Shown here piece by piece: positions 1 to 33,744 of a stretch of 33,744 bases of DNA. The first letter of the stretch is position 1. Each line of letters begins with the position of its first letter. The translations under genes and the position numbers were made by a program. The notes beneath the pieces were generated by a model. It was not told the DNA's origin, searched no databases, and saw nothing but the letters and a program-made list of their open reading frames with translations. This stretch comes from Clostridiales bacterium (lineage in GTDB: Bacteria > Bacillota > Clostridia > Oscillospirales > Oscillospiraceae). The DNA is taken from contig JAQXKZ010000009.1 of assembly GCA_029010715.1 (NCBI GenBank), positions 1-33,744 on the forward strand. The letters are read 5' to 3'.

Positions 1-34
1 TCGACTTTGCAGCCTTAGTCTGTTTTATCCATAA

Positions 35-57
35 GGCGGGAGGGATCAGCTCCCGCC
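35..57. other. Perfect 8-bp hairpin downstream of rpsZ
   Basis: An 8-bp GC-rich stem (35-42 with 50-57) encloses a 7-nt loop. Neither strand has a run of T after it, so it is not a canonical intrinsic terminator. It could be a processing or stabilising hairpin in the ribosomal transcript, or part of a terminator whose remainder lies outside the window. Confidence 0.4.
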
Positions 58-134
58 GTGTGGAGCATAAGATGTTTTGTGCGGGGCTTTTTCAGGCTAT
101 GACGGCGAACTGACGCTGTACATAAGCTTTCTGT

Positions 135-234
135 GCAGACAATCTGCGCTGATTTCGTGCGGGACGATCTCACAGGGGCGACGCTGTACCGAAGTACCGC
201 GGGCCGGCAAGAGGAGGTATTCGCGCGAAATCAG
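135..234 (-). ncRNA. Candidate structured RNA element after rpsZ
   Basis: Read on the minus strand, the rpsZ stop codon lies in the left arm of a long stem (222-234 pairing with 149-161; 12 of 13 pairs, one C-A mismatch). Inside it is a hairpin at 183-200 closed by a C(UUCG)G tetraloop, and beyond it a small hairpin at 135-147. The single-stranded part at 211-220 reads AUACCUCCUC, an anti-Shine-Dalgarno-like sequence. The stretch 1-230 has no convincing gene, although rpsH usually follows rpsN closely. A translational switch for the next gene is an inference; the pairing is seen directly. Confidence 0.45.
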
Positions 235-416
235 AAGCTTGCCTTGCGAACGCCGGGGATCTGGCCCTTGTAAGCCAGCTCTCTGAAGCAGATACGGCAG
301 ATGCCGTAGTTGCGCAGATAAGCGTGGGGACGGCCGCAGATCTTGCAGCGGTTGTACTTGCGGGTGGAGAACTTGGCAGGAGCCTGCTGCTTGAGGATCA
401 TAGATTTCTTAGCCAT
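231..416 (-). CDS. rpsZ: 30S ribosomal protein S14, zinc-binding type Z
   Basis: This 61-residue protein assembles into the head of the small ribosomal subunit. Its length and sequence match the short, zinc-binding form of S14 (called rpsN or rpsZ). Two CxxC pairs (Cys24/27 and Cys40/43, in CKIC and CRIC) form the zinc site, and the C-terminus [11 protein letters not shown] (start of the tail) is typical. It starts 13 nt after rplE in the same operon with an AGGAG-type ribosome binding site. No rpsH follows within the 230 bases available, which is unusual. Confidence 0.97.
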
Positions 417-429
417 TCTTTACTCCTCC

Positions 430-969
430 TTAGCTCACAAAGGGTGCGCCCATGAGCCTGAGCAGCTCGCGAGCCTCTTCGTCGGTCTTTGCTGTCGTGG
501 TGATGGCTATGTTCATACCGCGCAGCTTCTCAATCTTGTCGTACTCGATTTCGGGGAAGATTATCTGCTCCTTCAGGCCCAGGCTGTAGTTGCCGCGGCC
601 GTCGAAAGCGTCTGCGGATATGCCGCGGAAGTCGCGGACACGGGGCAGCGCCACGTTGAGCAGACGGTCCAGGAACTCCCACATACGGTCCTGACGCAGA
701 GTGACCTTGACGCCGACCTTCATGCCCTCACGGAGCTTGAAGTTCGCGACGGACTTTCTTGCCACGGTGGCAACGGCGTGCTGACCGGTGATGGCGGAGA
801 TGTCCTTGATGACGGCTTCGAGAGCCTTTGCGTTATCCTTGCAGTCGCCGCAGCCGACGGACACAACGATCTTGTCGATCTTGGGTATCTGCATGGTGGA
901 CTTGTACTGGAATTTCTCCATCAGAGCAGGAGCAACTTCCTCAAGATACTTTTTCTTCATTCTTGTCAT
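430..969 (-). CDS. rplE: 50S ribosomal protein L5
   Basis: The 179-residue protein has the length and order of motifs of L5, which binds 5S rRNA and contacts the P-site tRNA. It begins [12 protein letters not shown], and includes the family stretches [13 protein letters not shown] and [14 protein letters not shown], and [17 protein letters not shown] near the middle. It sits between rplX and rpsZ, the standard spc-operon position, with an 18-nt gap upstream and a good AGGAG site before the ATG. Confidence 0.98.
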
Positions 970-987
970 AGTAAGCTAACTCCTTTC

Positions 988-1293
988 TCAGATTTCTGCG
1001 CCGCACTTCTTGCAGACGCGGGTCTTCTTGCCGTCCTCGATCTTGTGACCGACACGGGTACCCTTGCCGCACTTGGGGCAAACGAGCTGGACCTTGCAGG
1101 CGTAGATGGGGGTCTCGACCTTGATGATGCCGCCATCCTGGCCCTGTTTTTTGGGTTTCTGGTGCTTGGTTGCTACGTTGACGCCCTCGACGGTGACCTT
1201 CAGACCCTTGGGGTCGGCAGCAAGGACCTTGCCCTGCTTGCCCTTGTCCTTACCGGACAGAACGATGACTTTATCGTCTTTCTTAATGTTCAT
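988..1293 (-). CDS. rplX: 50S ribosomal protein L24 with C-terminal zinc ribbon
   Basis: This 101-residue L24 initiates large-subunit assembly. Residues 1-40 hold the KOW motif (KDDKVIVLSGKDKGKQGKV). The C-terminal third has two CxxC pairs (CPKC and CKKC) about 20 residues apart, which form a likely zinc ribbon, as in many Clostridia. Start and spacing fit the operon, with 15 nt between it and rplN. Confidence 0.97.
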   Translation of the reverse strand: MNIKKDDKVIVLSGKDKGKQGKVLAADPKGLKVTVEGVNVATKHQKPKKQGQDGGIIKVETPIYACKVQLVCPKCGKGTRVGHKIEDGKKTRVCKKCGAEI

Positions 1294-1308
1294 TCTCTGT
1301 GCCCTCCA

Positions 1309-1680
1309 TTAAATCACTTCGGGAGCCAGGGACAGGATCTTCATGTACTCTCTGTCACGGAGCTCACGGGCGACGGGTCCAAAGATACGAGTGCCGCGGG
1401 GGTTCTTATCGCCGGTGTTGATAAGAACCGCTGCGTTCTCGTCGAAGCGGACGTAGGTGCCGTCTGCGCGGCGAACGGGCTTGACGGTGCGAACGACGAC
1501 TGCCTTTACGACGTCGCCCTTCTTTACCTGGCCGCCGGGTGCCGCCTTGCGGACGGAGCAAACTATAACGTCACCGATGCTTGCATACTTGCGCTTGGAT
1601 CCACCGAGCACGCGGATGCACTTAAGTTCCTTGGCGCCGGTATTGTCGGCGACCTTCAGATAAGTTTCCTGCTGTATCAT
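1309..1680 (-). CDS. rplN: 50S ribosomal protein L14
   Basis: The 123-residue product matches L14 along its length: [19 protein letters not shown] at the start, then [17 protein letters not shown] and the closing [20 protein letters not shown]14 binds 23S rRNA and forms the intersubunit bridge B8. The gene lies between rpsQ and rplX as in nearly all bacteria, with 12-15 nt gaps that carry the ribosome binding sites. Confidence 0.98.
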
Positions 1681-1692
1681 TCTGGCGCCTCC

Positions 1693-1959
1693 TTACTTAG
1701 CCTTCTCTACGATTTCGACAACGCGCCATCTCTTGTCCTTGGACAGGGGGCGGGTCTCCATCACGCGGACGATATCGCCTATGCCGCACTCGTTGTTCTC
1801 GTCGTGTGCCTTCAGGCGGTAGGTACGTCCAATGATCTTCTTATAAGTCTTATGGGCAACGCGGTCCTCGACGATGACGACCACGGTCTTGTCCATCTTG
1901 TCGGATACGACCTTACCAACGCGGGTCTTACGGGAAGTAGTTCTTTCTTCGTTCATCAT
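1693..1959 (-). CDS. rpsQ: 30S ribosomal protein S17
   Basis: This 88-residue protein is S17, an early-binding OB-fold protein of the 30S subunit. The family signature [18 protein letters not shown] is near the N-terminus, followed by [19 protein letters not shown] and [18 protein letters not shown]. The start shown is an ATG preceded by GGTAAGGT/GAGG; a second Met follows immediately. It is 11 nt from rpmC. Confidence 0.97.
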
Positions 1960-1970
1960 ACCTTACCTCC

Positions 1971-2165
1971 TCAGTTCTGCTTCTCGCGCAGGACGGTCTT
2001 GACGCGAGCGATGTCACGGCGGGTTGCGGAGATCCTGGTGGGGTTGTCAAGATGATTGGTAGCGTGCTGCATACGGAGCATGAACAGATCCTTCTTGAGG
2101 TCGGTGAGCTTGGTTTCGAGCTCTTCGACGGACATGGAGCGTATTTCGTTTGCTTTCATCATCAT
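1971..2165 (-). CDS. rpmC: 50S ribosomal protein L29
   Basis: A 64-residue two-helix protein at the polypeptide exit tunnel. [18 protein letters not shown] and [15 protein letters not shown] are typical of L29. Three consecutive ATG codons (2157-2165) are possible starts; the first overlaps the rplP stop codon (ATGA), so translational coupling is likely. Homologues usually begin near MKANEI, so the third ATG at 2159 is a possible true start. Confidence 0.96.
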
Positions 2166-2593
2166 TCACCACCGTTCTCAGACTCGGTGCCCTTCGCGAC
2201 AATCTTGGTTTTGATGGGCAGTTTGTGGCTGGCAAGGCGGAGAGCCTCACGGGCGATCTCTTCGGAAACGCCTGCGATCTCGAACATCACTCTGCCGGGC
2301 TTAACGACAGCGACCCAGTACTCGGGGGAGCCTTTACCGGAACCCATACGGGTCTCGGCGGGCTTTGCGGTTACGGGCTTGTCGGGGAAGATCTTGATCC
2401 AGACCTGACCGCCGCGCTTGGTGTAGCGGGTCATGGCGATACGGGCCGCTTCGATCTGGTTGGAAGTGATCCAGCCGGGCTCCTGTGCAGCCAGGCCGAA
2501 CTCACCGTAGTTGACTACGTTGCCGCGGGTAGCTTTGCCCTTCATGCGGCCGCGCTGTACTCTGCGGTACTTTACTCTCTTAGGCATTAACAT
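2162..2593 (-). CDS. rplP: 50S ribosomal protein L16
   Basis: The 143-residue protein is L16, which sits near the A site and helps position tRNA. It starts [19 protein letters not shown], like other Firmicutes L16 proteins, and has the family segment [20 protein letters not shown]. The first ATG is 9 nt after a GGAGG site and shares one base with the rpsC stop codon; the next Met would be too far from that site. It overlaps rpmC by 4 nt. Confidence 0.98.
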
Positions 2594-3447
2594 TAGTTGT
2601 TGCCTCCTTCCTGTGCGGGAGCTGCCGGACGGGGTCCGCGGTTATAGCCGCCCTGACCTGCCGGTCTGCTGCCGTAGGGACGGCGCTCACCGTTCTGGCC
2701 CTGGCCGCGGTTGTAACCGCCCTGACGGCGGTTGCCGCCCTGACGGCGGTCGTCTCTGCGGCGGCGTTCGCCTGCGGGCTTGGACAGATCCATGGTTCTG
2801 GGGGTGGTGCGCAGGGTCTGGGAAAGGACCTCGCCCTTGTAGATCCAGACCTTAACGCCGATACGGCCGTAGGTGGTGTTAGCCTCTGCGAAGCCGTAGT
2901 CGATGTCGGCACGGATGGTCTGAAGAGGAATGGTACCCTCGTGGTAGCACTCGCTGCGTGCGATCTCAGCGCCGCCGAGACGTCCGCCGCACTTGACCTT
3001 GATGCCGCGTGCGCCCATTCTCATGGCGCGGCCCATGGCGTTCTTCATCGCACGGCGGAAGCCGATGCGCTTTTCAAGCTGCTGGGCAATGTTCTCAGCG
3101 ACGAGCTGAGCGTTGGTATCGGGAGTGCGTACCTCAACGATGGAGAGAGCCACGGGCTTGCCGATGAGCTTCTCGACCTCGAGGCGCAGGCGCTCGATCT
3201 CTGCGCCGCCCTTGCCGATAACGACGCCGGGTCTGGAGCAGTGGATATAAATGCGGACCTTTGCGCTGTCGCGCTCTATCTCGATGGTGGGGACACCGGC
3301 GGAATAGAGGGTCTTTTTAAGGAACTGGCGGATCTTATAGTCCTCGACGATCAGATCGCCGACTTTGTCTTCTCTTGCGTACCATCTGGAATCCCAGTCT
3401 TTGATAACGCCTACGCGCAGGCCATGAGGATTAACTTTCTGTCCCAT
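2593..3447 (-). CDS. rpsC: 30S ribosomal protein S3 with long low-complexity tail
   Basis: S3 helps form the mRNA entry channel. Residues 1-215 form a normal S3: [20 protein letters not shown], then the KH domain with [14 protein letters not shown], and the C-terminal domain ending with [15 protein letters not shown]. The protein is 284 residues, clearly longer than the usual 210-230. The extra C-terminal 57 or so residues are rich in Arg, Gly, Gln and Asn, with repeated RRQGG and QGGYNRG units. Such a tail is probably disordered and RNA-binding (inference). No frameshift is visible; the tail is in frame and ends in TAA. Confidence 0.97.
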
Positions 3448-3464
3448 AATTCTGCCTCCTTCCC

Positions 3465-3812
3465 TTAGTCTCTCTCAGCCACAGCGATCATGATGTGGCT
3501 GGTGCGCTTGTTGATACGGTACATACGGCCCTGAGCTCTGGGCATACCCCTCTTGAGGATGGGGCCCGCGCCCGCGTAGGTCTCGCAGACATAGAGCTTC
3601 TCAGGATCCATTTCGAAGTTGTTTTCGGCGTTAGCCATGGCGCTCTTGAGCACCTTGATCATCAGCTCGCAGCCGGCCTTGGGAGTGTTCTCCATAAGAG
3701 CCATGGCGTACTTTGCGTCTTTACCGCGGATCATATTGCAGATGATCTCAACCTTGCGGGGAGAAATACGGGCGTATTTGTGCTCCGCACGGGCAATTTT
3801 CTTTTCGTCCAT
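3465..3812 (-). CDS. rplV: 50S ribosomal protein L22
   Basis: The 115-residue protein is L22, whose long beta-hairpin lines the exit tunnel near the macrolide site. [18 protein letters not shown] is at the N-terminus and the hairpin residues [19 protein letters not shown] are near the C-terminus. The hairpin has no insertion or deletion that I can recognise. It lies between rpsS and rpsC with 12- and 17-nt gaps. Confidence 0.98.
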
Positions 3813-3824
3813 TTCTTCTCCTCC

Positions 3825-4097
3825 TTACTTACCGGTCTTGCTGCCGGCGTGGCCGCGGAAGGTACGGGTGGGAGCGAACTCGCCCAGCTTGTGGCCGACC
3901 ATATCTTCGGTGACGTACACGGGAACATGACGGCGTCCGTCATGAACAGCGATGGTGTGTCCGACGAAGGACGGGAAGATGGTGGAAGAACGGGACCAGG
4001 TCTTGATGACCTGCTTGTTGCCGGTCTTGTTCATCTCGTCGACTCTCTTCAGCAGCTCGGGGGCGGCGAAGGGGCCTTTCTTTATGCTTCTGCTCAT
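3825..4097 (-). CDS. rpsS: 30S ribosomal protein S19
   Basis: This 90-residue protein of the 30S head binds together with S13. [19 protein letters not shown], then [19 protein letters not shown] and [17 protein letters not shown] are diagnostic. The ATG is preceded by an AGGAGG-like site in the 13-nt gap from rplB. No unusual features. Confidence 0.98.
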
Positions 4098-4110
4098 TTA
4101 CGTTCCCTCC

Positions 4111-4947
4111 TTACTTTGCGTTGCGGCGCTTGACTATGAACTTATCGGTGCGGTTCTTAGTCTTGCGGGTCTTGTAACCGAGTGCGGGCTTGCCCCAGGG
4201 AGTTACAGGGCCGGGACGGCCGACGGGAGACTTGCCTTCGCCGCCGCCGTGGGGATGGTCGCAGGGGTTCATGACGGAGCCGCGGACGGTAGGACGGATG
4301 CCCATGTGGCGTTTGCGTCCGGCCTTGCCGATGTGGATATTGGCGTGGTCGATGTTGCCGACCTGACCGATGGTGGCGACGCAGTCCAGACGGACCTTGC
4401 GGTACTCACCGGAGGGGAGACGCACGGTAGCCATGCCGTTTTCCTTAGCCATCAGCTGAGCTGCGACGCCGGCGCTGCGGACAAGCTGAGCGCCCTTGCC
4501 GGGGTAGAGCTCGATGTTGTGGATAACGGTGCCGACGGGGATGTTCGCCAGAGGCAGTGCGTTGCCCGGCTTGATGTCGGCTGCAGCGGAGGAGAGGATC
4601 ACGTCGCCGGCGTTGAGGCCGACAGGAGCGAGGATGTAGCGGCGCTCGCCGTCGTCATACTCGCACAGGGCGATGAACGCGCTGCGGTTGGGGTCGTACT
4701 CAAGACGAAGGACGTTTGCGGTCATTTCGGTCTTGTCGCGCTTGAAGTCGATAACGCGGTACTTCTGGCGGTTGCCGCCGCCCTGATGGCGGACGGTGAT
4801 GCGGCCGTAGCTGTTGCGGCCGGAGTTCTTCTTGAGGACCTCGGTCAGGGACTTCTCGGGCTTTACGTGCTTTGCAACTCCGTCGAAGCCGGAAACGGTC
4901 ATCTGACGTCTGGCAGGAGTAGTCGGTCTGTAAGTTTTAATAGACAT
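4111..4947 (-). CDS. rplB: 50S ribosomal protein L2
   Basis: The 278-residue L2 is needed for subunit joining and peptidyl transfer. Family motifs include [19 protein letters not shown] in the N-terminal third, [12 protein letters not shown] in the OB/SH3 part, and the conserved C-terminal loop [13 protein letters not shown] with its catalytic-region His. Length is standard. It is 13 nt from rplW and preceded by an AGGAG site. Confidence 0.98.
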
Positions 4948-4960
4948 TCTTTATTCCTCC

Positions 4961-5257
4961 TTATGCCATGCCTTCAAAAAGCTCGATGTTCTTGGAATCG
5001 GCGCTGAGCTTTACAACGGCCTTTTTCCAGGAAGCGGTCTTGCCCATGGGGTAAGCGCCGGTGCGCTTTGCCTTGCCCTTGACGTTGAGAGTGGTGACCT
5101 TAATAACGGTGACACCGAAGATCTCTTCGATCGCTTTCTTGATTTCGATTTTGTTTGCGTCCCTGGCGACTTCGAATGCGTACTTTTTGATGTCGAGGTC
5201 TTCCATGGACTGCTCGGTGATGATGGGACGGATGACGATATCGTATGCGGTCTTCAT
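4961..5257 (-). CDS. rplW: 50S ribosomal protein L23
   Basis: The 98-residue L23 lies beside the exit tunnel and docks trigger factor and SRP. It begins MKTAYDIVIRPIITEQSM and has ARDANKIEIKKAIEEIFGV, both typical. Its ATG shares one base with the rplD stop codon (TGATG), so the two are probably translationally coupled. Confidence 0.97.
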   Translation of the reverse strand: MKTAYDIVIRPIITEQSMEDLDIKKYAFEVARDANKIEIKKAIEEIFGVTVIKVTTLNVKGKAKRTGAYPMGKTASWKKAVVKLSADSKNIELFEGMA

Positions 5258-5880
5258 CAGGCGTACACCTCCTCGATCTTGGCAAGTGCGGCCTTGTCGA
5301 CTATCAGCTTGCCGCTGGTGAGAATCATATAGGGGCTGAGGATGGTGGCGATAGTGGTGGTGACGCCGGCGATGTTGCGGGCGGACTTTACAACGTTCTC
5401 GTCAACATTCTCGGTGACTACGAGCGCCTTGCCCTCGACGCCGATCTTGGTCAGGAAGGCCTTGAAGGTCTTGGTCCTGATCTCGTCCATCTTCAGACCG
5501 TCGACAACGATGATCTCGCTCTCGGCTGCCTTGGAGGACAGAGCGGACTTAAGAGCCAGACGCTTGACCTTGCGGTTAAGGGTATAGCTGTAGTCTCTGG
5601 GCTTCGGGGCGAAAGCTACGCCGCCGTGATACCACACGGGGGAGCCTGCGTAACCGGCGCGTGCGCGGCCGGTGCCCTTCTGACGCCAGGGCTTTCTGGT
5701 GGTGTAGGAAACTTCGCCCTTGGTGAGAGCGCTCTGAGTACCCTGACGGCAGTTGGCAAGATGGTTCTTGACGGAGTCGTGCAGGACGCTCTTGTTCGGC
5801 TCGATGCCGAAGATGGCCTCGGAGAGCTCGATCTCGCCGATCTTCTCGCCTGCCATGTTAAATACGTTTGCAATAGGCAT
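5257..5880 (-). CDS. rplD: 50S ribosomal protein L4
   Basis: This 207-residue L4 includes the tunnel-lining loop KPWRQKGTGRARAG (about residues 64-77) and ends with LIVDKAALAKIEEVYA. In several bacteria L4 represses its own operon by acting on the leader RNA or its mRNA; the structured leader upstream of rpsJ makes similar control possible here, though this is not shown by the sequence. It overlaps rplW by one base. Confidence 0.98.
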   Translation of the reverse strand: MPIANVFNMAGEKIGEIELSEAIFGIEPNKSVLHDSVKNHLANCRQGTQSALTKGEVSYTTRKPWRQKGTGRARAGYAGSPVWYHGGVAFAPKPRDYSYTLNRKVKRLALKSALSSKAAESEIIVVDGLKMDEIRTKTFKAFLTKIGVEGKALVVTENVDENVVKSARNIAGVTTTIATILSPYMILTSGKLIVDKAALAKIEEVYA

Positions 5881-5899
5881 TTATGCTGCTCTCCTTTCT

Positions 5900-6628
5900 T
5901 TATTTTGTACGTGCGGAAGCCTTCTGCGGGTTGACACGTGCGGAAGCCTTCTGCGGGTTGAGGCTGATACCGGCTGCCTCGCCCTTCTTGACGGGCGCGG
6001 TCTTGACGGTGTCCTTGATATAGACGATGCTGCCCTTGGGGCCGGGGACGGCGCCGCGGATAGCGATCATGTTGAGCTCTGCGTCGACCTTGACGATGTC
6101 GAGGTTCTGGACAGTGACCTGCTCAACGCCCATGTGGCCGGCCTGCTTCTTGCCCGGGAAAATACGGGAAGGATCGGTACTGGAGCCCATGGAGCCTGCA
6201 TGACGGTGGACGGGGCCTCCGCCGTGGCTGGTGGGGGTACGGCCCTGGCCGAAGCGCTTGATAACGCCGGCGTAGCCCTTACCTTTGCTGGTACCGGTGA
6301 CGTCGACCTTGTCGCCCTCGGCGAAAACGTCGGCCTTCACGGTGTCGCCGACTTCCAGCTTGCTGCTGTCCTCGAGACGGAACTCCTTGAGGTGCTTTAC
6401 CATGCCTGTGCCCGCCTTCTTCAGGTGACCCTGCTCAGGCTGGCTCAGCTTTTTCTCGGCTACTTCCTCGTAACCGAACTGGACTGCTTCGTATCCTTCC
6501 TTCTCCTTGGTCATCTTCTGCACGACCACGCAGGGGCCGGCTTCAATGACGGTCACGGGAATGACCTTACCAGTCTCGTCGAAGATCTGCGTCATGCCGA
6601 CCTTCTTGCCGATGATGGCTTTCTTCAT
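5900..6628 (-). CDS. rplC: 50S ribosomal protein L3 with duplicated C-terminal 9-mer
   Basis: The protein is L3 (242 residues), a 23S rRNA-binding protein near the peptidyl transferase centre. [33 protein letters not shown] and [19 protein letters not shown] mark the family. The C-terminus is extended and ends with two copies of NPQKASAR, 9 residues apart, encoded by two 25-bp direct repeats (5910-5934 and 5937-5961). The duplication is in frame and lies outside the conserved L3 core. Confidence 0.98.
5910..5961. repeat. 25-bp tandem direct repeat, 27-bp period, in rplC
   Basis: Two identical 25-bp copies occupy 5910-5934 and 5937-5961. The period is a multiple of three, so copy-number changes would keep the L3 reading frame. 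Recent origin by replication slippage is likely, given the identity of the copies. Confidence 0.95.
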
Positions 6629-6796
6629 CAGATATTTCCTCCTAACGGTTATTGGTTGCCTTGCTTGACCCGGCTTGGGATTTCAGCCGTCCAGAGGCCG
6701 GCAACTTGACCCGTCCGCATTCGCAAGCTGCGGACAATGGGTTTTGACATGTGTGGGTCCGGCGCGGTGCCGGGGTGTTTTGTCCGGGATTTCCGG
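6629..6796 (-). other. 168-nt rpsJ-rplC intergenic region with RNA-like folds
   Basis: Gaps elsewhere in this operon are below 20 nt. Here there are two copies of CTTGACCCG on the plus strand (6664-6672, 6705-6713), an inverted repeat (6655-6660 with 6700-6705) and a 6-bp hairpin (6714-6719 with 6729-6734). No ORF is convincing. It may carry a regulatory or processing element; the rplC ribosome binding site AGGAGG lies at its end. Confidence 0.4.
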
Positions 6797-7114
6797 TCAG
6801 AGCTTGATCTCGATCTCGACGCCTGCGGGAACCTCAACGCTCATCAGAGCCTCGACGGTCTTCTGGGTGGGAGCGATGATGTCGATAAGGCGCTTGTGGG
6901 TGCGGCGCTCAAACTGCTCACGGCTGTCCTTGTACTTGTGGACCGCGCGGAGGATCGTGACGATCTCGGTCTTGGTGGGCAGGGGGATGGGGCCGGAGAC
7001 CTTTGCATCGGTGCGCTTTGCAGCCTCAACGATGGTTTCGGCAGCCTTGTCGATGAGCTGGTGATCGTAGGCCTTCAGGCGGATACGGATCATGTTCTTG
7101 TTGGTGCTTGCCAT
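6797..7114 (-). CDS. rpsJ: 30S ribosomal protein S10
   Basis: First gene of the S10 operon. The 105-residue protein has the S10 motifs [32 protein letters not shown] and [13 protein letters not shown]10 acts in the 30S head and in transcription antitermination (NusE). The ATG follows AAGGAG with good spacing. Its own promoter is about 300 nt upstream, so the operon is not simply read through from tuf in this organism (tuf is not present in the window). Confidence 0.98.
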
Positions 7115-7227
7115 GTTTTTTCTCCTTTTTCGTACGTTTTTGCGGCGGCATTGGCTCCGCCATTATGCGTACGGATGAAACCCTCTTTTTTCCTGTACAC
7201 ACAACCGTGCGTATCAGGCCGCGTCCG

Positions 7228-7254
7228 AAAAACAAACCGGCCGATTCAGCCGGT
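7228..7254 (-). terminator. Terminator-like hairpin in the S10-operon leader
   Basis: On the minus strand a 6-bp GC-rich stem (7249-7254 with 7236-7241) with a 7-nt loop is followed by a T-rich tract (7228-7235). It lies about 115 nt upstream of rpsJ and about 160 nt after the likely start of transcription, which is the position expected for an attenuator. Leader control of this operon by a ribosomal protein is known in Firmicutes; which ligand acts here cannot be told. Confidence 0.5.
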
Positions 7255-7311
7255 CCGCCCCCGTCCGCGCGATATACGCGTGTACCGGAAAGGTTTCAGC
7301 CGCCCGATTGC

Positions 7312-7331
7312 GTGTTGAAAAGCTTCAACAC
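7312..7331 (-). other. 8-bp hairpin in the S10-operon leader
   Basis: Perfect 8-bp stem with a 4-nt loop, upstream of the terminator-like hairpin. A small GUAA-loop hairpin (7399-7410) lies near the expected transcript start. These may be parts of a ribosomal-protein-binding leader RNA. Confidence 0.4.
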
Positions 7332-7422
7332 CGGACATACTCCACGGAAGTTACCTCGGTTCCCCGAGCAATCTCCCGCTTCATCGCATAATACGCCCGT
7401 GCTTACGCACTCGCGCTTCACT

Positions 7423-7451
7423 AATATACCAAGCCTGCCGGTATATGTCAA
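7423..7451 (-). promoter_or_regulatory. Sigma-A-type promoter of the S10 operon
   Basis: On the minus strand TTGACA (7446-7451), a 17-bp spacer and TATATT (7423-7428) give a near-perfect vegetative promoter. It predicts a start near 7415 and a leader of about 300 nt. The stretch 7452-7748 beyond it holds nothing I can assign to a gene. Confidence 0.85.
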
Positions 7452-7748
7452 GAGAAATTTCAGCGTTTTTGCAGAAATTTTTTTCGTATTTTTGTGAGCG
7501 ATGCACAGGATGATTTATCCCCGGCCCTTACGTTTTTGCCTGCTCCGGTTTTCTCCGGCCGCGTTCGAGGACCTTCTCCCCGTGGGCAAACACCGCCCCT
7601 CATCTGTTCAGCTCCCTCCTCTCCCGCGAGCCTTGCGAAAGCGCCGTAAAAGTCATATGCGAAACTGTCCGTCCGCAGTCCGGGTTCCTGCATTTACGGC
7701 AGCGGCGCACGATCTCCCTTTGCATGCAATGATTTTTGCCCGCTTCGA

Positions 7749-7777
7749 TTGAATAATCGCGGCAGGCTTGCTATAAT
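7749..7777 (+). promoter_or_regulatory. Promoter of the ansA operon
   Basis: TTGAAT (7749-7754), a 17-bp spacer and perfect TATAAT (7772-7777). Transcription from about 7784 would give a short leader before ansA. A TTG codon that could be read as an earlier ansA start lies within this -35 box, which supports the ATG at 7812. Confidence 0.8.
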
Positions 7778-7811
7778 AATTCCGCTATTATTATTTTTAA
7801 AGGAAGCTCAC

Positions 7812-8810
7812 ATGAAAAACATACTCATGCTCGGGACCGGCGGCACTATCGCCTCTGAGATGACGCCCGAGGGACTTACCCCGGAGCTCACCCCGGAGCA
7901 GCTGCTGCGCTATGTTCCGGCCATAAGCAGCCTCTGCCGCGTCGAGTGCAGGTCTCTTTTCAATCTTGACAGCACCAACATAACCCCCGCGCACTGGGTC
8001 GCCGTCGCCCGGGCTCTGCGCGATAATTATAATAAGTATGACGGCTTTGTCATCAGCCACGGCACCGACACCATGGCTTATACCGCCGCGGCTCTGAGCT
8101 ATCTCGTTCAGGGTGCGGATAAGCCCATCATGCTGACCGGCGCCCAGAAGCCGATCAATTACGACTCCACAGACTCCAAGCTCAACCTGACCGACGCCTT
8201 TGTCTGCGCCTGTTCGGGACAGCTCGCCGGGGTTGATATCGTGTTCAGCGGGCGCGTCATACTCGGTACCCGCGCGAGAAAGACCTGCTCCAAAAGCTTC
8301 GCCGCCTTCTCCAGCATCAATTATCCGGATCTTGCAATACTCCACGACCACCGGCTCATGCGCTATATCTCGCCGGACGTCCTGTCCGAGCCGCTCTTCT
8401 TCGACAAGCTCGACGAAAAGGTCGCGCTTGTAAAGATGGTCCCCGGCACGGATCCCGAGGTTCTGGATTTTCTGCTCTCACGAAACGACGCTCTTATTAT
8501 AGAATGCTTCGGCGTCGGCGGTCTGCCCTCGTATAACGACAGCCGTCTTTTCGAGCTCGTGGAGCACCACACGTCCGACGGCAAATTCGTCGTCATGACC
8601 ACTCAGGTGCAGAACGAGGGCTCCGACCTCTCGGTCTATTCCGTCGGCCACGGGCTCAAGCGCAACCCCCTCGTCCTCGAGGCCTATGATATGACCACCG
8701 AGTCGGTCTATGCCAAGCTGATGTGGATTCTCGGCCAGACGAAGGATCCCGAGACTGTCGGCCGCCTGTTCTATACCCCGGTCGCCCACGATATCCTGCA
8801 CGGAGAATAA
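7812..8810 (+). CDS. ansA: L-asparaginase, type I (cytoplasmic)
   Basis: The 332-residue enzyme hydrolyses L-asparagine to aspartate and ammonia. Two catalytic motifs are visible: GTGGTIAS (residues 8-15, with the nucleophilic Thr12) and SHGTDTM (82-88, with the Thr-Asp pair). LTGAQKPI follows shortly after. There is no signal peptide, which fits the cytoplasmic type I form. The ATG at 7812 has AAAGGAAG upstream and aligns with the family start; upstream in-frame codons overlap the promoter. It is the first gene of a probable three-gene operon with two flavoproteins. Confidence 0.93.
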   Translation: MKNILMLGTGGTIASEMTPEGLTPELTPEQLLRYVPAISSLCRVECRSLFNLDSTNITPAHWVAVARALRDNYNKYDGFVISHGTDTMAYTAAALSYLVQGADKPIMLTGAQKPINYDSTDSKLNLTDAFVCACSGQLAGVDIVFSGRVILGTRARKTCSKSFAAFSSINYPDLAILHDHRLMRYISPDVLSEPLFFDKLDEKVALVKMVPGTDPEVLDFLLSRNDALIIECFGVGGLPSYNDSRLFELVEHHTSDGKFVVMTTQVQNEGSDLSVYSVGHGLKRNPLVLEAYDMTTESVYAKLMWILGQTKDPETVGRLFYTPVAHDILHGE

Positions 8811-8814
8811 GAGG

Positions 8815-10026
8815 ATGGAAACTGTTATTATAATAGGCGGCGGCGCCTCCGGTCTAATAGCGGCTCTGACCGCCGCCGGCGACAAAAACCGCCGCGTCAT
8901 CATTCTGGAGCGTCAGCAGCGCATAGGCCGCAAGCTGCTTGCCACCGGCAACGGCCGCTGCAACCTCACCAATACCGGAGCGTCTCCGGAAAACTACCAC
9001 GGCGAGGTCCCGGACTTTGCCGCTGCTGCCCTTGAAAAGTTCCCGCCGAAAGCTGCGCTGGATTATTTTCGCTCTCTCGGTCTCGTCACTGTCGAAGAGT
9101 ACGGCGGCAGGGTCTACCCTCTCTCGGACTCCGCCAACTCCGTGCTCGACGTGCTCCGCTTTGCGCTCGATCAGGCGGGCGTCGAGCTGCGCTGCTCCTG
9201 CTCTGCGCGGGAGCTGCGCCGCGAGAGCGGCGGCTGGGCCGTCGTTACCGACGGCGAGACGCTGCATGCGGATAAACTGATCGTCGCCTGCGGCGGCTGC
9301 GCCGGCGCAAAGCTCGGCGGCGTGTCCGACGGATACGAGCTTCTGAAGCCCCTGGGCCACAAGCGCACCGGGCTCTACCCCAGTCTCGTCCAGCTGCTTA
9401 CGGAGCCGGAATACCCGCGCGCGCTCAAAGGCGTGCGCGCCGACTGCCGCCTGCGCCTGCTCTCCGGTGAGGAGCTTTTAAAGGAGAGCCGCGGCGAGCT
9501 CCAGTTTACCGACAGCGGTCTCTCCGGACCCGCGGCCTTCGATATCTCCCGCGCCGCCTCGACCGGCGGCAAGGGGCTGTCCGTCTCCGCCGACTTCTTC
9601 GCGGAATACTCCGCCGGGGACGTCGCCGCCATGCTGTCCCTGCGCCGTAAAAATCTCCCGGAGCTTGATACCGCCGACATTCTGACCGGAATGCTGCACA
9701 ACCGTCTCGGCCGGATGCTCGTCAAATACGCCGCCCTTGACGCAAACGCCCCGCTCAAAACGCTGAGCCCGGCTCAGCTCGGAGCGCTCGCACGCGCCTG
9801 CAAGGACTTCCGGCTGAAGCTACTCGGGACCGCTGGCTTTGATAACGCGCAGGTCACGGCCGGCGGCATACGCACCGGCGGATTCAACCCCGAGACGCTC
9901 GAAAGCTGGTTTATGCCCGGTCTCTTTGTCTGCGGCGAGCTGCTCGATATCGACGGCGACTGCGGCGGCTATAATCTGCAGTGGGCATGGGCCAGCGGCA
10001 GACTAGCCGGGAGGCTCGGCCTATGA
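8815..10026 (+). CDS. FAD-dependent oxidoreductase, HI0933/BaiN-like family
   Basis: The 403-residue protein belongs to the HI0933/YhiN/BaiN flavoprotein family. It has an N-terminal FAD-binding Rossmann motif GGGASG (residues 8-13), followed by the family signature ATGNGRCNLTN (about 46-56), and ends with the conserved FAD segment CGELLDIDGDCGGYNLQWAW. BaiN is reported to act in bile-acid dehydroxylation in Clostridium scindens, but most family members have no known substrate and no bai genes are nearby. It starts 4 nt after ansA and overlaps the next gene by 4 nt, so the three are co-transcribed. Confidence 0.88.
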   Translation: METVIIIGGGASGLIAALTAAGDKNRRVIILERQQRIGRKLLATGNGRCNLTNTGASPENYHGEVPDFAAAALEKFPPKAALDYFRSLGLVTVEEYGGRVYPLSDSANSVLDVLRFALDQAGVELRCSCSARELRRESGGWAVVTDGETLHADKLIVACGGCAGAKLGGVSDGYELLKPLGHKRTGLYPSLVQLLTEPEYPRALKGVRADCRLRLLSGEELLKESRGELQFTDSGLSGPAAFDISRAASTGGKGLSVSADFFAEYSAGDVAAMLSLRRKNLPELDTADILTGMLHNRLGRMLVKYAALDANAPLKTLSPAQLGALARACKDFRLKLLGTAGFDNAQVTAGGIRTGGFNPETLESWFMPGLFVCGELLDIDGDCGGYNLQWAWASGRLAGRLGL

Positions 10027-11621
10027 TACTTGTCCGTAATCTCCGTCTTGAAGCCGGCGAGGAGCTGTCCCTGCTCAGATCCAAAGCCGCGAAAAAGCTG
10101 CGCATAAAGGAAAACGACATCACCGCCTTCCGCGTCGTCAAGCGCTCGCTTGACGCGCGGAAGAAAAACGATATTCACTATGTATGCTCCGCCGCCGTCT
10201 CCCTCAGGAGCGGTGAGGACAAGCTTCTCTCCCGTCCCGGCGGCAGGGACCTCGCCGTGTACACCGAGCCGCTGTACGATATACCGCGTGTTCCCGCCGC
10301 TCCGGATAAACCGCGTCCGGTCGTCGTCGGCTTCGGCCCCGCCGGCATGTTCGCCGCGCTGGTCCTTGCCCGTGTCGGTGCAAGGCCGGTCGTCATCGAG
10401 CGCGGCAAGGACGCTCCCGGCCGCAAGGCAGCGGTGGACGCCTTTCGCGCCGGGGGCGTGCTCGACCCCGAGTCGAACGTCCAGTTCGGCGAGGGCGGCG
10501 CCGGTACCTTCTCCGACGGCAAGCTCAACACCGGCACCCATGACAAGCGCATGTTCTGGGTCCTGCGCGAATTTGCCGCGCACGGCGCGCCGGAAAGCGT
10601 CACCTATGACGCGAAGCCCCATATCGGGACCGACATTCTGATCGACGTCGTGCAGAACATCCGCCGCGAGATCATCGCCCTCGGAGGCGAGGTTCATTTT
10701 GAGACCAGAATGGACAAGATCCTGGCCGAAAACGGCCGGGTGACCCGCCTGCTCCTGCACACCGCCGGGGGAGAGTATACCCTCCCCTGCTCACGGCTCA
10801 TCCTCGCGCCCGGGCACTCTGCGCGCGACAGCTTTGAGATGCTCGCTTCCATCGGCGTCACCATGGAGCGAAAGCCCTTTTCAATGGGCGTGCGCATCGA
10901 GCACAGGCAGGCCGATATCGACCTCGCCCAGTACGGCTGCTCCCGCGGCGAGCTGCCCCCGGCAGACTACAGCCTCAGCGTACATCTGCCCGACGGCACA
11001 AGCGCTTACACCTTCTGCACGTGCCCCGGCGGCAGCGTATTTGCCGCGGCCTCCGAGCCCGGCGGAATAGTCACCAACGGCATGAGCTACTCAAAGCGCG
11101 ACGGGGAGAACGCGAACTCCGCCCTGCTCGTCACGCTGCATACCGAAGACTTCCCGGGAGAGGGCATACTCGCCGGTATGTACTGGCAGCGCGAGGTCGA
11201 GCGGCGGGCCTATGAATATTCCGGGAGCTACAGCGCTCCCGCCCAGCTTGCCGGCGACTTTCTGGCAGGGCGTCCGAGCGCCGGGCCGGGCCGCGTGAAG
11301 CCCAGCTATGAGCCCGGCGTCATCTGGGGAGATCTGCGGGAGGTGCTGCCGGAGCGGGTCAGCTCCGTGCTGCAAAAAGCCATACCGGAGCTCGGCAAAA
11401 AGCTCCGCGGCTTCGACGATCCCGAAGCCGTCCTGACCGGTCCCGAGACGCGCTCGTCCTCTCCCGTCCGTATAGTCCGCGACGAAACTCTGCAGGGCAG
11501 CCTCCGCGGTCTATACCCCTGCGGAGAAGGCGCAGGCTATGCCGGAGGCATCACCTCCGCCGCGGTCGACGGACTGCGCTGCGCCGAGGCGGTGCTGCGC
11601 GATATGGCGGCCGAAACCTGA
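10023..11621 (+). CDS. FAD-dependent dehydrogenase, COG2509-like
   Basis: A 532-residue protein with about 95 N-terminal residues ahead of a Rossmann FAD motif VVGFGPAG (about residues 100-107), then QFGEGGAGTFSDGKL, a conserved block of the uncharacterised COG2509 dehydrogenases. The C-terminus has the FAD-contacting segment PCGEGAGYAGGITSAAVDG. The start is set by the ATGA overlap with the previous gene; a longer reading begins inside that gene and lacks a ribosome binding site. The substrate is unknown. Confidence 0.85.
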   Translation: MILVRNLRLEAGEELSLLRSKAAKKLRIKENDITAFRVVKRSLDARKKNDIHYVCSAAVSLRSGEDKLLSRPGGRDLAVYTEPLYDIPRVPAAPDKPRPVVVGFGPAGMFAALVLARVGARPVVIERGKDAPGRKAAVDAFRAGGVLDPESNVQFGEGGAGTFSDGKLNTGTHDKRMFWVLREFAAHGAPESVTYDAKPHIGTDILIDVVQNIRREIIALGGEVHFETRMDKILAENGRVTRLLLHTAGGEYTLPCSRLILAPGHSARDSFEMLASIGVTMERKPFSMGVRIEHRQADIDLAQYGCSRGELPPADYSLSVHLPDGTSAYTFCTCPGGSVFAAASEPGGIVTNGMSYSKRDGENANSALLVTLHTEDFPGEGILAGMYWQREVERRAYEYSGSYSAPAQLAGDFLAGRPSAGPGRVKPSYEPGVIWGDLREVLPERVSSVLQKAIPELGKKLRGFDDPEAVLTGPETRSSSPVRIVRDETLQGSLRGLYPCGEGAGYAGGITSAAVDGLRCAEAVLRDMAAET

Positions 11622-11738
11622 GCCGGGCCTCCGGCCCCCTCAAACCGGATAAGCCGCCGCAGAAAGGCTTGATTTATCAGGCCCTTCGTGAGACGCGGCA
11701 TTTTGAAAACGTTCAGAATGTCCGGCGGCGGAAGCGCG

Positions 11739-11767
11739 GTCAAAAAGCCCCTGCGGGCCTTTTTGAC
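11739..11767. terminator. Hairpin between convergent genes, first of two
   Basis: A 9-bp AT-rich/GC-rich stem (left arm GTCAAAAAG, right arm CTTTTTGAC) continues past a C-C mismatch into CCC/GGG. It can act in either direction between the flavoprotein operon and the etf genes. Confidence 0.6.
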
Positions 11768-11773
11768 AAGCTG

Positions 11774-11805
11774 AAAAAGAGACATGCCGAAGCATGTCTC
11801 TTTTT
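11774..11805. terminator. Strong bidirectional intrinsic terminator
   Basis: A perfect 14-bp stem (11774-11787 with 11792-11805) with a 4-nt loop. Both arms end in A5/T5, so both strands have a GC stem followed by a U run. On the minus strand the loop is C(UUCG)G. It ends both the ansA operon and the etfBA operon. Confidence 0.92.
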
Positions 11806-11825
11806 ATCGTATTATCCGGTTGTTG

Positions 11826-12713
11826 TCAGCTGAGCTTCTCAACTATCGCGGAAAGCGCGGTGTTGGAGTTGCCGACGAGGCAGTAGTCAGCCTCTTCGAA
11901 GATCGGGGCGTTCTCGTTCTTATCGAGAGCAAAGATAACACCGGACTGATCGACGCCGACCATGTGCTGAACCTGGCCGGAAACACCGATGGCGAAGTAG
12001 ACGTTGGGCTTGATCATAACGCCGGAAACGCCGATGTAGCGGTTCTTCTCAAACCAGCCCTCATCCTCGGCGGCGGGTCTGGTGCAGCCGATCTCGGCGC
12101 CCATGATGGAGGCGAGCTTCTCGACGGTCGGGAGATTGTCGGCAGAGGAGAGGCCGCGGCCGCAGCCGATGACCTTCTTTGCGCCGGGCAGGTTCATCTG
12201 GGAACCGGCAGACTCCTTGATGCCAACGAGCTCCATTCCCTTTATCTCAACGGCGGGGAGCTCCTTTGCTTCGCTGCTGCGGAGATTGTCCTCGCAGCCG
12301 AAGGCGCCGGCGCCGACAACAACGACGGCGGGGAGAGGAGTGCTCTCGGTCTTGATGGCACTGCCGCCGTAGACCATCCTGGTGATCTCAGCGCAGCCGT
12401 CACCGACCTTGACGCTCAGGGCTTCGGGCAGAGGGCAGGTCTTCATCGCGGCGGCAACATAGCCGGCGACAAGACGTCCGCCAAGGCCGCCTTCGCAGAG
12501 CACGAGTTCGGGCTTGAGTTCCGCGGCGACCGCGGCAATGGCGTCGAGCCTGGCGGCGATGGAATCCTCATGAGCAACGGTGTAAACGACGTCGGCGCCG
12601 GTAAGCTCCGGGCAGGCGCTGACCAGAACGGTATGTGCCGCGAGCTCGTTCGCCTTGCTGACCAGTTCCTTACCGGCCGCGCTGGTTGCAACTACAAGAA
12701 TATTGTTCAACAT
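11826..12713 (-). CDS. fixB: Electron transfer flavoprotein alpha subunit, FixB-like
   Basis: The 295-residue protein is ETF alpha, which binds FAD and pairs with the beta subunit. The C-terminal FAD domain has GCGRGLSSADN, CTRPAAEDEGW and the family stretch GVSGQVQHMVGVDQSG, then APIFEEADY. By memory of the E. coli sequence it resembles FixB more than the fatty-acid type EtfA. A GTG codon 9 nt upstream overlaps the GGGAGGT ribosome binding site, so the ATG at 12713 is the better start. It follows etfB by 15 nt. Symbol given as family resemblance; etfA is the alternative name. Confidence 0.87.
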   Translation of the reverse strand: MLNNILVVATSAAGKELVSKANELAAHTVLVSACPELTGADVVYTVAHEDSIAARLDAIAAVAAELKPELVLCEGGLGGRLVAGYVAAAMKTCPLPEALSVKVGDGCAEITRMVYGGSAIKTESTPLPAVVVVGAGAFGCEDNLRSSEAKELPAVEIKGMELVGIKESAGSQMNLPGAKKVIGCGRGLSSADNLPTVEKLASIMGAEIGCTRPAAEDEGWFEKNRYIGVSGVMIKPNVYFAIGVSGQVQHMVGVDQSGVIFALDKNENAPIFEEADYCLVGNSNTALSAIVEKLS

Positions 12714-12728
12714 ATCAGGCACCTCCCA

Positions 12729-13493
12729 TTAAATGCTGCTCTTGAGGACTTTGCAGAATTCATCGAACTCTGCCTCATCGGACTCATGGAACATGATCTT
12801 CTTACGAACAGCCTTCTCCGGAGCAAGCACGGAAGCCACGCTGGTAACGGTGGCCTCGGCCGTAAATTCGCCGGCATCCCATATGGTCATAGGCTTCTTG
12901 CCGGAGCCCATGATCTCCTTCATGGTGGGGATATGCGGTCTGCATATATCGCTGGTAACAGACAGAACAGCCTTGCCTCCGATGGCGTAGGTCTCGGTAC
13001 GGTTGCCGTCGGTCCTCTCGGCCATGACCTTGCCGTCAGCATAGCTGAGGCCGGAAACAGCGTTGAGAGTAGGCCAGCCGAGCATACCGCCGAGGATATT
13101 TCCGAGCTGCTGAGAGTACATGTCGCCGGAGCCCTCGCCGCAGATAATAATATCCACATCGCCCATCTTCTCAACGGCAGCCTTCAGCAGGGATGCGACC
13201 GTGAGATTATCGACGGCGTTCTGATCCTGGATCCTGACGGCATACAGGGACTCGGGACCGCGGGCAAGTGCGGACTTCTTCATTTTGGAGTTATCCAAAA
13301 CGTCGCCGGCGACGGTCAGCATAGCGGTCTTTCCGTCGGGAACGGCTCTGGACAGGCTCATGGCCGCCTCAATCGCATTAAGGTCATAGGGGCTTACGAC
13401 CCAGGCTGCCCTGCTCAGATTAACGGTTTTGTCGGGGTTGATGGAGATCTCGTCTTCATCGGGTATGTACTTGAAGCACACCAGAATATTCAT
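12729..13493 (-). CDS. fixA: Electron transfer flavoprotein beta subunit, FixA-like
   Basis: A 254-residue ETF beta. FixA-type marks are CFKYIPDEDEI near the N-terminus, YDLNAIEAA, LARGPESLY, GEGSGDMYSQQ and TSDICRPHIPTMKEI, and GSGKKP. Such pairs carry electrons from a dehydrogenase to an acyl-CoA-type acceptor; FixAB in E. coli serves carnitine reduction. No fixC, fixX or acyl-CoA dehydrogenase is in the window, so partners are unknown. The second ATG (13493) is 8 nt after GAGG and is preferred to the ATG at 13499, which nearly abuts it. Confidence 0.88.
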   Translation of the reverse strand: MNILVCFKYIPDEDEISINPDKTVNLSRAAWVVSPYDLNAIEAAMSLSRAVPDGKTAMLTVAGDVLDNSKMKKSALARGPESLYAVRIQDQNAVDNLTVASLLKAAVEKMGDVDIIICGEGSGDMYSQQLGNILGGMLGWPTLNAVSGLSYADGKVMAERTDGNRTETYAIGGKAVLSVTSDICRPHIPTMKEIMGSGKKPMTIWDAGEFTAEATVTSVASVLAPEKAVRKKIMFHESDEAEFDEFCKVLKSSI

Positions 13494-13537
13494 ACGCATT
13501 ACCTCGTTTCAATATTTTTGGCATTTCGCTGTTAACA

Positions 13538-13566
13538 AGTCTAACATATATCATATAAATTTGCAA
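13538..13566 (-). promoter_or_regulatory. Possible promoter of the etfBA operon
   Basis: On the minus strand TTGCAA (13561-13566), 17-bp spacer and TAGACT (13538-13543). Both boxes match 4 of 6 consensus bases. The palindrome TGTTAACA (13530-13537) abuts the -10 box and could be an operator. Other AT-rich choices nearby are possible. Confidence 0.4.
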
Positions 13567-13717
13567 GAAAAACCGGTTCAATATATCACTCTATTTTGTG
13601 TTAAATTGCTGATTTATCTGTTCTGCGGTACATTTTGCGGTATTCACCGCGAAAAAAGCATGGGACGGATAAGCACATCATCCCGGTATTAATATTCCGA
13701 ACGGAAAGCGACAGCGC

Positions 13718-13747
13718 TTGCCTGAGAGCGCGGCGTGGTGCTATACT
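13718..13747 (+). promoter_or_regulatory. Possible promoter of the Dabb gene
   Basis: TTGCCT (13718-13723), an 18-bp spacer and TATACT (13742-13747) lie just ahead of the small gene at 13786. The -10 box is good and the -35 box weak. Confidence 0.45.
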
Positions 13748-13785
13748 TCATTATTATAAATTATTCAAAAAGGAGAATCTCAGAA

Positions 13786-14070
13786 ATGAAGCATTATATA
13801 ATCGCCAAATACAACGACAGCGTCAGCGACAGGGAGGCCGTCACCGGGGCGGTCAAGGCTCTCTTTTCAAGTGGAGGCAGCATACCCGGCGTCCACGGCT
13901 GCGAAATACACAGCAACTGCACAGACCGCAGCAACCGCTATGACCTTATGATCGTAGTGGACATGGAGAAGTCCGCGCTGGAGGCGTGGGACGCCTCGGC
14001 GCTGCATCGCCGGTGGAAGGAGCGATTCGGAAGCCTTCTCGCGTCAAAGGCGATATTCGACTGCGAGTAA
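13786..14070 (+). CDS. Dabb-family (stress-responsive A/B barrel) small protein
   Basis: A 94-residue protein resembling Dabb domains, dimeric ferredoxin-like alpha/beta barrels. It starts MKHYIIAKYND and has the typical IPGVHGCEI segment, the NRYDLMIVVDMEKSALEAW strand-helix and a late helix followed by KAIFDCE. The exact role of bacterial stand-alone Dabb proteins is mostly unknown. AGGAG is 10 nt ahead of the ATG; an upstream in-frame start lacks one. It stands alone, with its own promoter and terminator. Confidence 0.75.
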   Translation: MKHYIIAKYNDSVSDREAVTGAVKALFSSGGSIPGVHGCEIHSNCTDRSNRYDLMIVVDMEKSALEAWDASALHRRWKERFGSLLASKAIFDCE

Positions 14071-14081
14071 TATGAATCGGA

Positions 14082-14111
14082 AAATCTCCCGGCCTGACGG
14101 CCGGGAGATTT
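14082..14111. terminator. Bidirectional hairpin between Dabb gene and tdk
   Basis: A perfect 13-bp stem (14082-14094 with 14099-14111) with a 4-nt TGAC loop between convergent genes. The flanking T and A runs are short, but placement and stem strength fit termination of both genes. Confidence 0.8.
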
Positions 14112-14115
14112 CGCT

Positions 14116-14694
14116 TCACTGTTGCTGCTCTTTTATTTTCCGTTTCCAGCATTTATGGCACATGGCGATATAGCTGTCGTTGCCGCCGAGAAAGACCTGG
14201 TCTCCCTGTGTGACGACCTTGCCGTCCGCATCGAGGCGGGCATTGACCGTAGCTTTTCTGCCGCAGGCGCAGACCGTCTTGATCTCGGTCAGCGAATCGC
14301 TCAGCTCCATGAGACGCTGTGCGCCGGGGAAGAAACGGGTCAGAAAATCGGTGCGCAGACCGAAACACAGCACAGGCAGGTCCTCGTCGTCCACAAGCTC
14401 TCTGAGCTGGTCTATCTGCTCAGGCGTAAAGAACTGGGCCTCGTCGGCGATTATTACATCGTGCCGGCCGACCTTATGATATTCATCAACGATATTCTGC
14501 TCCGGCGTGATGACCTGCGCGTGAGCCTCCAGCCCGATGCGGCTGCGGATGATATCCGCGCCGTCGCGGGTGTCTGTACTGGGCTTGATGAGCCAGACCG
14601 TCATGCCCAGCTCTTCATAGTTGAATCTGGTTATAAGCGCCTGGGCAGATTTTGACGAGCCCATAGCGCCGAATTTGAAATACAGTTTTGCCAT
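14116..14694 (-). CDS. tdk: Thymidine kinase, type II
   Basis: This 192-residue enzyme phosphorylates thymidine (and deoxyuridine) with ATP. The P-loop GAMGSSKS is at residues 9-16, and DEAQ at 84-87 contains the catalytic Glu85. Two Cys pairs near the C-terminus (CACG, CHKC) make the structural zinc site. The start MAKLYFKFG, at 14694, follows GGAGAGAG; a longer in-frame reading overlaps the end of udk. It is 22 nt downstream of udk on the same strand, so they form a pyrimidine salvage operon. Confidence 0.95.
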   Translation of the reverse strand: MAKLYFKFGAMGSSKSAQALITRFNYEELGMTVWLIKPSTDTRDGADIIRSRIGLEAHAQVITPEQNIVDEYHKVGRHDVIIADEAQFFTPEQIDQLRELVDDEDLPVLCFGLRTDFLTRFFPGAQRLMELSDSLTEIKTVCACGRKATVNARLDADGKVVTQGDQVFLGGNDSYIAMCHKCWKRKIKEQQQ

Positions 14695-14716
14695 AATCTC
14701 TCTCCGTCCGGTGTAT

Positions 14717-15337
14717 TCAGCAGTGTTCAAGGTGAGCCCGGACCCGCTCCATGACCATCTCCATGGCGACCAGATTATGTCCGCCCTCGGGGATGATTAT
14801 GTCGGCGTTGCGCTTGCTGGGCTCAACAAACTGCTCATGCATGGGCTTGACCGTGCTCAGGTACTGGTTGACGACGCTTTCAAGGCTGCGTCCCCTGTCG
14901 CGCACGTCGCGCATGATGCGGCGCAGTATGCGTACGTCGGCGTCGGTATCGACGTATATCTTGATATCCATCTGCCGGCAGAGCTCCCTGCTCTGGAAGA
15001 TGAGTATGCCCTCGACGATTACTACCTTCGCCGGTTCGACGACGGTGGTCTTGTCCGAACGGTCGTGGATGGAGTAGTCATAGACCGGGCAGACGACGCT
15101 GTGCCCGCGCTTGAGCTCTTTGAGCGCGTCAATGAGCATCTCCGTATCGAAAGAGTCCGGATGGTCGTAATTGAGCCTCGCGCGCTCCTCATAGGGCATG
15201 TCGTGGTGAGCCTTATAATAATTGTCGTGATGGATAACCGAGACATCGTCCCCGAAATGCTGGATAAGCTTCTTCGTAATGGTTGTTTTACCGCTTCCCG
15301 TTCCTCCTGCTATACCGATGACCATAACGTCGCTCAT
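14717..15337 (-). CDS. udk: Uridine kinase
   Basis: The 206-residue protein phosphorylates uridine and cytidine to the monophosphates. The P-loop GGTGSGKT is at residues 11-18, followed by the substrate-binding HHDNYYKAHHDMPYEER and the YDHPDSFDTEML block; VEGILIF is the lid-side strand. The start at 15337 has GGAGGG 9 nt upstream. It is first in the udk-tdk operon and shares its control region with deoD in the opposite direction. Confidence 0.94.
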   Translation of the reverse strand: MSDVMVIGIAGGTGSGKTTITKKLIQHFGDDVSVIHHDNYYKAHHDMPYEERARLNYDHPDSFDTEMLIDALKELKRGHSVVCPVYDYSIHDRSDKTTVVEPAKVVIVEGILIFQSRELCRQMDIKIYVDTDADVRILRRIMRDVRDRGRSLESVVNQYLSTVKPMHEQFVEPSKRNADIIIPEGGHNLVAMEMVMERVRAHLEHC

Positions 15338-15374
15338 GGGGCATCGCCCTCCCATATATCTATATATCCTGTAT

Positions 15375-15403
15375 ATAATAGCATATATTGCGGCACGTTT
15401 CAA
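15375..15403 (-). promoter_or_regulatory. Promoter of udk-tdk
   Basis: On the minus strand TTGAAA (15398-15403), 17-bp spacer and TATTAT (15375-15380). Its -35 box is one base from the -35 box of the divergent deoD promoter. Confidence 0.8.
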
Positions 15404-15404
15404 T

Positions 15405-15432
15405 TTGACTTTTGTTTTTTTATCGGTATAAT
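15405..15432 (+). promoter_or_regulatory. Promoter of deoD
   Basis: TTGACT (15405-15410), 16-bp spacer and perfect TATAAT (15427-15432). The transcript would have a leader of about 105 nt before deoD. The two polymerase sites overlap and should compete. Confidence 0.75.
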
Positions 15433-15547
15433 TATATTATACAGGATTTAACTGAACGCAGCGCCGCATAATCCGGCAGGAGCAGGCGCCGGAGGCGCTT
15501 TGCCCGGTGCTGCCCCAAGACAAACTACTATTCACGGAGGTTATTCT

Positions 15548-16276
15548 ATGCCTATACCCACTCCCCACATTTCCGCCGAAAAGGGTCAGATCGCGAAGAC
15601 CGTTCTCATGCCGGGCGACCCTCTGAGAGCCAGGTTCATAGCCGACAATTTCCTCACCGACCCCGTACTCGTCAACAATGTCCGCGGCGTGCAGGGACAC
15701 ACCGGCACCTGGAAGGGTGTGCCCGTAACAGTTATGGCTTCCGGCATGGGCATTCCCGCAATAAGCATATACAGCTGGGAGCTGTTCAACTTCTACGACG
15801 TCGACAACATCATCCGCGTTGGCTCCGCCGGCGCGCTGCAGGACGACATCAAGCTCATGGACATAGTTGCCGGACAGGGCGCCTGCACCAACTCCAACTA
15901 CATAAACAGCTTCGGTACGCCCGGAGTCTTCGCCCCGATCGCAGACTACACGCTCCTCACCAAGGCAGTCGAGGCCGGTAAGGAGCTCGGCGTCGACATC
16001 AAGGTCGGCAATATCGTATCCAATGACAATTTCTATGCCGCCGAGGGCACCGACAAGACCGACGCCTGGCGCCGCATGGGCGCGCTGGCCGTCGAGATGG
16101 AAGCCGCCGGACTCTACGCGAACGCGGCCTACGCCCACAAGCGCGCACTGTGCATATGCACGATATCCGACCACCTCTACCGCCCCGAGGCGCTCTCCTC
16201 CGAGCTGCGCCAGACCTCCTTCACGCAGATGATGGAGATCGCGCTCAACACCGCAGTGAAGATGGCGCAGCTTTGA
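15548..16276 (+). CDS. deoD: Purine-nucleoside phosphorylase, DeoD type
   Basis: The 242-residue enzyme cleaves purine (deoxy)ribonucleosides with phosphate to base and (deoxy)ribose-1-phosphate. GDPLRA (residues 23-28) is the phosphate-binding motif, RVGSAGALQDD the central block, VEMEAAG (about 182-188) binds the ribose, and TISDHL contains the catalytic Asp. The start MPIPTPHISAEKG has GGAGG 7 nt upstream. It is divergent from udk-tdk and upstream of the nucleoside-type ABC importer. Confidence 0.95.
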   Translation: MPIPTPHISAEKGQIAKTVLMPGDPLRARFIADNFLTDPVLVNNVRGVQGHTGTWKGVPVTVMASGMGIPAISIYSWELFNFYDVDNIIRVGSAGALQDDIKLMDIVAGQGACTNSNYINSFGTPGVFAPIADYTLLTKAVEAGKELGVDIKVGNIVSNDNFYAAEGTDKTDAWRRMGALAVEMEAAGLYANAAYAHKRALCICTISDHLYRPEALSSELRQTSFTQMMEIALNTAVKMAQL

Positions 16277-16289
16277 GCCGTCCTGCATG

Positions 16290-16311
16290 AATAGTTAACA
16301 AATAGTTAGCA
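16290..16311. repeat. Tandem 11-bp repeat upstream of the BMP gene
   Basis: Two adjacent copies of AATAGTTARCA (16290-16300 and 16301-16311, one difference). They lie 20-40 bp upstream of the BMP promoter, one helical turn apart, a placement suitable for an activator or repressor. Confidence 0.5.
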
Positions 16312-16329
16312 ATTTTATCAACGTTGTCC

Positions 16330-16359
16330 TTGATTTGTTAACACGCAGTATGTTATACT
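16330..16359 (+). promoter_or_regulatory. Promoter of the BMP transporter gene
   Basis: TTGATT (16330-16335), 18-bp spacer and TATACT (16354-16359) with a TG extension one base before the -10 box. A palindrome TGTTAACA (16336-16343) sits in the spacer. The transcript leader would be about 60 nt. Confidence 0.65.
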
Positions 16360-16425
16360 TCTCAGCGTATGGATGACATCACACTATAATGTGCTGTTAA
16401 TCAAAATTATTATGGAGGAAAAATC

Positions 16426-17595
16426 ATGAAAAAGATTCTCGCACTGGTTCTTGCTCTGTGCATGGTCTTCGCTCTGGCTGCATGCGGCGAAAGCTCCGCT
16501 CCCGCTGCCACCGCGACCGAAGCGCCTGCTGCAGACGCTGCTACCGAGGCTCCCGCTGCCGAGCCCGCAGAGCTCAAGGTCGCTATGATAACCGACTACG
16601 GCGATATCACCGACCAGTCCTTTAACCAGACCACCTATGAGGCCTGCAAGGAGTACTGCGAAGCAAACGGCCTGGAGTTCAGCTACTTTAAGCCCGCATC
16701 CGACTCCGACGAGGACCGCGTTGCTCAGATCGAGGCCGCTATTGATGAAAGCTACACCTGCATCGTGATGCCCGGCTTTGCATTTGCAAACGCCATCAAG
16801 TCCACCGTCAACGAGTACCCCGAGGTCACCTTTGTCGCGCTTGACGTCGGCGCCGGCGATCTGGGCAGCGATTTCACCGTTCCCGAAAACCTCTACTGCG
16901 CTGTCTACCAGGAAGAGCTGTGCGGCTACATGGCCGGTTACGCAGCTGTTAAGCTCGGCTACACCAAGCTCGGCTTCCTCGGCGGCATGGCTGTCCCCGC
17001 TGTCGTCCGTTACGGCTACGGCTACGTGCAGGGCATTGACGCCGCTGCAAAGGAGCTCGGCCTGACTGACGTCACCGTCAACTACGCATACGGCAACCAG
17101 TTCTACGGCGACGCTGACATCACCGCCGCTATGGACACCTGGTACCAGGACGGCACTGAGGTCGTCTTCGCCTGCGGCGGCGGCATCTACACCTCCGCTG
17201 CCGAAGCAGCTGCCAAGGTCGGCGGCAAGGTCATCGGCGTTGACGTTGACCAGTCCGGCATCATTGACGGCGACTACGGCGAGGGTATGACCGTTACTTC
17301 CGCCATGAAGGGTCTTGCCGCTACCGTTAAGACCGAGCTCACCGCTATCCAGGCCGGCGAGTTCAAGGGCGGCGTTATCGACACTCTGGGTCTCGTTTCC
17401 GAGAACCCCGATGAGAACTACGTTCAGATCCCCGCTACCACTCAGTTCGAGGACGGCAAGTTCACCGCTGAGGACTACGCGGCACTCGTCAAGGCAATGC
17501 TCAACGGCGAGATCACTGTCTCCAACGACATCTCCATGACCGCTTCCGACTTTGCCGCTGACATCACTCTGAACGATCTCGGCAATCTGAAGTAA
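16426..17595 (+). CDS. BMP-family nucleoside-binding lipoprotein of ABC importer
   Basis: This 389-residue protein is the extracellular binding subunit of the importer encoded next. A lipoprotein signal peptide ends in LAAC (residues 17-20); Cys20 would be lipidated. Residues 21-49 form an Ala/Pro/Thr/Glu linker. The BMP domain (PnrA/Med-like) follows, with MITDYGDITDQSFNQTTYE and an ACGGGIYTSAAEAA stretch and GVDVDQSG. Known BMP proteins bind purine or pyrimidine nucleosides; the neighbours (deoD, udk, tdk, psuG) fit this. It has a strong GGAGG ribosome binding site and its own terminator. Confidence 0.9.
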   Translation: MKKILALVLALCMVFALAACGESSAPAATATEAPAADAATEAPAAEPAELKVAMITDYGDITDQSFNQTTYEACKEYCEANGLEFSYFKPASDSDEDRVAQIEAAIDESYTCIVMPGFAFANAIKSTVNEYPEVTFVALDVGAGDLGSDFTVPENLYCAVYQEELCGYMAGYAAVKLGYTKLGFLGGMAVPAVVRYGYGYVQGIDAAAKELGLTDVTVNYAYGNQFYGDADITAAMDTWYQDGTEVVFACGGGIYTSAAEAAAKVGGKVIGVDVDQSGIIDGDYGEGMTVTSAMKGLAATVKTELTAIQAGEFKGGVIDTLGLVSENPDENYVQIPATTQFEDGKFTAEDYAALVKAMLNGEITVSNDISMTASDFAADITLNDLGNLK

Positions 17596-17614
17596 TCCTC
17601 TTCAAAAACCCCAT

Positions 17615-17645
17615 AAGGGCAAGCTTTCGGGCCTGCCCTTTTTTA
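17615..17645 (+). terminator. Terminator after the BMP gene
   Basis: A 7-bp stem (17615-17621 with 17634-17640) with a 12-nt loop, followed by six T residues overall. It would raise the amount of binding protein over the membrane parts, as is common for ABC importers. Confidence 0.75.
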
Positions 17646-17678
17646 TTGCTCTTTTTCGCCCGGGCGCTGTCAAATTGT

Positions 17679-17707
17679 TTGATTTCTTGTAGCTCCTATA
17701 GTATAAT
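17679..17707 (+). promoter_or_regulatory. Second promoter, ahead of the ABC ATPase gene
   Basis: TTGATT (17679-17684), 17-bp spacer and perfect TATAAT (17702-17707). It would give a leader of about 120 nt, containing a GCCGCTAGCGGC palindrome near 17797-17808. I see no known riboswitch class in this leader. Confidence 0.7.
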
Positions 17708-17835
17708 TAACAACATACTATGGTTTCCGTCCCCGCATCGGGCAATCGCCATCGGCCGATACGCGCTTTTATGCCGAAAGCCCGCGTCAGCCGTGCCGCT
17801 AGCGGCGGGCCATAAAAACGGAAGGAGGGCGAAAC

Positions 17836-19371
17836 TTGGAACCTTACGCAATAGAAATGCTCAATATTACAAAAAAGTTCCCGGGTATAATCGCCAACGA
17901 CAACATTACCCTTCAGCTGAAGAAGGGTGAGATTCACGCGCTGCTCGGAGAAAACGGCGCGGGCAAATCCACGCTGATGAGCGTCCTGTTCGGTCTGTAC
18001 CAGCCGGAGGAGGGCATCATCAAAAAGGACGGCAGGGAAGTCAGGATAAAGGACCCGAACGACGCCAACGCGCTCGGTATCGGCATGGTGCATCAGCACT
18101 TCAAGCTGGTGGAATGCTTCTCTGTCCTCGACAACATCATTATGGGCGTCGAGCCCAACAAATTCGGCTTCCTTCAGAAAAAGGAGGCGCGGGAAAAGGC
18201 GCTGGCCCTCAGTGAAAAGTACGGCCTGCACATCGACCCCGACGCGAAGATCGAGGACATCACCGTCGGTATGCAGCAGCGCACCGAGATCCTGAAAATG
18301 CTCTACCGCGAAAACGAGATCCTTATCTTCGACGAGCCTACCGCAGTGCTCACCCCGCAGGAGATAGAGGAGCTCATGCAGATCATGAAGAATCTCTCCG
18401 CAGAGGGCAAGAGCATACTCTTCATTTCACACAAGCTCGCGGAGATCATGGCCGTGGCCGACAGATGCACCGTTTTGCGCAAGGGGCGCTGCATCGGCAC
18501 CGTCGATACCAGGGACACCACCATGGAGCAGCTGAGCGCGATGATGGTCGGACGAAACGTCAACTTCCACGTTGAAAAGGGTGAGCGGCACCCCGGCGAC
18601 GTCGTGCTCGATGTGGAGAATATGACCGTCGCGTCGAAGGTGCATAAGAATAACGCCGTCAGAAATGTAAGCTTCAAGGTGCGCGCGGGCGAGATCGTAT
18701 GTATCGCGGGTATAGACGGCAACGGTCAGACCGAGCTCGTCTACGGCATCACCGGCCTCGAGCCGCTCAAAGAGGGCAAACTCACTCTCTGCGGCAAGGA
18801 TATTACCAGGGCCCCGATACGAAAACGCAGTATCTCCGGCATGAGCCATATACCCGAGGACCGCCACAAGCACGGTCTGGTGCTCGACTATTCGCTTGAA
18901 TACAACATGATACTCCAGCGCTATTTTGAGTCTGAGTTCACGGATAAGGCCGGCTTCCTGCGCAGGAAGAACATCCGCGCATATTCCGACAGCCTTATCG
19001 AACAGTATGACGTGCGCTCCGGCCAGGGTTCCGTCACCGTCGTGCGCAGCATGTCCGGCGGCAACCAGCAGAAGGCCATAGTAGCGCGCGAGATAGACAA
19101 GAATCCCGAGCTGCTCGTCGCGGTGCAGCCGACCCGCGGCCTCGACGTAGGAGCGATAGAGTACATACACAGGCAGCTGGTCGCACAGCGCGACGCGGGC
19201 AAGGCCGTACTGCTCGTCAGCCTCGAGCTCGACGAGGTCATGGACGTGCCCGACCGCATCCTTGTCATGTACGAGGGCGAGCTCGTCGGCGAGCTCGACC
19301 CGAAAAAGACCACGCAGGAAGAGCTCGGCCTGTACATGGCCGGCGCTAAGAGAGATGAGGTGAAGGCATGA
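17836..19371 (+). CDS. Nucleoside ABC importer ATP-binding protein, two ABC domains
   Basis: A 511-residue protein of two fused ABC domains, as in NupO/YufO and related sugar importers. Domain 1 has Walker A GENGAGKST (38-46), VGMQQRTE in place of the usual signature, and Walker B FDEPTA (about 165-170). Domain 2 has a degenerate Walker A (GIDGNGQTE), a clear signature MSGGNQQ (406-412) and a degenerate Walker B (VAVQPTRGLD); such asymmetry is normal here. The start is TTG, 6 nt after GGAGGG; no better ATG lies nearby. The next gene overlaps by 4 nt. Confidence 0.93.
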   Translation: MEPYAIEMLNITKKFPGIIANDNITLQLKKGEIHALLGENGAGKSTLMSVLFGLYQPEEGIIKKDGREVRIKDPNDANALGIGMVHQHFKLVECFSVLDNIIMGVEPNKFGFLQKKEAREKALALSEKYGLHIDPDAKIEDITVGMQQRTEILKMLYRENEILIFDEPTAVLTPQEIEELMQIMKNLSAEGKSILFISHKLAEIMAVADRCTVLRKGRCIGTVDTRDTTMEQLSAMMVGRNVNFHVEKGERHPGDVVLDVENMTVASKVHKNNAVRNVSFKVRAGEIVCIAGIDGNGQTELVYGITGLEPLKEGKLTLCGKDITRAPIRKRSISGMSHIPEDRHKHGLVLDYSLEYNMILQRYFESEFTDKAGFLRRKNIRAYSDSLIEQYDVRSGQGSVTVVRSMSGGNQQKAIVAREIDKNPELLVAVQPTRGLDVGAIEYIHRQLVAQRDAGKAVLLVSLELDEVMDVPDRILVMYEGELVGELDPKKTTQEELGLYMAGAKRDEVKA

Positions 19372-20525
19372 ACGAGAAAAGACGCATTCTCCGCAACAGC
19401 GCCGTTCAGGCTCTGATCGCCTCCCTGCTGTGCATCGTGCTGGGCATGCTCATAGGCTATATCGTGCTCCTGTTCATAAACCCCACCGGCGCCTGGGACG
19501 CGATAATGGAGGTCATGAAGAACTTTCTGCACTACTCCAAGCATTCCCTCCGTATCAAGAACTTCGGCAACACCCTTGTCAAGACCGCTCCCCTGCTCAT
19601 GTGCTCGCTGAGCGTTCTGTTCGCTTATAAGGTCGGCCTGTTCAACATCGGCGTCGCCGGCCAGTATGTGATAGGCACCTGCGCAAGCCTCTACGCCGCT
19701 CTGGCCTGGGGCTGGGCTTGGCTGCCCTGCATGCTCATCGCTATCGTGGCAGGCGCACTCTACGGCGGCATCGTCGGCCTGCTCAAAGCATACTGCAATG
19801 TCAACGAGGTCATCTCCGGCATAATGCTGAACTGGATAGGCCTGTATATGACGAACATGCTCCTGACAACCGTAAAGGAGACGACAAGTCCATACACCTA
19901 TCACCTGAAGGACTCCGCCGCGCAGGCGCTGCTTCCCACTGCCGGACTCGAAAAATTCTTCAACAACAACACCTATGTCACCATCGCCGTTCCCCTGTCG
20001 ATCATCCTCGCCGTCTTTATTGCGATACTGCTCGACAAGACAAAGTTCGGCTATGAGCTGAAGGCGACAGGCAACAACAAAAACGCCGCAAAATACTGCG
20101 GCATGGCAGAGAAGCAGAACATCATACTCACTCTGGTCATCGCCGGCGCCCTCGCCTCCCTCGGCGGCGCGCTGCTGTATCTGACCGACTATGAACAGTG
20201 GCAGTGCACGGCGTCCTCCGTCCCCGGCATGGGCTTCAACGGTATAGCCGCAGCCTTCCTCGGCGGCCTGAACCCGATAGGCACGATCTTCTCTTCCTAT
20301 TTCATCCAGCACATCACCTCGGGCGGCGCGTATGTCGATAAAACCATGTACTGCTCTCAGATATCCGATCTGATTTCGTCAATAATCATCTACCTCTGCG
20401 GCTTTGTGCTGTTCATCAAGTACGCAATCAACCGTTCCCTCGACAGGCATGATGAAAAGCAGGCACAGAAGAAAAAGTCTCTCGCCGCCACGCCTGAAGA
20501 GTCTCGGAAAGGAGGCGATAAGTAA
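19368..20525 (+). CDS. Nucleoside ABC importer permease 1
   Basis: A 385-residue membrane protein of the BPD_transp_2 (sugar/nucleoside permease) family, NupP-like. About nine or ten hydrophobic segments run from residue 13 on. GLFNIGVAGQYVIG and GGALLYLTDY are characteristic, as is the GMGFNGIAAAFLGGLNPIGT block. The C-terminal tail is basic and cytoplasmic. It overlaps the ATPase (ATGA) and the next permease (TAATG), so the three are translationally coupled. Confidence 0.92.
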   Translation: MNEKRRILRNSAVQALIASLLCIVLGMLIGYIVLLFINPTGAWDAIMEVMKNFLHYSKHSLRIKNFGNTLVKTAPLLMCSLSVLFAYKVGLFNIGVAGQYVIGTCASLYAALAWGWAWLPCMLIAIVAGALYGGIVGLLKAYCNVNEVISGIMLNWIGLYMTNMLLTTVKETTSPYTYHLKDSAAQALLPTAGLEKFFNNNTYVTIAVPLSIILAVFIAILLDKTKFGYELKATGNNKNAAKYCGMAEKQNIILTLVIAGALASLGGALLYLTDYEQWQCTASSVPGMGFNGIAAAFLGGLNPIGTIFSSYFIQHITSGGAYVDKTMYCSQISDLISSIIIYLCGFVLFIKYAINRSLDRHDEKQAQKKKSLAATPEESRKGGDK

Positions 20526-21466
20526 TGCTGCTGCTCATACAGTACACGCTTATATTCTCCTCCGTGCTCATTCTGGTCGCCCTCGGCGGCTGCTTCTCCG
20601 AGCACTCCGGCGTCATCAACCTCGGTCTCGAAGGCGTCATGGTCATCGGCGCTCTCGGCGGCGCGCTCATGATGCGCTACGCTCCGGAAGGCCTGCCCAG
20701 CATTGTGCTGGTGCTGCTGGTGCTGCTGGCGGCAATCGTGTCCGGTATGCTGTACTCGTCGCTGCTGGCCGTCGCCTGCATAAACTTCAAGGCGGACCAG
20801 ACCATCGTCGGCACCGCGCTCAACCTCCTCGGCACCGCGGCAGCCACGGTCCTCGTCAAGGCCATCAACACCGCAACCAACCCCAACGACGTCTCCTCCA
20901 CGATCCAGTACATAGAGCAGAAGAAGGCCTTTATCGTCAACATCGGCAGCTTTGAATTCAACTGGTTCATGGTAATCGCCTTCATCGCTCTCGCCGCGGC
21001 CTATATCACGCTCTACAAAACACGCTTCGGCCTGCGTCTGATGGCCTGCGGCGAGCATCCCCAGGCGGCGGACTCCGTCGGCATCAATGTATACAAAATG
21101 CGCTGGTCAGGCGTGCTGATATCCGGCATGCTCGGCGGCCTCGGCGGTATCTGCTACATCCTCGCGGGCGTCTCGGAATGGAAGTTTGAAAACGGCGTCG
21201 CCGGTTTCGGTTTCCTGGCTCTGGCCGTTATGATATTCGGCCAGTGGAAGCCCATACGCATAGGTCTCGCGGCCCTGCTCTTCGGCTTCTTCCGCGCACT
21301 GTCAAACGTATACTTCGGCTTCGGCTTCCTCGTGAGTCTGAACATCCCCGGCTCGGTCTATAACATGATGCCCTACGTCATCTCCCTGCTGGTGCTGGCC
21401 CTGACATCCGGAAAGTCCCGCGCGCCGAAGGCGGAAGGCATACCCTACGACAAGGGTTCAAGATAA
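20525..21466 (+). CDS. Nucleoside ABC importer permease 2
   Basis: The second permease (313 residues), NupQ-like. It starts MLLLIQYTLIFSSVLILVALGG and has the paired family motif INLGLEGVMVIGALGG; the middle part GLRLMACGEHPQAADSVGIN is the EAA-like cytoplasmic loop that contacts the ATPase. The end part contains GFGFLALAVMIFGQWKP. It forms a heterodimer with permease 1. A run of CTG codons near 20706-20730 gives a short microsatellite-like stretch (VLVLLVLL). Confidence 0.92.
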   Translation: MLLLIQYTLIFSSVLILVALGGCFSEHSGVINLGLEGVMVIGALGGALMMRYAPEGLPSIVLVLLVLLAAIVSGMLYSSLLAVACINFKADQTIVGTALNLLGTAAATVLVKAINTATNPNDVSSTIQYIEQKKAFIVNIGSFEFNWFMVIAFIALAAAYITLYKTRFGLRLMACGEHPQAADSVGINVYKMRWSGVLISGMLGGLGGICYILAGVSEWKFENGVAGFGFLALAVMIFGQWKPIRIGLAALLFGFFRALSNVYFGFGFLVSLNIPGSVYNMMPYVISLLVLALTSGKSRAPKAEGIPYDKGSR

Positions 21467-21475
21467 TCTTCCCTG

Positions 21476-21500
21476 CCCTGCCTTGCACCGCGAGGCAGGG
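21476..21500 (+). terminator. Weak hairpin after the permease genes
   Basis: Perfect 8-bp stem (21476-21483 with 21493-21500) with a 9-nt loop but no T run after it. It may attenuate rather than end transcription into psuG. Confidence 0.4.
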
Positions 21501-21502
21501 TA

Positions 21503-21531
21503 TTGCATTACTAGGCATTTTCTGTTATCAT
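21503..21531 (+). promoter_or_regulatory. Possible promoter of psuG
   Basis: TTGCAT (21503-21508), 17-bp spacer and TATCAT (21526-21531) with a TG extension. The leader would be about 95 nt. The -35 box is weak, so this depends on the extended -10. Confidence 0.5.
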
Positions 21532-21630
21532 ATGATTTCACGGCAACCGGTACACCACCGTCTGTGAGCCGTAGCATAGCAATTGCGGCAGCTTGTAAGC
21601 TTTTTTATAAAACGGAAAAGGAGCAAGATT

Positions 21631-22545
<915 letters not shown>

Positions 22546-22572
22546 AGCCCCGCCGCATTCAGAAAACAGCCC

Positions 22573-22604
22573 AGGGCCTGCTGCATAATGCAGCAGGCCC
22601 TTTC
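22573..22604 (+). terminator. Terminator after psuG
   Basis: Perfect 13-bp stem (22573-22585 with 22589-22601) and a 3-nt loop; only three T residues follow on the plus strand. The stretch 22605-22805 holds no gene I can support. Confidence 0.75.
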
Positions 22605-22805
22605 AGCTTGACAGAAAGCCGCGCACGGCCTTTCGACCGCGCTTAATCCGCCGGGCCTTGAAGCAATTACAGATGCTGCTTTGCCCGAAATACCTGATTA
22701 TACAGGCTTTCGGCGGCACTTTTCCGATTTGACGCGCTCCCCCGGCGCAGTCCCTCGCATTGTTTCCTTTCGATACGCCCCGGGGCCGGCAGCCGCATCT
22801 TTATG

Positions 22806-22834
22806 TTGAAATAAGGCCGCATTCGCTGTATAAT
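22806..22834 (+). promoter_or_regulatory. Promoter of the glycan/ATP-grasp operon
   Basis: TTGAAA (22806-22811), 17-bp spacer and perfect TATAAT (22829-22834). It lies 37 bp before the first gene, and no other strong promoter or internal terminator is visible before 32585, so all eight genes may depend on it. Confidence 0.85.
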
Positions 22835-22871
22835 ACTATGAATTCGTATTTACGTTTCCGGAGGCAAGCCT

Positions 22872-23864
22872 GTGGGTAATAATGAATGCATGGTTTCTGT
22901 CCTGTGTACGGCCTACAACCACGAAGCATATATACGCGACGCGCTGGAGAGCTTTCTCGCGCAAAAAACCGACTTTCCTTTTGAAATAATAGTGAATGAC
23001 GACGCATCCCCTGACGGTACCGCCGCCATAATAAAGGAATATGCCGCAAGATACCCGCAGATCACGGCATTCTGTCAGTCCAAAAACCTGTATTCCCAAA
23101 ACATAAATATTGAGGACACCGTCATGCTCCCGGCCTCCCACGGTAAATATATCGCATTCTGTGAAGGCGACGATTACTGGTCCGACCCGGAAAAGCTTCA
23201 GCGTCAGGTGGATTTCATGGAGGCACACCCGGAATACTCCGCCTGTACCCACGACACGGTGATACACTGCTGCGACGGCTCAGAGCCGGACAAGCTGTAT
23301 TCCAGGGTACATTGTCCGGAAAGCGGCGACAGGGACATCCAATTCACCGATATAATAAAGGGTATGGCCCACGCATATCACACAAGCTCTCTTCTGTTCA
23401 GACGCGAATATGCTTTCGGTCTGCCTGATTATTTTTACTGCGGGGCGAAATACGGCTTCGCAGATTATCCGCGCGCGCTGTTCCTCAGTCTGAACGGCCG
23501 CATACGTTTTATTGACCGGCCTATGTCCGTATACCGTATGCTCAGCAATCCTACCTCATGGAGCTCAAATTTGGATGCTCAGTATAAGAAACTGCACCAT
23601 TTCGTCTATGGGCAGACACAAATGCTCAGACTGCTGGCGGCACATACTCCCGAAGCATTGCAGCAGACAGTCAGTCAGGCTATCACCGAGCGGGAGTTTG
23701 AGCTGATGTACATAGAGGGACGTGACCGTGAGCAGCGCCGCGCCCCCTACAGAGAGCTGCTCAGAAGGCAGCCCTTCAGCTACAGGCTGAAAAACTTTAT
23801 AAAAAGCTACTTGCCCTTTCTGCAGCGTATCCACCGCCGCAGAAAAGGGTTTGGAGAAAACTGA
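22872..23864 (+). CDS. Family 2 glycosyltransferase (copy 1)
   Basis: A 330-residue GT-A fold enzyme that moves a sugar from a nucleotide sugar to a lipid-linked or other acceptor. VLCTAYNHE at the N-terminus, the nucleotide-binding NDDASPDG (Asp43/44) and CEGDDYW (Asp100/101, metal site) are visible. The C-terminal 40 residues are strongly basic and could bind the membrane. The start is GTG at 22872, 8 nt after GGAGG. It is closely similar to the gene at 26340, and its stop overlaps the flippase start by 1 nt. Donor and acceptor are unknown. Confidence 0.9.
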   Translation: MGNNECMVSVLCTAYNHEAYIRDALESFLAQKTDFPFEIIVNDDASPDGTAAIIKEYAARYPQITAFCQSKNLYSQNINIEDTVMLPASHGKYIAFCEGDDYWSDPEKLQRQVDFMEAHPEYSACTHDTVIHCCDGSEPDKLYSRVHCPESGDRDIQFTDIIKGMAHAYHTSSLLFRREYAFGLPDYFYCGAKYGFADYPRALFLSLNGRIRFIDRPMSVYRMLSNPTSWSSNLDAQYKKLHHFVYGQTQMLRLLAAHTPEALQQTVSQAITEREFELMYIEGRDREQRRAPYRELLRRQPFSYRLKNFIKSYLPFLQRIHRRRKGFGEN

Positions 23865-25315
23865 TGAACAGCAGACAAACCGTCTTTTCCAACCTGATAT
23901 GGCGCTTCATGGAGCGCTGCGGGGCACAGCTCGTGTCCTTCGTGGTTTCCGTCGTGCTCGCACGCCTGCTGGAGCCGGAGCTATACGGTACCATCGCGCT
24001 GGTCACGGTAATCACCTCAATCCTGCAGGTGTTCGTCGACAGCGGTATGGCAAACGCCCTCATACAGAAAAAAGACACCGACAATCTGGACTACTCCTCG
24101 GTTTTCTACTTCAACGTCGCGTTCTGCCTCGTGCTCTATGCAGGGCTGTTTTTCGCCGCGCCGCTGATAAACCGCCTGTACGGTCACACAGACCTCGTGC
24201 CGGTAATACGTGTGCTCGGCCTGACGATAGTCGTAGCCGGCGTGAAAAACGTGCAGCAGGCCTATGTGGCCAAGACGATGCAGTTTCGGCGCTTCTTCTT
24301 CTCGACTCTGGGCGGAACGATTTTTTCCGCGGCGGTCGGAATCACAATGGCCTACTCCGGCTTTGGCATCTGGGCGCTCGTCGCGCAGCAGCTGCTGAAC
24401 GTGACGGTGAACACGGCCATACTATGGCTGACCGTCGGCTGGAAGCCTCAGCGCATTTTTTCCTTCAAGCGTCTGGGCGGTCTCATATCCTACGGATGGA
24501 AGCTGCTGGCTTCCGCGCTGCTCGATACCGTATATCTCAAGCTGTATCAGCTTGTGGTCGGGCTTAAATATACCTCATCCGACCTTGCCTACTACAACAA
24601 GGCCGATCAGCTCCCACTGCTCGTTGTGGAAAACATAAATTCCTCAATAGACAGCGTGCTGCTGCCGGTGCTTTCCGCAGAGCAGGACAGGAAAGAAACC
24701 GTCCGTGACATGACACGGCGCGCCATAAAAACCAGCACCTATATAATGATGCCGATGATGGCAGGTCTTGCCGCGTGCGCGGAGCCGCTCGTCCGTCTGC
24801 TGCTCACCGAGAAGTGGCTGCCATGCGTGCCGTATATGCAGGTGTTCTGCATCGTCTATGCCTTCTACCCGCTGCACACGGCAAACCTCAACGCCATCAA
24901 GGCAATGGGGCGCAGCGATATATTTCTCAAGCTGGAGATAATAAAGAAAATCATAAGCACCCTCCTGCTTGTAGCCTCCATGGGCATAAGCGTCTATGCG
25001 ATCGCGCTGAGCCAGCTTGTCTCCTGCGTTACCTCACAGCTTATAAATTCATGGCCAAACAGAAAGCTGCTGGATTACAGCTATCTGCACCAGCTGCGGG
25101 ACATGGCTCCGGCCATACTGCTGTCGCTGGCAATGGCGCTTTGCATACGGCCCGTCGTAAGCATAGGCTTCAGCGACTGGACGACTCTTCTGATACAGAT
25201 ACCGGCCGGAGTTGCCATATATGCCGCGCTCTCGGCCCTGTTTAAGGTGGACAGCTTCCGCTTTCTGCTCGATGTAGCCCGGAAGATGCTTGCCGGAAAA
25301 CATTCCAGGGGCTGA
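23864..25315 (+). CDS. Wzx-like polysaccharide flippase (MOP superfamily)
   Basis: A 483-residue membrane protein of the polysaccharide transporter (PST/Wzx) type. It has about 12-14 hydrophobic segments; ARLLEPELYGTIALV near the start and GIWALVAQQLLNV in the middle are typical of this family. The C-terminal part contains YAFYPLHTANLNAIKAMGRSD. It probably flips the lipid-linked product of the neighbouring glycosyltransferases. No polymerase, chain-length regulator or initiating phosphoglycosyltransferase is in the operon. The gene begins by overlapping the upstream stop (TGATG). Confidence 0.9.
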   Translation: MNSRQTVFSNLIWRFMERCGAQLVSFVVSVVLARLLEPELYGTIALVTVITSILQVFVDSGMANALIQKKDTDNLDYSSVFYFNVAFCLVLYAGLFFAAPLINRLYGHTDLVPVIRVLGLTIVVAGVKNVQQAYVAKTMQFRRFFFSTLGGTIFSAAVGITMAYSGFGIWALVAQQLLNVTVNTAILWLTVGWKPQRIFSFKRLGGLISYGWKLLASALLDTVYLKLYQLVVGLKYTSSDLAYYNKADQLPLLVVENINSSIDSVLLPVLSAEQDRKETVRDMTRRAIKTSTYIMMPMMAGLAACAEPLVRLLLTEKWLPCVPYMQVFCIVYAFYPLHTANLNAIKAMGRSDIFLKLEIIKKIISTLLLVASMGISVYAIALSQLVSCVTSQLINSWPNRKLLDYSYLHQLRDMAPAILLSLAMALCIRPVVSIGFSDWTTLLIQIPAGVAIYAALSALFKVDSFRFLLDVARKMLAGKHSRG

Positions 25316-25347
25316 GCAATCATTACAACAAGAAAAGAGACATAGAA

Positions 25348-26328
25348 ATGAAAAGTAAAACCGCGCTGGTCACGGCTATCGGCTCCGTTGCCGGAGATAT
25401 AGTAATAAAGAATCTGCGAAAGCTGGGCTACCGTGTGGTAGGCTGTGATATCTATCCCAGAGAATGGCTCGTCGACGCCTACAACGTCGATGCTTTCTAT
25501 CAGGCTCCGTATGCAACGGACACTGAAAAGTATCTGGAATTTATAAAAACTGTCTGTGCCGGGGAAAATGTTTCCTGCATACTTCCTCTGATCGATGTAG
25601 AGGTCGACGTCTTTAACCACAACCGCGGCTGGTTTGAGGCAAACGGCGTGTGCCTGTGTATTTCTCCGGTAGAAACGCTGGACATCTGCCGGGATAAAAA
25701 GCGTTTTGCCGAATTCGTGGATATGAACTGTCCGTTTCTCACCACTATTCCCACCGCTTTTCTGCGCGATCTGGCCGGTGAGCCGGGCTGGCCTTTCCCG
25801 GTCGTGTGCAAGCCCTATAACGGGCGCAGCAGCCTCGGCCTGCATTATATCCATGACAAAGAGCAGTGGAAAGGCTTCACTGCCTCCGCAGACAGGGACG
25901 TCTATATAGTCCAGCCCTATATCAAGGGCGCCAGGATAGTTGCCGATACCGTGTGTCAGGGCAAAGGCGGCGAGGCGGCCGTCGTTCTGCGCAGAGAGCT
26001 TATCAGCACCGTCAACGGATGCGGTACCAGCGTTTATCTGTACAGGGAACCGGAGCTGGAGGACTGCTGCCGCCGTCTCGCATCCGCACTCGGCATCACG
26101 GGCTGCGTCAATTTTGAATTTCTGCTCGACGATGACGGGCGTTATCACTTAATCGAATGCAATCCGCGCTTCTCCGGCGGCTGCGAATTTACCTGCATCG
26201 GCGGATATGACTGCGTGGCAAACCACATGCGCTGCTTCAGCGGAGAACCCATAGACAAACCCGGTTACGGCCCAAACAGATTCATAGCCAGAAAATATGA
26301 AGAATATATAACAATGACCGAAGAATAA
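25348..26328 (+). CDS. ATP-grasp ligase 1 (CarB-like)
   Basis: A 326-residue ATP-grasp enzyme. The N-terminal Rossmann-like domain (TALVTAIGSVAGDIV) is followed by the ATP-binding VVCKPYNGRSSLG (Lys155), and the magnesium motif E270-C-N272-P-R274 with FSGG follows. Such enzymes join a carboxylate to an amine or other nucleophile through an acyl-phosphate. The full canonical ExNxR motif makes activity likely. In this operon an amide-forming step on the glycan precursor is a reasonable guess; the substrate is unknown. Its ribosome binding site is weak (AAGAAAAGAG). Confidence 0.86.
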   Translation: MKSKTALVTAIGSVAGDIVIKNLRKLGYRVVGCDIYPREWLVDAYNVDAFYQAPYATDTEKYLEFIKTVCAGENVSCILPLIDVEVDVFNHNRGWFEANGVCLCISPVETLDICRDKKRFAEFVDMNCPFLTTIPTAFLRDLAGEPGWPFPVVCKPYNGRSSLGLHYIHDKEQWKGFTASADRDVYIVQPYIKGARIVADTVCQGKGGEAAVVLRRELISTVNGCGTSVYLYREPELEDCCRRLASALGITGCVNFEFLLDDDGRYHLIECNPRFSGGCEFTCIGGYDCVANHMRCFSGEPIDKPGYGPNRFIARKYEEYITMTEE

Positions 26329-26339
26329 CAGGAGGCTGT

Positions 26340-27320
26340 ATGTCGTCTGACTGCATGGTTTCCGTACTTTGTACGGCCTATAATCACGAAGAGTATATAC
26401 GCGACGCGCTGGAGAGCATAGTCAGCCAGCAGACCGATTTTCCCTTCGAGCTGCTGGTCAATGACGACGCCTCGACCGACGGCACCGCCGCGATAATCCG
26501 CGAGTACGAGGAGAAATACCCGGATATCGTGCGTCCGTTCTATCAGCCAAAAAACCTGTATTCACAGGATATAGACATTTACTATGCCGTGTTCTTCCCG
26601 AACGCCCGCGGCAAATACACGGCCTTCTGCGAGGGCGACGACTACTGGACCGACCCGACCAAGCTGCAGCGTCAGGTCGATTTCATGCAGGCGCACCCGG
26701 AATACTCCGCCTGCGTTCATAATACCCTGCTGCACTACTGTGTCGGCGACCGCGCGGACGAGGAGCTGGTAAGGCACGACGGCGACTGCGACGTTGAATT
26801 TGAGGATATTCTCCCCGGCATGAACACCGCCTGGCACACAAGCTCACTGCTGGCAAAGACTGAGCTGCTGGCAAGCCCGCCCGACTTCTATTACATCGCC
26901 GCGGAATACGGCTTCGGCGACTACCCATACGGTATATGGCTGCGGCACAACGGGCCGGTACATTTCATCAACCGGACCATGTCCGCCTACCGCATATGCA
27001 GCAATCAGGACGCCTGGAGCAGCGGCGTGGAGGGGCAATACGACAAGCTCACACGCTTTATGACCGGCGCGGTCTCGATGCTCGAAGCCTACAGGACTCA
27101 TGTGGCGGACCCGGAGCTTCTGGAGCTGGTGGACAGCAACATCCTCAAGTGGAAGTTCCAGCTGCTCTACACTCAGGGCAGGGACCGTGAGCTGCGCAGG
27201 CCGCCCTACAACAGCATACTGAAAACAAAGCCTCTGCGCTTTCGTATAAATAACGCCGTAAAGTGTACCTTCCCGTGGCTGCACAGGCTCTACAGGAAGA
27301 TAAACGGCTACGGCGAATGA
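26340..27320 (+). CDS. Family 2 glycosyltransferase (copy 2)
   Basis: A 326-residue paralogue of the gene at 22872. The first 110 residues are nearly the same (VSVLCTAYNHE, NDDASTDGTAAII with Asp42/43, CEGDDYW with Asp100/101), while the acceptor-side half differs more. That pattern suggests two transferases with one donor type and different acceptors or linkages. It has an AGGAGG site 6 nt before the ATG. The region between (flippase, ATP-grasp 1) suggests a duplication of a transferase gene within the operon. Confidence 0.9.
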   Translation: MSSDCMVSVLCTAYNHEEYIRDALESIVSQQTDFPFELLVNDDASTDGTAAIIREYEEKYPDIVRPFYQPKNLYSQDIDIYYAVFFPNARGKYTAFCEGDDYWTDPTKLQRQVDFMQAHPEYSACVHNTLLHYCVGDRADEELVRHDGDCDVEFEDILPGMNTAWHTSSLLAKTELLASPPDFYYIAAEYGFGDYPYGIWLRHNGPVHFINRTMSAYRICSNQDAWSSGVEGQYDKLTRFMTGAVSMLEAYRTHVADPELLELVDSNILKWKFQLLYTQGRDRELRRPPYNSILKTKPLRFRINNAVKCTFPWLHRLYRKINGYGE

Positions 27321-27335
27321 AAAGGAAAACCCTGA

Positions 27336-28532
27336 ATGAAAAAGCTCTTACTTCTGGGCGGCGCCCGGTATCTGCTGCCTGTCATTGAAGAGGCGCACCG
27401 GCTGGGTATATACGTGATCACCTGCGACTATCTGCCCGACAACGCAGCGCATAAGTTCTCCGACGAATACCGCAACGTCAGCATCACAGACAGGGACGCC
27501 GTGCTTGAAACAGCCCTCGCTCTTGGGATAGACGGAATAATGTCCTTCGCCTGTGACCCGGGCGTCACGACCGCGGCATATGTGGCCGAGAAGATGGGAC
27601 TGCCGTTCGCCGGCTCCTATGAGGCCGTGTCCATACTGCAGAACAAGGGCCGTTTCCGCCGCTTTCTGGCCGAGCACGGCTTCAATGTCCCCTGGGCCAG
27701 GAGCTACACCGAAGCTGACGAGGCTCTGGCTGACGCCGCAGCCTTCCGCTGGCCGATGATAGTCAAGCCCGTGGACTCCGCCGGCAGCAAGGGCGTCACG
27801 CGCGTGGACGGTCCCGGAGAGCTCGCGGCGGCCATCGCCCGCGCGAAGGAGTTTTCGCTCTGCGGCGGATTCATAATCGAGCAGTTCATACAGCAGCAGG
27901 GCTCCTCCTCCGACAGCGACTGTTTCTCCGTAAACGGCGAACTGCGCTACTGCTCCTTTGACGATCAGCTTTTTGACCGCAGTGCCGAGAACCCTTATAC
28001 GCCCGCGGCCTATATCTGGCCCTCGACCATGCCTGAATGGGCGCAGAAGGAGCTGCGGGGCGAGCTGCAGCGGCTCATAACGCTGCTCGGCCTGAGGACC
28101 TCGTTATACAACATTGAGACACGTCTCGGCACGGACGGCAGGACATACATAATGGAGGTATCCCCGCGCGGCGGCGGCAACCGCCTGAGCGAGGTCCTCG
28201 CCATGGCCGCCGGGACGAACCTGATCGCCAACGCCGTGAAAGCCGCGGTCGGACTGCCGGCAGACGACATGAATGACCCGGTATATAACGGGCACTGGAC
28301 CGAAATCATCCTGCACAGTGACCGTGACGGACGCTTTAAGGCGCTCGAAACAGATGAGGCGCTCGAAAGCGCCGTCGTGCAGCGCGACCTGTGGGTAAAG
28401 CCCGGCGACACGGTCGAGAGCTTTTCCGGCGCGAACAAGGCCATCGGTACGCTCGTCATGAACTTTGCCAGCCGCGCCGACGCGGAGAAATACATGGCCG
28501 ACAGCAGCTGGTACAAAGTCGCCGTCGAGTAA
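27336..28532 (+). CDS. ATP-grasp ligase 2
   Basis: A 398-residue ATP-grasp protein with an N-terminal preATP-grasp domain (KKLLLLGGARYLLPVIEEA), the ATP-binding IVKPVDSAGSKG (Lys144), and YNIETRLG before the metal motif E274-V-S276-P-R278 with GGGN. The canonical Asn is replaced by Ser here, a change seen in other members of this type as far as I recall. The C-terminal 80 residues form an added domain. Its start shows AAAGGAA upstream. Paralogue of the next gene by length and N-terminus. Confidence 0.86.
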   Translation: MKKLLLLGGARYLLPVIEEAHRLGIYVITCDYLPDNAAHKFSDEYRNVSITDRDAVLETALALGIDGIMSFACDPGVTTAAYVAEKMGLPFAGSYEAVSILQNKGRFRRFLAEHGFNVPWARSYTEADEALADAAAFRWPMIVKPVDSAGSKGVTRVDGPGELAAAIARAKEFSLCGGFIIEQFIQQQGSSSDSDCFSVNGELRYCSFDDQLFDRSAENPYTPAAYIWPSTMPEWAQKELRGELQRLITLLGLRTSLYNIETRLGTDGRTYIMEVSPRGGGNRLSEVLAMAAGTNLIANAVKAAVGLPADDMNDPVYNGHWTEIILHSDRDGRFKALETDEALESAVVQRDLWVKPGDTVESFSGANKAIGTLVMNFASRADAEKYMADSSWYKVAVE

Positions 28533-28556
28533 GAATAATTATACGGAGGACACACC

Positions 28557-29834
28557 TTGAAAAAACTTCTGATGTTGGGTACAAGCTATGGCACCTGCGA
28601 GATACTGCGCTATGCCAAAAGCCAGGGAATATACACTATTGTCACCGATTACATGGAGCCTGAGGAGTCCGTCGGGAAACTCATCAGCGATGAGTACTGG
28701 ATGATAAACACCGGCGAGCTTGACACGCTCGAGGCCAAGTGCCGCGATGAGGGCATAAATGCCGTAGTATGCGGCATAAGCGAGTTCAACCTCGAAATGT
28801 GCATGGAGCTGTGCAGAAGGCTCGGCCTGCAGTGCTACTGCACACCAGAGGCCTGGCACTTCTCCCGTGACAAGGACGACTTCAAGCGTCTGGCCCGCTC
28901 GCTGGGCGCACCGCTGCCGGACGACTACTATCTCTCCTCTCCCCCAACGCGCGAGGAGCTCGACGCGGTCAGGTACCCCGTCGTGGTCAAGCCCGTCGAT
29001 CTCAGCTGCAACCGCGGCATAAGCTACTGCCACAATGAGCAGGAGCTGCTCAAAGCCTGCGCTCTGGCACGCTCAATGTCAAAAAGCCCCAAGCTCATCG
29101 TTGAGCGCATGCTCCGCGGCGAGGAGTGGTACAGCTTCTATGCCTTCGCCGAGGGAAAAATCAGCCTCATGTCACTGTGCGCGATGTACTCCCAGCCCGG
29201 CGAGCCGAAAAACTGCTACTCCATCACCTCCACCGTATCCAATAATGTCGAGCGCTATGTCAGCGAGATCGACCCGTACATACAGAAGGTGCTGCAGGCA
29301 GTCGGCTGTCGCGAGGGCATCGGCTGGGTACAGGTCATGCTCGACGAGGACGGGCACTTTTACATAATCGAGATGGGCTACCGCCTCGACGGCGACATGA
29401 TGTACGTGCCCTTAAAGAGCCTGCTCGGCTTCGATACGGTCGCATGGCTCGTCGGCTACGCGCTCGGCGAGCGCAACGACCCCGCCATGCTGCCGCCTCC
29501 ACAGACCAAGGCCTTCAGGCGCTGCGGCTCCAGCTACATGCTCTGGACAAACAACGACGGTAAGATCGCCTCGATAGAAGGTCTCGACAGGATCGCCGCC
29601 ATGCCCGGGGTCACCGTCGACTCCCTCGCACACGTCGGAGACGAGCTCACCAAATATCAGCCGCTCGGCGATATCCTGTTCGCCACCGACGATATCGACG
29701 AAACCTGCCGCTTTATCCAGACGGTGAACGAAACCGTGAAGATCACAAACGACCGCGGCGAAAACGTGCTCATTTATTACACGGATTTTGACTATCTCAA
29801 AAAGGTCTACCGGGAAGGCCTGGAGGGCAAGTAA
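28557..29834 (+). CDS. ATP-grasp ligase 3
   Basis: A 425-residue ATP-grasp protein. It starts KKLLMLGTSYGTCEI, like ligase 2, has VVVKPVDLSCNRG (Lys145) and WVQVMLDEDGHFYIIE, but the metal motif reads E272-M-G274-Y-R276, with Gly in place of Asn. Whether it binds two magnesium ions normally is open. The start is TTG at 28557, 7 nt after CGGAGGA, and the reading starts as the family expects (MKKL). C-terminal extra domain as in ligase 2. Its substrate is unknown. Confidence 0.83.
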   Translation: MKKLLMLGTSYGTCEILRYAKSQGIYTIVTDYMEPEESVGKLISDEYWMINTGELDTLEAKCRDEGINAVVCGISEFNLEMCMELCRRLGLQCYCTPEAWHFSRDKDDFKRLARSLGAPLPDDYYLSSPPTREELDAVRYPVVVKPVDLSCNRGISYCHNEQELLKACALARSMSKSPKLIVERMLRGEEWYSFYAFAEGKISLMSLCAMYSQPGEPKNCYSITSTVSNNVERYVSEIDPYIQKVLQAVGCREGIGWVQVMLDEDGHFYIIEMGYRLDGDMMYVPLKSLLGFDTVAWLVGYALGERNDPAMLPPPQTKAFRRCGSSYMLWTNNDGKIASIEGLDRIAAMPGVTVDSLAHVGDELTKYQPLGDILFATDDIDETCRFIQTVNETVKITNDRGENVLIYYTDFDYLKKVYREGLEGK

Positions 29835-29874
29835 GCCTTCCGCGTTTATCCGGTTTGAAATGGAGTGATGTACA

Positions 29875-31401
29875 TTGCGCGCGCAGATAGATAAAAAGCG
29901 GTTTATTCCTGTAGTCGGCATCATCGCCGTGGTGCTGATACTGGTGTCGGTAAGTCTGGAATCGGTCCAGGACGCCGTCGACAGAACGTATGCCTTTTTC
30001 TCCGGACAGTTTGACTGGCTGTTCGTGGCGTCCAACCTCGCGGCTTTCCTGTTTTCGCTGTGGATCGCCTTCGGTCCCTATGCGAAAGTCAGGCTCGGCG
30101 GGGAAAACGCCCGGCCGGAGTACAGCAAGTTCTCATGGATAGCCATGATGTTCACCACGAGCTGCAGCGCCGGACTGATCGTCTTCGGTTTCATTGAGAC
30201 AACAATATATTCTTCCACCGCCGTCCCCCTGCACGCCGAGCCGTTTTCCATCGAGGCATATGAGTACGCCGCTATGTACACCCATTACCACTGGGGGCTC
30301 AACGCGTGGTCGCTGTACGTCCCGGCCTCCGTCGCCGTGGGCTATATTCTCTACAACCGCCGGGAAAGCCAGATAAACATGAGCTCCGCCTGCTCTCCGA
30401 TTCTGAAGGGCCAGAGCAACCGGCTGACCGGCTGCCTTATAGACGTCTTCGGCACCTTCGGCGCCATAGCCGCGCCCGTGACTTCCATGGGTCTCGGCAT
30501 GCCGCTTCTGACGCTGCTGCTGCAGAATATATTCGGCATCCCAGACGAATACGTCAGGCCCCTGCAGATAATCATCCTCGTGATATGGGTCGCCATGTTC
30601 GGCACCAGCGTTTATCTCGGGCTGCAGAAGGGAATAAAGACTCTCAGCGACGTGAACGTATACATGGCCTTTGCCTTTATGCTCTTTGTCGGCTTTCTGG
30701 CCGGTATTTTCGACGTGCTGCGCGCGGAGCTGAACGCACTGGGGCTGTATCTGCAGAACTTCATACATCTGATTACATACACCGACCCCTACGGCGACGG
30801 CCAGTTTGTCCGCAGCTGGACAGTCTGGTACTGGGCCTGGCTGATAGTATACATGCCGCTGATGGGCGTGTTCAACGCAAGAGTGTCAAAGGGACGTACT
30901 CTGCGTGAGATCGCACTGGGCCAGATGGTCTGGTGCTCCCTCGGATGCTGGGTGGCAATGTCCACGCTCGGAAACTACGCCATAAAGATCCAGACCAGCG
31001 GCACGGCGGACATCGCCGCCGTACTGCAGAACTCAGGTCAGCCCGCAGCAATCCTTGCCATACTCCGGACCATGCCCTGCCCGAAGCTGATGATGGTAAT
31101 AGTCGCGGTGCTGTGCTTCGTGTTTATGGCGAGCACCGTCGACTCCAGCGCCTTCGTCGCAGCAGAGACGACCTTCATACACTCCGACAGCGAGATACAC
31201 GCTCCGCGCTGGTGCCGCGTGTTCTGGGCCGCTGTCATCTGCATCATCACCTTTGTCCTGCTGGAGGTCGGCGGCTTCAACGCCGTCCAGGTACTGGCGA
31301 TACTGATAGGGCTTCCGCTGTCGGTACTGATGTTTGTCGTCATCGCCTCAGCGGTAAAGGCCCTAAGAGAAGATTACAGAAAAACGGCAGAGCGTAAGTA
31401 A
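29875..31401 (+). CDS. BCCT-family transporter, CaiT-like
   Basis: A 508-residue, 12-TM transporter of the betaine/carnitine/choline family. The signature lies at residues 315-326 (WTVWYWAW then LIVY), followed by NARVSKGRTLRE. Where BetP has GMGIG, this has TTSCSAG, which resembles CaiT; HWGLNAW and YTDPYGDGQF also recall CaiT, a sodium-independent antiporter. Two of the Trp residues of the BetP aromatic box appear as Leu323 and Tyr326. No cai genes are present. The start is TTG with GGAG 9 nt upstream. Role in a glycan operon: perhaps supply or exchange of a quaternary amine. Confidence 0.88.
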   Translation: MRAQIDKKRFIPVVGIIAVVLILVSVSLESVQDAVDRTYAFFSGQFDWLFVASNLAAFLFSLWIAFGPYAKVRLGGENARPEYSKFSWIAMMFTTSCSAGLIVFGFIETTIYSSTAVPLHAEPFSIEAYEYAAMYTHYHWGLNAWSLYVPASVAVGYILYNRRESQINMSSACSPILKGQSNRLTGCLIDVFGTFGAIAAPVTSMGLGMPLLTLLLQNIFGIPDEYVRPLQIIILVIWVAMFGTSVYLGLQKGIKTLSDVNVYMAFAFMLFVGFLAGIFDVLRAELNALGLYLQNFIHLITYTDPYGDGQFVRSWTVWYWAWLIVYMPLMGVFNARVSKGRTLREIALGQMVWCSLGCWVAMSTLGNYAIKIQTSGTADIAAVLQNSGQPAAILAILRTMPCPKLMMVIVAVLCFVFMASTVDSSAFVAAETTFIHSDSEIHAPRWCRVFWAAVICIITFVLLEVGGFNAVQVLAILIGLPLSVLMFVVIASAVKALREDYRKTAERK

Positions 31402-31451
31402 ACGGTCAATGCCGCGGCATGTGCCGCTCACACGGCAGAATGGAGATAGCT

Positions 31452-32552
31452 ATGTCTGAAACAATAAACGTCACACGTTCATCACTTCCAGGCTTTGAGG
31501 AGTACTGCAGCGAGATACGCAGTATCTGGGACAGCCACTGGCTCACCAACATGGGAGACAAGCATCAGCAGCTCGAATCCGAGCTGAAAAAATATCTCGG
31601 CGCGGCAAATGTGGCGCTGCTTACAAACGGCCACCTCGCGCTGGAAAACGTAATCGAGGCCATGGAGCTGAAGGGCGAGATCATCACCTCCCCGTTCACC
31701 TTCGCATCAACGACTCACGCCATAGTCCGCTGCGGCTGTACGCCTGTATTCTGCGACATCAATCCCGAAGACTACACCATTGACCCGGCCAAAATCGAGG
31801 CTTTGATAAGCGACAAGACGGTCGCGATCCTGCCCATACATGTCTACGGCAACCTCTGCGACGTCGACGCTATCGACCGCATAGCAAAAAAGCACGGCCT
31901 GAAGGTCATCTATGACGCGGCCCACGCCTTCGGCGTGACGAAAAACGGCGTCAGCTCCGCCGTATTCGGCGACGCGGCCATGTTCTCCTTCCACGCCACC
32001 AAGGTATTCAACACCATCGAGGGCGGCGCGCTCTGCTTCAGGGACGAGACTCTGAACCAGCGCATCAAGGATCTGAAGAATTTCGGCATTCAGGGGCCCG
32101 AGGACGTGAAATATGTCGGCGGCAACGCGAAAATGAACGAGTTCTGCGCCGCAATGGGCCTGTGCAACCTGCGCCATCTCGAGGTCTGGATCGAGCAGCG
32201 CAAAACCGTTGACGAACGCTACCGGGAGCGTCTCGGCGGCGTGCCCGGCATACGCCTCAACGCCCCGCAGAAGGGCGTAAGGTCGAACTACGCCTACTTC
32301 CCCGTCGTATTTGACGGATATAAATACACGCGCGACGAGGTATTTGACCGTCTGGGCGGGCATGGCGTCATCGCCAGAAAATACTTCTACCCCATCACCA
32401 ACTCGTTTGAGTGCTACCGTGGGCGGCCCGGCTTTGACCCTGACAGTACCCCTGTCGCAAAGCACATCGCCGAATGCGTGCTGACCCTCCCCCTCTACCC
32501 CGACCTGAGCCTCGCCGAGGTCGACCGCATCTGCGATATCATTCTCGGGTAG
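31452..32552 (+). CDS. DegT/DnrJ/EryC1-type sugar aminotransferase, VioA-like
   Basis: A 366-residue PLP-dependent aminotransferase that makes 4-amino (or 3-amino) nucleotide sugars. SHWLTNMGDKHQQLE near the N-terminus, YDAAHAFG (Asp155, contacts the PLP nitrogen) and FHATKVFNT with the PLP-binding Lys184 are clear. The pattern recalls VioA, which forms dTDP-4-amino-4,6-dideoxyglucose, but the exact sugar cannot be read from sequence. No nucleotide-sugar dehydratase is in the window. The ATG at 31452 has GGAGA upstream. It is the last gene of the operon and would supply the amino sugar that the ATP-grasp enzymes may acylate. Confidence 0.9.
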   Translation: MSETINVTRSSLPGFEEYCSEIRSIWDSHWLTNMGDKHQQLESELKKYLGAANVALLTNGHLALENVIEAMELKGEIITSPFTFASTTHAIVRCGCTPVFCDINPEDYTIDPAKIEALISDKTVAILPIHVYGNLCDVDAIDRIAKKHGLKVIYDAAHAFGVTKNGVSSAVFGDAAMFSFHATKVFNTIEGGALCFRDETLNQRIKDLKNFGIQGPEDVKYVGGNAKMNEFCAAMGLCNLRHLEVWIEQRKTVDERYRERLGGVPGIRLNAPQKGVRSNYAYFPVVFDGYKYTRDEVFDRLGGHGVIARKYFYPITNSFECYRGRPGFDPDSTPVAKHIAECVLTLPLYPDLSLAEVDRICDIILG

Positions 32553-32584
32553 AGCCGCCTTTCGGGGACTCATATAAGTATTAT

Positions 32585-32614
32585 GCGGCAGTTTTCTGAA
32601 AAGGAAGCTGCCGC
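32585..32614 (+). terminator. Hairpin at the end of the glycan operon
   Basis: A 12-bp stem (32585-32596 with 32603-32614; two G-T pairs) with a 6-nt loop. Few T residues follow, so termination may be partial. The stretch 32615-32817 shows no gene or clear promoter. Confidence 0.6.
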
Positions 32615-32817
32615 TTGCCATATGAATGGAGGAAGCGCGTATCTTGCGCGAATGCTTACGCGCCACAGAGCAGCACACAGGAGCCTGACGGACAGCGGCC
32701 CGATCATTAAAAACGGCGGTGAATATCCCCTTTTTTTCAGCAATCGTGCATCCGCGCGGCCGCACTTTCGGCCCTTATTGCCATTCGATACGCCGTAAAG
32801 AGCAGGAGGAGCAGAAC

Positions 32818-33648
32818 ATGATCAGGAAATTTCAGAAGGCAGACAGTGAGCAGGTGATGCAGATATGGCTGAACGGAAACACGGACGCACACCCTTTCAT
32901 TCCGAAAGAGTATTGGGAATCCAATTTCGGGATGGTGCGGGAGCAGCTTTTGCAGACGGAGGTTTTCGTATGTGAACTTCATGGAGACATACAGGGTTTT
33001 ATCGGTATTGCAGACGCTTATATCGCAGGGATTTTTGTGGACAAAAGGCATCGTTCGCATGGAGTCGGGGAGAAGCTTCTGGACTATGTAAAACAAAAAT
33101 ACTCTTCTCTTTCATTGGACGTATATCGGAAAAACAACCGGGCTGTTCTTTTTTATTTAAGGGAGGGTTTTTCGATACTGTCAGAAAGACTTGACGAAGC
33201 CACAAGAGAGGCCGAATATACAATGGTTTGGGATGTGAAAAATGGAACGGATAAAGCAATTATCTGCAGTTCAGAAGCAGACAGCAGCTATTTACACGAA
33301 AAACTGAGGGAGTATAACGCCCGTTATATGCGTGAATCCGGAGATTTTAATTTTCACATCGAGGATAAGGGCAGGATCATTGGTGGCATAGTGGCCGGGG
33401 GGCTGGGGGATACACTGGAAGTTGAGTTTCTGTATGTCGAAGGACAATACCGGGGTAAAGGAATCGGACGGAGGCTGCTGGCTCATGTGGAGGCATTGGC
33501 CCGGCAAAATGGCTTGAAGCGCATTCTGCTAAACACCTACAGTTTTCAAGCGCCTGAGTTCTACAGGAAGCTGGGGTATACAGAGATACTAAAACTATCT
33601 CCCGCTTTTGACGGCTTCGCACAGTCATACTTTATAAAAGAACTTTAG
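32818..33648 (+). CDS. Tandem-GNAT N-acetyltransferase
   Basis: A 276-residue protein with two GNAT domains. The first (residues 1-140) has IAGIFVDKRHRSHGVGEKLL, with the acetyl-CoA-binding RxxGxG-like loop, and FYLREGF; the second (about 150-276) has EVEFLYVEGQYRGKGIGRRLL and APEFYRKLGY. Domain 1 recalls YiaC/YjaB-type acetyltransferases; substrates are unknown. ATG 32818 follows AGGAGG; a longer reading upstream is unsupported. Base composition is visibly lower in GC and richer in AAA, ATA and TTT codons than the genes to the left, which suggests recent acquisition. Confidence 0.85.
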   Translation: MIRKFQKADSEQVMQIWLNGNTDAHPFIPKEYWESNFGMVREQLLQTEVFVCELHGDIQGFIGIADAYIAGIFVDKRHRSHGVGEKLLDYVKQKYSSLSLDVYRKNNRAVLFYLREGFSILSERLDEATREAEYTMVWDVKNGTDKAIICSSEADSSYLHEKLREYNARYMRESGDFNFHIEDKGRIIGGIVAGGLGDTLEVEFLYVEGQYRGKGIGRRLLAHVEALARQNGLKRILLNTYSFQAPEFYRKLGYTEILKLSPAFDGFAQSYFIKEL

Positions 33649-33676
33649 GGCGGATCGACTGGGGCACACAGGCCTG

Positions 33677-33744
33677 ATGGCAGCGGATAGAGTCCAGATT
33701 CCCAACATCACGCCCCATGTCTGCCGCCATACCTACTGCAGCAC
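33677..33744 (+). pseudogene. Tyrosine recombinase (integrase) fragment
   Basis: The frame from 33677 reads IPNITPHVCRHTYCS, the box-II region of Tn916-type tyrosine integrases, including the catalytic HxxRH (HVCRH). The frame is closed by a stop at 33635-33637, so the N-terminal two thirds of a normal integrase is absent here. The fragment runs off the window end; a remnant or truncated gene is most likely. It directly follows the low-GC GNAT gene. Confidence 0.7.

Follow-up and report, generated by a model that had tools for sequence, protein, structure and literature searches.

What does an operon that combines genes for glycan assembly with three ATP-grasp ligases (AG1, AG2 and AG3) and a BCCT-family carrier attach to the cell surface, and what does the carrier contribute? 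The window, by which we mean the entire 33,744-nucleotide stretch of Clostridiales DNA analysed, had initially been annotated as containing eight genes on one strand with short gaps behind one strong promoter; the BCCT gene was listed in that annotation and assigned no role. An ORF check of the window confirmed this layout, recovering all eight reading frames at 22872–32552 on the plus strand (Table 1) with intergenic gaps, in operon order, of −1, 32, 11, 15, 24, 40 and 17 nt, the last one (BCCT to aminotransferase) being counted to the first ATG of the aminotransferase ORF at 31419. Reading of the sequence indicates a likelier start at the ATG at 31452, which is preceded by GGAG; this start is our choice for the table, and the aminotransferase analyses used 31419 or 31434. 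The presumed promoter, a consensus match only, is the best of 10 promoter sites found, shuffled sequences giving 6.5 ± 2.6 sites; the second-best site (10/12) lies on the opposite strand. A strong hairpin stands between the upstream pseudouridine-5′-phosphate glycosidase gene (PsuG) and the operon. Termination at the hairpin behind the last gene is not established because a clear T run is missing.

Table 1. Features of the operon and its flanks, in positions of the window
Feature	Position	Strand	Evidence
13-bp hairpin	22573..22601	.	terminator-like, 13 pairs, 9 GC, listed for − strand
Promoter match, sigma-70-type	22806..22834	+	TTGAAA-17-TATAAT, 11/12
GT2, first	22872..23864	+	PF00535 3.7e-21
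Wzx-type lipid-linked saccharide flippase	23864..25315	+	PF13440 2.5e-94
AG1, ATP-grasp with PylC-like N-terminal domain	25348..26328	+	PF15632 2.1e-15, PF21360 8.7e-8
GT2, second	26340..27320	+	PF00535 4.2e-19
AG2, ATP-grasp related to L-amino acid ligase	27336..28532	+	PF13535 1e-10; 3vot 9.1e-18
AG3, ATP-grasp with L-amino acid ligase fold; carrier-pairing gene	28557..29834	+	
BCCT-family carrier, separate subfamily	29875..31401	+	PF02028 1.4e-129
DegT/DesI-type nucleotide-sugar aminotransferase	31452..32552	+	PF01041 1.9e-94; TIGR04427 297 bits, sub-cut-off
Hairpin 3′ of last gene	32585..32614	+	13-nt arms, 85% complementary

Among the glycan-type genes, the flippase scored 257 bits against an O-glycosylation flippase model with a cut-off of 720. 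The aminotransferase, originally described as VioA-like, carries a DegT domain (PF01041, 317 bits), and its membership of this family is upheld; VioA itself proved too specific and was rejected, as the best NCBIfam model is that of DesI (TIGR04427, 297.4 bits, below the cut-off of 650) and the best solved relative is 2po3. The SFHATK motifs of both proteins align and contain what we take to be the PLP lysine. The predicted product is a 4-amino-4,6-dideoxy sugar; RmlB is present in the genome of the window (G000:C17; 504.6 bits, cut-off 365.1).

AG2 and AG3 are 25% identical to each other, and the C-terminal domain PF18603 stays below its cut-off of 29.4 bits in both (25.9 and 21 bits, respectively). 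A fold search with the predicted structure of AG3 revealed the L-amino acid ligase fold among the best 50 entries listed, an assignment which leaves room for families outside those entries. The sequence identity of AG3 to the L-amino acid ligase BL00235 (3vot) is only 17%, and a Gln in AG3 replaces the Glu of AG2 and 3vot at the aligned position which we take to be the first metal-site position of ATP-grasp enzymes; the metal-site pattern used gave a match in 94 of 120 proteins and no information for the other 26. AG2, by family, and AG3, by family and modelled fold, are candidate ligases of the L-amino acid type. The initially proposed lipid-linked glycan operon is partly supported, namely in its predicted 4-amino-sugar aminotransferase and its ligase-type ATP-grasp enzymes.

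Besides gene content, families and the modelled AG3 fold, the analysis yielded as its strongest signal the pairing of AG3 with the carrier, which is observed both as adjacency and as presence across genomes. In 14 of 22 loci, AG3 has as its neighbour, directly or one gene off, either a BCCT or a BCCT relative of short or divergent form, and eight of nine genomes without a BCCT at AG3 encode a short BCCT relative unlinked elsewhere; in G1591 (L005), which contains AG3, no BCCT relative was detected genome-wide. The unlinked short relative, form B, was found in none of 298 AG3-negative family genomes, within a survey of 300 genomes whose single positive, G174, is very probably identical to G1599 of the AG3 set (same contig coordinates). 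AG3 was likewise absent from all 29 control BCCT loci, a set from which weak or fragmentary matches in G134 (sub-cut-off), G198, G212, G269 and G282, as well as G211:C177, were left out. Chance adjacency was set aside on these control loci and genomes. Close AG3 relatives occur in Oscillospiraceae, Lachnospiraceae, Longibaculum, Eggerthellaceae and Bacteroidales. Since many AG3 genomes come from a single Ruminococcaceae clade, the above numbers lack independence.

The pairing is not rigid. In L025, the AG3 that has diverged furthest among the 22 stands with a BCCT of the window's type, which implies that the pair does not strictly co-descend, and full BCCTs are found away from AG3 in some AG3 genomes (G301; as a second copy in G304; G1592, L043). 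The other short form, form A, which accompanies AG3 in L016 and L017 (cultured Bacteroides stercorirosoris DSM 26884 and B. oleiciplenus), matches the BCCT family weakly: it stays under the Pfam cut-off in L016 and comes from a genome without a Pfam match in L017. Alignment of form A (A5) to full BCCTs by hhalign was not significant, and a structure prediction for the short forms, at pLDDT 46, was too poor to be used. BCCT carriers are known best for osmolyte import, according to the available parts of PMC11708041, and an ordinary osmolyte carrier might have entered the locus by accident; this appears highly improbable in view of the empty control loci and AG3-negative genomes, and of a TM8 motif in the BCCTs of the module that differs from that of control BCCTs. 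Both groups are also separated by profile scores (777–899 versus 132–280), a gap produced partly by construction since the profile was built from the module BCCTs.

PF02028 spans the carrier over its whole length (433 bits, cut-off 27, positions 2–485 of 485). The “CaiT-like” carrier of the initial annotation therefore stands as a BCCT and falls as a CaiT: the equivalog NF002887 (carnitine/gamma-butyrobetaine antiporter) gave 356.1 bits with a cut-off of 541, and DddT is the best solved relative, followed by CaiT. The NCBIfam subfamily TIGR00842 was not reached (383.5 bits, cut-off 407.55). The aromatic box for quaternary ammonium compounds consists, in TmaT numbering, of Trp146, Trp151 and Tyr154 of TM4 and Trp326 of TM8 (PMC11708041, available parts). 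Its TM4 half is kept in all seven module BCCTs, so that the window carrier resembles DddT, CaiT, TmaT and BetP in these residues as well as in its full-length family match. In contrast, the position of Trp326, which we read off the alignment, is occupied by Leu in the window carrier (WAWL instead of WAWW) and by either Leu or Tyr in the remaining six (overall Leu in 3/7, Tyr in 4/7), and the complete box is absent from the module BCCTs. Due to the lost TM8 tryptophan, a classical quaternary-ammonium cargo appears doubtful.

The same loss would suit a possible, though not favoured, alternative, in which taurine, an unusual amino acid or another amine or amino acid enters through the carrier and becomes part of a short, peptide-like cap that the ATP-grasp enzymes would assemble on the amino sugar, comparable to that of Clostridioides difficile type B flagellin; the imported compound would then provide either the amine component or an internal residue of the cap instead of a betaine-type acid, or would be amidated onto a uronic acid. 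While the conserved TM4 half argues against such a cargo, as do the BCCT cargoes named in the available parts of PMC11708041 (onium compounds, TMA, DMSP and ectoine) and the lack of any clear example of a taurine-transporting BCCT in a literature listing, several related loci are in line with it. A PALP gene in L028 and an Orn/DAP decarboxylase-type gene in L020 lie beside ligases or carrier, FemAB adjoins AG3 in L022, and L022 and L024 encode UDP-sugar dehydrogenases, which would allow uronic acids. In L029, a remote operon with comparable gene content, the AG3 relative is directly followed by a gene for an amino-acid permease. L029 is the only such case among the scanned neighbours of the six remoter AG3 relatives (L028–L033, 34–41% identity), none of which has a BCCT nearby, a point against the import-and-ligate proposal made below.

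This alternative draws on the C. difficile type B flagellin locus (CDR20291_0241–0247), which, in the available parts of PMC5207245 and PMC5207246, comprises GT2 genes, one ATP-grasp gene (PF13535) and an FdtB-like DegT-type aminotransferase; its Fuc3N is acylated via an amide with taurine-Ala-Gly, and the glycan of the ATP-grasp mutant stops at the trisaccharide. The claim that no described system has such a content was therefore too strong: both loci share GT2, ATP-grasp (PF13535) and DegT-type genes and, as predicted for the window, an amide-acylated amino sugar. They differ, as far as that source material goes, in the number of ATP-grasp genes (one versus three), in FemAB and ornithine-cyclodeaminase-type genes (none among the window's eight), in a 3-amino versus a predicted 4-amino sugar, and in the carrier, none being named for C. 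difficile. Type B modifies flagellin; no flagellin match was found among those 20 of the window's ORFs that were scanned. The coupling of AG3 to a carrier is the new result; in the open-access literature we found no report of an ATP-grasp gene paired with a BCCT gene in a glycan locus, nor did searches for O-antigens or capsules acylated with betaine or carnitine lead anywhere. In lic1-type phosphocholine loci, an importer of a small onium compound is encoded next to the genes that place this compound on a surface glycan. However, the lic1-type linkage is a phosphodiester, in contrast to the amide proposed here, and the kinase, cytidylyltransferase and LicD-type protein have no match among the eight genes.

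Is the ligated product glycan-bound at all? AG3 and the carrier might instead serve to produce or salvage a soluble small-molecule conjugate, such as a dipeptide-like osmolyte or signal, the glycan genes being adjacent through a common variable island behind PsuG. The AG3 fold is indeed that of dipeptide ligases, the content of the island 3′ of PsuG varies within the Ruminococcaceae clade, and in L018 the AG3–BCCT pair lies beside a helix-turn-helix gene with no profile match to other operon genes. We nevertheless consider this clearly unlikely, since outside that clade AG3 is found near glycan-type genes in loci without a PsuG match (L020, L022, L023 and L024), and AG3, Wzx and GT2 occur together in L005, L010 and L019 even though DegT, AG2 and BCCT matches are absent.

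Consistent with these data we propose, with a probability of about one half, that the operon directs the synthesis of a lipid-linked surface glycan and its decoration by import and ligation of an outside molecule. RmlB, encoded elsewhere in the genome, would form a dTDP-4-keto-6-deoxy sugar, which the DesI-type enzyme would convert to the dTDP-4-amino-4,6-dideoxy sugar. The BCCT carrier might import a small zwitterionic solute, betaine-like or an N-alkylated acid, whose carboxylate AG3 would activate with ATP to form an amide, the imported solute and the amino sugar being the simplest partners. Adding or joining additional acyl or aminoacyl groups may be the task of AG2 and, in the window operon, of AG1 as well. 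Glycan assembly on a lipid carrier would fall to the two GT2 enzymes, and flipping to Wzx. We infer here the import direction, the solute, the acceptor, the ligase order and the decorated polymer; the pairing itself suggests an import-and-ligate function, by which a zwitterionic solute is amide-linked to a glycan amino sugar.

That close AG3 relatives in several phyla accompany a betaine-type importer suggests that the cell attaches a small molecule from outside covalently to its surface sugars. A tentative and somewhat improbable extension is a spreading cassette in gut bacteria of several phyla, by which an amino sugar of capsule or wall glycans would receive, in amide linkage, a betaine-type acid (quaternary-ammonium or similar) taken up from the gut; the resulting zwitterionic coat would be an acyl counterpart of phosphocholine decoration and depend on host diet or secretions. 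If import and ligation are coupled as proposed, free gut solutes (betaines, taurine derivatives, unusual amino acids) would have a direct influence on the surface glycan chemistry of gut bacteria, which would in turn affect phage binding and recognition by the host. A class of ATP-grasp enzymes in polysaccharide loci whose substrates have so far been obscure would be tied to specific importers, and the substrate might be found via the carrier.

The acceptor need not be a DegT-made amino sugar, because AG3 also occurs in loci without a DegT profile match (L005, L006, L008, L010, L014, L015, L018, L019, L021 and L024); the DegT enzymes of L022 are only distant (29 and 26%), PseC being the leading model for one. 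The initial suggestion that the glycan decorates another polymer appears reasonable, as relatives' loci carry a phosphoglycosyltransferase (L022, L024), a Wzy-type (L022) or EpsG-type protein (L023) and RmlA/B/C-type genes (L023). The expected synteny gave a mixed picture. Strict conservation of the eight-gene order was discarded, AG2 and DegT hits being missing in many loci and close AG1 relatives unseen; related loci contain just low-similarity PylC-like ATP-grasp genes (L020, L025, L026 and L028), and AG1 is probably an accessory member of the operon. The order AG2–AG3–BCCT–aminotransferase is kept in L009, though not throughout the set.

The eight-gene run claimed in the initial annotation was recovered completely, as all eight open reading frames were found on the + strand in close packing, with gaps of -1, 32, 11, 15, 24, 40 and 17 nt between successive frames. 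Pfam matches identify two GT2 genes (3.7e-21 and 4.2e-19), a Wzx-type flippase (2.5e-94), three ATP-grasp proteins (AG1, AG2 and AG3), a BCCT carrier (1.4e-129) and a DegT aminotransferase (1.9e-94). The window corresponds to the entire contig C9 of a 2.0 Mb genome assembled in 59 contigs. The gene following the operon, with two GNAT acetyltransferase stretches, was kept out of it because of a gap of 265 nt.

Coordinates of features in the window and in related loci (L-numbers)
Feature	Locus	Position	Remark
Promoter match	window	22806	11/12; top of 10 sites in scan
Hairpin 5' of operon	window	22573-22601	
Hairpin 3' of operon	window	32585-32614	without clear T run
Gene with two GNAT stretches	window	32818-33648	3' of operon
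Conserved genes ahead of island	window	21583-22545 and upstream	
S10-Clostridia ribosomal protein leader	window	7308-7392	- strand; Rfam RF03136, 40.1 bits (cut-off 35.1)
AG3-BCCT pair	L018	8921-12797	behind 325-aa helix-turn-helix protein
200-aa locus-end protein	L006	12525-13127	cluster c4
~320-aa protein between AG2 and AG3	L016	8873-9820	
~320-aa protein between AG2 and AG3	L023	8854-9831	
Two GT2 stretches in one protein	L005	6200-8314	

A database search with AG3 yielded 827 relatives, 120 of which were listed, and a profile search with one genome per species yielded 23 loci. After adding the window and setting aside L026 and L027, which are contig ends from a single genome, 22 loci with flanks of unequal length were compared. 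A full BCCT carrier adjoins AG3 or lies one gene off in seven of them (window, L009, L018, L020, L022, L023 and L025), a divergent relative, form A, does so in four (L016, L017, L021 and L024), and a short relative, form B, adjoins AG3 in three (L006, L011 and L013). No carrier was found beside AG3 in 8/22 (L005, L007, L008, L010, L012, L014, L015 and L019); these eight come from Clostridia or Ruminococcaceae assemblies and share one type of island. Form B exceeds the Pfam cut-off for BCCT (39 bits versus 27 in L006; likewise above it in the genome search), and its alignment with full BCCTs spans 362 columns (probability 75.6, E 2.4e-5). The form A match is weaker (27.9 bits in L024, barely above the cut-off, and 19.5 in L016, below it), its hhalign comparison with full BCCTs is not significant, and the genome of L017 contains no Pfam BCCT match.

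A BCCT match is present in 13 of the 14 AG3 genomes searched and in 7/8 of a second set; the genomes of L009, L023 and L025 each hold exactly one, the gene beside AG3. Nine genomes have an AG3 locus lacking an adjoining carrier (the eight loci and L026/L027), and eight of these bear an unlinked form B gene elsewhere, the exception being G1591 (L005). Within the stretches examined, some cut by contig ends, AG1-3, DegT and Wzx are all absent from the surroundings of these unlinked genes, and GT2 is represented by a single weak match (L040). One of the nine, G1599, with its AG3 in the glycan locus L014, also bears the AG3-BCCT pair of L018. As background, BCCT matches occur in 33/300 family genomes, two of the 33 being AG3-positive. 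Since the sole form B genome among the 300, G174 (very probably identical with G1599), has AG3, form B is found in 0/298 AG3-negative genomes (status set at E 1e-60) versus 11/14 AG3-positive ones (Fisher p 6e-18), and any BCCT match in 31/298 versus 13/14 (p 2e-11), relatedness being uncorrected in both comparisons. No BCCT match was obtained in four genomes that lack AG3 and belong to the same genus as the window.

As controls, 29 BCCT loci were taken from 26 of the 31 AG3-negative, BCCT-positive family genomes (at most ~5 kb per side, shorter at contig ends), and none has a profile match to AG1-3, DegT, Wzx or GT2. The AG3 genome G1592 (L043) also holds a non-module BCCT without such neighbours. 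The TM8 pattern of 30 control BCCT frames reads WAYW in 16, WAWW in 2 and otherwise in 3, nine being unreadable; WAWL appears in none of them and in 112/120 relatives of the window BCCT among the matches listed. According to excerpts of PMC11708041, the solute box of the carrier TmaT consists of Trp146, Trp151, Tyr154 and Trp326. Because the three TM4 residues (positions read from the alignment) are kept and the TM8 Trp326 equivalent is missing in all seven full BCCTs of the AG3 loci, their site is, as judged from the alignment, a remodelled half-box. The Trp326 position is occupied by Leu in the window, L009 and L025 and by Tyr in L018, L020, L022 and L023; the latter four also have Cys for Trp one position before and a TM3 Trp absent from the former three. 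The predicted cargo is probably a zwitterionic solute, though it may not be a trimethylammonium compound of the classical kind.

An import-and-ligate scheme is the simplest reading. The BCCT would import a carboxylated zwitterion, AG3 would link it to an amino sugar by ATP-dependent amide formation, and AG2 and AG1 might perform extension or further acylation of a glycan that the GT2 pair would assemble and Wzx would flip. The coupling of AG3 to BCCT-type carriers rests on data, and the identities of acceptor and cargo are those we infer. Against this reading stand AG3 loci without a DegT match, the L018 pair, which has no profile match to the remaining operon genes, and the lost TM8 tryptophan. 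The gene series of L029 runs GT2, Wzx, AG3 relative (41%), permease of the amino-acid type (PF13520, 1.7e-40), AG2 and DegT, the next gene reading as a putative RmlA. This permease is directly 3' of AG3, where the window and L009 carry the BCCT. Such an arrangement was seen in a single one of the six distant AG3 relatives, the other five having no carrier beside AG3 among the neighbours scanned. Other possible suppliers of an amino-acid-like substrate are the PALP-type enzyme encoded between the AG1- and AG3-type genes of L028, the decarboxylase-type enzyme 3' of BCCT in L020 and FemAB 3' of AG3 in L022.

The nearest characterised system found is the type B flagellin glycan of C. difficile. 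As described in excerpts of PMC5207245 and PMC5207246, taurine-Ala-Gly is the acyl group on its Fuc3N, and mutants of the ATP-grasp gene CDR20291_0245 halt at the trisaccharide. An ATP-grasp gene can thus be required for an amide-linked cap in a locus of the GT2-DegT kind. These excerpts name no carrier gene. The feature of the window operon regarded as new is the dedicated carrier-ligase pair.

AG3 is uncommon, occurring in 2/300 family genomes, 3/391 of a class sample, and 2/301, 4/299, 2/138, 1/43 and 1/119 genomes in families of other AG3-bearing genomes (centre genomes included), at a threshold of E 1e-60 that also admits relatives at 34-41% identity. Judged by AG3, the nearest named relatives of the window are assemblies of Oscillospiraceae/Ruminococcaceae, among them L009 (78%), which comes from the colon of a goat, and several with RUG names, which denote rumen origin. 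Because larger loci combine AG3 with a small phosphoglycosyltransferase (L022, L024), an EpsG-type (L023) or Wzy-type (L022) protein and RmlA/B/C-type enzymes (L023), gene content supports a decoration module that may serve different capsules or exopolysaccharides. The first metal-site position is Gln in AG3 proteins (94/94 pattern-matching among the 120), acidic in AG2 and the L-amino acid ligase structure 3vot, and Glu in the distant relative of L029. A ~320-aa protein between AG2 and AG3 in Bacteroidota (L016, L017, L021, L023), with no Pfam match in two members scanned, reads like a degenerate DegT-type enzyme. Ruminococcaceae-type loci form an island of variable gene content, preceded by conserved genes for a nucleoside-type ABC transporter and a pseudouridine-5'-phosphate glycosidase. 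Many close with a protein of 200 aa that has a hydrophobic N-terminal segment and gave no Pfam match in the single member scanned, and several have a single protein of ~675-820 aa in place of the two GT2 genes.
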